Shown here: positions 1-53,312 of the stretch, piece after piece
Position numbering within the stretch: the stretch's first letter is position 1
Layout: each line of letters opens with the position of its first letter
Assembly (NCBI GenBank): GCA_029881255.1
Contig: JAOUMY010000004.1
Span: forward strand, 1-53,312
Direction: 5' to 3'
Source of the DNA: Gammaproteobacteria bacterium
GTDB lineage: Bacteria; Pseudomonadota; Gammaproteobacteria; S012-40
DNA: 53,312 bases
Program-made: the position numbers and the translations under genes
Notes under the pieces: generated by a model
What the model saw: the letters and a program-made list of their open reading frames with translations, nothing else
Databases searched by the model: none
What the model was told of the DNA's origin: nothing

Positions 1-238
1 GCGCAGTGTTTTCCAATGCCATATCCGCATACATACGTTTGAGCTTGGCATTTTCAGACTCCAGGTCTTTTATTCGCTTTAACTCAGACGCTTCCAGTCC
101 TCCGTATTTGGACTTCCACTTGTAATAGGTTGGCGAACTGATCCCGTGTTTGCGGCAGATCTCCTGAACACCGATTCCGGCCTCCGCTTCCTTCAGTATC
201 GATACAATTTGTGTTTCTGTAAATTTTGACTTCTTCAT
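1..238 (-). CDS. IS3-family transposase OrfA (HTH subunit), cut by the window edge
   Basis: The N-terminal 79 residues of an IS3-family OrfA, the DNA-binding subunit that is normally joined to the DDE integrase OrfB by programmed frameshifting. The protein opens with [19 protein letters not shown], then the helix-turn-helix ([19 protein letters not shown], about residues 28-46) and the start of the leucine-zipper region ([18 protein letters not shown]). The ATG at 238 is preceded by AGGAGG with 6 nt spacing, which fixes the start. OrfA proteins are usually about 90 aa, so only a few residues and all of OrfB lie beyond the left edge. Whether the element is intact cannot be judged here. Confidence 0.9.
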
Positions 239-310
239 TAGAGCCTCCTGGGTCTAGTTTGCCAGAATTCTCTACTTTTGACTTGTCTACTTTTTGGGGA
301 AGCTTACGCA
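1..310 (-). mobile_element. Left end of an IS3-family insertion sequence
   Basis: The element carries the orfA start and about 70 bp of upstream DNA. Read on the minus strand, the outer end begins near 310 with TGCGTAAGCTTCCCCAAAAA, which fits an IS3-family terminal inverted repeat (TG at the tip, C-rich run, then AAAAAGTAGACA). The exact tip, between about 304 and 310, is uncertain because the other end and any target duplication lie outside the window. Confidence 0.7.
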
Positions 311-414
311 TGGAGGCCGTATTAAAATGGAAGGAAAGCACAACACTATCTGAGGGGGATGGAGAATGAGTGCTATGAAAAATCGCTCTTTTTTGAAAAA
401 GGAAGACTCACTAG

Positions 415-648
415 ATGAAAATTTTTCGCTATCTCAAAATCGTTTCAATGATTGTTGGAATTATTGTTACCACTCTAATAGGTATCGTTAATTTTAATTC
501 GATCAGAGAAAACACTAGACCTCAAACGCAACCCAACCCTAGAAGTGAACGCAATTCACCAAAAGGTGAAGACCTCAGCCACCCCCCATCACCAAAAACA
601 TGGTTCGCTTTTTTTAATTCGCCTTCCATAATCAAACAAACAGAATAG
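415..648 (+). CDS. Small hypothetical membrane protein
   Basis: A 77-aa ORF that I do not recognise. It has one predicted membrane segment (about residues 9-27, IVSMIVGIIVTTLIGIVNF) followed by a hydrophilic, Pro/Ser/Asn-rich tail. An AAGGAAG about 9 nt before the ATG is a reasonable ribosome binding site. It sits just outside the IS3 end in a gene-poor stretch, so it could be a small real gene, a remnant, or chance. Its AT-rich codon use differs from the larger genes to the right. Confidence 0.35.
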   Translation: MKIFRYLKIVSMIVGIIVTTLIGIVNFNSIRENTRPQTQPNPRSERNSPKGEDLSHPPSPKTWFAFFNSPSIIKQTE

Positions 649-759
649 ATCATAGCAACAAGGCAGTGCTGATTTAGTAAACGCTGTTCTCTTGTCTTCC
701 GCTTCGAATAGATGTCATCCCCCGTTTTAAATATGAATCGGAGGAAAATATGTCTACGT

Positions 760-1680
760 CTATTCTGAAGCGGAATTACAAGATGAAATCGCAGCCCCCA
801 AAGCCCCCCTCAAATCCCCAAACCGAAACTCATACCCCGCATCACTAATCGCCTTGGGAAACACCCGCTGTCCGCCGAGCAATACCTCGGCATTCTCACC
901 CAGTAACAACCGCAAAACCGGCGCCGGAATATGAAAAAACGCCGGTCGATGTAACAACTTCGCCAACATCGCCGTAAAGTAGGCATTCGTCACCGGCAGC
1001 GGCGCAGTCGCATTAAAAATTCCATCCAGATCTCTACGCGCGATCAACATCATCACAATCCCAATCCAGTCCTCAAGATGTATCCAAGACATCCATTGGC
1101 GACCGTTGCCGATGCGTCCGCCGAGGCCAAGTTTAAATGGTGGTAACAACCCTTGTAACATGCCACCATCTTTGTCGAGCACGACACCGGTTCGCACGAT
1201 ACACACGCGCACACCATAGGCACGCGCCATAATCGCGCGACTCTCCCATGCGGCACACAAGCGGTGTCCGAAGTCTTCTTCGCCGTGGGAGGCCTCGGTG
1301 AGTTTTCTGTCGCCGCGATTGCCGTAATAGCCAACCGCAGATCCACTAATGAGTAACTCGGGTTTTTTATCCAGCCGACGTATTAGTGCCAGCAATTGAT
1401 CGGTGACGCCGATGCGGCTGTTTTCCAGTTGTTGTTTGCGTTTTTTTGTCCAGCGCTTGAATAGTATCGGTTCACCGGCGAGATTTACGATCGCATCGAT
1501 GGATGCATCGTCGGGAATTTCGTCGAAGCGTGAAACAAAGTGCTTGGCCTTTTCACCAAGTAACTGGCGAGCCTTCGCAGTATTGCGGGTATAAACCCAC
1601 AAAATATGATTCTGAGCATGTAGTTGCGTACACAATGCGCGACCAAGAAACCCAGTCGCGCCGGTAATGAGAATATTCAT
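760..1680 (-). CDS. yfcH: TIGR01777-family (YfcH-like) NAD(P)-dependent epimerase/dehydratase
   Basis: A 306-aa short-chain dehydrogenase of the extended, epimerase-like type. The N-terminus has the Rossmann dinucleotide loop GATGFLGRAL (residues 7-16), followed by IVNLAGEPI and the active-site region SGSAVGYYGNRGD, where the Tyr stands for the SDR catalytic Tyr. The C-terminal part (LLGGQRVFPKAISDAGYEFR) is typical of TIGR01777 proteins. The length is normal for the family and the substrate is unknown. The gene lies 46 bp downstream of lepB on the same strand, with a perfect 12-bp inverted repeat in the gap. No convincing ribosome binding site precedes the ATG. Confidence 0.9.
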   Translation of the reverse strand: MNILITGATGFLGRALCTQLHAQNHILWVYTRNTAKARQLLGEKAKHFVSRFDEIPDDASIDAIVNLAGEPILFKRWTKKRKQQLENSRIGVTDQLLALIRRLDKKPELLISGSAVGYYGNRGDRKLTEASHGEEDFGHRLCAAWESRAIMARAYGVRVCIVRTGVVLDKDGGMLQGLLPPFKLGLGGRIGNGRQWMSWIHLEDWIGIVMMLIARRDLDGIFNATAPLPVTNAYFTAMLAKLLHRPAFFHIPAPVLRLLLGENAEVLLGGQRVFPKAISDAGYEFRFGDLRGALGAAISSCNSASE

Positions 1681-1690
1681 GGGGGAGCTC

Positions 1691-1719
1691 GGTATCCTCT
1701 GACGTAATCAGAGGATACC
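1691..1719. repeat. Perfect 12-bp inverted repeat (hairpin) between lepB and yfcH
   Basis: GGTATCCTCTGA at 1691-1702 and its exact reverse complement at 1708-1719 surround the 5-nt loop CGTAA. There is no T-run on either side, so it is not a standard intrinsic terminator. The same 11 bases GGTATCCTCTG occur again directly at the stop codon of the VWA gene (5115-5125). It could act as an RNA-processing or stabilising hairpin between lepB and yfcH, or be a dispersed repeat. Confidence 0.6.
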
Positions 1720-1726
1720 TGATGTA

Positions 1727-2353
1727 TTAGTTAGGATACAGGCTACCAAAACTGGCGCCAAAATCTTCGCCGCTTAACCACGCGGTGGTGAACAGTCGCA
1801 TCACTGCCTTGCCGCGCACCCGTTCTACGGGCAGAAATCCCCAGAAGCGGGAGTCGGCGCTATTGCTGCGGTTGTCGCCCATCATAAACAGGTGACCTTC
1901 GGGCACGGTCACCGGGCCGAAGTGGGTGGGATAGGCGGGGGTAGTTAAATAGTGTTGTTCACCGAGCGCTTCTTCGATGAAACCACCACGTTGTTGTAGC
2001 GCAAGTCGTTTGCCATTGAGAAAGGTCAGGCCATTGCGTACTTCGATGGTATCGCCAGCGACGCCGATCACGCGTTTGATGAGTCGATCTTCGGTATGTT
2101 GTGGGTCAAAGGTTACGATGTCGCCCCGTTTAGGGGTATCCCACTGTATCGGGGATTTATCGACGAAGGGCAGGCTGACGCCATAGGCGGTTTTATTGAT
2201 GACGAGGTAGTCACCAATAGGCAGAGTGGGCTGCATAGAGCCAGTGGGGACCCAATTGGCTTCTGCCACACCCACCCTGACTAATAACACTGCACTCAGG
2301 AAAACCCAGGGAAATGATTTGATTTGTTGGACTAACCAGTTACGGTTTTGCAT
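1727..2353 (-). CDS. lepB: Signal peptidase I
   Basis: The membrane-bound serine/lysine protease that cleaves signal peptides from exported proteins on the outer face of the inner membrane. About 208 aa, on the short side for LepB, with one N-terminal membrane segment (FPWVFLSAVLLVRVGVAEA). Family boxes are present in order: PTGSMQPTL with the nucleophilic Ser, RGDIVTF, RLIKRVIGVAGD with the general-base Lys, and MGDNRSNSADSRFWGF. Two adjacent ATGs are possible (2356 and 2353). I prefer 2353 because AAGGAG then lies 5 nt away rather than 2 nt. Confidence 0.95.
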   Translation of the reverse strand: MQNRNWLVQQIKSFPWVFLSAVLLVRVGVAEANWVPTGSMQPTLPIGDYLVINKTAYGVSLPFVDKSPIQWDTPKRGDIVTFDPQHTEDRLIKRVIGVAGDTIEVRNGLTFLNGKRLALQQRGGFIEEALGEQHYLTTPAYPTHFGPVTVPEGHLFMMGDNRSNSADSRFWGFLPVERVRGKAVMRLFTTAWLSGEDFGASFGSLYPN

Positions 2354-2423
2354 CATGGCTCCTTGTTTTCACGCGTAAATCGTATGACCATACGCTACCT
2401 ACTAGAGTTCACAGGAAATATTG

Positions 2424-2774
2424 ATGTCGAGTATTGAGTCGTTACAACAACAGCTTGCGAAATTCGCACGGGAGCGGGATTGGGAGCAGTTCCATACCCC
2501 TAAGAATATTGCCATGGCCCTGACGGTAGAGGCGGCGGAGTTATTGGAGCACTTCCAGTGGCTGACCCCGGAGCAGAGCGAGGGCTTGTCGGACAAGAAA
2601 CTCGCGGAAATCCAGCAGGAAATGGCCGATGTGCAGCTCTATCTGCTGCGTCTGGCGCAAATACTCAATATCGACATCTTGGCCGCATGTGAGGAGAAAA
2701 TGCGCATTAATGCCGAGAAATACCCGGCCGACAAGGTAAAGGGTAGTGCGCGTAAATATTCTGAATACGATTAA
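2424..2774 (+). CDS. MazG-like nucleotide pyrophosphohydrolase (RS21-C6/dCTPase type)
   Basis: A 116-aa all-alpha NTP pyrophosphatase, a house-cleaning enzyme expected to hydrolyse non-canonical or excess (d)NTPs to the monophosphate plus PPi. It shows EAAELLEHFQW (about residues 38-48), giving the first pair of Mg-binding acidic residues, and EIQQEMADVQLYLLRLA with the second set (E..E..D). Length and motifs match the single-domain RS21-C6/DCTPP1 branch rather than full-length MazG. The ATG at 2424 has AGGAA about 8 nt upstream, while an in-frame TTG at 2421 is less likely. The gene diverges from lepB. Confidence 0.85.
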   Translation: MSSIESLQQQLAKFARERDWEQFHTPKNIAMALTVEAAELLEHFQWLTPEQSEGLSDKKLAEIQQEMADVQLYLLRLAQILNIDILAACEEKMRINAEKYPADKVKGSARKYSEYD

Positions 2775-2929
2775 CCTCTTAGCCGGCATGGCTAAATTCT
2801 TATCCATAGATCAAGGTTTTTTATCAGTATTTTCCGACGCTTATCGTTAATCCCACTACCCACAATGGGGTATACAGCATTCCCCATTGATTCGATAGGA
2901 TAAAAACTGACTCAGACCCAGGAAGAACG

Positions 2930-3973
2930 ATGCGCCCTAGCGATATTCTTGTAGTCCTCGAACGTGAATTCCTGAGTGCCGCCAGCGGTACTCATACCCC
3001 GGTGATGTTGTGGGGGCCGCCCGGTGTGGGTAAGTCCCAGATGGTGGCGCAGATTGCGCAGCAACACCAGGTGCCAGTGATCGATATTCGTTTATCACAA
3101 ATGGAGCCGAGCGATTTGCGCGGTATCCCGTTTCAGCGCGACGGTCAGGTGGAGTGGGCGGTGCCGGCCAATTTGCCCCATGCGGACAGACACGGGCCCG
3201 TCGGTATTTTGTTTCTCGATGAGATTACCTCGGCGCCACCGAGTGTCTCTGCGGCCGCATACCAATTAATCCTCGATCGCAAACTCGGCGAATATGAGAT
3301 ACCACCCGGTTGGGCGGTGTTCGCCGCCGGTAATCGCCAGGGGGATCGCGGTGTGACCTATAGCATGCCTGCACCATTGGCAAATCGATTTTCTCACTAC
3401 GAAGTCGAGGTCAATCTGGAAGACTGGGTGACCTGGGCCTATCAGCATCGCATCGATGATCGCGTGATTGCCTTTTTGCGTTTTCGTCCCGAGCGTTTAT
3501 TCGACTTTGACCCGAGTGTGAACCTGCAGGCCTTTCCGTCGCCGCGTTCCTGGGAGTTTGCCCATCGTGCCTTGCATAAGTTTGGCGACTACGATCAATT
3601 GTTGTTGGGCGCGCTTCAGGCCTGTGTCGGTGACACCGCCGGAATTGAATTGCATGCGTTTATCAAGAATCTCGACGAGTTGCCGGATATCGAAGTCATC
3701 ACCCAGGGTGGTACGGTGGATATCCCGTCCTCTATCGATTTGCAATACGCCATCGCCTCGGCCCTGGTTGGGCATGCGATACGGGCAAAAGAACACGATG
3801 AGGCAGAGCGTATTCACGGCAACATCCTGCAGTTTGCCACGCGTTTTCCCAAGAAAGAATTGGCGGTGATGCTGGTGTCCGATATGCATCGCGCCATTGG
3901 TCAACCCTTGTTTGCCGTGCCCGAATTTGCGCAATGGGCTAATGATGTCGCCGATGTGATGTTTGGCGATTGA
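2930..3973 (+). CDS. MoxR-type AAA+ ATPase
   Basis: A 347-aa AAA+ ATPase of the MoxR group, chaperone-like ATPases that act with VWA-domain partners to assemble or activate target proteins. Walker A is GPPGVGKS (about residues 30-37), Walker B is ILFLDEIT, and sensor 1 lies in FAAGNRQGD. The C-terminal third is helical with no recognised domain. AGGAAG lies just before the ATG. The next gene encodes a VWA protein and starts within or a few bases after this stop codon, so the two are translationally coupled. Clients are unknown. Confidence 0.9.
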   Translation: MRPSDILVVLEREFLSAASGTHTPVMLWGPPGVGKSQMVAQIAQQHQVPVIDIRLSQMEPSDLRGIPFQRDGQVEWAVPANLPHADRHGPVGILFLDEITSAPPSVSAAAYQLILDRKLGEYEIPPGWAVFAAGNRQGDRGVTYSMPAPLANRFSHYEVEVNLEDWVTWAYQHRIDDRVIAFLRFRPERLFDFDPSVNLQAFPSPRSWEFAHRALHKFGDYDQLLLGALQACVGDTAGIELHAFIKNLDELPDIEVITQGGTVDIPSSIDLQYAIASALVGHAIRAKEHDEAERIHGNILQFATRFPKKELAVMLVSDMHRAIGQPLFAVPEFAQWANDVADVMFGD

Positions 3974-3981
3974 CGCGTGAC

Positions 3982-5115
3982 ATGAGTACTGAACGCGAAC
4001 AGAAACTCTCACGCGCGCGCACCCGACTTGTACTCGATCATCCGTTCATCGGATCGCTCGTTTTACACCTGGAACTGAAACCCGCACAGGGAGATTGGTG
4101 CAAAACAACGGCGACCAATGCCAAAAAGATCTTTTACAACGAAGAATATATCGACGCGTTAACGCCTGCGGAAACCCTGCATGTGTTGGCACATGAGGCC
4201 TTGCATTGTGGTCTGTCGCACTTTGCGCGCAAGGGCCAACGCGACAAAACCCGCTGGGATCTTGCCTGTGATTTTGCGGTCAACAGCATCCTCAAGGCCG
4301 AAGGCATGAACGGCCCACCGGGAACGCTTTACGAAGCCAGTTTCGACGGTATGACCGCCGAAGAAATCTACCCCTACATGGAAGAACACGAGGACAAGGA
4401 GCGCCAGGACGATCACATGTTCGGCGACGAGGGTGGCGAAGGTCAAAGCGAGCAACGGGATAAAAACAATATGAGCGCGCAGGAAAGCAGTTTGCTCGAC
4501 AAGCAATGGCAGACGCGACTGACCAATGCACTACAACAGGCGGCGCAGGCCGGCAAGTTGAAAGGCGACCTGAAGCGCATGATTAAATCGCTGCTGGATG
4601 CGCAATTACCGTGGCGCAATATGTTGGCCTATTACATGAGCCAGATTGCGCGAGACGATTACAAGTATCATCGGCCGTCGTCACGTCGCGGTGGCGATGT
4701 GATTTATCCCTCACTGCGCAGCGAATACGCGGATGTGTTTGTGGTACTGGATACCAGTGGTTCGGTGACAAATGCGGAACTCAATCGCTTTATCAGCGAA
4801 ATCGATGCGATCAAGGGACAGGCGCGGGCGCGGATCACCTTGTTTGCCTGTGATGCGGAAATCACACCGCCGACGCCGTTGACGTTTGAAGCCTGGGAAA
4901 CCCTGGAGATACCCAAAGACTTGCAAGGTGGTGGCGGTACATCGTTTAAACCAGTTTTTGAATATATCGAAAAGGAATTCCTGCGACCGGATTTGTTGAT
5001 TTATTTTACCGATGCCGAAGGTGTATTTCCGAAACTGGCGCCGAATTTTCCGGTGATCTGGTTGGTGAAGGGGAAGCGGGAAGTGCCGTGGGGGCAGCGG
5101 GTGCAGTTGAATTAG
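3982..5115 (+). CDS. Putative metallopeptidase-like and VWA-domain protein (DUF2201 type), MoxR partner
   Basis: About 377 aa in two parts. The N-terminal half has a zinc-protease-like motif, LAHEALHCGLSHF (HExxH plus a later His), followed by DLACDFAVNSIL, as in the DUF2201 N-terminal domain. An acidic Glu/Asp linker follows. The C-terminal half is a VWA-like domain with the metal-binding motif VVLDTSGSV (DxSxS). No signal peptide is visible, so it is cytoplasmic. MoxR/VWA pairs are an established arrangement; adding a protease-like domain suggests target cleavage or remodelling, which is inference. An in-frame TTG at 3970 overlaps the ATPase stop codon; I chose the ATG at 3982. Confidence 0.8.
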   Translation: MSTEREQKLSRARTRLVLDHPFIGSLVLHLELKPAQGDWCKTTATNAKKIFYNEEYIDALTPAETLHVLAHEALHCGLSHFARKGQRDKTRWDLACDFAVNSILKAEGMNGPPGTLYEASFDGMTAEEIYPYMEEHEDKERQDDHMFGDEGGEGQSEQRDKNNMSAQESSLLDKQWQTRLTNALQQAAQAGKLKGDLKRMIKSLLDAQLPWRNMLAYYMSQIARDDYKYHRPSSRRGGDVIYPSLRSEYADVFVVLDTSGSVTNAELNRFISEIDAIKGQARARITLFACDAEITPPTPLTFEAWETLEIPKDLQGGGGTSFKPVFEYIEKEFLRPDLLIYFTDAEGVFPKLAPNFPVIWLVKGKREVPWGQRVQLN

Positions 5116-5276
5116 GTATCCTCTGCTTAAGTCATCTACGGAGTGATATAAGCGTTAAAAACAAATCCGCATTGCTTTTTTATAAACGGCAAACTGCGTG
5201 AATTCGATTAATTTACCCTGTTCTCACTCGCTAGCGAGTTCAATTGCAGGACACTTAGGTTTATTTTCTATTGAAT

Positions 5277-6365
5277 ATGAATATCTCTAATGAAGACGCC
5301 TTGCGTCTAAACGTATTAATGCAACAACCGGTAGAAGCGGTGCGTATCAATGAGTCGACCATGACTTTATATGCCTTGCTCCCGGATCGCGAACTGAACA
5401 TGCGTTTGTCACCGAATTGTAATGACGAGCGTTATTTGCGACAGGTTCGACAGTTATTGTCCGGTTTTGCCTTGAACTCACCGGAAGGATTTCCGGTCTA
5501 TCTGCAACGTTGGAATCGCATGGGGCAGATCAAGAGTGAGAAGCTCGAAGGCCTGTTAAAAATCGGTGAACCGGAGGCGGTTTTGGCGGTGGTGCAATCG
5601 CAAAACCTGACTTACGACATCGCCCGCCGTGCGTGGTGGTGTATGACGAATTCGGAAAACGCCTGTCACTTATTGGAGCATCAACTGGTGCGTGATAGTG
5701 AGCTGGCAAAGGAATTGGTCAATTTTTTAATTGAATTTCTGCCCTTTGAGGAAGACCCCTTGGCAATGATTAAGGCCGCGCAACAGGCGGTACGTGCCGG
5801 GGTAATGCAGGAAGAAGAGTTAAAGAGTTTGTGGCAAAAGGGTAAACGTCGTGCAGGCATACGTCTGGGTTTTTTGGCCGCAAACCCGACTATCGTGCCG
5901 GAAGACATTACGGTCGAAAAAAAGCCGAAATTACTTGAAGAATTAGACGATAACAATCTACGCGCAGGTATCGAACACTTATTTGGCGAGAGCGGACAGA
6001 AATTTATCAAGGGGATGCTGGAGGTGTTAGACCGAATTCCCAATCAGGATGCCGCGATATTTATGTGCGACACCATCCATCGTTATTTTCAGTGGGCGAA
6101 CCCGTTAGGATTGGCGCCAGCAAGTTGGGAAGCCGTGCCGGTATTTGCGCAGCGTTTGAACGAGACTTTTGGAATTAATGTGGCGTGTATGAGCGCGACG
6201 AATCAAGCACAATGGAATGCGATTAGTGAACTTGCACTGGTGTCGCAAAATATATTGAACCCTATATTGTCGCAAACAGATTCGGTTGGGACGGTAATGC
6301 GCAAACGGTTATTGCCAGTGACACAAAACATACAACAACGACTGGAGGTGCTGATTAACAAATAA
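5277..6365 (+). CDS. dsrS: DsrS-like protein
   Basis: A 362-aa soluble protein that I recognise as resembling DsrS, a protein of unknown biochemical function first named from the dsr sulfur-oxidation locus of purple sulfur bacteria. Characteristic stretches are ALRLNVLMQQPVEAVRINES, RLSPNCNDERYLRQVRQLL, YDIARRAWWCM and VNFLIEFLPFEEDPLAMI. It is helical, with no catalytic motif or signal peptide. No dsrAB or other dsr genes are nearby; homologues also exist outside dsr loci, so sulfur oxidation cannot be concluded from it alone. I prefer the ATG at 5277 to the TTG at 5271; neither has a clear ribosome binding site. Confidence 0.75.
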   Translation: MNISNEDALRLNVLMQQPVEAVRINESTMTLYALLPDRELNMRLSPNCNDERYLRQVRQLLSGFALNSPEGFPVYLQRWNRMGQIKSEKLEGLLKIGEPEAVLAVVQSQNLTYDIARRAWWCMTNSENACHLLEHQLVRDSELAKELVNFLIEFLPFEEDPLAMIKAAQQAVRAGVMQEEELKSLWQKGKRRAGIRLGFLAANPTIVPEDITVEKKPKLLEELDDNNLRAGIEHLFGESGQKFIKGMLEVLDRIPNQDAAIFMCDTIHRYFQWANPLGLAPASWEAVPVFAQRLNETFGINVACMSATNQAQWNAISELALVSQNILNPILSQTDSVGTVMRKRLLPVTQNIQQRLEVLINK

Positions 6366-6421
6366 TTTGAACTCGAATACCAAAAAATAATAACTATACT
6401 GATAAAACACAAGGGAAGATT

Positions 6422-7438
6422 ATGAATCAACAACTCATGCAGAGTCTGCTGCAGAAAGTGCAGGGCTCTTTAATGCTCAATGTCGCCTATATAGGCGTCA
6501 CCAACTACCTTTTCGAAAAGCTTTCTTCTATGGGACGGGCAGGCGTCGAGGATTTAGCCGAAGCCGCAACAATTGATGTGGGCTATACACGTCGTTGGTG
6601 TGATGCGGCCTATGGTTTCGAATTACTTGAGGAAGACGATCAAGGTCGATTCAGCCTGACCGAGCTTGGCCGCGCCTTTGTACCGGACACCGTGGGTTCG
6701 CTTATGCCTTTCGCCATACAGTCGATTTTGTCGGCGCACATGGCCGATCGTGCCGCCGAACTGATGCGCAGTGGCGAACGTCCGGGTGAAAAGGTTTTGG
6801 CGGAACGATCAATGATTCTGCCGTGGTTTGGTCCCATGCTTGAGGCCTTATTTGGTCCCTTCCTTGAACAGCAAATACTGCCCAAGGTGCCGGTTTACGC
6901 CGAAATCAACCGTCGTCAGGGACTAGCGGTTGACCTGGGTTGCGGCAACGGCTGGTATCTGCGGCGCATGGCCAAACGCTACCCACATTTGCGTGGTATT
7001 GGTCTCGATGGTTTTGAAGAAAACATCAATCAGGCGTCCAGTGCCGCCGTCGCGGATGGCGTTGCGGAACGGGTGTCGTTCCGTACCGGTGATATTCACC
7101 AGTTTACTGTCGATGAACCGGTGGATTTGATTGCGATGAATCGCGCGTTACACCATGTGTGGGACGACAAAGACAATGTGTTTCGCATACTCAGCGAAAA
7201 TCTGCGTCCAGGTGGCAGCGCGGTAATCTGGGAACCGAACTGGCCGAGCGATAGACGTTTGCTGCGTGATCCCGGCTATCGCGCAATGGCGTTTCAGAAT
7301 CTCAGCGAACATATTCAGGGTAATCACTTTTTGACCTCGAATGAGATATCCGAGGCCTTCCGTGAAGTCGATATGGAACCCGAGGTATATCTATTCGGCG
7401 AGGGTAAAGAAGTGGTCGTCGTAGGCAGAAAACACTAA
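6422..7438 (+). CDS. Class I SAM-dependent methyltransferase with N-terminal winged helix
   Basis: A 338-aa methyltransferase. The N-terminal ~110 residues resemble the winged-helix dimerisation domain of O-methyltransferases (GVEDLAEAATIDVGYTRRWC, then FSLTELGRAFVPD). The catalytic domain has SAM motif I VDLGCGNGWYLRRMA (about residues 169-183), an acidic residue at the end of strand 2 (GIGLDGF), GDIHQF, and the post-motif LIAMNRALHHVWD. The substrate is unknown. AAGGGAAG 4-5 nt before the ATG supports the start. It follows the DsrS-like gene by 56 bp on the same strand, so they may be co-transcribed. Confidence 0.85.
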   Translation: MNQQLMQSLLQKVQGSLMLNVAYIGVTNYLFEKLSSMGRAGVEDLAEAATIDVGYTRRWCDAAYGFELLEEDDQGRFSLTELGRAFVPDTVGSLMPFAIQSILSAHMADRAAELMRSGERPGEKVLAERSMILPWFGPMLEALFGPFLEQQILPKVPVYAEINRRQGLAVDLGCGNGWYLRRMAKRYPHLRGIGLDGFEENINQASSAAVADGVAERVSFRTGDIHQFTVDEPVDLIAMNRALHHVWDDKDNVFRILSENLRPGGSAVIWEPNWPSDRRLLRDPGYRAMAFQNLSEHIQGNHFLTSNEISEAFREVDMEPEVYLFGEGKEVVVVGRKH

Positions 7439-7643
7439 GCGACTTGTGTTTGCTAAATCCCTTACTACACTTAAGTATACTTTGATTGAGTTAGCAGGTG
7501 AGTGAGAACCGGGCAAACATAATCGAATGAGCGCTGTTTACGGTTAGTAATTTAGCGTTTTGAATTTGTTTTTAATCCCGTTATCACTCGCCAGTAGGCT
7601 TATGCAGAAGACGCTTATTATCTGATTGTGTAGGGGGATTGGC

Positions 7644-8201
7644 ATGGTCTCACGTACACTCGCCGGGATGTTATCGAGTCAGGCACGGGATATACACATC
7701 GTACCGTTTAGCGGTGTCGATGGTTTATTGCTGTCGCAGCTTGCCTGTGATTTGAATGCCTCGGGTTTTTGCGCACAACTTGAACAACAGGAACAGGCGC
7801 CTACCTCGGTCCTGCATCCACGTAAACAAAAAGTTTTTGCCGACGGTATGCTCGATTTTTTGCGTGATCACCAGGGCGGTCGGATACTCGGCGTGATGTC
7901 GGAGGATCTTTATCGCTATGTTGTCGACGGCATCAAAGGGATGGCCGATTTTGTCGGCCGGGCAGCGGTAATTTCGGTATGTCAGTTATGCGTATCCGCT
8001 GACGCCGGGCTGATACGCAAAAGACTGTGTAAACTCGCGTTACACGAATTGGGACACACCTACGGTTTGGAACATTGTGATAACACCTTTTGCGTTATGC
8101 ACGATGGGCGCGGTTTTCAGCAATGGGATCGGGCCAGCGACGAATTCTGCTGGGATTGTTGTCGGCGGTTACAACGTGGTCCTTATCTCCAATATCTGTA
8201 G
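7644..8201 (+). CDS. Archaemetzincin-like zinc metalloprotease
   Basis: About 185 aa with the archaemetzincin signature HELGHTYGLEHCDNTFCVMH (about residues 136-155): HExxHxxGxxH zinc site, a Cys directly after the third His, and the Cys-x-Met stretch. Further cysteines (FCWDCCRR) near the C-terminus complete the second zinc site expected in this family. Length is normal for archaemetzincins (about 180 aa). No signal peptide is seen, so it is cytosolic; natural substrates are not known. The ATG at 7644 has AGGGGGA 5 nt upstream and is clearly better than a TTG at 7626. Confidence 0.88.
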   Translation: MVSRTLAGMLSSQARDIHIVPFSGVDGLLLSQLACDLNASGFCAQLEQQEQAPTSVLHPRKQKVFADGMLDFLRDHQGGRILGVMSEDLYRYVVDGIKGMADFVGRAAVISVCQLCVSADAGLIRKRLCKLALHELGHTYGLEHCDNTFCVMHDGRGFQQWDRASDEFCWDCCRRLQRGPYLQYL

Positions 8202-8398
8202 GGATGATGCGTTAACCATCGCGAGTGAGGAAAGTATTCAAACGCAAAAACGAAATACTCACATTCTTAAGTAAAATGAGTTTTCTCTTTTGTTTTCGCC
8301 TTGTTCACATGCGCCAGTGAATTCAGTCAATGCCTATCCCGGCGGAGTATCGCTAAAATCCTTTTGCAATCCTGCGGGCTTTCATTAACAATGGCCGG

Positions 8399-9973
8399 AT
8401 GAAAAAGCCATCTCATTTCCAAATTTTCTGGCGCACTCGCGCTGTTTTGTTTTTTGTCTTTTTAACACTCTCTGCTTGCGCAACAGTACCGCAACAAGCA
8501 CAACACTTTGCCTTAGGTGAACTGACGATATCGGAATTGCAACAGTCTTTGAAGGCTGGAAAGCAGACTTGTGTTGGCGTGGTTGATGCCTACTTACAAC
8601 GTATCGAACACTTCGACCAGAGTAGTAAGCTTAACGCAATCATTTTGATCAATCCCCGGGCGAAGGAAAAAGCGCAGTCGCTGGATCGTCAGCGTGAAAG
8701 TGGCGCACCGATGCGCGCACTGCATTGCGTACCAGTAATTCTCAAGGACAATTTCGATACCGCAGACATGCCGACGGAAGCCGGTTCGATGGTATTAAAG
8801 GGTGTGATACCTCCCGATGACGCGTTCATGGTGCGACGCTTGCGCGAAGAGGAGGCGATAATGCTAGCCAAGTCAAATATGGCCGAATGGGCGTTTAGTC
8901 CTTACCACTCGATTAGTTCCACCCATGGCGAAACACGCAATCCATATGATTTGAATCGCGTGCCGGCAGGATCGAGTGGCGGCACTGCCGCGGCGGTTGC
9001 CGCCAATTTTGGTTTGGTCGGTATGGGTAGTGATACCGGCAATTCGATACGCGGTCCTTCTTCGCATACCGCCCTGGTGGGTATGCGTTCTACTATAGGC
9101 GCGACCAGTAGGGATGGGATTGTGCCTTTGGTGTTGAATCGCGATATCGGTGGTCCGATGACGCGAACGGTAGAAGACAACGCGCGCGTGTTTAGCGTTG
9201 TCGCCGGCGTAGATCCGACCGATCCGGTAACCAGGGATGCAGAAAAAAAACTGCCCAAGGACTTCCATAGTCAGTTAAGCCATGAGGCCTTGCAGGGCAA
9301 ACGTATAGGCGTGTTACGCGCGCTTTCTGATACGCCGACGACAGATCCGGATATCGAAACCCTGTTTGAACAGGCGATTAAGGATTTAAAACGATTAGGC
9401 GCGGAAATCGTCGATCCTCTGGATATTGACGGATTGAAGGCGTTAACGGAAGCCACCGGCTTTTGCAGCCGTTTTCGTTACGATATCGATCACTATTTTC
9501 AAAGCCTGGGTGATCGTTCTCCAGTAAAAAACCTTGGCGAAGTGGCCGCCTCGGGTAAGTTCTTGCCCGGTAATGACGGCGCCATGAAATGGGCCATGTC
9601 TGTCGATGTCGCTCCCGAGAAACAGAATCCACCCTGCGTGGATGTCGAGGGAGATCCACGACGTAAACGGTTACTCGACGCCGTCATCAACGCCATGGAT
9701 AAAAGCGGGATAGACGCCTTGGTATATCCAAGCTGGAACAATCCACCACGGGAAATTGGCGATCTTGATAGTCCTCACGGTAATAACAGCCCGATAATTG
9801 CACCACATAGCGGACAACCGGCGATAACGGTACCAATGGGTTTTACCTCGGAAGGTTTACCCGCGGGTTTACAGATATTAGGACGGCCCTACTCCGAAGC
9901 ATTGTTATATCAATTGGCCTACGCCTATGAACGAGGAACGCTGCATAGGCGTGAACCGAAAAACTTTCCCTGA
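8399..9973 (+). CDS. Amidase-signature lipoprotein
   Basis: A 524-aa amidase-signature hydrolase. The N-terminus is a lipoprotein signal (RAVLFFVFLTLSAC, Cys about residue 27), so it is probably anchored in the outer or inner membrane facing the periplasm. The catalytic triad is visible: Lys in PVILKDNFDT, the cis-Ser in PAGSSGGTAAAVA, and the nucleophile Ser in SDTGNSIRGPSS. The C-terminal part (SGQPAITVPMGFTSEGLPAGLQ) is typical. It looks complete and active. The substrate could be an amide, peptide or ester; it is not GatA, which is cytoplasmic. It is monocistronic as far as can be seen, and no strong ribosome binding site precedes the ATG. Confidence 0.9.
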   Translation: MKKPSHFQIFWRTRAVLFFVFLTLSACATVPQQAQHFALGELTISELQQSLKAGKQTCVGVVDAYLQRIEHFDQSSKLNAIILINPRAKEKAQSLDRQRESGAPMRALHCVPVILKDNFDTADMPTEAGSMVLKGVIPPDDAFMVRRLREEEAIMLAKSNMAEWAFSPYHSISSTHGETRNPYDLNRVPAGSSGGTAAAVAANFGLVGMGSDTGNSIRGPSSHTALVGMRSTIGATSRDGIVPLVLNRDIGGPMTRTVEDNARVFSVVAGVDPTDPVTRDAEKKLPKDFHSQLSHEALQGKRIGVLRALSDTPTTDPDIETLFEQAIKDLKRLGAEIVDPLDIDGLKALTEATGFCSRFRYDIDHYFQSLGDRSPVKNLGEVAASGKFLPGNDGAMKWAMSVDVAPEKQNPPCVDVEGDPRRKRLLDAVINAMDKSGIDALVYPSWNNPPREIGDLDSPHGNNSPIIAPHSGQPAITVPMGFTSEGLPAGLQILGRPYSEALLYQLAYAYERGTLHRREPKNFP

Positions 9974-10019
9974 AAGTTTTACGGGGTACGAGGTTTTTTG
10001 TTAAGAGGATAGAGACATA

Positions 10020-10580
10020 TTGAGCGGTAAATCGAGTTTAGTCAGGTTTTGCTGCGTGCTTATGTGTTCTTACACCTTAGGGCAGGCGCAGGCAGCAGAA
10101 GGTGAGAGTAACCTGAAATACGAAGACGCGGATGTCACTGTTCGGGTGATTCCGCGCGGTAAGGAAAATATTTCCGCCTTTCACCAGGGGCGTGGTTTCC
10201 CACAGTTTGCCCTCGATGAAATCGCCAAAGTTTGTTATGTGACGGTGTTGATGCGCAACCATAGTGAAAAAGTCCATTGGCTGGAATTGGACAACTGGCG
10301 GTTTTTCAGTGACGACAAAGCGTTTAAGCGACTCGATCGAAAATACTGGAAAGATCAATGGAGCCGTCTGGGGCTGGCTCTCTCTTATCAGTCGACGTTT
10401 GGCTGGTATCTTCTGCCTGAGCAACGAGACTTACACCATGATGAGCCAGTAGGCGGTAGCATCACCTTGGTGGACACCCGACAGCCGTTTTCAATGGAGC
10501 TGAGATTTCGTGTCGGTCAGGACAAAGCGGCGGGTGAAAAGGTATTGCGTTTCGACAATCTGAAATGTGAGGCGTCATAA
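10020..10580 (+). CDS. Secreted hypothetical protein, first gene of an overlapping triad
   Basis: A 186-aa protein of unknown family with an N-terminal signal peptide (SLVRFCCVLMCSYTLGQAQA, cleavage near residue 26), predicted periplasmic. The rest looks beta-rich (YEDADVTVRVIPRGKENISA, ITLVDTRQPFSMELRFRV). The TTG start at 10020 is the first that gives a complete signal peptide; AGAGGA lies about 10 nt upstream. The stop codon overlaps the ATG of the TlpA-like gene (TAATG), so the two are translationally coupled, which suggests a shared periplasmic task. Confidence 0.65.
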   Translation: MSGKSSLVRFCCVLMCSYTLGQAQAAEGESNLKYEDADVTVRVIPRGKENISAFHQGRGFPQFALDEIAKVCYVTVLMRNHSEKVHWLELDNWRFFSDDKAFKRLDRKYWKDQWSRLGLALSYQSTFGWYLLPEQRDLHHDEPVGGSITLVDTRQPFSMELRFRVGQDKAAGEKVLRFDNLKCEAS

Positions 10581-11098
10581 TGCGCGCGTTATTCCTGTTG
10601 CTGATAGGTATTTTCTACAGCGTTATGCTTGAGGCTGCGACTCCACCAAAAGGCATCATCGTACAAGACGGTCGCATGGCGCCGACGATTCGCCTCAAGA
10701 ATCTTGACGGCGATGACTTTGACCTTAGCAAAGTGGAAAAAAAATGGAAGTTCGTCCATTTCTGGGCTAGTTGGTGCGGACCCTGTCGCAAGGAAATGCC
10801 GACGATACAGGAAATCAGCACGCAACTGGGAAGCGACAAGTGGCAAATAGTATTGATCAACACCGCGGAAGACGAAGATACCGTATTCAGTTTCGCCAGT
10901 ATCGTAACTCCTGATTTGATTCCCTTGCTCGATAAAGATGGCGTTATTTCCGAACAATGGCAGCCCAGGGGGTTACCGTCGACTTATTTGGTTGATCCGG
11001 AAAATAAAATCCGTTTCATTGCCCTCGGTGGTCGTCCCTGGAATGAAATAGAGTATCTCAATTTCCTGCGTGAGCTCGCTGCACCGAAAACACCGTAA
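10580..11098 (+). CDS. Periplasmic TlpA/ResA-like thioredoxin-fold protein
   Basis: 172 aa: signal sequence (ALFLLLIGIFYSVMLEAA), then a thioredoxin fold with FVHFWASWCGPCRKEMPTI (redox pair CGPC about residues 65-68) and the cis-Pro loop RGLPSTYLVDPENKI. Such proteins reduce or oxidise disulfides of periplasmic clients, for example in cytochrome c maturation. It overlaps its neighbours on both sides by one base (TAATG twice), placing it in the middle of a coupled three-gene operon. Which protein it acts on is unknown; the secreted upstream gene product is an obvious candidate, though its mature part shows no cysteine pair that stands out. Confidence 0.85.
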   Translation: MRALFLLLIGIFYSVMLEAATPPKGIIVQDGRMAPTIRLKNLDGDDFDLSKVEKKWKFVHFWASWCGPCRKEMPTIQEISTQLGSDKWQIVLINTAEDEDTVFSFASIVTPDLIPLLDKDGVISEQWQPRGLPSTYLVDPENKIRFIALGGRPWNEIEYLNFLRELAAPKTP

Positions 11099-11859
11099 TG
11101 GCGCTTATCTGGCAGAAAACGGTTAACGGCGTCGATTATGAAGTCAGAAGCGCGGGGCGATCCCGTCGTCTTTATGCCAATGGGGTTTGTCATACCCAGT
11201 ACCACCCGCAACATATCGTTTCCGGCAGTGTCTGGGACATGTTGGCATTACCGGTATTTTTTCATCCAAAAAATTCGATCAAACGAGTTCTGCTACTGGG
11301 ATTGGGCGGCGGTGCCGTTGTGCACATGTTGCGACATTTTGTTGCGCCGGATGAGATTGTCGTAGTGGAACGGGATGCAATTCATATTTCAGTGGCGCGA
11401 AAATTCTTCGATCTGAATCAGCGGAATGTAAATATTTGTAAACAGGATGCTGTGGCATGGATGGAAAGTTATGCCGGAGCCAAGTTTGATTTGATAATCG
11501 ACGACTTGTTTAGTCATGCCGATGGAATACCCCGTCGCGCTGTTTCGGCTGATAGAAACTGGGCTAACTTACTTGCCAGAAATCTTAGACATGATGGCGC
11601 ACTGGTGCTCAATTTCGGAGATAGGGATGAGCTGAAAGCATCGGTTTTTAACCGTTTTCCGCCGCCGCGGACGGGGTTTGTCTCAGCCTTTGTATTGCGC
11701 CAGCGTTCGCTGGATAACCATATTCTTTTTTGCTCCAGACAGTCTTGCCAGGCAGCGACTTTTCGCAAACACATTCGTCAACACCGCTTTTTAGCCAAGC
11801 CGTTTAATCAAAAGCGATTAAATTTTAGCGTGGCATCCTATGCTGGTGGTCGAAGATAG
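11098..11859 (+). CDS. Spermidine-synthase-like (PABMT-fold) methyltransferase-like protein
   Basis: 253 aa with the Rossmann core of spermidine synthases: VLLLGLGGGAVVHMLRHF (about residues 65-82), DEIVVVERDAIHISVARKFF with the acidic ligand, and FDLIIDDLFSH in the position of the polyamine-synthase gatekeeper DxxD. It lacks the N-terminal beta-barrel domain of true SpeE and is shorter, so polyamine synthesis is doubtful; many such proteins have unknown acceptors. Its start overlaps the stop codon of the TlpA-like gene (TAATG). A cytosolic enzyme coupled to two exported proteins is unusual. Confidence 0.75.
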   Translation: MALIWQKTVNGVDYEVRSAGRSRRLYANGVCHTQYHPQHIVSGSVWDMLALPVFFHPKNSIKRVLLLGLGGGAVVHMLRHFVAPDEIVVVERDAIHISVARKFFDLNQRNVNICKQDAVAWMESYAGAKFDLIIDDLFSHADGIPRRAVSADRNWANLLARNLRHDGALVLNFGDRDELKASVFNRFPPPRTGFVSAFVLRQRSLDNHILFCSRQSCQAATFRKHIRQHRFLAKPFNQKRLNFSVASYAGGRR

Positions 11860-11946
11860 CCGCAAAGTAAGTGTCACCTTTTTGTATTTCTGGTATTAAA
11901 CTTGTTTCTTCTCTAGTGTTTAAGCAAAGTGATAAGGAGACACAAG

Positions 11947-12780
11947 GTGAAACAACTGGTGATATTGATTATGGTCTGTTTGGCATATATAGCACCAGCG
12001 AGCGCCGAAAAGACTTACGTATTCGGCCGCGCCCCTCAGTTGTCGGCCATTACCATGGCGAAGGTGTGGACTCCATTCATTGAGCATCTAAGCAAGACTT
12101 CGGGTTATCAGATAAAGCTCAAAGTCTATCAAACGCGAGAAGAATTTGAGCTGGATGTTATTCAAGGTAAACTGGATTTTTTTTACGGTAATCCAGGTTA
12201 TTTAATCGTCGCGCGAAAGTTACATGGTTACAGTCCATTGGTTCGCAGTAGCGGTAAACAGTTAAAGGGTATACTGGTCGTCGCTGACGATTCCAATATC
12301 ACTCAAGTCGAACAACTTCAGGGTATGTCTGTGGCATTTCCTGATGAGAATGCATTTGCGGCGTCATTGTATATACGCTCCTTGTTGAAGGACGAATTGA
12401 AGCTGGACATAAAACCGGTTTACCTGAAAGGCCACGATAATGTCTATCGCGCGATAGCCACCAAACGCTATGCCGCCGGTGGCGGGGTTTATCGGACGCT
12501 GGAGAGAGAGAGCAAGGGGCTAAGAGAGCGATTGCGGGTAGTTTATGAAACACCGGGAATGGCGCCCCATCCCGTAGGGATACATCCCTCTGTCCCTGCA
12601 AAAGTAGCGAAGGCAGTGAGAGTAAGCATACTGCAAATGCCTGGAACCGAGGAAGGTGAAAAGCTGCTAAAAGACGTCAAAATCAAGAAGCCGGTAGCGG
12701 CGGACTATGACAGGGATTATGGCCCAGTGGAGAAGCTGGGACTGTCGATTTATTCTACTTTGTTAGAGAAGGTGGAATAA
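11947..12780 (+). CDS. PhnD-like phosphate/phosphonate-type periplasmic binding protein
   Basis: 277 aa with a clear signal peptide (MKQLVILIMVCLAYIAPASA) and the PhnD-family fold: YVFGRAPQLSAITMAKVWTP, LDFFYGNPGYLIVA, GKQLKGILVVADDSNI, LQGMSVAFPDENAFAAS. No ABC permease or ATPase is nearby, and the next gene is a membrane histidine kinase with a periplasmic domain. PhnD-like sensory proteins are known to feed kinases (AioX with AioS; TorT with TorS is an analogous arrangement), so this is probably the ligand-binding part of a sensor. The ligand could be an oxyanion; this is not resolved. GTG at 11947 has AAGGAGA 6 nt upstream and beats the GTG at 11929. Confidence 0.85.
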   Translation: MKQLVILIMVCLAYIAPASAEKTYVFGRAPQLSAITMAKVWTPFIEHLSKTSGYQIKLKVYQTREEFELDVIQGKLDFFYGNPGYLIVARKLHGYSPLVRSSGKQLKGILVVADDSNITQVEQLQGMSVAFPDENAFAASLYIRSLLKDELKLDIKPVYLKGHDNVYRAIATKRYAAGGGVYRTLERESKGLRERLRVVYETPGMAPHPVGIHPSVPAKVAKAVRVSILQMPGTEEGEKLLKDVKIKKPVAADYDRDYGPVEKLGLSIYSTLLEKVE

Positions 12781-12894
12781 TTATCACGCGTGTTCTTGCC
12801 AGGTTTAAAGGCTGATGATAGGTGTTTTTCGCAGTTTATGCGATACCAGAATTTATGGTACTGATAATAACGTGGTTGCTAATTGATATAAAAA

Positions 12895-14835
12895 ATGAAG
12901 AATCTTTCGCTTAGTTTACAAATATCCGTACTCGTGTCGATTTGCATGTTTATCGGCACCTTGCTGTATGGTTCTTTTCAAGTAAACGTACAGTCCGATA
13001 AGCTTATCCAACAAAAACATCGTGAGGTTGACGCATTAGTCAGGAATATTGCGGCCTCGTCGATGTTTTTCTTAGTGGAGGAAGACTACGTCGCGTTAGA
13101 GAACTTGTTGCAGAAGTCAACCGGCTTTCCTGACATCAATTCGATTATTGTAACCGATCCGACAGGAACCATTGTCGCTGAGGTTGCTCGAAAAGATGGG
13201 GAAGTCGCGATCGTATACAGCGGGAGAAAGATTGATTTACCCGTGCTGGTTGAGCCTGGCGATTTGATAGATGATAAAGGCTTTAATTCCTGGTCTCCAA
13301 TTCTGTTTGCCGGTGAGATGCGTGGCTGGGCATTTGTGACTGCCGATCTCGACTTTGTGAGACAACAGCAGAGTGAAATTTGGCAGCAAACAGTAGTGGC
13401 GGGCACGATTATTTTTTTTCTGGGATTCTTCGCAATACAACTTTTCCTCGCCAGAAAAATGAAGGCCTTAGGCGTGGCGACCGAATTTGCCCAAGGTTTG
13501 TCCGTTAATCGCGGCAAAGAATTACCTATTACTATGGGGACGCTCGAGCTAAACAGGCTAGTTGAATCTTTGAATTTGGCATCAAAAAAACTGGCAGAAC
13601 AAGAAAGTCGTTTAATCAAGAGAACAGAGCAGGTTGAAAGCAGCAACGCACGATTAAAGGAACGGATCAAAGAGCTAAATTGTATTTATAATTTGTCGCG
13701 CATACTCAGCGACAATAGCCAAGCTGTCGAAAAGAAGTTGCAAGCCGTTGTAGAAGCCATTCCGCCATCATTTTTATATCCTGAGATCAGTTGTTCGCGT
13801 CTGATTTATCTTGGTCAGCATTTCGTATCGCGCACGTTTCGGGAAACGGAACACGTAATTAAAAGTAATATTGAATGCGATGGTGAGATTGTGGGCTCGG
13901 TAGAGGTTGTCTACTTGGAAGAAATGCCGGCTCTTGATGAAGGTCCATTTCTTCAGGAAGAACGTAGTCTGATAAATGAAATTGGTGCGAGGCTGGGCGT
14001 GTATTTTCAACGGCTCAATATAGAGCAAGCCCTGCGCGAGGCGAACACCAGTCTGGAAGTCAGAGTGCGTGAACGCACTAGAGATCTTGAGATCGCGAAG
14101 AAACAGGCTGAAGAGGCCAGTAACGCCAAGTCGTCATTTCTTTCCCGCATGAGTCACGAATTGAGGACGCCCTTAAATGCCATTTTGGGGTTTGGTGAAT
14201 TGTTAAAACTGGATCGCGGGCTTAGTACCGAGCAATTGGAAAACGTCACTGAAATTGTATCGGCGGGAACGCACCTGCTCAATCTCATAAACGAGGTTCT
14301 TGATCTTACAAGAATTGAAGCGAGTGGCCAAGCTATTCAACAGGAATTGATTTCGCCTGTGGAAGTGACGCGCGAGGTGGTGACGATGATGCGCAATATG
14401 GTTGCCAAGGATGGGTTAACCATGCATTTTGTTTTTCGGGAATTGAATTCAGCGCGGTTTAGAACCGATCCGGTTAAATTTAAACAGATTTTGATTAATT
14501 TGATTGGCAACGCCGTCAAATATAATCGCAGTAATGGTTCGATTGATGTCAATGTCTATCCTACCGGTATGGGTTGGGTGAGATTTGAGGTAAGCGATAC
14601 AGGTATAGGAATCGCTGACGAAAATATCAATAAGGTATTCGAGCCATTTGAACGTCTGGGACAAGAGTATGTGGTTGAAGGCACTGGTATCGGTTTAACC
14701 GTTACTCGAAGCCTGGTTGAACTACTTGGTGGTCGCATCAAGGTAAATAGTGTTTTAGGTGAAGGAACCACATTTTCAGTTGAATTTCCTTTGGCGAGCG
14801 GTCAGTCAGACAATGTTATCAATTTTAATCCCTGA
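12895..14835 (+). CDS. Membrane-bound sensor histidine kinase
   Basis: 646 aa. Two membrane segments (about residues 7-27 and 165-185) flank a periplasmic domain of about 140 residues. A long coiled-coil/HAMP-like stretch and a GAF-like segment follow (KELNCIYNLSRILSDNSQAV). The kinase core has the H-box SRMSHELRTPLNAILGFGEL (phospho-accepting His about residue 419), an N-box (INLIGNAVKYN), G1 DTGIGIADENI and G2 GTGIGLTVTRSLVELLGG. No receiver domain is fused and no response regulator lies beside it, so its partner is elsewhere. It follows the PhnD-like gene on the same strand and precedes the multicopper oxidase by 49 bp. Confidence 0.92.
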   Translation: MKNLSLSLQISVLVSICMFIGTLLYGSFQVNVQSDKLIQQKHREVDALVRNIAASSMFFLVEEDYVALENLLQKSTGFPDINSIIVTDPTGTIVAEVARKDGEVAIVYSGRKIDLPVLVEPGDLIDDKGFNSWSPILFAGEMRGWAFVTADLDFVRQQQSEIWQQTVVAGTIIFFLGFFAIQLFLARKMKALGVATEFAQGLSVNRGKELPITMGTLELNRLVESLNLASKKLAEQESRLIKRTEQVESSNARLKERIKELNCIYNLSRILSDNSQAVEKKLQAVVEAIPPSFLYPEISCSRLIYLGQHFVSRTFRETEHVIKSNIECDGEIVGSVEVVYLEEMPALDEGPFLQEERSLINEIGARLGVYFQRLNIEQALREANTSLEVRVRERTRDLEIAKKQAEEASNAKSSFLSRMSHELRTPLNAILGFGELLKLDRGLSTEQLENVTEIVSAGTHLLNLINEVLDLTRIEASGQAIQQELISPVEVTREVVTMMRNMVAKDGLTMHFVFRELNSARFRTDPVKFKQILINLIGNAVKYNRSNGSIDVNVYPTGMGWVRFEVSDTGIGIADENINKVFEPFERLGQEYVVEGTGIGLTVTRSLVELLGGRIKVNSVLGEGTTFSVEFPLASGQSDNVINFNP

Positions 14836-14884
14836 TCCAGCTTGCCCAGGATACAATTACGAATCTTTCACGTGAGACGTATGT

Positions 14885-16642
14885 GTGAAAATCATTAAGT
14901 TGATCTTGCCCGTTTGTTTGAGCTTAAGTGCCTGTTGGCACAAAAATGAAACACCGATTACCCACCCGGAAAACTGGGATGTAGAACTACGAGTTCCTGC
15001 GGCAATAGATGTTAATCCGGCCAGTGATATTGTTGAAGTATATCTTGAGGCCAAAGAAACAGATGTCGAGTTGATTCCCGGCGTTCAAACGCGCATGTGG
15101 ACGTATAATGGTCAGTTTCCCGGTCCTCAAATTGATGCAAAGCTGGGAGACACACTGATTGTACACCTCACTAATTCTTTGCCCGAAGACACTACCATAC
15201 ACTGGCACGGCCTGGAACTTCCCGCAACTATGGATGGCAGTCATATCTCCCAACTTGCGGTGAAACCCGGAGAGAGTTTCACCTATCAGTTCAAATTAAA
15301 CCATGCCGCAACCTATTGGTACCATCCACATATTCAGGCTTATGAACAGGTCGAACGCGGTTTGTATGGGGCTTTGGTGGTACGTGATACGCAATATGAG
15401 CGTGAGCTGGGTTTACCCGTCAGTAGTGAAGTTGTCGTCATACTGGATGACATTCTTTTAGATGATGCCGGTCAGATTGTATTCAACCCATCGAGCGACC
15501 CTCTACAAAAGGCGACGCAACAGGCTAATGGTCGCGAAGGCAATTGGTTTGCGATCAACGGAAAAGTCTTTCCGGTCCAGGATAATGCTTTCTCCTTGCC
15601 CAACTTGAATGTAAGGTCAGGTGTACCAGTACGCCTGCGGCTGATCAATGCGGCGAATGCGCGTTTTTTCCGTGTCGCTATGCCGGATTACAATTTATAT
15701 CAAATAGGTGGCGATGGTGGTTTGCTGGAAACGCCGCAGACAAGGCCGCCGATCGATGTGCTTGAAGCGGTACAGACTCAAAAAGCGAAACCAAATCCTC
15801 GGCATATAGACGGCATCACTTATAGAGCCAATCCCGATCTGAGTAAAGGTCTTATGTTGGTGCCCGGTGAGCGTGGCGACGTTGTTTTTACACCGATTGG
15901 CTATCCAGGCGATAGTAAATTCCTGGAATGGTTTTACCACGATAGAGGCGCACATAAGGCGATGTATGACGACACCGGCCAGATTATGTTGTCACATGAA
16001 CATGACACCAGTTCCTTGATATGGTTTTCTCGTTTGATTCGTTTTACATTTACTGATGATAGTGATTGGCTGGCAGATGAATATCTTCCGCCGCAGAAAT
16101 TGCGAACGATTGAAATCCTGGATACCAGTGCTGCAACTACACTGCCTGTCGTATTTGGTCATTCTATGCCTGACGCGAATGGCGATATTACATTTTTCGC
16201 AACCATGAATAATGGGTCGGGCGTACCATTCGATCAGGTCACTCCTGAACTGGCATTAAAAGCAAAGATTGGGCAAACCTATATCTGGGAGGTAAGCAAT
16301 CTCACCCAGGGAGATCACCCATTTCATCCTCATGGTTTCCGGTTTCAGTGGCTGGAAACGCGGTATGAAGACATCGATTTTCCGGATAAGAATCGAGTAG
16401 AAACCGCAAATGTGCGCGAATGGAAGGATACGATTCGTGTGCCGGGGCGCAGTGGAGAAATGGGACAAAGCCGGACCATCATGCGACTCGCTGTACGCTT
16501 TGATGATACCGGAAGGGAAGGCCAGGTTGCCGCCTCAGGAAAAGTGCCGGATAGCAACGGATCTGGCGGTTGGTTTGTCCATTGTCACATCCTGGAACAC
16601 TCTGCCCGAGGCATGGGAACCTTCCTGGAACTGAGTTATTGA
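14885..16642 (+). CDS. Multicopper oxidase lipoprotein (CotA/bilirubin-oxidase-like)
   Basis: 585 aa with a lipoprotein signal (IIKLILPVCLSLSACW, Cys about residue 18). All four copper-binding motifs are present: HWHGLE, TYWYHPHIQA, HPFHPHGFRF and WFVHCHILEHSARGM, the last giving the trinuclear-cluster His, the type 1 Cys and His, and an axial Met. It should oxidise one-electron donors (phenols, or metal ions such as Cu(I), Mn(II), Fe(II)) with O2 at the envelope surface. It is longer than laccase-like CueO. The start is GTG at 14885; the only nearby ATG is out of frame. The stop overlaps the convergent sheath gene by 7 bp. It could be the target of the upstream kinase. Confidence 0.92.
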   Translation: MKIIKLILPVCLSLSACWHKNETPITHPENWDVELRVPAAIDVNPASDIVEVYLEAKETDVELIPGVQTRMWTYNGQFPGPQIDAKLGDTLIVHLTNSLPEDTTIHWHGLELPATMDGSHISQLAVKPGESFTYQFKLNHAATYWYHPHIQAYEQVERGLYGALVVRDTQYERELGLPVSSEVVVILDDILLDDAGQIVFNPSSDPLQKATQQANGREGNWFAINGKVFPVQDNAFSLPNLNVRSGVPVRLRLINAANARFFRVAMPDYNLYQIGGDGGLLETPQTRPPIDVLEAVQTQKAKPNPRHIDGITYRANPDLSKGLMLVPGERGDVVFTPIGYPGDSKFLEWFYHDRGAHKAMYDDTGQIMLSHEHDTSSLIWFSRLIRFTFTDDSDWLADEYLPPQKLRTIEILDTSAATTLPVVFGHSMPDANGDITFFATMNNGSGVPFDQVTPELALKAKIGQTYIWEVSNLTQGDHPFHPHGFRFQWLETRYEDIDFPDKNRVETANVREWKDTIRVPGRSGEMGQSRTIMRLAVRFDDTGREGQVAASGKVPDSNGSGGWFVHCHILEHSARGMGTFLELSY

Positions 16643-18099
16643 AGTCTATTGTCTCGTATTGAGCGAAGCGATATCAGTAACTGATCCGTATTCTTGACCC
16701 AACGTAAATCGCTCAACCCAAGTTCGCGAATTTTTTGTACGCCTTGTTCGTTTAGCAGTGTTTCTGCACAGGAAAGGGCGAGATATTCGTCGTCTTCCTG
16801 ATAGGCAAAAACTGGAAAACCGTCGAGTAATTGAGTGGGTGGCAAACGCATATTCCATCCATCCCGACTAAATCCTTGTCCGTAGACAATGGCAGCCAGC
16901 ATGGCAGGGTTGCCCCATAAAAATTGCCTGTCAGAAATGTCGTCGGTTATTTCGTCGAACTCAAACTGTTCAATAGGTAGGGTGTTTTTCCCATACGGCA
17001 AACGCAATAAAAATCGTGGTAAAACCAGGGCGATGTTTTCCGCGAAACTGCTTAGGCGTAGTTGTTGCCATTGCTGTTGTTGTTCTTCTGTCCACGTAGA
17101 CTGCCAGTCATCATCGTCGGTAGTTGCTAATAGATCTCCCTCGTGTATAAGCCGATTATTAGCTGCGGCAATGAACGGTGCTTGAGCAGTCTGCGCCAAC
17201 AGGCCCATCAAGGAGAGCAGCGTAATGTCCACGGTGTTGTTCGCGAATGCGTAAAGACCTATGAGTAGAGACTTTGGATGATTGCCAGGAATGCTTGCAT
17301 CGCTAACCACACGTTTATAGACTGGACTAAGTTCGATGTCTTCGTTGGTGATTAAGTCCTGTAGTAAATCTTTTTTAGTGATATTTAATATTTGCACGCG
17401 TAAGCGGGCACCGGTGTCGAGCTGGCGAATTACCATGTAAAGGCTGCGCCAGTGTGATTCTAACTCCTGGAAATCGGGATGATGGAGAATGGCGCGCATT
17501 TGTCCAGCAATGGCCTCGTCGACCAGGGCCAACAGTTCTTCAGTTTTGGGGTGAGCCTTGGGCATGGAGTAGGGAGCCACTATGTTTTTGATATAGGCCT
17601 CCAAATCGTTTTGCAGGCCGACGCCGGTGGAGACTTGAGTTTGGCTGACAACAGCCTCTAGCAAATCACCGCTATCGTCCGGGGGGCTAAACTGCGGTGT
17701 TGTATCGGTTTCATCACGAAACCCCAACTCTGCGGCCGCCTGTGTAAAAGTGTCAGCATGTTGTAATCGATCGCGTATATCGCGAAGCCGTGAAAAAAGG
17801 GGAAGTTTTTCATAGATTGCATCCGGCTCAAAATCCTCCAGATTCTGGAAATGCATTTCAAGCAAAGTGTTGCGGTCGCCACCCAGGGGTAAAGCAAGCT
17901 CAGGCGACAACTTATGCAAAACAGACTCAAAATTGTCCCGGTCGATATCGATACAGGTTTTGCCCGGCGCGGTTCTGGCACCAGAAAAATTACCCAAAAT
18001 CAAAATAGTAAACGGTGATTCAGGGTCTTTTGGACCTATCTTTCTGTCATCCTCGAAAGTCATGTCGAAGCCGCTAATCTGTATGCCTGGTTTGCTCAT
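16636..18099 (-). CDS. Fused TssB-TssC-like type VI sheath protein, orphan
   Basis: 487 aa. Residues 1-130 resemble the small sheath subunit TssB/VipA (PFTILILGNFSGARTAP, then IDIDRDNFESVLHKL, FEPDAIYEKLPLFSRLRDI). Residues about 190-490 resemble TssC/VipB (ILHHPDFQELESHWRSLYMV, LRVQILNITKKDLLQDL, PKSLLIGLYAFAN). TssB and TssC normally are separate proteins that interlock into the contractile sheath. No other tss gene (TssK, ClpV, Hcp, VgrG, TssJLM) is in the window. The start at 18099 has AAGGGA 9 nt upstream; the reading frame continues to 18183 without a better site. It may be a sheath part of a cluster elsewhere or a repurposed protein. Confidence 0.75.
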   Translation of the reverse strand: MSKPGIQISGFDMTFEDDRKIGPKDPESPFTILILGNFSGARTAPGKTCIDIDRDNFESVLHKLSPELALPLGGDRNTLLEMHFQNLEDFEPDAIYEKLPLFSRLRDIRDRLQHADTFTQAAAELGFRDETDTTPQFSPPDDSGDLLEAVVSQTQVSTGVGLQNDLEAYIKNIVAPYSMPKAHPKTEELLALVDEAIAGQMRAILHHPDFQELESHWRSLYMVIRQLDTGARLRVQILNITKKDLLQDLITNEDIELSPVYKRVVSDASIPGNHPKSLLIGLYAFANNTVDITLLSLMGLLAQTAQAPFIAAANNRLIHEGDLLATTDDDDWQSTWTEEQQQQWQQLRLSSFAENIALVLPRFLLRLPYGKNTLPIEQFEFDEITDDISDRQFLWGNPAMLAAIVYGQGFSRDGWNMRLPPTQLLDGFPVFAYQEDDEYLALSCAETLLNEQGVQKIRELGLSDLRWVKNTDQLLISLRSIRDNRLQ

Positions 18100-18250
18100 A
18101 GTATTCATTCCCTTGATGGATTGAGAGCAATATACAATGAATAGCGCATCCGGCTCAAACCGGATAAAGAGTGGTTGACACAAATCCGTTCTTCACCCAT
18201 TATTTTGGCCTATGGACAACTTTCACTCGAATCAGATTAGTCAGAATAAA

Positions 18251-18348
18251 CCGCTGTGGTGGCTAAATGCCAGCCACGGTCGTTGTTGACGTTATTCGAT
18301 TAATTATTCAAGCAACAAGGCCGTGGATCTCATCCACGGCCTTTTTCG
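18251..18348 (+). ncRNA. Structured leader or small RNA upstream of the EamA gene
   Basis: A hairpin GTGGCT/AGCCAC (18259-18264 with 18272-18277, 7-nt loop) is followed about 40 nt later by an intrinsic terminator. The bases CCACGG of the first hairpin region (18274-18279) are also complementary to CCGTGG in the left arm of the terminator (18321-18326), so the two structures could exclude each other, as in an attenuator. Alternatively this is a short sRNA. No promoter was pinned down. Confidence 0.35.
18317..18348 (+). terminator. Rho-independent terminator before the EamA gene
   Basis: GGCCGTGGA (18319-18327) pairs perfectly with TCCACGGCC (18333-18341) around a 5-nt loop. Flanking AA/TT pairs extend the stem and TTTTT follows. 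It ends transcription in the + direction about 45 bp before the EamA ATG, which is odd unless it ends a small RNA or works as an attenuator. Confidence 0.75.
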
Positions 18349-18392
18349 TTTTGCCTGCATGAGATCTGCGCCACAAAAAAGGGAACTATCTC

Positions 18393-19322
18393 ATGTTACT
18401 AGCTTTGCGAAGATTCGAACGTAATGATGTCTTGTTCGGTATTGTGTGCGTGGCGCTGGCCACGCTTGGGCTTTCACTAAAAGCCATTTTTATCAAACTG
18501 GTCTATCTCGTCGATCCACATATTGACGCGGTGTCCATGCTTGCGATTCGATTCGTCCTGGCGCTGCCTTTTTTCATTTTGTGTTTGATTTATTTTGGAG
18601 ACCGAACTGCCAAACAAACATTTCCCTATATCAACACGTTCCAAATAGGACTGTTAGGTATTGCCGGATACTATCTTTCGGCCATACTCGATTTTGCCGC
18701 ACTTAAACATATACCCGCCGGCGTAGAAAGATTGATTTTATTTTTATACCCGAGCTTCGTGGTATTGATTGCACATGTCACTGGGCGTGGAAAAATTACC
18801 CGCGCAACTTCATTTGCTCTGCTTTTGAGTTATACCGGCATGGTGGCGGTTTTCGCGGAGCAAATTCCGGCGCTTAACAGCGAAATTTTTCTTGGCTGTG
18901 CGATGGTATTAGGCGCCGCGATCGTTTTTGCGGTGTATACAGTCGCAAGCGTATCGCCGATCAAGCGTCTGGGTTCGGTGCGTTTTACGGTATACGCATC
19001 TATTGCAGCGACTATCGTCACATTGGTACACGCTATATCTATACATGGCTTTGCCGTGTTTGATTATTCGATAGAGGTGTATGCTCTGGTTTTGCCTATG
19101 TCTGTGTTTTCCACGGTGTTGCCACTGTTGTTTATGGCGGAAGGAATCAAGCGCATAGGTGCTACCAGTGCTTCGCTAATATCGATGGCTGGCCCAGTGA
19201 TTACACTGGGTATAGCCTATTTCATTTTACAAGAGCGCATTGGTATTCTGCAGAGTATTGGCGGTGTGTTGATAATTTCCGGCGTCTATCTGGCAGCATC
19301 ACGCAAAAAGTCGCCGGCATAG
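18393..19322 (+). CDS. EamA/DMT-family membrane transporter
   Basis: 309 aa with about ten membrane helices in two repeated EamA halves (first VLFGIVCVALATLGLSLKAI, second IFLGCAMVLGAAIVFAVYTV). The C-terminal helix pair has the family pattern GPVITLGIAYFILQERI and GGVLIISGVYLA. Drug/metabolite transporter proteins export amino acids, metabolites or drugs; the substrate cannot be inferred. Sequence before the ATG is A/G rich (AAAGGGAAC). It lies alone between a leader-type terminator and a bidirectional hairpin. Confidence 0.9.
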   Translation: MLLALRRFERNDVLFGIVCVALATLGLSLKAIFIKLVYLVDPHIDAVSMLAIRFVLALPFFILCLIYFGDRTAKQTFPYINTFQIGLLGIAGYYLSAILDFAALKHIPAGVERLILFLYPSFVVLIAHVTGRGKITRATSFALLLSYTGMVAVFAEQIPALNSEIFLGCAMVLGAAIVFAVYTVASVSPIKRLGSVRFTVYASIAATIVTLVHAISIHGFAVFDYSIEVYALVLPMSVFSTVLPLLFMAEGIKRIGATSASLISMAGPVITLGIAYFILQERIGILQSIGGVLIISGVYLAASRKKSPA

Positions 19323-19338
19323 TAGTTTTCACGGATGA

Positions 19339-19366
19339 AAAAAAAGAGGGGGCATGGCCCCCTCTC
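19339..19366 (-). terminator. Intrinsic terminator for the large PKD lipoprotein gene
   Basis: GAGGGGGC (19347-19354) pairs with GCCCCCTC (19358-19365) around a 3-nt loop. The A-run at 19339-19346 becomes a T-run on the minus strand, directly after the PKD gene. The strong stem may also slow transcription coming from the EamA gene on the other strand. Confidence 0.85.
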
Positions 19367-19383
19367 AGTCAGTGTCAAAGCGT

Positions 19384-21993
19384 TTACGGCGTAACCGTTA
19401 TCACGACCGTGTCAGGTGTCGGATCTATTTGTCCGCGTGAGTTTACAACAAGCAGGCTCACCACAAAGTTGCCAACCCGGTTGAATGTAACCGTACCGGG
19501 ATACTGCGAAACAATATTGGGTGCAGCTCCGCCAAAACTCCAGATAAAGGACAACTGGCCACCTCCGAGTGGGTCAAATCCCCGTCCGGTGAAACTTACT
19601 GGCGTACCGACTCTGACCGTCAGATTTGTTGCAGGCTGATCAATGATACCTTCAGGTGCTGCAGCTCCAGTGACTGGTGGCTGTGGTATAGGTCCAGGGA
19701 ATGGACCAGGGAACGGGCCTGGAATTGGTCCCGGAACTGGGCCAGGGAACGGTGGAATACCGCCGCCAAATGACACCGTAATGATACGCTGTTCCGTGAT
19801 ATCAAGCGGTGCTCCCGTAAACGCGGTTCCACGTACGCGCAGTTGAACAACATAGCTGCCCGGTTGATTAAACGTTACCGGTGGTGGGTTTGCCTGCAGA
19901 CTGATAGGTGCAACTGAACCGAAGTTCCAACGATAGCTTACGTTTAGCCCCGGTACATTTCCCGCCTGGAAATAAACAGTCTGACCTACTGAGACAAACA
20001 TATCCTGTGCAGGTGACGCAATAATCGGCGTACTGTTAATGAATGGACTACCAACAGTGATATCGCGTCGAACCACAGTGCTGACACGCGTATTGCTTAA
20101 TGTGTCCAGTCCGGATACGCGGAAACGGATTCGATAAGTACCCGGGACGGTGGGAATGAAATTTCCACCGATAAGCTGGTTTGACGTAAAGACATCCGTG
20201 GTTGAACCTTGCAAACTGACTCTCCACTTGTACTGAATGTCGATCAGGTTCGCTGTGCTGTTTGCCTGACCCGCCAAGTATATCGGTTCACCCACTTGAG
20301 CAGTGCTGTTGGCGGTGGGCGAGGTGATATCGGCAATGATAAGAGACGTTCCCCCACCACTTCCTGTAACGTTGATCGTGCGGGTATCAGGTGGGCCGAG
20401 TATATTGCCATTCTGATCGGCAACCTGCATTTGCACGATAAACTGTCCGGGTGTTGGGAATGAAATATCGCCAGGAGTCTGTAGAAAAGAGTTAGGCGCA
20501 GCGCCATCAAATGTCCACAAGAAACGCAATTGACCAGGCACGCCTGAAAACGATTGAGCGCTGAAGAATACAGATTGTCCTGGAGAAATAGTGACATCAG
20601 TTGGCGGAGAAACGATTTGGCCTGATAAAGTGCCATTAGTACCACCGCCACCACCACCAAAGTATTGCACTGTAATACGACGTACAGCAGGCGTCGGGTC
20701 TGCAATTCCTTGCGCATCACTTACGGTCATTTTGATGTAGTACACGCCTGGTGTGTTGAACGTAATATTGCCCGCGTTCGGACTTTGGCTCATATAAATG
20801 TCCGGCGACACTCCGTTAAACTCCCAGGAGTAGTACAGAGGTTGACTGTTGTCGGGATCGAATCCGCGCGCGCGGAAGTTCAGCGTGTCTCCCAGATTAA
20901 CCGTTACATCTTGTGGAGGCGACACTATTGCGCCGTCTGGTGCCTGATTTCCACCCACTCCACCGATACCACCAACGATGACGGTTAATGTATCTGGCGT
21001 GACACTACGCGTACCAATAACATTTGTCGCATATAGCGTTACGCGATAAGTGCCTGCGTTGTAAAAAGTGATGTTTCCCGGCGTAGGACCATAGTACGGC
21101 GGAGCGGCACCGGCAAAATTCCACTCGTAGTAAAAAGTTGTCGAGCCGGTGGTATCACTTGCTGTGCCGGTAAAGTATAGGCTTTGACCAATATTAACTG
21201 ACACGACACCATTATTAGATGCAGGCGAGGTAATGACAGGTATGGGCGTTGTTGCCACCGGTGAGTTACTATTTTCTGTAACCGTTATGGTGCGTACGGC
21301 CGGCGTTGGATCAGGAATGCCCAGACTATCTGTTGCGGTTAACTGAACAAAATAGACGCCAGGCTGATAAAAATATACCTGACCTGGATTTTGTACTGAG
21401 GTATTGGCTGCAGCACCACCAAAGTTCCAATAGAAACCCAACGGAGGCGTTATTGAACCTCCAGTTGCAGTACCAGCAAAGTTGACGGCCTGTCCTGCAC
21501 TGATTGTGATATTGCTAGGTGGACTAAGAATAATAGCATTCGGCGCATTACTCAGTGCGTTCGGATTTTCATCACTCTGTACATTCACAGGTATCGCATT
21601 TTCTTCAGCTACACGACCAGTTAATGCATTTGCAGAACAATTCGCTGGTGCGTTTTGTACCGGTACTACCGCGACTCCCTTAGATAGCGTGACGTGAATT
21701 TCACAAGCTGGCGTTGATGCAGAAGCCTGCCAGTTGTTTTCGTCGTCTACGACGGCCGCGCCCAACAGTTCCATAGTGCCTGAATCATGGATTTCCACGT
21801 AAGCTCGGTTGTCGGGGTCGTGTCCACTTATGTTTAATGTCGATGTTTCAACATCCCAAACAGCTGTTATGTTGTGATCGATGGTTTCGTGTACAGGACT
21901 ACAGGAAAAAAGTAAAAGTAGTAAAACGGCTATAAATAGACTGCCCGGGTATTTACCGGGGCTTAATATTTTTCGGTTTATTCGCGACGTCAT
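19384..21993 (-). CDS. Large lipoprotein with about seven PKD-like repeats
   Basis: About 869 aa. The N-terminal hydrophobic segment ends in LLLLLFSC, a lipoprotein-type site. A first domain (AVWDVETSTLNISGHDPD to ANC, about 80 residues) is followed by seven PKD/Ig-like repeats with the pattern W-x-F-x-G-x-A-P, Q-x-P-G-x-V-x-F, PG-x-Y-x-V-x-L. Gly-rich and Pro-Gly linkers (FPGPVPGPIPGPFPGPFPG) lie between repeats 6 and 7. PKD domains are adhesion or spacer modules of surface proteins; no enzyme domain is present. I chose the ATG at 21993 because of AGGAGGAG upstream, but 22002 is also possible. It is paralogous to the lipoprotein at 23.8-25.0 kb. Confidence 0.85.
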   Translation of the reverse strand: MTSRINRKILSPGKYPGSLFIAVLLLLLFSCSPVHETIDHNITAVWDVETSTLNISGHDPDNRAYVEIHDSGTMELLGAAVVDDENNWQASASTPACEIHVTLSKGVAVVPVQNAPANCSANALTGRVAEENAIPVNVQSDENPNALSNAPNAIILSPPSNITISAGQAVNFAGTATGGSITPPLGFYWNFGGAAANTSVQNPGQVYFYQPGVYFVQLTATDSLGIPDPTPAVRTITVTENSNSPVATTPIPVITSPASNNGVVSVNIGQSLYFTGTASDTTGSTTFYYEWNFAGAAPPYYGPTPGNITFYNAGTYRVTLYATNVIGTRSVTPDTLTVIVGGIGGVGGNQAPDGAIVSPPQDVTVNLGDTLNFRARGFDPDNSQPLYYSWEFNGVSPDIYMSQSPNAGNITFNTPGVYYIKMTVSDAQGIADPTPAVRRITVQYFGGGGGGTNGTLSGQIVSPPTDVTISPGQSVFFSAQSFSGVPGQLRFLWTFDGAAPNSFLQTPGDISFPTPGQFIVQMQVADQNGNILGPPDTRTINVTGSGGGTSLIIADITSPTANSTAQVGEPIYLAGQANSTANLIDIQYKWRVSLQGSTTDVFTSNQLIGGNFIPTVPGTYRIRFRVSGLDTLSNTRVSTVVRRDITVGSPFINSTPIIASPAQDMFVSVGQTVYFQAGNVPGLNVSYRWNFGSVAPISLQANPPPVTFNQPGSYVVQLRVRGTAFTGAPLDITEQRIITVSFGGGIPPFPGPVPGPIPGPFPGPFPGPIPQPPVTGAAAPEGIIDQPATNLTVRVGTPVSFTGRGFDPLGGGQLSFIWSFGGAAPNIVSQYPGTVTFNRVGNFVVSLLVVNSRGQIDPTPDTVVITVTP

Positions 21994-22002
21994 TTTTGAC
22001 AT

Positions 22003-22452
22003 CTCCTCCTGGTTGGTGGATAGCAATGTTTATCTGTTCACGCATGTGAAATGCCTGAACAAATCCAAATTCTGCCGCGTAAGTGTGTGAAGAGATGCGT
22101 TGTCGGTAACGGATGGTTTTTTCTTGTGGCTATTCCGTGTTCCACTGCGATGGATTGTTGGTAAGTATGATGCTGAAAATCAGAAAGACGAATTTTCCCT
22201 TCCCCACAAAACATTGCATCTGGATTTACCAGTTATTTTTATTTTTCGTTTATTTTAAATTTGTTATGAATGCATCAATATGATCATGCATGCTATTTTA
22301 AGGAAAGAATAGAAAGAGATTAGTGTTTTGGCAAGAGAAAAAAGAAAAGAATTGTGAATATTTTCAGATAATAAGTTTAATTATTATTTTTCATTTTTAA
22401 TTCATCGGCTCATCTCTTTGCAATGCTTGGAGAAATGAATCGAGGCTGAAAA
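22003..22452. other. Gene-free, AT-rich region between the PKD gene and cheY
   Basis: No convincing ORF on either strand. The sequence from about 22190 to 22400 is very AT rich and includes short palindromes such as ATGATCAT (22280-22287) and GCATGC (22288-22293). It must hold the promoter of the PKD gene (minus strand) and the 3' end of the cheX-cheY transcript. I could not assign specific -35/-10 boxes or a terminator. Confidence 0.5.
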
Positions 22453-22815
22453 TTATCCAGTCAGCTTTTGTACGGCCTTGATGAGGCGATCTTCGGTGAC
22501 GGGTTTCTGTAACCAGCCAGTAGCACCAGTGGAACGTGCTTTCTCTTTTTTGTAGTCGCTGCCTTCTGTAGTAACCATAATTATGGGTGTGAAGTTATAG
22601 CCAGCTAAGCGTCTTAATTTACTCACGAGACTTATACCGCTCATTTCAGGCATGTTGACATCGCACAGTATGAGATCGAAGGTTTGGTCTCGCGCTATGT
22701 CCAAAGCTTTACGCGGACTATCTGCTATAACCACTTCATGTCCGTGTGACTGCAAAATCTTTTCAATCATCTTGCACATAGTAACCGAGTCATCAATTGT
22801 GAGAATTTTAGCCAT
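22453..22815 (-). CDS. CheY-like single-domain response regulator
   Basis: 120 aa, a single receiver domain: ILTIDDSVTMCKMIEKIL (acidic pair DD), phospho-accepting Asp in LILCDVNMPEMSG (about residue 53), Thr in PIIMVTTEGS and Lys in GWLQKPVTEDRL. The start MAKILTIDD matches typical CheY proteins; the frame is open further upstream but without family similarity. It lies 38 bp downstream of a CheX-like gene, so both are probably one operon. No flagellar or chemoreceptor genes are near, so the output may be something other than motility. Confidence 0.92.
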   Translation of the reverse strand: MAKILTIDDSVTMCKMIEKILQSHGHEVVIADSPRKALDIARDQTFDLILCDVNMPEMSGISLVSKLRRLAGYNFTPIIMVTTEGSDYKKEKARSTGATGWLQKPVTEDRLIKAVQKLTG

Positions 22816-22853
22816 GAGGTCTCTTTCCTGTTTGATTAAGTTAGTTGGGATCC

Positions 22854-23327
22854 TTATTCCTGAAAACAGGTCTCTATCCACAGTGGGCCGATCTCTGTTT
22901 CCACTGGGATATAAGTAATTGGTGCATTGATATGGTGTTGTAATGATTTTCGCATGCCGCTAATCATTGAGGGTACAGACATGTCGGTACGAAATCCGCG
23001 GTCATCCACAAGAGATTTTGCGCCGCCTATAACCATATTGGTTATTTCGCCAGCAAGGTCAGTAGCGGTTTCATCGATTCTATCGGTTTGTACAAAAAGC
23101 ATTCGCTTGGTCAATTCAAGAATAAGTGACTGGGAAAGGCTGACAGCGAGAGAACCCTGGACACCATTTCCACCTACTGTGATGACACCCGTAATGTCGC
23201 CAAGCGTTTTGTCATCAGCCTTTTCTTGCCACTGTCCAAACTTAGGCTCAATTTTCATCATTAACGTGAACACGTTATTGAGAGAATCGATAAGCGTCTC
23301 GTGAAACAGTGTCTTCATATTCGCCAT
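22854..23327 (-). CDS. CheX/CheC-like phosphatase-fold protein
   Basis: 157 aa with the CheX/CheC alpha-beta fold: ITGVITVGGNGVQGSLAVSL, then TDLAGEITNMVIGGAKSLVD, in which the Glu and Asn (E..N) correspond to the catalytic pair that dephosphorylates CheY-P. The C-terminal half contains PITYIPVETEIGPLWIE. The family role is removal of phosphate from CheY-like regulators, and the adjacent CheY-like gene is the obvious partner. No strong ribosome binding site; a second Met at codon 4 is an alternative start. Confidence 0.8.
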   Translation of the reverse strand: MANMKTLFHETLIDSLNNVFTLMMKIEPKFGQWQEKADDKTLGDITGVITVGGNGVQGSLAVSLSQSLILELTKRMLFVQTDRIDETATDLAGEITNMVIGGAKSLVDDRGFRTDMSVPSMISGMRKSLQHHINAPITYIPVETEIGPLWIETCFQE

Positions 23328-23430
23328 ATTTTGTGTTGAAGAATGCGAGGAATAGCCAACATGCCCTTTATTAGCGGCATGTTGCAGGAAAACTTAAAAT
23401 GAAGATAGATTTGTCGTTAAAACAAAGGAA

Positions 23431-23844
23431 TTAATGATGACGCTGGGTTTTTCTTATGTAAGCGACGATATGGGCAACTTGTTTGGCGTCAATATTGGTT
23501 AAAGCCGGCATGTCGCCAAATTTGAATCTGTTTTGTTCTACTCCTTTTCTTACAGCGACGTAATAAGCCAGGTCACGCATTTGGTTTTCTGAAAATTCAG
23601 GCAGTCGAAATGAAGGGCCTTTGTCGCTTCCCTGGAGCGCGCGCCCGTGACAACTAGCGCAATGTTGTTTATAAAGCGATTCGCCCAGCAGGCTGTTGCC
23701 AATAAAACCAGCAGAGGGAAGAGTGTCTTTTGAGCGGCCTTGTTTGTCACAGGCGCCGGTAATAGCTGCAAAGAGTATTACCAGCGCCGTTACAAAAATA
23801 AAATGTCGAATTCGTCCGACAGTGCAACACTTACTAACGATCAG
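23431..23844 (-). CDS. Cytochrome c lipoprotein, apparently with a CTG start
   Basis: 137 aa if read from CTG at 23844. It contains a lipoprotein signal (RHFIFVTALVILFAAITGAC), then SLYKQHCASCHGRALQGSD with the heme motif CASCH and KFGDMPALTNID with the likely axial Met, ending in a class I cytochrome helix (AKQVAHIVAYIRKTQ). The in-frame open region from its upstream TGA has no ATG, GTG or TTG before the signal peptide. The CTG overlaps the upstream TGA stop codon as CTGA, with AGAGG 7 nt before it, so a coupled CTG start fits well; ATT or a sequencing error are alternatives. It is an electron carrier tethered to a membrane. Confidence 0.75.
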   Translation of the reverse strand: MIVSKCCTVGRIRHFIFVTALVILFAAITGACDKQGRSKDTLPSAGFIGNSLLGESLYKQHCASCHGRALQGSDKGPSFRLPEFSENQMRDLAYYVAVRKGVEQNRFKFGDMPALTNIDAKQVAHIVAYIRKTQRHH

Positions 23845-25019
23845 GGCACTACCTCTATCGAGACAGTTGCAGGTGATAGACTGCGTAGCCCTTTGGCGGA
23901 TACTACATCAAGCGTTATGACAAACGTGCCTGGCTGCGTAAACATGACATAACCTGGCGTTTGTACCTGACTATCCGCAACAACGCCACCGAAAGACCAA
24001 TCATAGGTAACCCCGGTTTTTGTCGGTGCGGTAAAGAATACGGCGGTGCCGACAGTAATCCGTTGATTACTTCCAGGTGAAAGTATCGATGCCCTTGGGA
24101 ACTGATTCTCGATAAATCCCAGTTTATTGTTTTGGGTATCACAGGTAAGTCCCGTGTCTGCCACAGTTGCTATCTGGAAACGGCCATTGGTAAACACGGC
24201 GACTTCGCAAGGAGTTTGCGCCAGTATTGGAGAGCTTACCTCGCCATTTACTACGCCATTTGCGCCTATATCAAGTTGGGCAATCAATTCGCCAGTGGTC
24301 AAATCCCAAATGGTGACTTGTTTATCGATATCGAGCAGATTCAAGGAAACTCTCAGAGTTAAGCCTGACGGATTCCACACAGCCGCAGTGACTAGATCGT
24401 TGACTGTAGCAACACCAGGAATACTGCTGACCACATTACCTACCGGTGTTAGATCTGCGCCAGGAGCTGGAGCAGGGGCCGGCGCAGGTGCAGGAGCGCC
24501 AGGAGCAGGAGCAGGAGCAGGAGCGGGGGCCGGCGCAGGCGCTGGTGCCGGTCCAGGTGCCGGTGCAGGATCCGGATCCTCGACGTCAGTGGCGGGGGCC
24601 GGTGCTGGTGCAGGGGCTGGCGCCGGTGCAGGAGCTGGTCCGGGCGCTGGAGCAGGATCATCATCTACAGCTGGCGCTGGCGCTGGTGCTGGCGCTGGCG
24701 CCGGAGCAGGTGCAGGAGCTGCAGCTGTGTCATCATCTGTGGGGGCTGGTCCAGGTGCGGGAGCAGGTGCTGGGGCGGGAGTCGGCGCAGGACCAGTTGC
24801 AGGCGCTGGTGCTGTTCCCGGTGCTGGTGCGACATCCTCTCTTGCTTTGACACTGGATAACCCATTTGGCCCTATATAAACGTCATATTGACCATTTGAT
24901 GGTGGAATTGCTTCTCCACAGCTGGCAACTGCAAACGCAATTATACTGGATAGGATATATTTGAATTTCTTAAAACAATGGCTGCACAAGAATCCAAGCA
25001 AAAATACTTTGCGACTCAT
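23841..25019 (-). CDS. Lipoprotein with Pro-Ala repeat linker and one PKD-like domain
   Basis: About 392 aa. The lipoprotein signal ends in IIAFAVASC. A low-complexity linker of about 130 residues follows, made of Ala-Pro pairs broken by short acidic or Thr patches (for example PTDDDTAAAPAP). Next comes a domain like the N-terminal domain of the 19.4-22 kb protein (AVWNPSGLTLRVSL to LTC), and a C-terminal PKD repeat (YDWSFGGVVADSQVQTPGYV). The linker probably spans cell wall or periplasm, as such linkers do. The start MSRKVFLLG at 25019 has AGAGGGA about 9 nt upstream. Its stop overlaps the cytochrome c start, suggesting coupled expression. Confidence 0.8.
   Translation of the reverse strand: MSRKVFLLGFLCSHCFKKFKYILSSIIAFAVASCGEAIPPSNGQYDVYIGPNGLSSVKAREDVAPAPGTAPAPATGPAPTPAPAPAPAPGPAPTDDDTAAAPAPAPAPAPAPAPAPAVDDDPAPAPGPAPAPAPAPAPAPAPATDVEDPDPAPAPGPAPAPAPAPAPAPAPAPGAPAPAPAPAPAPGADLTPVGNVVSSIPGVATVNDLVTAAVWNPSGLTLRVSLNLLDIDKQVTIWDLTTGELIAQLDIGANGVVNGEVSSPILAQTPCEVAVFTNGRFQIATVADTGLTCDTQNNKLGFIENQFPRASILSPGSNQRITVGTAVFFTAPTKTGVTYDWSFGGVVADSQVQTPGYVMFTQPGTFVITLDVVSAKGLRSLSPATVSIEVVP
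24460..24840. repeat. Low-complexity Pro-Ala coding repeat
   Basis: About 380 bp of near-repeats of a GCxCCx-type hexamer (GGTGCAGGAGCT-like on the + strand) encode the (Ala-Pro)n linker of the lipoprotein gene. Such DNA can change length by slippage, so copy number may vary between strains. Confidence 0.85.
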
Positions 25020-25254
25020 AGCGGTGTCCCTCTTCCCACGTAAATTATACGGTTTTTTATTATTACTATGTACCCGAACTCTACCCAAGTATAGACCTAG
25101 GTTTTTCGTATGGCAAAGCAGTAAGATAAAAAAATAATCTGATCAGGGGATTAATAGTTTTTGGAATCAGGATAAAAAGGAAGTATCGTTGACCTGCTGA
25201 ATAAGACAAATACAATAAGGAAATTGTCTCGCCAAACGAAAGGGAAGTATCAAC

Positions 25255-26463
25255 GTGAGTTTTTCGAATACGAATAACCCTTGTCCTTGTGAAAGTGGGT
25301 TGGATTACAGCCACTGCTGCGCCTCATCTGGTCAAGCGGCAAATGAACATGAACTTGATCTCGTCCAGGACCCCAAGCTGTTAACGCAATTGCCTTCAGG
25401 TGTACAAGCGGCAATCAATGATGTCATTTCTTCGCCAGATTTCTTTCCCGTAAAAATAGTTTCAGCGCGCAATGAAGTACAGTGGGTGAAAATGTCGCCA
25501 TTTTGGTACGAAGGAAGTGATTTTCTAGATGCCAATCGAATTCTGGGACGATATTTTGTTAAAACCGACATTAATTGGATGCTGGATAAAGCGAGTGGAA
25601 TCGAGTGGCAATTCGCGCCCTGTATTTTTCACACAGCGTTCTGTGGTTCAACCTTAATGTCCAAGGCCTTGGCCTCACTTTATGATTGCCTGCCTTTGCG
25701 TGAACCCGACGTCATGGGAAATCTGGCGGCGGCTATTAAACAGGGTTTAGCTGTTGATACACGTATGGCTCATACTGCTATGGCTTTGCTTAGTCGTCGT
25801 TATAATCCGTATCAGATTGCCGTACTAAAGGCCAACGATCATTCCAATGCCTTGATGTCACCTTTGCAGCAATGGAAGCCAGTACCCATTTTGTTCATGT
25901 TTGTGCCGCTGGCAGAGTTTGTTGTGGCATGTCTTCGTGCAGAAAACCGTAAAGCCTGGATACGCGACCGATACCGTTATATAAACAAAACTGGCCATCT
26001 CAATGACGATGAATACGCGAGCATGGCGGCCCACTACTGGTGTTACAACGTAAATTTATATGAGCAGGCGTGTCGTGAACATCCAGAACAGATGCGGAGT
26101 TTGAATTTCAATGTCATGCTGGACAATCCACTGGAAACGATACAGTCTTGCGCGGATTGGTTCCAATTGAAACCCAAACCGGGAATTGATATACGAAGTG
26201 AGCTGAGTTCGGTGATGAACGTATATTCAAAGGGTGCCCAGGCCTATAGTCCTGAACAGCGCCGACAAGATATCCAGAAGTGGCAGACGCAATACAAAAC
26301 AGAAATTTCACAGGCTGAGCAATATGCGAAAGAGATGATGGGGGAGGCGTATCCGGGTGATTCATTATCGCAGCCACTGTCTATTGAGGCCACGGTTCCT
26401 CCAGTGGGCGAACCAAATAAATCAGGGTTTTTATCGCGATTGTCTAGCGTATTTAGAAAGTAG
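25255..26463 (+). CDS. SEC-C zinc motif plus sulfotransferase-like protein
   Basis: 402 aa. The N-terminus is a SEC-C zinc knuckle, NPCPCESGLDYSHCC (Cys10, Cys12, Cys21, Cys22). The main domain resembles sulfotransferase-family proteins: FHTAFCGSTLMSKALASLYD (about residues 122-141) sits where the phosphosulfate-binding loop occurs, followed by LPLREPDVMGNL and PILFMFVPLAEFVVACLR. The C-terminus is a helical tail. A sulfonate-transfer role is inferred by family, and a kinase-like P-loop role is possible. GTG at 25255 has AAGGGAAG about 8 nt upstream. The convergent neighbour also has a SEC-C motif. Confidence 0.75.
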   Translation: MSFSNTNNPCPCESGLDYSHCCASSGQAANEHELDLVQDPKLLTQLPSGVQAAINDVISSPDFFPVKIVSARNEVQWVKMSPFWYEGSDFLDANRILGRYFVKTDINWMLDKASGIEWQFAPCIFHTAFCGSTLMSKALASLYDCLPLREPDVMGNLAAAIKQGLAVDTRMAHTAMALLSRRYNPYQIAVLKANDHSNALMSPLQQWKPVPILFMFVPLAEFVVACLRAENRKAWIRDRYRYINKTGHLNDDEYASMAAHYWCYNVNLYEQACREHPEQMRSLNFNVMLDNPLETIQSCADWFQLKPKPGIDIRSELSSVMNVYSKGAQAYSPEQRRQDIQKWQTQYKTEISQAEQYAKEMMGEAYPGDSLSQPLSIEATVPPVGEPNKSGFLSRLSSVFRK

Positions 26464-26499
26464 TACCGAATTTGTCCCACACATTAAACACGGCCAGCT

Positions 26500-27309
26500 T
26501 CAGCACCTAATGATACTTTCTGGCGGCCGTGTCATCACTTTTTTCACACCGCGCGCTGCACCCCAACTTACCAATGCATAACGGATTCCTTTGGTGACGT
26601 TACATGCTTCGTGTATGTATCGGTGATCAGATGGAAACAATACCGCCATTCCTGCCTTTGGTTTCAGACGGTAATTGAATTTAGAGAAAAACAGTTCTCC
26701 CCCTTCGAAATCGTCATTGAGATAAATCAGCATGCTGAAATCTCTATCAATCGATTTGGTCCAGGTGCGGGTTTGTGGATCCATATTTTCGCTGTCGGAG
26801 TGTCGAATGTAAAAACCACCGGGGCGATAGCGTAACATTTGCGGTCTTTCGTACCATTCCAGCTCATAGGGCGTAAAACGCTGGCACAGTTCAACAAAGG
26901 CATTGCCGACCAGTTCATTAATTTGCGTCTGGTAACTCCCGAGATTTACCAGTTCCGATACGCGTCGCTCATCTTCCATTAGCTTTAATTCATCCTTGGT
27001 CGACGATTTTGCGTCGATAACCATTAGACGTTTTCCTTCACAGCTGTCGGCATAGCTACGAATTTCGGCGATTTTTTTTGCGCTCAGGTAATTTTCAACC
27101 ACAAATAGACCGTAAGGGGCTTTACGTCGGGACTCAAGGGATCCGCAACATGATTTGAAAAACTTCTGGCTACCACAAAAACAGGGCTCGGCCAGGTCAG
27201 GCGTGGCATCCGGGGCATTCTTACTGGGTTCCAACACTAATGGTGGGCGCAATTCCTGTGGAATGTCTTCAGGAATTCCTCGTAGTTTTTGTAACAGTGA
27301 GCCAAGCAT
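26500..27309 (-). CDS. 2-oxoglutarate/Fe(II)-dependent oxygenase with SEC-C motif
   Basis: About 269 aa. A SEC-C zinc knuckle EPCFCGSQKFFKSCC (Cys43, 45, 54, 55) precedes a prolyl-4-hydroxylase-like domain. Iron ligands are HSD in RYRPGGFYIRHSDSENMD (about residues 170-172) and the distal His in RYIHEACNVTKGIRYALVSW (about residue 233), with Arg about 243 to bind 2-oxoglutarate. It also has FSMLIYLNDDFEGGELFF. It should hydroxylate a protein or small molecule using O2. The start MLGSLLQKL at 27309 has AGAGG 8 nt upstream and is preferred to 27327. It converges on the SEC-C sulfotransferase-like gene with 36 bp between stop codons. Confidence 0.85.
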   Translation of the reverse strand: MLGSLLQKLRGIPEDIPQELRPPLVLEPSKNAPDATPDLAEPCFCGSQKFFKSCCGSLESRRKAPYGLFVVENYLSAKKIAEIRSYADSCEGKRLMVIDAKSSTKDELKLMEDERRVSELVNLGSYQTQINELVGNAFVELCQRFTPYELEWYERPQMLRYRPGGFYIRHSDSENMDPQTRTWTKSIDRDFSMLIYLNDDFEGGELFFSKFNYRLKPKAGMAVLFPSDHRYIHEACNVTKGIRYALVSWGAARGVKKVMTRPPESIIRC

Positions 27310-27432
27310 GACAGTTACCTCTCCCACATCTGGATGTTTTGATTTTTTCGGGTTCCGTACAAAATTACGGCAGTCGGCAAACCCGTTTGGACTAGTCTGA
27401 ATCTAGACTTCGACTTTGTTCAAGTCATACTC

Positions 27433-27816
27433 TCATGCAAATATTTGCATGAACAGATATAAATACAGAACCAGCAGACCTATGCCTGCGAGTACTACAG
27501 GTAGGATATTTTTACGCTGGTATATGAATGTGAGATTAAAACGGATGCGTTCAGCCAGTGGTGCATCTGGGTTGTACCCTGTCTGTTCCTGGTAGGCTCT
27601 ACGTGCGCGTTGCGCATAGTCTTCGACATGTTCTTCAAACAAGGACTTCGCTTTTTCGAAGTCCTGGTCATCTTTTATCCAGATCGCGGCTTTGGTAAAG
27701 CCCCAGTGATTGGCTGGTGTTTCGTAAAATTCGATATGGTGTTTATCCAATATTGCCGAAACTTCTTCAGCTTGACGCAGATTTTCGGCGGCATATGAAA
27801 ATAATCGCCTGGGCAT
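27433..27816 (-). CDS. DUF6164-like small membrane protein
   Basis: 127 aa. The N-terminal half is a soluble, ferredoxin-like part (RLFSYAAENLRQAEEVSAIL, FTKAAIWIKDDQDFEKAKSL); the C-terminus is one membrane helix (ILPVVLAGIGLLVLYLYLFM). It resembles proteins annotated DUF6164, function unknown. It is the last gene of the TauE/SafE operon, 2 bp after the stop codon of the middle gene, so probably related to the transporter. Confidence 0.75.
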   Translation of the reverse strand: MPRRLFSYAAENLRQAEEVSAILDKHHIEFYETPANHWGFTKAAIWIKDDQDFEKAKSLFEEHVEDYAQRARRAYQEQTGYNPDAPLAERIRFNLTFIYQRKNILPVVLAGIGLLVLYLYLFMQIFA

Positions 27817-27818
27817 AC

Positions 27819-28247
27819 CTAAAACATGGCGCCAATGGTGATGAATGCCGCAATCACGGCTAATACGGCAAAGAGATTTTCTTTTTCCTTGAACAGAAAA
27901 ACACCAGCGCCGAATATGGCTGGTATTACAGAGAAAACACCAAGCGCGATACCAAACATGGTTAAACCATCACCTGTGGCTATGTGACCCATATACCAGT
28001 GCCCATCAGGTGTCGAACCAACAGCGCCTTGCCAAATTTGTTCTACAGTCTTGCCTTCCCATATCGAAGTCAGCATATAACCGGGGTCAATATAGTTGGC
28101 TTTGGTGATAAAGCTTAATACTGAGCCTACGATAACGATGATTGTGGCGACTATCGTAATCCAATAAATAGTGTCACCGTAAACAATACCTGCTGTGGAA
28201 ATTTCAGGTTTTTGCTCGCCGTCATAGATGATTTCTTTTTCCTGCAT
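27819..28247 (-). CDS. DUF1634-like membrane protein, TauE/SafE partner
   Basis: 142 aa with three membrane helices (about residues 24-46, 93-112, 120-140) and an extracytoplasmic loop between the first two (GHWYMGHIATGDGL). Small proteins of this kind (DUF1634 type) typically lie directly after TauE/SafE exporters, as here, 10 bp downstream. Function is unknown; a subunit or regulator of the exporter is inferred from context. The ribosome binding site AGGAG is close to the ATG (GAGGAGATTCCCATG). Confidence 0.7.
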   Translation of the reverse strand: MQEKEIIYDGEQKPEISTAGIVYGDTIYWITIVATIIVIVGSVLSFITKANYIDPGYMLTSIWEGKTVEQIWQGAVGSTPDGHWYMGHIATGDGLTMFGIALGVFSVIPAIFGAGVFLFKEKENLFAVLAVIAAFITIGAMF

Positions 28248-28257
28248 GGGAATCTCC

Positions 28258-29271
28258 TCAAAGCAACGGTATGTCTATGCCAAAGATCCCCTCGAAACCG
28301 CGTGAGAGGAGCTTGATGCTGGTTAGCAGCAATAGGCCGATAAGGATATTGCGTACAAAGCCTGCTTTAATCTTCGCCAGAATATGTGCGCCAAGAATTC
28401 CACCAATAACCTGGCCGATCATCCAGGGCGCAGCAAACACCGCGATAAGCGCGCCTTTGACAATGTAAGGCCAGATAGCGGCAGCGTTTCCGATAGCTAA
28501 CAACACGCCGCTGGATGCGGCAGAAATTTTCAGCGGTACGGCCATTACCAGGTTGAGTACGGGAACAACTGCCCAGCCACCGCCGAGTCCAAAAAAGCCA
28601 CCAGTAAAACCGACGACGAAAAATAGGATAGCGCCTGGAATTATGCGTATGACTCGATAATGTACGATTTTACCGAGAGACTCTTCCCAATAAGAAGCAT
28701 TCAGCCGAAGTTTCTCTGCAAGAGTATCGCGCCTCTTGGGTACCGGATATTCCGTATTGGAACCGCCAGAGATAAACAGTATGGCGATGCCGACAAGGAT
28801 AACGCCGAGCATAAATCGCACTATGGCATCGCCCAGTTCTCCCATATTCTCGGCCATACTAATGGCAACTTGCGCGCCCATCATGGCGCCCAGAATAATA
28901 GGAATCGAGCAATAAAGAACAACCTTGATATTGGCCAGTCCCTTGCGCATAAACGGGCCAGAAGACACAAGCCCGCTAAACATGGCGACCACCAAACCAG
29001 TCGAGCGTACTAATAAACTATCGATGGAGGTAAAACCGAGCATCACCGGAGTGAACAATACGCCACCACCTACGCCGCCGAGTACGGCAATAATCGCGAT
29101 GACAAAGCTCAGCAGGAAGGAACCAACTATGATTCCCCATGCACCGCTAGACGTTAGAATTTCATTACTCTCTACATTATTGAGTAATGCCATGGCAATG
29201 TAAGCAATAATGGTAAGGACGATGAGTAAGGTCAGTTCTGGTATATTTTTAAAAATAGACACAATTGGCAA
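28258..29271 (-). CDS. TauE/SafE-family anion exporter
   Basis: 337 aa with about eight to nine membrane helices in two halves. Each half has the family's glycine-rich loop (VLGGVGGGVLFTPVMLGF near residue 65 and FFGLGGGWAVVPVLNLVMAV near residue 228). TauE/SafE proteins move sulfite, sulfoacetate or related organosulfur anions; the substrate here is not certain. First gene of a three-gene operon with two small membrane proteins. Sulfur-anion export would fit the DsrS-like gene elsewhere, but that link is only suggestive. Confidence 0.85.
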   Translation of the reverse strand: MPIVSIFKNIPELTLLIVLTIIAYIAMALLNNVESNEILTSSGAWGIIVGSFLLSFVIAIIAVLGGVGGGVLFTPVMLGFTSIDSLLVRSTGLVVAMFSGLVSSGPFMRKGLANIKVVLYCSIPIILGAMMGAQVAISMAENMGELGDAIVRFMLGVILVGIAILFISGGSNTEYPVPKRRDTLAEKLRLNASYWEESLGKIVHYRVIRIIPGAILFFVVGFTGGFFGLGGGWAVVPVLNLVMAVPLKISAASSGVLLAIGNAAAIWPYIVKGALIAVFAAPWMIGQVIGGILGAHILAKIKAGFVRNILIGLLLLTSIKLLSRGFEGIFGIDIPLL

Positions 29272-29425
29272 CCCTTCATGTTTGATACAAAATGGCTTTT
29301 TCCGACAGCGGGCGCAATCTTAACATAAACAACTGCGCAAAATGATGAGGATTTTTCAATTCTGCGACGCGTGTGCGTTTACGCTGTTTTGATTTCAACG
29401 AATACAGGTTTAGTGGTGCGAACAT

Positions 29426-29860
29426 ATGGATGAACAGGCTTTTAGGCAGACTCTTGGTGACGTCAGAGATCGGGCGTGTGTATTTCAGCGTTCGGTATTG
29501 CAGGGGCGGTGCGCCTGCCAGTCCAGTCGCCGAGTATATCTGGCCGAACGAGAAATCATAGGCTGCGCCTCTATCGAGGGGTATAAAATGTGCGAGTCCT
29601 TTATGCATATTTTGAAATTCAAGGCAGCCTTTGTATTGCGTATCGAACATCCAGATCAGCCTATACCTTACGCCAAAGCAGTGCGACTCCAGGTCGGTGC
29701 AGCGAACGGACTGCGGCGACTTCTTGGTATTCCCTCACAGGGCGTTCCTGATATTCAGCAGGTGCTGAATGCCTGTATCGGCCGTTACGGTGAGTTTGAG
29801 CAGATTCCTTACGAACAATTATTTGACAGCATACGCAGCACCAGTCGTCGCGGGGATTGA
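29426..29860 (+). CDS. Conserved small cysteine-rich protein
   Basis: 144 aa. Five cysteines in the first 60 residues (C18, C29, C31, C47, C56) form the pattern ACVFQRSVLQGRCACQSS, YLAEREIIGCAS, MCESF. The spacing suggests a metal or Fe-S site; I recall this pattern in other gammaproteobacterial hypothetical proteins of unknown function. The second half is helical, with one more Cys (NACIGRYGEFEQIPYEQLFD). No signal peptide. The ribosome binding site is weak. A minus-strand ORF across its first half (29276-29650) has no recognisable family and is ignored. Divergent from the TauE gene, so both share a promoter region. Confidence 0.75.
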   Translation: MDEQAFRQTLGDVRDRACVFQRSVLQGRCACQSSRRVYLAEREIIGCASIEGYKMCESFMHILKFKAAFVLRIEHPDQPIPYAKAVRLQVGAANGLRRLLGIPSQGVPDIQQVLNACIGRYGEFEQIPYEQLFDSIRSTSRRGD

Positions 29861-29861
29861 A

Positions 29862-30224
29862 TCAGGCAACAATTTGCGTCTTGCGCATCACATCATGCAG
29901 ATGGTTGGACCAGTTGTGCAGTTTTTCAATCGACAAGGTGCCAAATAAACGGTGCGAAAACTTGTGTTCGTCCATTTTTCCGACCAGGGTTAAGTCCTCA
30001 TGTCGCTGGGTAGCGAACAAGTGTAAGGCGATCAGGAGGTCCGTGACCTCTAATAGGCCGGTTTCACGTTTACCGATGTGAAGGAGCGTTTTTTCGGCAC
30101 ATGAGGGAGTGGTCACCGAATGAAATCCCAGTGAAGCGGCAAAGTCTAGTAACTCTTTGAAATTTTTAGAGTTAATGGCCTTGTTTTGAATCAGCGTTGT
30201 AATCTGAAACGAAAAATTGGACAT
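29862..30224 (-). CDS. Hypothetical protein
   Basis: About 120 aa, unrecognised. It is soluble and mainly helical (KNFKELLDFAASLGF, LLEVTDLLIALHLFATQ, LFGTLSIEKLHNWSNHLHDV). Its stop codon is 1 bp from the stop of the convergent Cys-rich gene. I start it at MSNFSFQ (30224); the frame reaches 30269 through a TTG. It lies 64 bp downstream of the DUF3025 gene on the same strand and may be part of that transcript. Confidence 0.55.
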   Translation of the reverse strand: MSNFSFQITTLIQNKAINSKNFKELLDFAASLGFHSVTTPSCAEKTLLHIGKRETGLLEVTDLLIALHLFATQRHEDLTLVGKMDEHKFSHRLFGTLSIEKLHNWSNHLHDVMRKTQIVA

Positions 30225-30288
30225 GTCGGTCTTGTTGCATTGCTGTTCCTGTTCTTTATTTCGGCACAAGTTCCTGTTTTATTAAGTT

Positions 30289-31152
30289 TTATACTGGTAT
30301 CGATTGAAGCTTTCGGGGTGTGGGGGCAGGGCGGAAATAATCCGCGTTGAGGTAATAAGTCTCGTTTTCATTATCGATAGAAAAGCCGGGCATGCCAAGA
30401 ATAGGAAAAGGCTGTAGTTGCCGTGGTGAGGTCAACTGAGAAACGGGGTGAAAATACTCTGCGCATAGCTTATCAATAGCGTTCACCAGTTTCGGAATAG
30501 GTAGTTGAAGCGTTGTGTCAGGGGTTTCGAATAATAATGCCTTGGCCGTCAGACCAATATATGGATGAATGGCCTTCTCGTAGATGGCATGTCCAAACAC
30601 CACGCATCTCAAATGTTTCGCTAATAGGGAACGTTTCTCCCAGAACAAGGTATGCCACTCAAAACGTCGAATGTGGTCGAGCAAATCCTGGCGATCACTC
30701 ACGACAATGACGCCACATTCATCAAACTGCGATAACGCATTCTCCATTGGGCTTCGGGTACCGCTTGGACGTTCTTCTGAATAGGCTTTTTGAGCCGCTG
30801 AAAAGTGTAGAGAGTTAGTGGTGACTTTAGTGATAGGAAACATCCGCCAACTTATGGCTTGAAAGTAGTCATGCCAATTGTTTTCGCGTGTCTGAATTTC
30901 ACCTTCGAGGTAGATTCGGGGTGCATAACGATGTTCGAAGCAATTTGGTTTTGTCGACTGCTCGACCAGACAAATAGGTTTACCCCCGCCACTTATGACA
31001 TCCCGCGAGCTGAACAATGCCGTATTCATGTCCTCGACGCTTGGCCAGGTTGTCCGATCTTCCAGTCGTTGGCTGAAGGCCAGTAAAGGTTGAAAAAGCA
31101 GTGAATCACGCATGTGTTGCGGCTGCCACGGCGAGATGATGGTTTTAGGCAT
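30289..31152 (-). CDS. DUF3025-family protein
   Basis: 287 aa. Matches the DUF3025 pattern: RYAPRIYLEGEIQTRENNWH (about residues 75-94), FQAISWRMFPITK, ENALSQFDECGVIVVSD, FEWHTLFWEKR and VVFGHAIYEKAIHPYIGLTA. Soluble, with conserved Trp/His/Arg residues that hint at an enzyme, but no reaction is known for this family of mostly beta- and gammaproteobacterial proteins. Length is normal. Divergent from the DUF3135 gene. Confidence 0.82.
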   Translation of the reverse strand: MPKTIISPWQPQHMRDSLLFQPLLAFSQRLEDRTTWPSVEDMNTALFSSRDVISGGGKPICLVEQSTKPNCFEHRYAPRIYLEGEIQTRENNWHDYFQAISWRMFPITKVTTNSLHFSAAQKAYSEERPSGTRSPMENALSQFDECGVIVVSDRQDLLDHIRRFEWHTLFWEKRSLLAKHLRCVVFGHAIYEKAIHPYIGLTAKALLFETPDTTLQLPIPKLVNAIDKLCAEYFHPVSQLTSPRQLQPFPILGMPGFSIDNENETYYLNADYFRPAPTPRKLQSIPV

Positions 31153-31320
31153 GGACTAAATCAAAAGTACAAAATTAGGTGAAAATTCGAATCCGTGAGT
31201 CAGATCGCATTATGCGGCTTGAAGGTATTTTAGTATGAATTATAAGGTAGTCAACGGATCGGGCTGTGGTATTCAGCTAGAGATTCATGAATTCTGCTCA
31301 AATTGAGCGAAGAGGTGTTT

Positions 31321-31704
31321 ATGACCAAGGCCAAGTCAAACCGCATACTGAAATATCAGGATGATTTCGATTTTTGGGCTCGGCTCGCCAGACGTAATCC
31401 AGAAAGGTTTGAACGTCTGAGGTCGCAAATGATAGCTGAATTCCTAAATACGGCGCCCGAAGAAAAACGAATTCGCTTACAGAGAGTCCAGTGGCGTGTC
31501 GATCAAGCCCGCAAACTGGCGCGAAATCCTGTCGATTCATTGAATCGTATTAGCCGTTTAATGTGGGATGAACTAATGACACTCAATAGCGAACAAAAAC
31601 GGCTAATAAATATCTTCTGTGGAGACGGGTCCAAAACAAACTCGGATGGGGTAGTGAAATCGGCAGCTATTATGCCTTTTCGAAAGCGGGATTCTGAGGA
31701 ATAG
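31321..31704 (+). CDS. DUF3135-family protein
   Basis: 127 aa, helical and basic. The family core is visible: YQDDFDFWARLARRNPERFE (about residues 13-32), RLQRVQWRVDQARKLARNPV and RISRLMWDEL. DUF3135 proteins are of unknown function. The ATG at 31321 has AGAGGT 5 nt upstream; a TTG at 31303 is less likely. The C-terminal 25 residues are poorly conserved, charged tail. Confidence 0.8.
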   Translation: MTKAKSNRILKYQDDFDFWARLARRNPERFERLRSQMIAEFLNTAPEEKRIRLQRVQWRVDQARKLARNPVDSLNRISRLMWDELMTLNSEQKRLINIFCGDGSKTNSDGVVKSAAIMPFRKRDSEE

Positions 31705-31744
31705 TGGTTTAATGCGTCGAATCTGCTGAAATTGCCATTTATCG

Positions 31745-32152
31745 TTATGATTGACCGCCTAGTTTTTCCTTCATGCGACGGAACATCTCTTCTGTTTCGG
31801 TTCCATCCCGTTTTCCCTTGCCCTTCGGCTGTTTGGATATCGTAACGGCTTCAGGAATTACCGCACTCAACACGGTATTAATTTTATCATTGGTTTCGCT
31901 TTTAGTATTATCGGTCCCGACAATAGCGCCAACTTTTATCAGTGCATCGTAGTAACGCTGGCTGCGAGAGTCCGTATTTCCTGACTTGTCGCGTAATTCA
32001 CGAAGGTCACGATGCGCGTATTTCAATTGAGCAGCTAGCTCAAAAATCTTATTTCGTTGCGCTTTGTACTTAGATTCGGCGTTTGCCCACGCGAATAGTG
32101 CGCCTATAGCTATCGCAATACAAAATGCATACGTTATGACTTCAGTTACCAT
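31745..32152 (-). CDS. Small membrane-anchored coiled-coil protein A
   Basis: 135 aa: one N-terminal membrane helix (VITYAFCIAIAIGALFAW), a coiled coil (SKYKAQRNKIFELAAQLKYA, LRELRDKS), a middle region (YYDALIKVGAIVGTD) and a basic C-terminus ending in EEMFRRMKEKLGGQS. Not recognised. Its layout and C-terminal motif resemble those of the protein encoded at 33178-33639, suggesting paralogues or partners. The N-out/C-in topology cannot be fixed from sequence. Confidence 0.65.
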   Translation of the reverse strand: MVTEVITYAFCIAIAIGALFAWANAESKYKAQRNKIFELAAQLKYAHRDLRELRDKSGNTDSRSQRYYDALIKVGAIVGTDNTKSETNDKINTVLSAVIPEAVTISKQPKGKGKRDGTETEEMFRRMKEKLGGQS

Positions 32153-32319
32153 GTTTGTTTGACTCTTACAGTCAGCCCTAGATTATTATATGTACTCGAC
32201 TTTTGTCGGCTAGTTGTGGCTTTACTTTACTCAATACCCGATATTTTTATGTGAATTGTTTCAAATCTTTTCCGTATAACCTGTGGGGTGTAGTAACTGG
32301 TTGATAATAATGAAAAGAA

Positions 32320-32832
32320 TTAAAGTAATTTTTCCAGGTGTTTACGCGTATAGGTCTCATTTAGCTGGCCAGGCGCTAAGGTTTGTATCCGGCCGCGGCG
32401 GTCAACAAAGACTGTGTAAGGGAGCACACCAGCCGTGTTTCCATAGTCTTGCGTGAGACGGGTTGCTTCCTGAGTTCCAAAAAACACAGGATAGTCAATA
32501 GGTGTTTTTTGTATGAATTTAAGCACTGCGTCCCGAGTATCAACTGCAATCCCGATAAACTGGACACCATCTGGCCCGTATTCTTTCTGAAGGCGATTAA
32601 ACAACGGGATTTCCTTACGACATGGGGTGCACCAGCTGGCCCAGAAGTTGATCACCAAGACTTTGTTCTGCCAGTCACTTTCACTCTGTACTTGTCCTTC
32701 CAGGTTGGTCAAGGTGAAACCTGGCTGTTGTTTTCCGAATAGTTGCTTCGTATCCGCTGAGTAGACCGATGTTGACAATAAGACTAAAGCCAATCCGATC
32801 ATTCGAAACAAAAACGGAAAATAAGGTGTCAT
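32320..32832 (-). CDS. TlpA/ResA-like periplasmic thiol-disulfide protein
   Basis: 170 aa: a signal sequence (FLFRMIGLALVLLSTSVYSA) and a thioredoxin fold with VLVINFWASWCTPCRKEIPL (CTPC about residues 72-75), VQFIGIAVDTRDAVLKF and the cis-Pro loop AGVLPYTVFVDRRGRI. The CTPC pair and family suggest a periplasmic reductant for disulfide-containing clients, such as apocytochrome c. It is a second TlpA-like protein in the window, not near the first. Single gene between two coiled-coil protein genes. Confidence 0.88.
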   Translation of the reverse strand: MTPYFPFLFRMIGLALVLLSTSVYSADTKQLFGKQQPGFTLTNLEGQVQSESDWQNKVLVINFWASWCTPCRKEIPLFNRLQKEYGPDGVQFIGIAVDTRDAVLKFIQKTPIDYPVFFGTQEATRLTQDYGNTAGVLPYTVFVDRRGRIQTLAPGQLNETYTRKHLEKLL

Positions 32833-32910
32833 TCATTTCTCCCGGGCGCGGTACTGGCATTCTAGTGGGTCAGTTTTTATAATACCCGCAAAACTTATTT
32901 AGGAGTTAGT

Positions 32911-33168
32911 ATGCCAACCTATGATTATCGCTGCGAGACGACAGGGGAAATTTTTGAAGTGCGTCATAGCATGAACGAAAGTATTACTACCTGGTCGGAG
33001 CTTTGTGAGATTAGTGGACGCGAAGTTGGCAATGTACCAGGCGACTCACCGGTAACAAAGTTGGCTACAGGTGGAAATGTCGTCAGCAGCAAGAGCCTGG
33101 GAAATAAGGTTCCCCCTTGCGGTGCTGGTGGTGGTTGTTCTGGAGGAGCGTGCGGCTTTAACGGATAG
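32911..33168 (+). CDS. FmdB-like protein with degenerate zinc ribbon
   Basis: 85 aa beginning MPTYDYRCETTGEIFEVRHS, the FmdB/regulatory-protein start, and AGGAG precedes the ATG. In typical FmdB proteins two CxxC pairs bind zinc. Here both second cysteines are missing: CETTG (Cys8) and CEISG (Cys32). The Gly-rich tail adds three cysteines (CGAGGGCSGGACGF). It is either a diverged zinc ribbon using the tail cysteines or a protein that no longer binds zinc. FmdB function is poorly defined. Confidence 0.8.
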   Translation: MPTYDYRCETTGEIFEVRHSMNESITTWSELCEISGREVGNVPGDSPVTKLATGGNVVSSKSLGNKVPPCGAGGGCSGGACGFNG

Positions 33169-33177
33169 TGGGGCAGA

Positions 33178-33639
33178 TCAGCTTCCCATTGTTTTTTTAA
33201 TGCGGCGGAAGGTGTCTTTCGACTCCTCAATCTGTTTTTGTTCCTGAGCTTCTGAGTTAGGGAAAGCATGGTCCAGATGCGCTTTTATGACGCGTGCGAG
33301 CGAATTTCCTGAGTATTCCTTACTTCTTACCTTCTTATCTAACCAGGCAAGGCTTGTTGAATAACGTTCGTTATCCTCTTTGAGCTTTTTGGCTTCGGCT
33401 TCAAAGACACGCGCTTTATCACTCAGACGTTTTGAGTATTCATATGCTTCGTTGAGCTCTGCTAATTGAGCATTGAGGTGCTCGATAATGGATTCCTGTT
33501 TTTCTGTTTTTTGCCGCAGTGTTAGCAATTGACGGTTGTTTTTTTCGCCGGACTTCTTTTCCGTGCGAAAGTTGAGCTCTGCAGTAACCCAGCCCGCAAT
33601 AATGAATAGAACAAAAACTATAAACAGTACGGTCGTCAT
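33178..33639 (-). CDS. Small membrane-anchored coiled-coil protein B
   Basis: 153 aa: N-terminal membrane helix (TVLFIVFVLFIIAGWVTAEL), then a long coiled coil (about residues 35-95, LTLRQKTEKQESIIEHLNAQ, SKRLSDKARVFEAEAKKLKE), a middle region (GNSLARVIKAHLDHAFPN) and a C-terminus ending in KDTFRRIKKTMGS. Not recognised. The layout and the closing FRR(I/M)K motif match the protein at 31745-32152. Converges on the FmdB-like gene with 9 bp between stop codons. Confidence 0.65.
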   Translation of the reverse strand: MTTVLFIVFVLFIIAGWVTAELNFRTEKKSGEKNNRQLLTLRQKTEKQESIIEHLNAQLAELNEAYEYSKRLSDKARVFEAEAKKLKEDNERYSTSLAWLDKKVRSKEYSGNSLARVIKAHLDHAFPNSEAQEQKQIEESKDTFRRIKKTMGS

Positions 33640-33907
33640 GTCTAAAGACTAAACTCGCAATATTTTCTCACTATCTTTATCGGCCTCGTACTTCCAGTAC
33701 TTTATTTAAGGGGAGGTAATTTGTGGAAATTGCGATCAAGTCCGGATTTATAGCGGGAATTAGGTCACATTCTGTAGGCTAAATGATAGGTAACTGCTTA
33801 ATGAATAAGGGAATTTGGAAAGTTTTCGGTAAAAATTACTTTTCACAGCTTTTTTACACCCGAGGCCTATATTGAAACCATGACTTGTTGAGAACCGGAG
33901 GCCCACA

Positions 33908-34267
33908 ATGAAAAGCATTCTTACCGTATGGATTATTGCCTTTACTCTTTATTCACTGACACCTCTAGTCATCGCGAGTGAGAAGCCACCACGCGCCGTC
34001 ATACCGGTTTGGGGCGCATACGCTGTCGTAGGGGATGTCTGTGTCGAAATCCGTAACCAGAGCACTGGGGAGCCTGCAATGGCCGAACTGTGGCTGGTAA
34101 ATGATGAAAGAGTCCAGTGGTTCGATGGCGCGCAGGGCGAAATGTGTCTGCCAGTGGAATTCAGTAGTAAAAGTGAATTGTATGCTGTTATTAACGATGA
34201 TTCGGTAGGTGTAAAAGTCGTACGAGATACAACAACAGGATACTTCACCATCGAATTGCCTTTGTAA
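33908..34267 (+). CDS. Secreted hypothetical protein
   Basis: 119 aa with a signal peptide (SILTVWIIAFTLYSLTPLVIA) and a small beta-rich mature part (VGDVCVEIRNQSTGEPAMAE, QGEMCLPVEFSSKSELYAVI) with two cysteines that could form a disulfide. Not recognised. GGAGG lies 7-8 nt before the ATG, and a strong terminator follows, so it is a complete single-gene unit. Probably periplasmic. Confidence 0.7.
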   Translation: MKSILTVWIIAFTLYSLTPLVIASEKPPRAVIPVWGAYAVVGDVCVEIRNQSTGEPAMAELWLVNDERVQWFDGAQGEMCLPVEFSSKSELYAVINDDSVGVKVVRDTTTGYFTIELPL

Positions 34268-34293
34268 AAATTACCTCCTGTAATGGGCTTGAA

Positions 34294-34317
34294 GGGCGCT
34301 TAGGCGCCCATTTTTTT
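34294..34317 (+). terminator. Intrinsic terminator after the secreted protein gene
   Basis: GGGCGC (34294-34299) pairs with GCGCCC (34304-34309) around TTAG, followed by A and a run of seven T (34311-34317). It runs into the stop codon of the convergent histidine kinase gene. Confidence 0.88.
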
Positions 34318-35938
34318 ATTGGAAAGGATTGGTGTCTATGAACTCGATACTGGGATTTTCGAGCTCATCTATTTTTGCTTCATCTAATTCATGATAGTCA
34401 GCATCAAGTCGCGAGTCCGCAGTTGGAATGAGAATATTGAATTCAACACCGGTGACATCGAGGGGACGAAAGTGTATACGGTCTCCGGCCTTGAGATGAT
34501 GGACTTCAATACACCATCTAGGTTTGTCTGGATTTTGGGGATCAAGTAGAACCGTCTTGCCATCTTTTCCTAGTCGATTGGCGAGAAAGGTTTTCTGGCT
34601 TGATTGAACAGATATTTCGAGACTCTGTACTTTGTGCGCCAGCTTGTAGACGACTTCAGTGGTATCCTCTTCGTCACCTTTGATCGAGCATTGTGGCTTC
34701 TTCCGTTCATCTAAAATGACATTAATAATCTGGTTCATGGTTTCGCCATTATTTTGTTCAAAGCGTATGACGTAGGTTTCCGGTTTGTTGACGTAATTGC
34801 GAATTTTTAGTTCGCCTTCATAGCCGGTCACAATCTCGTTTACGAAATAGAGGCCGAGTCCTTTGCCATGATGACCCTTGGTACGTTTGGTGGAAAATCC
34901 AAGTTTGAAAATCTCATCCTGAATTTCTGGTTCGATGTTTGGGCCGCTATTATACACCGATAGTTTTGCATACTTTCCGTTGCGGGTTAGTCTTACCGCA
35001 ATACGAGAATATTTGTGCCCATAACGTTTGCTGTTGTGATAGTAGAGTGCATTGTTGATCAGATTTTCAAGCAATAGAATTATATAATTTTCATTGCCGA
35101 GTAATTCGCCAGCATAGTCGAGTTTGACCCAGAAATATTGGTCCTGGTATTGGTACACTTCGCTGCGTTTACCTTCTGGCGGTAGTGCGCTGTCGCGATT
35201 AATGATGAATGCATCCAGACTATGTATTACCGCCAGACGGGTGGAGAAGGTTGGAGAGTAGGGGTTTTCCTGTTGATCATCGAGCAGTTGTCGATAATAG
35301 TGTTCTTCGCTTTCGTAAATTTTGTTCGCAATATACATTGCAATATTATCGGTGGTGGAAAGATCCAATAAATCCCATAAATAGCTCATGGCCCGCAATG
35401 CTTCTTCGTAGGTGACGGTATCTTCAGTTTTTAACTCACGCATGGCGCGTCTAAGCGCCGTATTGACTTTATCGTAACTGATAACGCCGTTGTGTCGGAC
35501 CTCGGAGGCGATATGGCGGAAGTGGAGAAACTTTTCGTCATATTCGATATATTCCAACAATCGATCACTGATGAACATTTTTAGCTTGTCTGCATGGTCG
35601 GCATATTTGTGTACTTTGTTCTGTAGCTTGTTTTTGCCTAGTAGCAAATCATTCAGACGTGCCTCATAGTTTTCCACCTGTCGATCGAAATAGCGTTTTT
35701 GGCGTTGGAAACGTACGGCTTCCAATATTATGGCCAGAATAAATGCAAATAATATCCAGAGTTGTGTTGTCGTGGCGGCCATGCTTGGATCTATATTCCA
35801 GTCCAGCATCCGTTGTTGATTGCTAATAAGGTAAAAGTAGCCCAGACAAACTGCGGCGATGGCAAAGCCGAACCAGGCGAAGGGTAGTGGGGCGCGCTTG
35901 AACCGCTTTGGTTTTTTTTCCGTGTATTCTTCGGTCAT
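34316..35938 (-). CDS. Membrane sensor histidine kinase with atypical phosphoacceptor region
   Basis: 540 aa: two membrane helices (about residues 21-39 and 58-74) with only a short loop between them, then a coiled coil and a helical dimerisation region. The phospho-accepting His is probably in HFRHIASEVRHNG (residues 139-151), which does not match the usual H-box. The ATPase domain is intact: LLLENLINNALYYHNSK (N-box, 288-303), NSGPN as G1, and GKGLGLYFVNEIV as G2. About 150 C-terminal residues follow it. It lies 8 bp downstream of the response regulator gene, so they are a cognate pair. The loop is too small for a large ligand domain, so sensing is likely in the membrane or cytoplasm. Confidence 0.88.
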   Translation of the reverse strand: MTEEYTEKKPKRFKRAPLPFAWFGFAIAAVCLGYFYLISNQQRMLDWNIDPSMAATTTQLWILFAFILAIILEAVRFQRQKRYFDRQVENYEARLNDLLLGKNKLQNKVHKYADHADKLKMFISDRLLEYIEYDEKFLHFRHIASEVRHNGVISYDKVNTALRRAMRELKTEDTVTYEEALRAMSYLWDLLDLSTTDNIAMYIANKIYESEEHYYRQLLDDQQENPYSPTFSTRLAVIHSLDAFIINRDSALPPEGKRSEVYQYQDQYFWVKLDYAGELLGNENYIILLLENLINNALYYHNSKRYGHKYSRIAVRLTRNGKYAKLSVYNSGPNIEPEIQDEIFKLGFSTKRTKGHHGKGLGLYFVNEIVTGYEGELKIRNYVNKPETYVIRFEQNNGETMNQIINVILDERKKPQCSIKGDEEDTTEVVYKLAHKVQSLEISVQSSQKTFLANRLGKDGKTVLLDPQNPDKPRWCIEVHHLKAGDRIHFRPLDVTGVEFNILIPTADSRLDADYHELDEAKIDELENPSIEFIDTNPFQ

Positions 35939-35946
35939 GGGTATGT

Positions 35947-36744
35947 TCAGGGTTTTTTCCAGTAATATGCGCCATCGGCACCGCCGGCGACGATGCCTTT
36001 TCCATTTTTACAGGTTTCGAGAAAATCACCTTGCCCGCCTCCAGCTACGTCGATTGCACGACGCAAGGTTTTTATATGTTGGCGATAGGTTGCGGCCGCG
36101 TAGTCCTCTGGTTCAATATTGAGATACTCGGCCATTTGGGCGGTGGTAACTGGACGAGGAGAGCGTTCAACAAGACAGCGTAGGATTTTGCGCGGTGTTG
36201 GTGCCAGCGGGCGTTTCGGATTGTCCGGGTTCATTACTTTCTGATCCTTCCAGTACACTTCCCATGTATCGAGATCGAGTTTAAGCTCACCACTATTGAT
36301 GACTTTGTCTGTGGTCTGTGTTGGTGAACTCTGGCGAACCACGGCCTGCCGCAAAATGGCACGGATGCGCCACACCAGAACCTCTTCGATATTGCGCTGG
36401 TGTTTGGAGATAAAATCCGCCGCATTGTGTTCTACCAGTGCATCGCGTTCAATATCGGTGCCGTTATGCTCCGACAGAAAGATCACGGGTACGTCTTTCC
36501 ACTTTGTCTGTAGGGCGCGGGATACAGAAAAACCTGCCTGGTCGAAACCATTCATGCGTGCGTCAAGTATAGCAACGTCGGGGCGCTCGTCGTCTTTTGC
36601 GAGGTTAATGCGTTGGCATGCGGCCTCGGGGAATTTGAATACTTCGACGATGTTATTACTGTCGTCGAATGACGTCTCTTCTAGGACGTGTTTGAATTTG
36701 TTTATCCAGTGGGATTGGTCTTCTACCCAGAATATTCTCGCCAT
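35947..36744 (-). CDS. Response regulator with C-terminal winged-helix DNA-binding domain
   Basis: 265 aa. Receiver domain: IFWVEDQSHW, phospho-accepting Asp in DVAILDARMNGFDQAG, PVIFLSEHNGTD and Lys in ADFISKHQ. The C-terminal OmpR-type winged helix has RKILRCLVERSPRPVTTAQM and DYAAATYRQHIKTLRRAID (recognition helix). It is a transcription regulator for the adjacent kinase; targets are unknown. The ATG at 36744 follows the large repeat region, which therefore forms its upstream DNA. Confidence 0.9.
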   Translation of the reverse strand: MARIFWVEDQSHWINKFKHVLEETSFDDSNNIVEVFKFPEAACQRINLAKDDERPDVAILDARMNGFDQAGFSVSRALQTKWKDVPVIFLSEHNGTDIERDALVEHNAADFISKHQRNIEEVLVWRIRAILRQAVVRQSSPTQTTDKVINSGELKLDLDTWEVYWKDQKVMNPDNPKRPLAPTPRKILRCLVERSPRPVTTAQMAEYLNIEPEDYAAATYRQHIKTLRRAIDVAGGGQGDFLETCKNGKGIVAGGADGAYYWKKP

Positions 36745-36904
36745 AGTGGTTTCTGTCGTTTCGTGTCAGTTGTCTATATATGCAATTTTGTGCAAGTTTT
36801 ACAAGTTAGTCTGCTATCTGTGTCTCATTCAGGCTTTCAGTGCGTTTTTCCAGAATTCTGGTGCGGTTTCCTTTTTGGGCTTCGCGGCTGTTTGGGGTTT
36901 GGGG

Positions 36905-37034
36905 CCTAGGGGGAACAGGAGAGAGGATGGGACTTACAAGACTCGCTGCAAATACTTCCCTGTACGCTCTGCGGCCGCGTCCGTGCGGCCGAAGGTCTTG
37001 TAAGTCCCATCCTCTCTCCTATACCCCCTAGGGA
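36905..37034 (+). repeat. Giant hairpin 1 (38-bp stem, 52-nt conserved loop)
   Basis: Left arm 36905-36942 pairs with right arm 36995-37032 in 36 of 38 positions. The loop (36943-36994) is 52 nt and contains its own 7-bp hairpin, CGGCCGC/GCGGCCG (36972-36978 with 36985-36991). The loop is nearly identical to the reverse complement of the loop of hairpin 2, while the stems are unrelated. The element lies upstream of the response regulator gene. Confidence 0.9.
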
Positions 37035-37150
37035 TAGGTATCGGGCGCGCCGCTCGTGCTTGAATTTGGGTTTCATGCCGACATTCGAGTCAGCGTAAAA
37101 ACTAAATTGTTTGTATTCATTAAAAGAGATTCTTTGAGTCACCATTTGGC

Positions 37151-37230
37151 GAATCCACGAATCCACGAATCCACGAATCCACGAATCCACGAATCCACGA
37201 ATCCACGAATCCACGAATCCACGAATCCAC
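37151..37230. repeat. Tandem octamer repeat, ten copies
   Basis: GAATCCAC is repeated exactly ten times (80 bp), followed by a broken copy (GATCCAAAC). It sits between the two giant hairpins. ORFs reading through it give repeating Trp-Ile-Arg peptides and are not credible genes. Perfect short repeats like this often vary in copy number by slippage. Confidence 0.95.
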
Positions 37231-37261
37231 GATCCAAACCTTTGCACAATGCGAGCTCGTA

Positions 37262-37371
37262 AGCCTGGGGTCGGTGTCGCTTGGCAAAACCTTCGGCCGC
37301 ATGGACGCGGCCGCAGAGCGCACACGGACGTGTTCACAGCGAGTTTTGCCAAGCGACACCGACCCCAGGCT
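37262..37371 (-). repeat. Giant hairpin 2 (29-bp perfect stem, same 52-nt loop inverted)
   Basis: Left arm 37262-37290 pairs perfectly with 37343-37371. The loop (37291-37342) is again 52 nt; its reverse complement matches the loop of hairpin 1 at 45 of 52 positions, including TCGCTG at one end and CGCTCTGCGGCCGCGTCC with TGCGGCCGAAG at the other. The stem (GGGGTCGGTGTCGCTTGGC core) is unlike that of hairpin 1. Confidence 0.9.
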
Positions 37372-37513
37372 GAAAGAGCGACGCCGCGCCCCGGACCCAA
37401 CTACCCGAAAACCCGAATTCTTAACCAATTGGTTCGTAAAACTTCGAACACACGCTTCACAAACGCCAAAACCGGTGCACACTCCACACCGGCAATCACA
37501 ATATAATCAATAC

Positions 37514-37542
37514 AAAAAAAGGGCCAACTCGAAAGTTGGCCC
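37514..37542 (-). terminator. Intrinsic terminator with UUCG tetraloop after the VWA lipoprotein gene
   Basis: GGGCCAACT (37521-37529) pairs with AGTTGGCCC (37534-37542). On the minus strand the loop reads TTCG, the very stable tetraloop, and the A-run at 37514-37520 becomes a seven-T tail. It lies directly after the stop codon of the minus-strand gene. Confidence 0.92.
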
Positions 37543-37554
37543 CTACACCGCGGG

Positions 37555-38205
37555 TTAACTGCGCAAGAGCTTTTCAAGGCGGTCGAGGTCATTGACGACG
37601 GTCCATGTTCCACCACCATCGCTAACCCGCTTCTCCCAAAGGTCCAAGCGATTCAGATACTCGCGGGGGTCGACATTATCCGAGCGTAGCTTGGTTACGT
37701 TCAGGGCAACAACTTTGATGCCCACCAATGGAATCTGAAAATCGCGGATATGGCCTTTGATGAGATCTTCTTCGAGATCCGAGAACACCAGAACATATTT
37801 TTCCGATGCGCCTGTCTCATTGAGATACTCCGAAGCCTGTAGTACACCACCCGTGATATCCGTAAACGAACTGCTTTTAACACCAGAGATGAAGTTATCA
37901 ATCTGACGTTTAAACTGACGTTTCTGCTCATTTGTGGCGCTTGGACGAGGATCGAATGTTATCTTCGATACGATGTCCTTCTCACTAAAGCTGCCACTGT
38001 CGATACGCGCTACAGCCAGGGAGTCTCCGCTGCTCAGATTGGCCAGTAGATAGTTGATGATCTTCTGCGCCTTTTGTAGTTCTTCCGTATAGGTGCCGGA
38101 GGTATCCAGTAACATAAACACCGCTTTCGTGCGTGGACCCTGTTCAGAACAACCGGCCAACAGTGTCATGCATGCTGCGAACAATAAAATTGATATGCGT
38201 TTCAT
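37555..38205 (-). CDS. VWA-like domain lipoprotein
   Basis: 216 aa. Lipoprotein signal KRISILLFAACMTLLAGCS (lipobox LAGC), then a von Willebrand A-like fold: AVFMLLDTSGTYTEEL (DxSGT metal motif, about residues 28-43), SSFTDITGGVLQASEYL and KYVLVFSDLEEDL. VWA domains bind partner proteins through a metal ion. It is 19 bp downstream of a large membrane protein gene on the same strand, so likely an envelope complex. The start at 38205 has GGAG about 9 nt upstream; the frame continues upstream to 38307 but overlaps the neighbour. Confidence 0.85.
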   Translation of the reverse strand: MKRISILLFAACMTLLAGCSEQGPRTKAVFMLLDTSGTYTEELQKAQKIINYLLANLSSGDSLAVARIDSGSFSEKDIVSKITFDPRPSATNEQKRQFKRQIDNFISGVKSSSFTDITGGVLQASEYLNETGASEKYVLVFSDLEEDLIKGHIRDFQIPLVGIKVVALNVTKLRSDNVDPREYLNRLDLWEKRVSDGGGTWTVVNDLDRLEKLLRS

Positions 38206-38224
38206 AATGAATTTCTCCAAAGTC

Positions 38225-39700
38225 TTATTTGACTTGATCGATTTCAGCGGCTTCAAGAAAGTGAATGTTTTCACCTTTTGGTAGTTTCTCAACATCGTCC
38301 TGAACAACGTGTTTGCGATGGTTGATAACTACCTTTTCAATGTGTAGTGGTAGAAAGATCAAGACATCATAGAGACCAACACAGACCTTAGTCAGATTGT
38401 TGAAAAGGTTGCCGCAAAAACGAATCATGAAAGACAGTGTGCGCAGCACGCCCAGTCCCATCAAACCCAGTACCGTACGTAAAGAGTGAATGAAGGATTC
38501 GAGTGGAATCGCAACAAAGGCCAATGTGAAGGGCAGTATAAAACCCATGATCATCTGACCCATGGACGGAATCCAACGAAACTCCGCATCAACAACACCT
38601 AAGCCCGATAGTGATTGCGCAAGTGCTTCACGGTCCATAGCCAGCAGATCGCGCATATAGGCAAGCGAGGCTTCTACGGTAGCCAATATGGTCAGAATAG
38701 TCAGGGTGATGATCAGCATCTTGCGGCGCATGTGGTCATCCATCGAATGTATAACGGGGAATAGATGGGTGATGCGCAGTGATTCCAGCAGGAATAGACC
38801 CATGGCCATTTCCACCATAATAATCACTAATGCTGCTACGTCTGCAGTCTTCATTGGACCCAGTTGTGATGTACCGCCGACCATTTCAGACATCGGCAGG
38901 GCAATCAACTGAAAGTTGATAACGGCGCCGAACAAGGCAATCAGTAAAACAAAACCGGCAATAAAGAACTGCGTGAGGGAAGATGAAGTTAGTGAACGCG
39001 CTGCGTGATCTTCAGCTGCGCGAATAGCTTCATAAGTTTTGATCTGGTTGTCAATTTTGTTAGAGCGTGACTCAAGATCATTAAAGCGATTATTTACCTC
39101 GTTTAAGGTTTGAGAGACCGTACGCCAGGAAGGCAGCATACGCTTTAATAGCTGATGACGCTGGAGACTGTTCTTGCGATAGCTGTCGATGGTTTCTTTG
39201 TGCGCAGTTTCGATAGTCTCATGTAGGCCGTCGAGAATTTTGGCTACTGTAGGGTCACCATGGCGAGGAATACGTGCAATGGTATCGACCGCGTCCAACC
39301 AGGCAGGAGGAGAGGGCGGTGTTTCGGTGGCGCTGCGATAGTCTTCCTCGATCTTGCTCAAGGCATCGCTGATCTTGCGATGCAGTGCAGGGTAGCCACT
39401 CAGGTCACGGGAAACAACAGCGTTTACGCGATGAAATTCGCGTTCGATTTGCTTTTCGACGTTGTTTAGGCCGGCAGCCAGAACGACTTCTTTATTGCGT
39501 TCAGTGAGCCGTTGCTCAAAGCGACTTAGCGAACGTGCACTCAGGCGCGCTGCCGCGCGTACTGATCTGCCCATAGAGCTTAGAAGCTGGTGGGCTGGGG
39601 TGCGTCCCAGATACATTGCCAGGACGATTAATACAAACCAAATAACGACGGACACGCCGGCGTTATTTGACCAAAGGTAAAACACATTTTCGACCGTCAT
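38225..39700 (-). CDS. Large membrane protein with long coiled-coil region
   Basis: 491 aa, unrecognised. One N-terminal membrane helix (about residues 15-33) is followed by about 200 residues of helical, partly coiled-coil sequence (residues 45-240, e.g. LSRFEQRLTERNKEVVLAAG, VNNRFNDLESRSNKIDNQIK). Then there are four or so membrane helices (LTQFFIAGFVLLIALFGAVI, AALVIIMVEMAMGLFLLESL, MLIITLTILTILATVEASLA, MGQMIMGFILPFTLAFVAIP). The C-terminal tail is cytoplasmic. The layout resembles mechanosensitive or secretion-type scaffolds only loosely. It forms an operon with the VWA lipoprotein gene. Confidence 0.75.
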   Translation of the reverse strand: MTVENVFYLWSNNAGVSVVIWFVLIVLAMYLGRTPAHQLLSSMGRSVRAAARLSARSLSRFEQRLTERNKEVVLAAGLNNVEKQIEREFHRVNAVVSRDLSGYPALHRKISDALSKIEEDYRSATETPPSPPAWLDAVDTIARIPRHGDPTVAKILDGLHETIETAHKETIDSYRKNSLQRHQLLKRMLPSWRTVSQTLNEVNNRFNDLESRSNKIDNQIKTYEAIRAAEDHAARSLTSSSLTQFFIAGFVLLIALFGAVINFQLIALPMSEMVGGTSQLGPMKTADVAALVIIMVEMAMGLFLLESLRITHLFPVIHSMDDHMRRKMLIITLTILTILATVEASLAYMRDLLAMDREALAQSLSGLGVVDAEFRWIPSMGQMIMGFILPFTLAFVAIPLESFIHSLRTVLGLMGLGVLRTLSFMIRFCGNLFNNLTKVCVGLYDVLIFLPLHIEKVVINHRKHVVQDDVEKLPKGENIHFLEAAEIDQVK

Positions 39701-39870
39701 ATTACACCTCGATTTGTAAGAATAATTTCTCTATTTACGGGCCTGGGAGAGGGCCCGCATTTGCTGCTCAGAGATATTGTTGGCCGGAGGTGTGAAAATT
39801 CGGTAAAAAGCCTGTCTAGGTACTCTTGTATGGGCCGAGAACGTTTCTATGTATATGAATTTACGCAATA

Positions 39871-40098
39871 TTACTCAAAAATATTTTTTATCGCATTTCC
39901 CGTGACGCGCGCCTGTGCCTCTGTGGCCTTTTTGCATTTGTCGGCATCCACAGCCTTTTTGCCCATGACTACGCATTCCTTTAATACCTTGTGTCGTAAA
40001 TCATCGTTACGAACCAGTTGTTCAACTGAATAGCCGCAGGCGCTAAGGCTGAGTGCCAAAGAGAGCATCAGGAACTTGATAGTGAGACTTGATTTCAT
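39871..40098 (-). CDS. EexN-like small lipoprotein
   Basis: 75 aa: lipoprotein signal (TIKFLMLSLALSLSACG, Cys about residue 21), then VEQLVRNDDLRHKVLKECVV and KKAVDADKCKKATEAQARVT, the EexN-type pattern with two cysteines. EexN proteins were named for entry exclusion in conjugation, but chromosomal relatives far from any conjugation genes are common, and none lie here. Single gene; function unknown. Confidence 0.7.
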   Translation of the reverse strand: MKSSLTIKFLMLSLALSLSACGYSVEQLVRNDDLRHKVLKECVVMGKKAVDADKCKKATEAQARVTGNAIKNIFE

Positions 40099-40144
40099 AG
40101 TGTGCCTTCCTTATGTTGATGGCACCAATTATACCTGGAATAAC

Positions 40145-40795
40145 ATGGAATCCTACGAGCACTTGCAATGTCCTCTTTGCAATTCAACGCAGAGCGCGCA
40201 TTTCTGGCGGGACAAGCGGCGGAACTATGTTATCTGTTCGCAATGCGAACTGGTGTTTGTACCTGTTGCAGAACATATCAGCCCGACACAGGAGAAGAAG
40301 CAGTACGACATGCATCAAAATTCGCCCAATGATACGCGCTATCGGCAGTTCTTATCCCGGCTTGTAAATCCACTACGTCGAAGGCTGCCGGACAGGAGCA
40401 AAGGACTGGATTTTGGTAGTGGACCCGGTCCGACCGTGTCGGTAATGTTGGAAGAAATGGGGCATCAGGTAACTCTCTATGACAAATTCTATGCCCCGGA
40501 TACGGCAGTGCTACGTTATGAGTATGACTTTATTACATGCACAGAAGTGGTTGAACATCTCGTGAATGTTGGCCAAGACTTAGATACGCTTTGGGGTCTG
40601 TTGACTACGGGAGGCATCTTGGCCGTAATGACAAAAACCCACGAGGGACGTGAGCGCTTTTCTCAATGGCATTATAAGAACGACCCAACCCATATCGTGT
40701 TTTTTTCCAAGGCCACGATGAAATATCTAGCTAATCATTGGCAGGCCAGTCTGGAGCTTATTGAGCCGGATGTTTTTATATTTGAGAAAGGATGA
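40145..40795 (+). CDS. SAM-dependent methyltransferase with N-terminal zinc ribbon
   Basis: 216 aa. The N-terminus has CPLCNSTQSAHFWRDK and VICSQCELVFVP, a four-Cys zinc ribbon as in the methyltransferase-23 group. The catalytic domain has GLDFGSGPGPTVSVMLEEMG (SAM motif I, about residues 84-103), YDFITCTEVVEHLVNVGQDL and GGILAVMTKTHEGRERFSQW. C-terminal HYKNDPTHIVFFSKATM is typical of this group. The substrate is unknown. I start it at MESYEHL (40145); the open frame from 40076 overlaps the divergent lipoprotein gene start and lacks similarity. Confidence 0.85.
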   Translation: MESYEHLQCPLCNSTQSAHFWRDKRRNYVICSQCELVFVPVAEHISPTQEKKQYDMHQNSPNDTRYRQFLSRLVNPLRRRLPDRSKGLDFGSGPGPTVSVMLEEMGHQVTLYDKFYAPDTAVLRYEYDFITCTEVVEHLVNVGQDLDTLWGLLTTGGILAVMTKTHEGRERFSQWHYKNDPTHIVFFSKATMKYLANHWQASLELIEPDVFIFEKG

Positions 40796-40821
40796 TGCTT
40801 TCCGATTTGAGATCTTGCGCG

Positions 40822-43686
40822 TTAATCGGATTTCTTTATGCCGATGGCTATTTGCTGAACTGCCTGATCCAGGGTTTCGAAGGTTTTAGGGAGCATTGCA
40901 TATTGCTGGTCATGAACGTAGAGCTCCATTTCTGCGGCGAGCTCTGACAATACATCGTATCCATACCCACCGCCGATACCTTTCAACTTGTGAAGAATAT
41001 CGCGGAGTTCATCCCAGCTTTTGTCTGCTATGGCCCGCTTGATCGTGCCAAGAATTGTCGGCAAACTATCGACAAATCTTTCTACCAAGTCCTGCATGTC
41101 AGGTTCTTCACGGAGAATGGTGGAAAACACAGGTTTCAAAACGACATTGCCTTGTTGTACAAGATAACCATCTAGTGTGTTATAGAGCCCATCCTTGTTA
41201 ATCGGCTTGGGGATGAAGGCATCAAAACCGGAGGCCAGGCAGCGTTTTTGATCATCAGCGGTGGCATTCGCCGTCATCGCAATTATAGGTTTGTCATATC
41301 CCTTTTCACGTAGTAATTGCGTTGCCTGGTATCCGTCCATTTCGGGCATTTGTATGTCCATGAGGATTACATCAAATTCACCGTCAATTGCCTTCTCGAC
41401 ACCGTCGCGTCCATTTCTCGCAAGTTCGGCAGAGAGTCCTGCTCGTCTCAAGAAATGCAGTGCAAGTTCCTGCAGGGCGGGCGTGTCTTCAACGATAAGT
41501 ATGCGACCCTGTAGTGTACGTTTGGTTTCTTGATTGCCATTCTCTTGTGTATATCCTGCGTCATATTGCTGAAGATAGCCGGCGTCATCGTGTATTTCAG
41601 CAGCTGAGATGGTTAGTGTGAAACAACTGCCTTTGCCTGGCGTGCTTTTCACAACGAGATCGCCACCCAACATACGCGCAAGTTGTCTGGAGAGTGGAAG
41701 TCCCAGTCCGGTCCCTCCATACTTGCGGGTTGTAGTTGAATCAGCCTGAGAGAATTTCTCGAAAATCTTGACGAGATGCGCATCTTCTATTCCTATGCCG
41801 GTATCTGATACAGCAAACGCAAGTTTTTCTGAGAACTTGTCGTGAGAAATGTGGATAGTAACACTACCCTCTTGTGTGAATTTGATGGAATTACTCAATA
41901 GATTAATGAGTATTTGTTTTAGTCGAGTAGGGTCTGTTTTCAAGCGTGCAGGGATGGGTGTATCAAACTCTATCGTGAATTTGAGCGACTTCGTGTTAGC
42001 TTGTTGCTGCATAACAGTGTAAATATCGGTGAGTAGACTGGCGACATCGGTTTCCAGAGATTCTATTTCCAGTTTGTTAGCTTCGATTTTGGAAATATCC
42101 AGCAGATCATTGATGATATCTTTCAAATGTGTACTGCTGCGAATGATGGTGTTGATGAACTTTTTTCGCTCTACATCACTAATGCCAGAGTCGAGTAGCG
42201 AGTCTGCATAGCCAATGATAGCGGTCAATGGCGTGCGCATTTCGTGACTCATATTGGCGAGGAATTCGCTCTTGGCCTGACTCGCAGCCATGGCGTCATC
42301 CTTAGCGACCGCAAGTTCACGGGTACGACTTTCGACCATCTCCTCAAGACGCGTGCGATGCTCTCTCAATTCGGCTTCGATGCGTTTGTTGTAGGTGATA
42401 TCCGTGCCATAAACATAAACACTATTCAGTGCTGGTGCAAAAAGAACGCTATAAATGACATCGCCGCAATCGATTTCCAGTCTCTCGGGGTCTCCGCTTT
42501 CAATCGTCTTGGTAACAACAGCTAAAATATCATCCGGCACGATATCACCGACGTTTATATTCCAGTGGAATAGCAAAATATCTGTGCGTGAATTGGCGTA
42601 GGATAACTTTCCATTTTTCTCAATTTTAAGTACGGCATTCCAGGTTTCCTCTGGAAATCTTGCCAGTTCGCGTATCTGCTTTTCCTGTTCAAGCCGCTGT
42701 GAAATGTCGTGGATACTTCCAATGAATATGATCTGATCGTTTAGCATCATTTCCGTAACGGCAAGATCGATAGGAATCATATTGCCGCTTTTTTGCTTGA
42801 GTTGAAGCTCACGACGCATATTGACAACGCGACTCTTGGCGTAACGGCTGCCGGGCACCATGTACGATGAGTGTCGTGAACTATGTGTGCTGTCCATGAG
42901 TATCTCGACGGGCTTTCCAGTAAGCTCTTCATTAGAATAGCCGGAAATTCTCTCGATAGTCTTATTGGCCAGTAGGATTGTGCCATGTATATCGGTGGTG
43001 ATGATGCCGTCGTAGACATTGTTTAATATATTCTTTAAGTATGTCTCTCCATCCTTAGCCTTTTTTTCAAGACGTTTATTGTCTGTAATGTCTGTGATCA
43101 AAATAAGATCATTGCTGTTTCGTTTGAGAAATTGAATATTTAGCCAACGATCCTTTGGCGGAAAGTAAATGGTTGTACGATTGTTGTTTTGATTTTTATC
43201 AAAGTTGTTTAGCGGTTTGTACAATCCACTCATCAGTTCAGGAATCGCGTCCCAAATAAGGATTCCTTGTTGTGAGGATAGATCGACACCGAAAAATTCA
43301 TCGCACGCCTTATTGCCGCTTAGCAGTCGATGGGATTTGTCTAGTAGAAGAATTCCGTTTTCCTTTAGTTCCCGATCGGACAGATAGACAGCTGTGTCGC
43401 TCAGTCGTGATATGGTAACAGAGAACATGTTCACTGATGGCTGAAAGGTAAACTCTATATTTAGAAGTTGGTCTTTAAAGTCGACGGATGTTTCCAGGAA
43501 CGAGGATTCGGGTGAGGCAAGCCATTTCAATACATTCTTTGGCAAGTTAAACAGATCTGTTATCGAAGCACTGTCTGTGATTTCTGTGTGTACAGGACTG
43601 CTCTGATCTATTTGAAAATCGACAATATTGAGACTTCTATCAAGAAGAAGTATAGACTTGTCATTCCGTTGTTGAAGCTCGGTCAT
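40822..43686 (-). CDS. Hybrid sensor kinase with PAS domains, receiver and HPt
   Basis: About 954 aa and no membrane helix. Order: a short N-terminal region; three PAS-type domains (one around [20 protein letters not shown], one with PAC-like [17 protein letters not shown]); coiled coil; kinase core with H-box [21 protein letters not shown]1 [12 protein letters not shown] and G2 [18 protein letters not shown]; receiver domain with [16 protein letters not shown]; and a C-terminal HPt with [13 protein letters not shown] (phospho His). So it is a full phosphorelay in one protein. It starts 4 bp after the response regulator stop; MTELQQRND at 43686 is the natural start. Confidence 0.93.
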
Positions 43687-43690
43687 GGAT

Positions 43691-44833
43691 TTAATCTTTG
43701 CTGTCGGCACCCAGGCTGCGTTCGATTTGCTGGGTGATCGCATGAAACCTATCTTCGATGGCACGGCCACGGTCATAGATGCCATTCATTCTGTCCGAGG
43801 TATCGGTAACCAGTCTCAGCAATCTTTTTTCCTGGTCTTCCGTTAAATCCGCCGTCAGAAATTCTTCTTCTACGCGAATAATCAAGGCTTCGAAGACTTG
43901 AGTGATTTCCAGTTTGTTGGCTTCTTGCGCCGTGCTTATGGCTTCAACTGCGTCATGTGTATTGTTTAGAAGTTCTACGAGGGCAACTTTTTGTTTAGAA
44001 AGTGAGATCGCATTTTGCAGGCTCTGAACCCGCGATGCCGCACCTTCGGCGAGCGTGGCTAGATGATCTTTGTATCGTCCGTATTTCAGACTGTCGTCAA
44101 TCGGCATGTTCTTGATCAGAACCGTCATCACTGGAAAATTAAACGCAGTTCGTGATTCGAAATCATAGATTCGTTTTGCGTCTTTAAGTTTGTATAGCAA
44201 CGTCGATTCTAGCGGTCTGACTACTCCACTGCTGTCGTAGTCCAGGTATTCGTTGTTTTCGATACGAATTTGTACCGCACTATTCAAACCGTATTCCTGA
44301 AGTGCCTTCATCAAAGTATCAGCAAGGTCGTCATAGGTATCGCAGCGAAAGCTTCGGGTAAAGAAGTTCAATACCACGCCAATTTCACCGGTATTGGTCA
44401 AGGCTTCCATAACCGCTTTTGTGGCATTAGACGTGTTGTTTTTCAGGGATTGCAATTTTTTGCCTAGCTTTACTGCGACCTCGACCTTTTTTTGCAGTTC
44501 ATTGGGCTGAAATGGTTTTACCAGATAGTCTTCGCCACCTGCTTCGTATCCCTCAATTCGTTCCTCAATGCTGTCCAGGCCAGAAACAAAGATAACTGGA
44601 ATGTCTTTGGTTTCAGGTGTGTCTTTAATGCGGCGACAAACCTCGTATCCGGTCATATTGGGCATTTTTACATCAAGAATGACGACATCGACTAACTTGT
44701 CTTTCAGATAGGCCAGGCATTTTTCGCCATTATCGACGTAGTCGAGCTGGTAGTTTTGTCTTAGGGCGCTTTTAACCAGATCAAAATTGAGGTCTTCATC
44801 GTCTACGACAAGTATGGTGGGTTTTTCGCTCAT
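43691..44833 (-). CDS. Response regulator with unusual C-terminal sensory-like domain
   Basis: 380 aa. Receiver domain at residues 1-125: [18 protein letters not shown], phospho Asp in [13 protein letters not shown] (about residue 53), Lys in [13 protein letters not shown] coiled coil ([20 protein letters not shown]) leads to a GAF-like domain ([35 protein letters not shown]) and a helical end ([20 protein letters not shown]). No DNA-binding or enzyme output is recognisable. It is coupled to the hybrid kinase downstream, which probably signals through its HPt to this or another regulator. Confidence 0.88.
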
Positions 44834-44950
44834 AACAGTCCAGTTCTATATGGTCAATGTAAACATCCACATAGGTTTTCGACCTCAACGGCAACATGCT
44901 TGAGTTTATGAGCAAAGAAGAAGCGGATTACGAGATAGAAAAACAGCCGA

Positions 44951-45901
44951 TTAGCTTTGTGCGCTCGCCAAGCCCGCATAGCTGCGTTTTGCGCGTTTTT
45001 CGGCGCTATCTATCCAGTGGCGAATTCGGTTCGAATCACCGAATTTGGAGTATTTACCCCAGGAGTTTAGTAATACGATGATGACCGGGCGTTCATTAAT
45101 GTTGGTATGCATAACCATGCAGTAACCAGCGTCTGCAATATAACCGGTTTTGCTAAGGTTGATATCCCAACTTTTCCTGCGAACTAACCGATTCGTATTG
45201 AAAAACTCTACTTTCCAGCCACTACGGTGGTCGATTACATAATCTTTGCCACTGGTCGTCATGTCGCGTATTAAAGGGTAGGAATAGGCGGCGTCGACGA
45301 TTTTCGCCAGTTCACTGGCTGTGGAGATATTGCCGCTATGTAAACCAGTGGAGTCAGTAAAATGCGTATTTTTCAACCCCAATGCATCGGCTTTGATATT
45401 CATTGCGGCTACAAAGGCTTTTTTGCCACCCGGAAATGTTCTGGCGAGTGCTGCCGCCGCGCGATTTTCTGAAGCGGCAAGGGCTATTAGTAACATGTCT
45501 TCCCGTGTAAGTTGTGTCCCATAGGAAAGACGCGACTTCGATCCGCGTAAACGATCTCTGTCAGCGCGCTTGATTTTCAAGATTTCATTCATCGGCAACT
45601 TTGAATCAAGAATGACCATCGCCGTCATGAGCTTGGTGAGCGAGGCTATGGGTCTTTTCTCATTGCTGTCCCGTTCAAAAAGTACCACTCCATCTCGTTG
45701 ATCCATGACGATGGCGGCACTAGAGCGTAGAAACAGTTTTTTGGGGTCCAGGTGTTCCGCCAGAAATTCGGCGGGAACATAAGTGCTGGAGCTTGTCGTT
45801 TCACTATTGAATTCATTGTCTGATACGCTCTCCGCGTAGGTATTCACGGTGAATACGAGCGAAAACAGCAACGAAAAACAAAAACGGTTAGTAAACGACA
45901 T
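44951..45901 (-). CDS. pbpG: D-alanyl-D-alanine endopeptidase (PBP7-like)
   Basis: 316 aa with a signal peptide (CFSLLFSLVFTVNTYA) and the low-molecular-weight penicillin-binding protein fold. Active-site motifs: SLTKLMTAMV (SxxK, Ser about residue 87), AASEN (SxN), and SKTGYIADAGYC (KTG). Segments AAIVMDQRDGVVLFERDSNE and NTHFTDSTGLHSGNISTA match PBP7/PbpG. It cleaves peptidoglycan crosslinks in the periplasm and is complete. Two adjacent ATGs exist (45904, 45901); GGAG fits 45901 best. Confidence 0.9.
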   Translation of the reverse strand: MSFTNRFCFSLLFSLVFTVNTYAESVSDNEFNSETTSSSTYVPAEFLAEHLDPKKLFLRSSAAIVMDQRDGVVLFERDSNEKRPIASLTKLMTAMVILDSKLPMNEILKIKRADRDRLRGSKSRLSYGTQLTREDMLLIALAASENRAAAALARTFPGGKKAFVAAMNIKADALGLKNTHFTDSTGLHSGNISTASELAKIVDAAYSYPLIRDMTTSGKDYVIDHRSGWKVEFFNTNRLVRRKSWDINLSKTGYIADAGYCMVMHTNINERPVIIVLLNSWGKYSKFGDSNRIRHWIDSAEKRAKRSYAGLASAQS

Positions 45902-46168
45902 CATTTCTCCACAAAAACCAGAATTAAAGGGACACTATTCTATGGGAATACAAGGATCATTCCAGCATTTTTTTATGTCCAAATTAATTCGACAAGAATT
46001 GGGAAATTATTTAGTTTTTTTCGGCCAAAAAAACTGATTTTTATAGGATACTCTTGTTTGTTATTATCTAACATATTGATTTTAATGGATGTGCGTTGAG
46101 CTGGAAGTTGGTAACGGTGTGACTATTGCTTCTGACTCGATACAGAAAGGCAAAAGGAGCCAGCCGCA

Positions 46169-47866
46169 GTGTCGATTTTTCGAATTTTGACTGGATTTGC
46201 CATCTTTGCGGCTGTGTTATCCCTATTCGCAATATTTGGATCTCAGCAGTCCGGGGTGTGGTATAGCGTGGTTCCCCCGCTGGCGGGGGTGGTTCTGGCC
46301 TTTGTCACACGTCGTTTGCTGTGGAGTCTATTGGCGGCGATGCTGTTGGGGGCATTGCTGGTCGCGATTGAGCAAGGTGAGACTGCGTCTACGTTTTTTC
46401 CGACAGGCATAGGGCTGGCGTTTACCTACGCCTATAAGGCATTACTCGACCCGTGGAGCCTGAAAATTCTGGGCTTCGTCTTTTGTATTCTTTCGATGAT
46501 TTCCGTGATCATTTTGTCAGGCGGTCTGAAAGGCATTGTGACTTATCTGCAGCGGTATTCTCATGGCGCGCGTTCAAGTCAGTTAATGACGGCGGTGCTA
46601 GGGTTGTTAGTGTTTATTGATGACTATGCAAACACCATGATAGTCGGATCGGCCATGCGGCCAGTCACAGACAGTCATCGCGTTAGTCGAGAAAAACTGG
46701 CCTTTATTATTGATGCGACGAGCGCGCCGGTAGCGGGTCTGGCGGTCATCAGCACCTGGATCGGATACGAAACAGGACTGTTTACCAAAGTGTCTGAGTC
46801 TTTGCAGATAGGGCTTGATGGCTACAGTATGTTTTTTGATGCGCTGGCCTTTCGTTTTTATTGCGTATTGATGTTGTTGTTCGTCTTTCTGAATATCATT
46901 ATGCAGCGTGAGTTTGGCGCAATGCATCGGATCTCGTCTTCGTCTCTCGGCTCCAATAGTGTTTCGCCTCAAATTGTCCAACATAGTCATTCCGGGTTCT
47001 CAATGGTAGACGCTTCGGCAGACGCGCGAATTTCGGCCTGGAGCGCTATTTTGCCTCTGGGCTTGATGATGTTCACGTTGTTAGGTGGCTTGTGGATAGA
47101 TGGAAAAGGGCTAAGTCTGTTTCAACAAAGTCTATTTGCACCGCTATTGCCCTGGATGTGGATGGACGTGATAACGCAGGCTAAAAACAGCAGTACAATT
47201 CTATTACTATCGGCGAGCGTTGGATTGATCGCTGCCGCGGCTTGCGCGACTTTTATCGCGCACGTTTCCTGGGCCGCGATAGCACGCGCTGCCTATGTTG
47301 GTGTGAGAAGCAGTTTGCTGCCCGTGGGAATACTCGTGTTAGCCTGGTCGTTGAAATCTGCGTGTGACGCGCTGGGCACAGGAGAGTTTTTGGCACACAG
47401 CATTGGACAAGTGTTGCAGCCTTTTTGGTTTCCGTTATTGTTGTTTGCGGCAGCCGCGTTGACTTCGTTTGGAACAGGAACGAGTTGGGGAACCATGGCG
47501 ATTTTGATTCCCACGGCCATACCTGTTGCCTACGCACTGGATGGAAACCAGTACGGATTAATTACTATGATTAGCTTGGGGGCTGTGCTGGACGGTGCAA
47601 TCTTTGGCGATCATTGCTCACCGATTTCCGATACAACGATTATGAGTTCAATAGCCAGTGGGTGTGATCATCTGGAACACGTGCGCACACAGATACCTTA
47701 TAGTTTGACGGTTGCTCTCACGGCAGCCCTATGTGGTTATATACCAGTTGCTTTGGAATTCTCGCCACTGCTGTCCTATGTGACAGGCTTTTTTGTACTT
47801 TGGGCGATATTGTATTTCTCTCCCCGTGCGTATTCCCGGGTAGGGGCTAGTCCTGATAACGGCTAA
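46169..47866 (+). CDS. NhaC-family Na+/H+ antiporter
   Basis: 565 aa with about 12 membrane helices. Family patterns include LLVFIDDYANTMIVGSAMRP (about residues 145-164), SAPVAGLAVISTWIGYETGL, AALTSFGTGTSWGTMAILIP and GAVLDGAIFGDHCSPISDTT, all typical of NhaC-type antiporters. It exchanges Na+ for protons or transports an organic anion; the exact ion is unclear. GTG at 46169 has AGGAG 9 nt upstream. The last 20 bp overlap the convergent HD-GYP gene. Confidence 0.9.
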   Translation: MSIFRILTGFAIFAAVLSLFAIFGSQQSGVWYSVVPPLAGVVLAFVTRRLLWSLLAAMLLGALLVAIEQGETASTFFPTGIGLAFTYAYKALLDPWSLKILGFVFCILSMISVIILSGGLKGIVTYLQRYSHGARSSQLMTAVLGLLVFIDDYANTMIVGSAMRPVTDSHRVSREKLAFIIDATSAPVAGLAVISTWIGYETGLFTKVSESLQIGLDGYSMFFDALAFRFYCVLMLLFVFLNIIMQREFGAMHRISSSSLGSNSVSPQIVQHSHSGFSMVDASADARISAWSAILPLGLMMFTLLGGLWIDGKGLSLFQQSLFAPLLPWMWMDVITQAKNSSTILLLSASVGLIAAAACATFIAHVSWAAIARAAYVGVRSSLLPVGILVLAWSLKSACDALGTGEFLAHSIGQVLQPFWFPLLLFAAAALTSFGTGTSWGTMAILIPTAIPVAYALDGNQYGLITMISLGAVLDGAIFGDHCSPISDTTIMSSIASGCDHLEHVRTQIPYSLTVALTAALCGYIPVALEFSPLLSYVTGFFVLWAILYFSPRAYSRVGASPDNG

Positions 47867-49601
47867 AAATGGAATCAAACTGGTCCTGCACTCTGAGAAA
47901 AGCCTCCAGTATTTGCGGATCAAAATGATGAGGCTTGGTGCGTTCATCACCATTGCAGATAATGTGCACCGCTTCATTATGACTCATTGCATCTTTATAC
48001 ACACGACGCTGGCGCAAGGCATCATAGACATCGACGATGGCGACTATTCTGGCGGCAAGCGGGATTTCTTCGCCAGAAAGTCCGCAGGGATAGCCACTCC
48101 CATCAAATTTTTCGTGATGATAACGCGCAATTTCTGCTGCCATTTTCAAGCGCGGTGAATTTCCTAAAATTCGCGCGCCAGCGATAGTGTGTTGTTTCAT
48201 GACATTGTATTCGTCTTCATTGAGTATGCCGGGCTTTTTCAGAATATTGGCTGGCGTGTGGATCTTTCCAACATCATGCATTTGCGCGGAGTAGGCAATT
48301 GTGTTGACGAAGTTGTCCGGTTGATTGAGTTCGCGTGCGAGAACACGACAGTATTCATTTATACGGTTGATATGGGAGCCGGTGTCCTGGTCATTGGTTT
48401 CCGAAGCGCGGGCCAGTGCTTCAATGGCATAAATAAAGGCTTCTTCAGTTGCCTTGTTTTCAAGGGAAATACGCAATAGGGCATTGGAGTATATCGCCAG
48501 GGTTTTAAGCACCATGGCATCGAACTGATTGATTCGATCGCCTTCGTAAAACGCAATAATAGCGACATGACCACTTCGGTACATCGCATACCGATGAACA
48601 TTTCCTGTAAATTCCCTTATTTTGGGATCGATGTCTTGTTGAAACTCTTCGGGTGTCTGTTGGCTGTCTTCGATATTGAAGTAGACGGCGTTTTGTTGCC
48701 GCTGTTCATTTGAGGGCAAGGGTTTCCACAAAGTTTCAAATATGTCGGCGCTGATTTTTACGGCATCTTCCTCGCCGAAATAGATATGGCCCACAAAGGC
48801 GTCATTTTTGCTGAGTGAGGCGAGATATACAAATTTCGGCGTAGCCGCGTTGCCCATATGATCATTGTGTAGAAAGGTTTTTACAATCTGGGTGAAATGG
48901 TCCTCCAGATTAAAACTCAGTGGATCGTATTCATTGAAAATCTGGTCCACTAGTTCACTCATCTCGCGTATCAGATTCTGGCTGTCGTGCAGGCGGCGCT
49001 CAATACCACGTCGATGAGTGATATCTCTCCCAGCAATAAAAACAGCATCCAGATTGGGCGCGCTATTGATGGTGTAGTCAATGACATGGCCTTCGATATG
49101 ATGTTCTATACCGAGTTTGTTTTTGTTGTTCCGTATTGCCGAACCGATAATTTCAGCAAACTCTGCCGGCAAGAGTCGATTAGCATCCTGGACCGAAATC
49201 GAAGTGTCATTGAGAAATTGTCTGGCTGCCGGATTGATATATTCAATATGGCCACTAAGACTGGTCTTGATCACAATGTCTGGATTCAGTTCCGGAAATA
49301 TTGCCAGTGAGTTTTGTTGGCGTATGGCTATCACCTTGCGACCAGATACGATCACCAAAAGGGGAATCAAAAAGGGTAGTATAATTTCCCCCATGACAAT
49401 GACTGGGCTTTTGCCAAGCGATTGGGACAGACTTAGTAAATAGTTGGCGCCCGAATTCCATTGGTAATTAAATGCTTTTAGAAAGTGTATAAACAGGGCG
49501 ATGGCAATTGCAACGAACAGGGGGCGTGCGAAAAGATAGCGCAAAAGCGCTTCGGGTTGTTCGAACAGTCCAGTCTGTTGCGTGGCTCTCTTAAGAAACA
49601 T
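47847..49601 (-). CDS. HD-GYP domain protein with PAS, likely cyclic-di-GMP phosphodiesterase
   Basis: 584 aa: two membrane helices (about residues 28-43 and 68-86), a PAS-like domain (LSGHIEYINPAARQFLND), a GAF-like middle and a C-terminal HD-GYP domain. Metal motifs are SAQMHDVGKIHTPANILKKP (HD at about 448-449), HHEKFDGSGYPCGLSGEEIP and RIVAIVDVYDALRQRR. The GYP motif is intact (GYP), so it should degrade cyclic-di-GMP. With the PilZ-like protein at 52.5 kb it suggests local c-di-GMP signalling, though not in one operon. Confidence 0.9.
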   Translation of the reverse strand: MFLKRATQQTGLFEQPEALLRYLFARPLFVAIAIALFIHFLKAFNYQWNSGANYLLSLSQSLGKSPVIVMGEIILPFLIPLLVIVSGRKVIAIRQQNSLAIFPELNPDIVIKTSLSGHIEYINPAARQFLNDTSISVQDANRLLPAEFAEIIGSAIRNNKNKLGIEHHIEGHVIDYTINSAPNLDAVFIAGRDITHRRGIERRLHDSQNLIREMSELVDQIFNEYDPLSFNLEDHFTQIVKTFLHNDHMGNAATPKFVYLASLSKNDAFVGHIYFGEEDAVKISADIFETLWKPLPSNEQRQQNAVYFNIEDSQQTPEEFQQDIDPKIREFTGNVHRYAMYRSGHVAIIAFYEGDRINQFDAMVLKTLAIYSNALLRISLENKATEEAFIYAIEALARASETNDQDTGSHINRINEYCRVLARELNQPDNFVNTIAYSAQMHDVGKIHTPANILKKPGILNEDEYNVMKQHTIAGARILGNSPRLKMAAEIARYHHEKFDGSGYPCGLSGEEIPLAARIVAIVDVYDALRQRRVYKDAMSHNEAVHIICNGDERTKPHHFDPQILEAFLRVQDQFDSIFSRYQD

Positions 49602-49716
49602 TGCAGATCTTGTTGAAATAAGTTAGAAATCTTCGGCCCTGGTGAGACAGTTCAGGCTATCGTCTGAGAGTTAATTTATCTTGAATGATGCCAGGTGGTT
49701 TCGGTATGGGGAGGTA

Positions 49717-50166
49717 ATGAAAAACATGCAGGTCATTTTTGAAGAACTTAGTATTGGTACAGATCATCGTCTTCAATTTATTGATATTGGAGCAGCCATT
49801 CAGCAGGCCGTGCATAAATCAGGTGTCAGGCAGGGCATGGTCTCTGTTCAAGGCTTGCATACCACGACCGCAATTACCATCAATGAAAACGAGTCACGAC
49901 TTATGCAGGATATCGAAAAGTTTGTAGAGAGAATTGCCCCGAGCGATGCGCATTATTTGCACAACGATATTCATCTACGCGACTGCCCACCGGATGAACC
50001 GGAAAATGCTCATGCCCATTTGCTAGCCATGATGTTTGGCAATAGCGAATCGTTGGCCGTTACCAATGGAAAAATTGTGCTTGGTAAATGGCAGTCTATA
50101 TTCCTTGTTGAACTGGATGGTCCAAGACGGCGTTCAGTTGCAGTACAGATTCTGGGGAGTCAGTAG
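49717..50166 (+). CDS. yjbQ: YjbQ-family (UPF0047) protein
   Basis: 149 aa. Matches the YjbQ family: SVQGLHTTTAITINENESRL (about residues 44-63), DAHYLHNDIHLRDCPPDEPE, NAHAHLLAMMFGNSESLAVT and LGKWQSIFLVELDGPRRRSV. The His and Asp/Glu residues form the metal site of the trimer; some members have thiamin-phosphate-synthase activity in vitro. The physiological role is unclear. GGGGAGGTA directly precedes the ATG at 49717; ATG 49726 is also possible given spacing. Confidence 0.9.
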   Translation: MKNMQVIFEELSIGTDHRLQFIDIGAAIQQAVHKSGVRQGMVSVQGLHTTTAITINENESRLMQDIEKFVERIAPSDAHYLHNDIHLRDCPPDEPENAHAHLLAMMFGNSESLAVTNGKIVLGKWQSIFLVELDGPRRRSVAVQILGSQ

Positions 50167-50173
50167 GAAGGAA

Positions 50174-50202
50174 GGGGCTTTTCTCGGTTGGGAAAAAGCC
50201 CC
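50174..50202. terminator. Hairpin between convergent yjbQ and cytochrome c5 genes
   Basis: GGGGCTTTT (50174-50182) pairs with AAAAGCCCC (50194-50202) around an 11-nt loop. No long T-run follows on either side, so termination strength is uncertain, but the position between two stop codons suits a bidirectional terminator. Confidence 0.45.
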
Positions 50203-50210
50203 GTTCAAAT

Positions 50211-50534
50211 CTATTTAGAGGAGCTAACCATATACTTTACGGCTGCTGTAACGTCTGCATCGCTTAAAGATGGGTTACCGCCTTTTGGAGGCATAAATCC
50301 CTTCGCGCCTTGTACTCCGTTGATCGCGTTCTTAACCAATGCGTCTTCACCCTTGGCTATACGTTCCTTCCATGATGCTGTGTCACCGACTTTCGGCGCA
50401 CCTGCCATTCCAGTACCGTGACACATTTTGCATGCCTTGTCATAAACCGCGTTGCCATCCGCCAAGACATTGCTGGAAACGACTGCCAGTGCTAGTGCAC
50501 CGGATAGGGCACAAACTAAATTCCGTATTTTCAT
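50211..50534 (-). CDS. Periplasmic cytochrome c5-like protein
   Basis: 107 aa with a signal peptide (IRNLVCALSGALALAVVSSNVLA in part) and a single heme site KACKMCHGTGMAGAPKVGD (CKMCH) with the axial Met in GAKGFMPPKGGNPSLSDADV. It is a soluble class I electron carrier of the c5 type, which can pass electrons to terminal oxidases or other periplasmic acceptors. Length and the Met loop are normal. Single gene. Confidence 0.92.
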   Translation of the reverse strand: MKIRNLVCALSGALALAVVSSNVLADGNAVYDKACKMCHGTGMAGAPKVGDTASWKERIAKGEDALVKNAINGVQGAKGFMPPKGGNPSLSDADVTAAVKYMVSSSK

Positions 50535-50742
50535 CGACCCACCTCACTATTTTCAACTCTCGATTTGACTATAGATCAAATCAACAAGACAGGAAAGGAC
50601 TTTATTTTTCTGAATGATTTGCACAGGTATTCCTTTCCAGTTTTAGGAAAATAATGACGTATTATTTCGATCTTGCAGACTAAACAATAATCCCCAATTA
50701 TGGTTACAATTTGGCGAGTAATTTTCAGGGGGGTCAATTGGT

Positions 50743-51174
50743 ATGACTGATTCACTTCATATCGTCTGTCCGCATTGCGAAGCTGTCAACCGCATCGCAT
50801 CGAGCCGGTTAATGGACGCACCGAAATGTGGAAAGTGTCACAAGGAGTTGTTCTTAGGACAGGTTCTGGAGTTAAACACGGCGCGTTTTCAGCAGCATCT
50901 GCAACGTAGCGATATTCCAATCCTGGTAGATTTTTGGGCTCCCTGGTGTGGACCATGTAAAATGATGGCGCCACAATTTCAACAAGCAGCAGCGCTGCTC
51001 GAACCCAAGTTGAGGCTGGTCAAAGTCAATACAGAGGTCGAGCAGGCCTTATCGGCAAAGTTTTCAATCCGAAGTATTCCCACATTGGTGCTATTTAAAG
51101 GGGGGAGGGAAGTGGCGAGACAGGCCGGTGCAATGGGGACATCAGATATAGTGAATTGGGCGCGAAGCCACTAA
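50743..51174 (+). CDS. trxC: Thioredoxin 2
   Basis: 143 aa. An N-terminal zinc finger (VCPHCEAVNRIASS, then APKCGKCHKELF) marks thioredoxin 2; the thioredoxin domain has VDFWAPWCGPCKMMAPQFQQ (WCGPC about residues 70-74) and SIPTLVLFKGGREV with the cis-Pro. It is a cytosolic disulfide reductase tuned to oxidative stress in known examples. Followed 16 bp later by the radical SAM gene on the same strand. Confidence 0.93.
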   Translation: MTDSLHIVCPHCEAVNRIASSRLMDAPKCGKCHKELFLGQVLELNTARFQQHLQRSDIPILVDFWAPWCGPCKMMAPQFQQAAALLEPKLRLVKVNTEVEQALSAKFSIRSIPTLVLFKGGREVARQAGAMGTSDIVNWARSH

Positions 51175-51190
51175 GTCGGTTTACCGGGAA

Positions 51191-52459
51191 ATGGCTACTG
51201 TTCGGGTCATCGTCAATTTTTCCAAGAGTGCACGTTACGCCTTTAACGCGCTGGTAGGAGCGTTGGATAGTCATATAAGCGACCCGCGTCTGAGTATATG
51301 CGCCGCGCGTCGGCGTCAGGATTTGCCTGAACTTCTTCGTGAAAATCTATCGGATTTTACCGTTGTGCTTTGGTCGTTTTATTCGCCTGGCTTCGAGGCA
51401 GCAAGCTGTCATCTTAACGAAGTCAAAACTCTGATAGATCGCGACGATATTATTCATGTTGCCGGTGGCGTTCATGCCTCTGCTGAGCCACTTCAAACCT
51501 TGAGAGCGGGTTTCGACTATGTGGTCATAGGCGAGGGTGAGCAGGTATTGGTCGAACTTGTGCAAAGACTCCTGGCTCAGCAGTCCTTACAAGATCTACA
51601 GGGACTAGCGTATCTCGAAAATGGCAATATGCAACGACGTGGACGCGGACCTTTGATCGACCTGAATGATTATCCGCCATTTTCACCCCGTTACCATATG
51701 TTTGGCGCAATAGAGATTACACGTGGATGCGTATACGCTTGCCGCTTTTGTCAAACTCCCTATGTAAGCAAGGCACGCTTCCGTCATCGCAGTATAGAAA
51801 ATATAGTCGAATATGCGCGAAGAATGCGTAAAGAGGGTTTTAAGGACTATCGATTTATTACGCCAACATCGTTGTCTTACGGTGCGGTTGGGGAGGAGGT
51901 AAATCTGGATGCCATCGAAAACTTGCTGTCCGGGGTCCGGCTTGCCGTGGGTCATGACGCGCGTGTGTTCTTCGGGACGTTTCCGTCTGAGATACGCCCT
52001 GAACATGTATCAAGAGACGCTCTCGAGCTCATTAAAAAATACGCGGACAATGATAATCTGATTATTGGCGGGCAATCCGGGTCTCAAAATGTTTTAGACT
52101 TGAGCAAAAGAGGACATTCGGTGCAGGCTATCGTCAGTGCGGTGGAGCTATGTGTGGCTGAGGGGTTTCTTCCTAATGTCGATTTTCTGTTTGGCTTACC
52201 GGGTGAAAGTGAAAGAGATGTGGAAGCGACACAGGCATTGATTACGACCTTAATCGACAAAGGGGCAAAGATACATTGTCATACTTTTATGCCCTTGCCC
52301 GGTACGCCTTTTCAGCGAGAGGCGGCGGGCGATGTCGATGAAAAATCCAGTCAGTTTATTTATCGACTCGAATCCAGTGGCAAAGCGTATGGTAAGTGGA
52401 AAAAACATGCTGAGACGGCACATCGCCTGGTTCAACTCAGAGACAATCGGATTGAGTAG
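51191..52459 (+). CDS. B12-binding/radical SAM protein (TIGR04013-like)
   Basis: 422 aa. The N-terminal cobalamin-binding-like domain (VVLWSFYSPGFEAA, IIHVAGGVHASAEPLQTL, GFDYVVIGEGEQVLVELV) is followed by the radical SAM domain with the [4Fe-4S] motif ITRGCVYACRFCQTP (Cys about residues 181, 185, 188). The C-terminus has VDFLFGLPGESERDVEAT and HCHTFMPLPGTPFQ. It resembles the MJ_1487/TIGR04013 group; the reaction is unknown. It is 16 bp after trxC and could use the thioredoxin as a reductant, which is speculation. Confidence 0.85.
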   Translation: MATVRVIVNFSKSARYAFNALVGALDSHISDPRLSICAARRRQDLPELLRENLSDFTVVLWSFYSPGFEAASCHLNEVKTLIDRDDIIHVAGGVHASAEPLQTLRAGFDYVVIGEGEQVLVELVQRLLAQQSLQDLQGLAYLENGNMQRRGRGPLIDLNDYPPFSPRYHMFGAIEITRGCVYACRFCQTPYVSKARFRHRSIENIVEYARRMRKEGFKDYRFITPTSLSYGAVGEEVNLDAIENLLSGVRLAVGHDARVFFGTFPSEIRPEHVSRDALELIKKYADNDNLIIGGQSGSQNVLDLSKRGHSVQAIVSAVELCVAEGFLPNVDFLFGLPGESERDVEATQALITTLIDKGAKIHCHTFMPLPGTPFQREAAGDVDEKSSQFIYRLESSGKAYGKWKKHAETAHRLVQLRDNRIE

Positions 52460-52485
52460 GACTGCCGTCCGGCTCGAATTCCGGT

Positions 52486-52860
52486 TTAGTCTATGCTAAC
52501 GGGTTTTTCCTCGATAAAGGATTCAACAACACTCAAGTCATCGTTACTGATATCAACGAATTCCAGGGTTGAGTAATATACATCCCCTTTGAGGTGGGTA
52601 TGGATGATGCGCGTTTTGGCATTTACCTCAAACAGACGATGACACACAGGTAGCAGGAAGCGCACATTGAGTATGGCGCCGATCTGGCCAGGGGCCTGAA
52701 AAACGATACCAATGCTCACCGCAGAAACGCTAACAATTTTTGCAGTAACACCCTTGCCATTACTCATACGAATAAAGACAGGGCGATTGGCTGCGGTCTT
52801 CCGTACGTTGTGCGCATGGTCAAGAAATTTTGCGTCGTCTTGTGTTATTAGCAGACTCAT
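52486..52860 (-). CDS. PilZ-like domain protein
   Basis: 124 aa. It looks like a PilZ beta-barrel (RPVFIRMSNGKGVTAKIVSV, IGIVFQAPGQIGAILNVRFL, YYSTLEFVDISNDDLSVVES). The usual c-di-GMP contacts, RxxxR and (D/N)xSxxG, are not clear: the second appears as VSAVSIGI, with the Ser and Gly retained but the Asp/Asn changed to Val. It may be a degenerate PilZ that does not bind c-di-GMP or binds differently. Converges on the radical SAM gene. Confidence 0.6.
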   Translation of the reverse strand: MSLLITQDDAKFLDHAHNVRKTAANRPVFIRMSNGKGVTAKIVSVSAVSIGIVFQAPGQIGAILNVRFLLPVCHRLFEVNAKTRIIHTHLKGDVYYSTLEFVDISNDDLSVVESFIEEKPVSID

Positions 52861-53043
52861 GACTTGGATTCCTTAGCAATCAACTCTTGGTTACTATATC
52901 GGGTTTCATACCTGGATTTATGTGATGTAATTCCAGTCGTCGTTGCACTGGGGTCACAATTTGCCGCATTGGTGTACAAAAACATACGAGATTGAGCGTG
53001 TTAAGAACATGCCGCGCAAATCGTATCTGAGAGGAAGCGTTCT

Positions 53044-53312
53044 CTATTTGATGATTTCAGCGGGTCTGATTTCGTTGGTTAAAGACAGACCACCGAGTAA
53101 TGTCAAAATACCATTGGTTTGGCCTACGGACAATTGACGAGTCGGGTTTGATAATGCCCCGCCGTGTGTCCAGATGCCGCTGAGTGGGTCATAAATTTGA
53201 ATTTGATCGAGTTGCTGCCCATCTGGTCCACCCCATAAGCCACCAAAAACATGGAGACGTCGATTGTAGACAGTCGCGCCCATCAGGTATCCGCCAGTAT
53301 TTAGCGGGCGCA
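53044..53312 (-). CDS. C-terminal part of a Kelch-repeat protein, cut by the window edge
   Basis: About 89 residues to the stop codon, with the frame open to the right edge. Kelch repeats are visible: NTGGYLMGATVYNRRLHVFG, YDPLSGIWTHGGALSNPTRQ and LLGGLSLTNEI. Kelch repeats form a beta-propeller and usually bind proteins or sugars; the N-terminal part that would show location or enzyme domains is outside the window. Confidence 0.8.
   Translation of the reverse strand, partial: RPLNTGGYLMGATVYNRRLHVFGGLWGGPDGQQLDQIQIYDPLSGIWTHGGALSNPTRQLSVGQTNGILTLLGGLSLTNEIRPAEIIK

What the first reader, a model, noticed from the sequence alone, without database searches (positions are those of the whole stretch)
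36905..37371. Two giant hairpins with a shared 52-nt loop but unrelated stems
Hairpin 1 (36905-37032, 38-bp stem, 36 pairs) and hairpin 2 (37262-37371, 29-bp perfect stem) have loops of exactly 52 nt. The loop of one is the reverse complement of the other at 45 of 52 positions, yet the stems share no sequence. In most known palindromic elements (REP/BIME, MITEs, attC sites) the stem or ends are conserved and the loop varies; here it is reversed. This looks like a mobile core that copies its flank into an inverted arm, for example by fold-back synthesis, or an RNA element selected for long stems of any sequence. The loop also holds a nested 7-bp GC hairpin.
Basis: partly seen in the sequence, partly recalled or inferred. 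Interest (0 to 1): 0.78.

Follow-up and report, generated by a model that had tools for sequence, protein, structure and literature searches.

The report
YPAL-like hairpins carrying paired CsrA-type sites
Two giant DNA hairpins in this window belong to a repeat family found across many gammaproteobacteria, whose tip keeps two sites resembling those bound by the global regulator CsrA while the long stem changes sequence but stays paired.

Summary
Hairpins at 36905-37032 (38 bp, 36 paired) and 37262-37371 (29 of 29 paired) have 52-nt loops that match as reverse complements at 45 of 52 positions. The source genome gives 21 model matches; 16 copies with an unbroken cap were read, all with 52 nt, 15 of them with a 22-40-bp stem. 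The core occurs in 75 of 369 sampled genomes of its class.

It is not wholly new. The Yersinia palindrome YPAL/RU-2 and the Rfam sRNA model Ysr224 carry the same cap; the reverse strand resembles TwoAYGGAY just below the Rfam cut-off.

Its first (a core that copies its flank) is not: arms travel with the core in recent expansions. CsrA binding, transcription and the mobilising enzyme remain inferred or unknown.

The parts
36905..37032 (-). Hairpin 1: 38-bp stem (36 paired) around a 52-nt loop; proposed folded strand is minus
36937..37000 (-). 64-nt conserved core of copy 1 (loop 36943-36994 plus 6 bp of stem each side)
   Evidence: 82.9 bits
36972..36991 (-). Hairpin b of copy 1; on the minus strand it holds CACGGACG (CANGGANG form)
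36953..36964 (-). Hairpin a of copy 1; on the minus strand it holds CAGGGAAG (CANGGANG form)
37262..37371 (+). Hairpin 2: 29-bp perfect stem around a 52-nt loop; proposed folded strand is plus
37285..37348 (+). 64-nt conserved core of copy 2 (loop 37291-37342)
   Evidence: 90.6 bits
37294..37313 (+). Hairpin b of copy 2; holds CATGGACG
37321..37332 (+). Hairpin a of copy 2; holds CACGGACG
37033..37261 (.). Spacer of the pair; 26 of 30 neighbouring pairs of copies under 600 bp apart have this arrangement
37150..37236 (.). 8-bp tandem repeat CGAATCCA, 11 copies, inside the spacer (relation to the element unknown)
37519..37544 (-). Terminator-like hairpin after the minus-strand gene 37555-38307, before the pair (2 such sites found in the stretch, 1.4 expected)
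35947..36744 (-). Neighbouring gene: response regulator with C-terminal DNA-binding domain (context only)
37555..38307 (-). Neighbouring gene, 250-aa ORF without Pfam match (context only)

Best explanation
The two hairpins are copies of a dispersed, YPAL-like palindromic repeat family of Gammaproteobacteria. The active form is the strand opposite to the one read: a stem of roughly 22-40 bp and almost free sequence that presents a fixed 52-nt cap with two small hairpins, each exposing a CANGGANG loop, 23 nt apart. The most likely reading is that the transcript of this strand is a two-site binding module for the RNA-binding regulator CsrA/RsmA, with the long stem holding and protecting the cap. 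Copies spread as units that include the arms, by an unknown route, are exchanged and flipped by recombination between copies, and diverge by paired changes in the arms. Shown: the anatomy, the copies, the paired stem changes, the strand asymmetry, the invariant GG of both loops, the same cap in YPAL/RU-2. Inferred: transcription, CsrA binding, selection in place, the route of spread.
For: Copies: 18 DNA matches and 21 model matches in the own genome. Fifteen own stems on the opposite strand: 25 of 28 outer pairs have changes on both sides, 98.6% of outer-stem cells paired; whole-structure covariation 0.727 against 0.164 in shuffles (0 of 500 as high) and at most 0.133 in slid controls. Loops: GG of both GGA motifs in 56 of 56 model-found copies, both CANGGANG in 47 of 56. 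Same slots in Marinobacter: 20 double changes in 99 stem positions where independent arms predict 6.8. RU-2 has the same cap (53 nt) with both motifs; 45 of 53 columns identical to a copy from a relative (L043), 36 and 34 of 53 to the two window copies. csrA is found in 70 of the 75 element genomes.
Against: The strand that folds best lies antisense to the nearest gene end in 64 of 92 copies with a gene end within 200 bp (heuristic gene calls), so it is not simply a sense 3' UTR; in the window no promoter stands out (1 found, 0.8 in shuffles). Cap bases outside the two loops are conserved too, which CsrA alone does not explain. Nine of 56 copies lack one or both complete motifs. One own copy (C21) has a perfect 52-nt cap but only a 6-bp stem, and 33 of 127 copies of named genomes have stems under 20 bp, some cut by contig ends. 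One largely complete element genome (G206, 98%) showed no csrA match; csrA is common anyway (242 of 294 genomes without the element). Stem pairing could be kept by templated correction between arms: 12 of 20 double changes are transversions that cannot pass through G.U.
Confidence: 0.5

Rival explanations
1. A single-strand DNA mobile element: the opposite strand folds as DNA and its cap is recognised by a transposase or recombinase (as IS200/RAYT enzymes read REP hairpins or integrases read attC); the GGA loops are enzyme contacts, not CsrA sites.
For: Matches per genome run from 0 to at least 129 in one genus; slots without the element exist; YPAL is reported with target duplications and empty/filled sites; G.T and G.A are also tolerated mismatches in folded DNA (recalled); extra conserved bases in the cap.
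Against: No recurrent neighbour gene: the largest recurring groups reach 6 of 174 loci. The only Y1 transposase match of the own genome is not flanked by the element; five other stretches with Y1 genes in relatives gave no match except an 11-bit fragment. One 70-nt query found no copy in plasmids and 2 partial phage matches, one pattern none in viral contigs. Pairing is kept between copies in the same slot of related species.
Confidence: 0.25
2. Pairing is a by-product: long quasi-palindromes are kept perfect by template switching between arms during replication, or by conversion between copies, without selection for structure.
For: Double changes outnumber single ones (20 against 6) and 12 of 20 are transversions; in the Stenotrophomonas-like genus one slot holds different hairpin types or flipped pairs in different species.
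Against: Does not by itself predict the strand-biased mismatches nor the invariant loop motifs.
Confidence: 0.12
3. A transcription barrier or mRNA-stability hairpin at gene 3' ends, working on the reader's strand like a REP or ERIC hairpin.
For: Ysr224 is modelled on this strand. YPAL is said to influence upstream transcripts.
Against: Mismatch bias points to the other strand; no use of the TCC loops on this strand is known to me.
Confidence: 0.1
4. Fold-back copying: a mobile core primes on itself and copies local flank into an inverted arm at each insertion.
For: Stems of the window copies and most own copies look unrelated by eye.
Against: Arms are shared among look-alike copies, part of the arm pattern is shared in the own genome, repeated units extend beyond the hairpin. 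Six short slots in other species hold no 12-mer of the arms of the filled slot, but those species are too distant for this to weigh much.
Confidence: 0.03

Closest known systems
YPAL / RU-2 (Yersinia palindromic sequences, about 168 bp)
   Same: The printed RU-2 sequence contains this cap (53 nt, both CANGGANG hairpins) in a long palindrome; multicopy and intergenic.
   Different: Described in Yersinia and Erwinia as one repeat; cap only 34-36 of 53 identical to the window copies; here stems are locus-specific and copies often form pairs. No CsrA link was seen in the passages read.
Ysr224 (Rfam RF02770)
   Different: All seen matches are below the gathering score (15.5-40.5 bits against 70); opposite strand to the one proposed here.
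TwoAYGGAY (Rfam RF01731), proposed CsrA-binding RNA
   Same: [quoted passage not shown] matches lie on the strand proposed here.
   Different: Best matches 42.8 and 40.4 bits, just under the gathering score 43; it matched 1 of 20 loci (the 40.4-bit one) and 0 of 8.
CsrB/CsrC, RsmX/Y/Z sponges (recalled)
   Same: GGA hairpins that titrate CsrA/RsmA.
   Different: Those are single regulated genes with many sites; here many dispersed copies with two sites each.
REP/BIME repeats (GTAG and CGTC families)
   Same: Dispersed palindromes, inverted dimers common (PMC3733652, passages).
   Different: REPs are 20-40 bp with stems of 5-13 bp (20-40 bp from its abstract); the families described in the passages seen have no 52-nt cap with two hairpins.

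Membership tests
YPAL / RU-2 | Two-hairpin cap with this sequence pattern | tested here: met
   53-nt cap with both motifs; 45 of 53 identical to L043, 36 and 34 of 53 to the window copies
YPAL / RU-2 | Multicopy palindrome outside genes | tested here: met
   a gene end within 200 bp in 92 of 120 copies
YPAL / RU-2 | Full 168-nt repeat including its stem sequence | tested here: not met
   window stems differ from RU-2
YPAL / RU-2 | Target-site duplications of 3-26 bp | not tested
   reported for YPAL; not measured for this family
Ysr224 (RF02770) | Score at or above gathering threshold 70 bits | tested here: not met
   21.7 and 15.5 bits in window, best elsewhere 40.5
TwoAYGGAY (RF01731) | Score at or above gathering threshold 43 bits | tested here: not met
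   own genome best 42.8, L088 40.4; none in the window at E up to 10
TwoAYGGAY (RF01731) | Two CsrA-type GGA hairpins on a variable external stem | tested here: met
CsrA-binding RNA | CANGGANG in hairpin loops | tested here: met
   47 of 56 model-found copies have two
CsrA-binding RNA | Binds CsrA and is transcribed | not testable with these tools
   needs gel shift and RNA-seq
REP with RAYT | Transposase gene flanked by the repeat | tested here: not met
   six stretches examined of those listed
REP with RAYT | GTAG tag and short stem | tested here: not met
   long stems, no GTAG among the conserved columns
attC site | Conserved outer boxes, variable loop (recalled) | tested here: not met
   outer stem is variable, cap conserved

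The most novel reading that the evidence does not exclude
A dispersed repeat that is itself a regulatory RNA module: many genomes carry tens to over a hundred copies of a two-site CsrA/RsmA decoy whose stem is held to pairing, not to sequence, so that the repeat load of a genome sets how much free CsrA it has; YPAL, Ysr224 and TwoAYGGAY would be scattered sightings of this one family on different strands.
Probability: 0.3. Interest if true: 0.82.

Novelty: new variant of a known kind. Interest (0 to 1): 0.6.

Why it matters
It joins three separately named sequences (a Yersinia repeat, an Rfam sRNA and an Rfam motif) into one family spread over a bacterial class, says which strand folds, and gives the repeats a testable protein partner. 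If copies really titrate CsrA/RsmA, selfish-looking repeats would be part of a global regulatory circuit. The stems also offer many natural cases in which to ask whether long hairpins stay paired by selection or by copying between arms.

Tried and rejected
Rejected or weakened: fold-back copying of flank as the source of the arms; attC and REP/RAYT membership; miRNA-family hits in Rfam, taken to reflect long stems only; a gene that goes with the element (927 ORFs of 174 loci, largest recurring groups in 6 loci, one of them with Marinobacter slots); plasmid, phage, E. coli or viral carriage (one 70-nt query each, one pattern; one search gave 2 partial Microbacterium phage matches, taken as chance).

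Limits of counts. Copies were found by patterns that demand TCC..TG in both loops, so they say nothing on loop conservation; (model-found, 56 matches, none dropped) is used for that, and the model itself was built from 16 copies. One search left out 28 of 192 copies with weak stems; one search left out copies with stem score under 12 or near a locus end, and its groups overlap in part (the named MAG FCS_M_Gamma_062.3 seems to be G002, and L071 is from the Stenotrophomonas-like genus). One search used crude ORFs and is superseded, which took only loci with G+C of 55% or more; of its 120 copies 28 had no gene end within 200 bp. The four comparisons were chosen because synteny showed up; they are not a random sample, and replacement by another copy cannot be excluded. 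The csrA cross-count (70 of 75; 242 of 294) was made by eye from the listings, absence meaning not among the 312 listed. At most 14 candidates per genome were scored, 150 and 129, so copy numbers are lower bounds; of the 21 own matches, 18 are listed and 3 were not seen. Two loci come from MAGs labelled alphaproteobacterial (L112, L134); L112 shares a 96% identical protein with Marinobacter L191, so misbinning is likely there, and L134 was not checked. 'Stenotrophomonas-like' is inferred from stems like those of named loci L109 and L184 and GTAG-type repeats.

Papers: PMC2864571, PMC4333381, PMC9029176, PMC2229807, PMC2267715, PMC2847712, PMC5193452, PMC2759123, PMC3733652, PMC11837529 (passages found by term); PMC9788540 (abstract, outline and passages; its two CsrA RNAs look unrelated as far as seen); PMC4066749 (term search, nothing found). 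De Gregorio 2006 on YPAL is not held: it is used only second-hand through PMC2229807. The CsrA consensus with its hairpin context is recalled, apart from the CANGGANG string in PMC11837529. That no paper joins these families rests on the searches only.

Full report
Observation. The shared block is 64 nt and includes the inner 6 bp of each stem.

Copies. The own genome (4.97 Mb, 44 contigs) has 18 DNA matches and 21 model matches (18 listed). Sixteen copies with an unbroken cap were read: all have 52 nt; 15 have stems of 22-40 bp (14 measured, the fifteenth folded), one (C21) has only 6 bp. Two more have an insertion in the cap. In loci from named genomes 115 of 127 pattern-found copies have a 52-nt loop, 11 have 53 and 1 has 50; 94 of 127 have stems of 20 bp or more. 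The covariance model of the core finds matches in 6 of 13 genomes of the family, 75 of 369 of the class, 28 of 398 of the phylum sample, all 28 in the same class, and 31 of 41 of one Stenotrophomonas-like genus, with up to 129 matches, the number scored.

Cap. The 52-nt cap has two small hairpins. Model-found copies (56) keep GG in both loops in 56 of 56; the T on either side is kept in 52 to 55 of 56 while the base opposite the second T varies. Read on the other strand, both loops are CANGGANG, complete in both for 47 of 56. The nine exceptions are listed. This is the CsrA/RsmA consensus (recalled; the string itself in PMC11837529). The two GGA are 23 nt apart in the 52-nt form (counted). A shuffle control on the core alone supports its helices: 97.0% of cells paired against 84.9%, covariation 0.358 against 0.130.

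Which strand. Stem mismatches are not symmetrical. C.T:G.A (0:1, 6:1, 9:2, 56:9, 19:5) and C.C:G.G (0:0, 1:0, 3:0, 18:0, 2:1) lean the same way outside the own genome. Related copies are not independent, so no probability is attached.

Stem. In 15 own copies, read on that strand, 25 of 28 outer pairs have changes on both sides and 98.6% of cells pair; covariation of the whole structure 0.727 against 0.164 in shuffles and at most 0.133 in slid controls. This alone does not separate paired change from independent origin of each stem. Copies in the same slot do better: between Marinobacter-type loci, 99 aligned stem positions hold 20 double changes (6.8 expected if arms were independent), 2 single changes that still pair on the folded strand, and 4 that break (alignments). 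L118 shows what looks like a decayed remnant where L188 is intact. In look-alike copies of one genome the arm is shared (Luteimonas, Methylomonas).

Arrangement. At two slots followed over 61 genomes of the Stenotrophomonas-like genus, 17 and 25 of the 30 loci fetched per slot show a copy (some loci hold only part of the slot), and the same place holds different hairpin types and sometimes a flipped pair, which points to recombination between copies. Four other species of the genus have 66-106 bp and no element in one slot (L320, L321, L322, L324), and some have unrelated palindromes there.

Known relatives. RU-2/YPAL, printed in PMC2759123, contains the cap with 53 nt: 45 of 53 columns identical to L043 from a relative, 36 and 34 of 53 to the window copies. 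TwoAYGGAY matches the other strand just below its cut-off; PMC4333381 had already proposed it as CsrA-binding and noted a poorly conserved external stem.

Against the CsrA reading. The GGA strand is antisense to the nearest gene end in 64 of 92 copies. In the window, copy 1 has its GGA strand on the strand of both neighbouring genes and copy 2 does not. No promoter stands out there. csrA is in 70 of 75 element genomes but also in 242 of 294 others, so it permits the reading without proving it. Cap bases outside the loops are conserved too.

Verdict. A well-defined variant of the YPAL kind, spread over a class, with strong evidence for a folded strand and a good but untested case for CsrA/RsmA as partner.

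Noticed in passing
37150-37236: Eleven copies of the 8-bp unit CGAATCCA lie between the two hairpins.
   Followed up: no
L011 1504-1618 and L014 1425-1539: Two own copies have an extra hairpin module inserted in the cap.
   Followed up: no
L015 and L018, around 1440-1520: A variant cap with a GGGCACAC..GTGTGCCC hairpin and a second hairpin GTTTCGG..CCGAAAC.
   Followed up: no
L341 112-175 (G000:C21:10811-10874): An own copy with an intact 52-nt cap but only a 6-bp stem.
   Followed up: partly
L334 (G405:C80:49300-49800): An unrelated giant hairpin (stem near 27 bp) sits in the intergenic slot that holds the element in related species.
   Followed up: no
L332 (G412:C1:4135300-4136000): A copy whose cap seems to have lost hairpin a but whose stem is intact.
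   Followed up: no
L254, L240, L211 inner flanks: In the Stenotrophomonas-like genus the DNA just inside many pairs keeps an inverted GGAAACTGTC-like motif and often contains GTAG-type palindromes.
   Followed up: partly
L335 4308-5030: The only Y1/RAYT-type transposase match of the own genome lies about 2.2 kb from one copy but is not flanked by the element.
   Followed up: yes
L071 1026-1343: Three tRNA genes with the same score in tandem near a copy.
   Followed up: no
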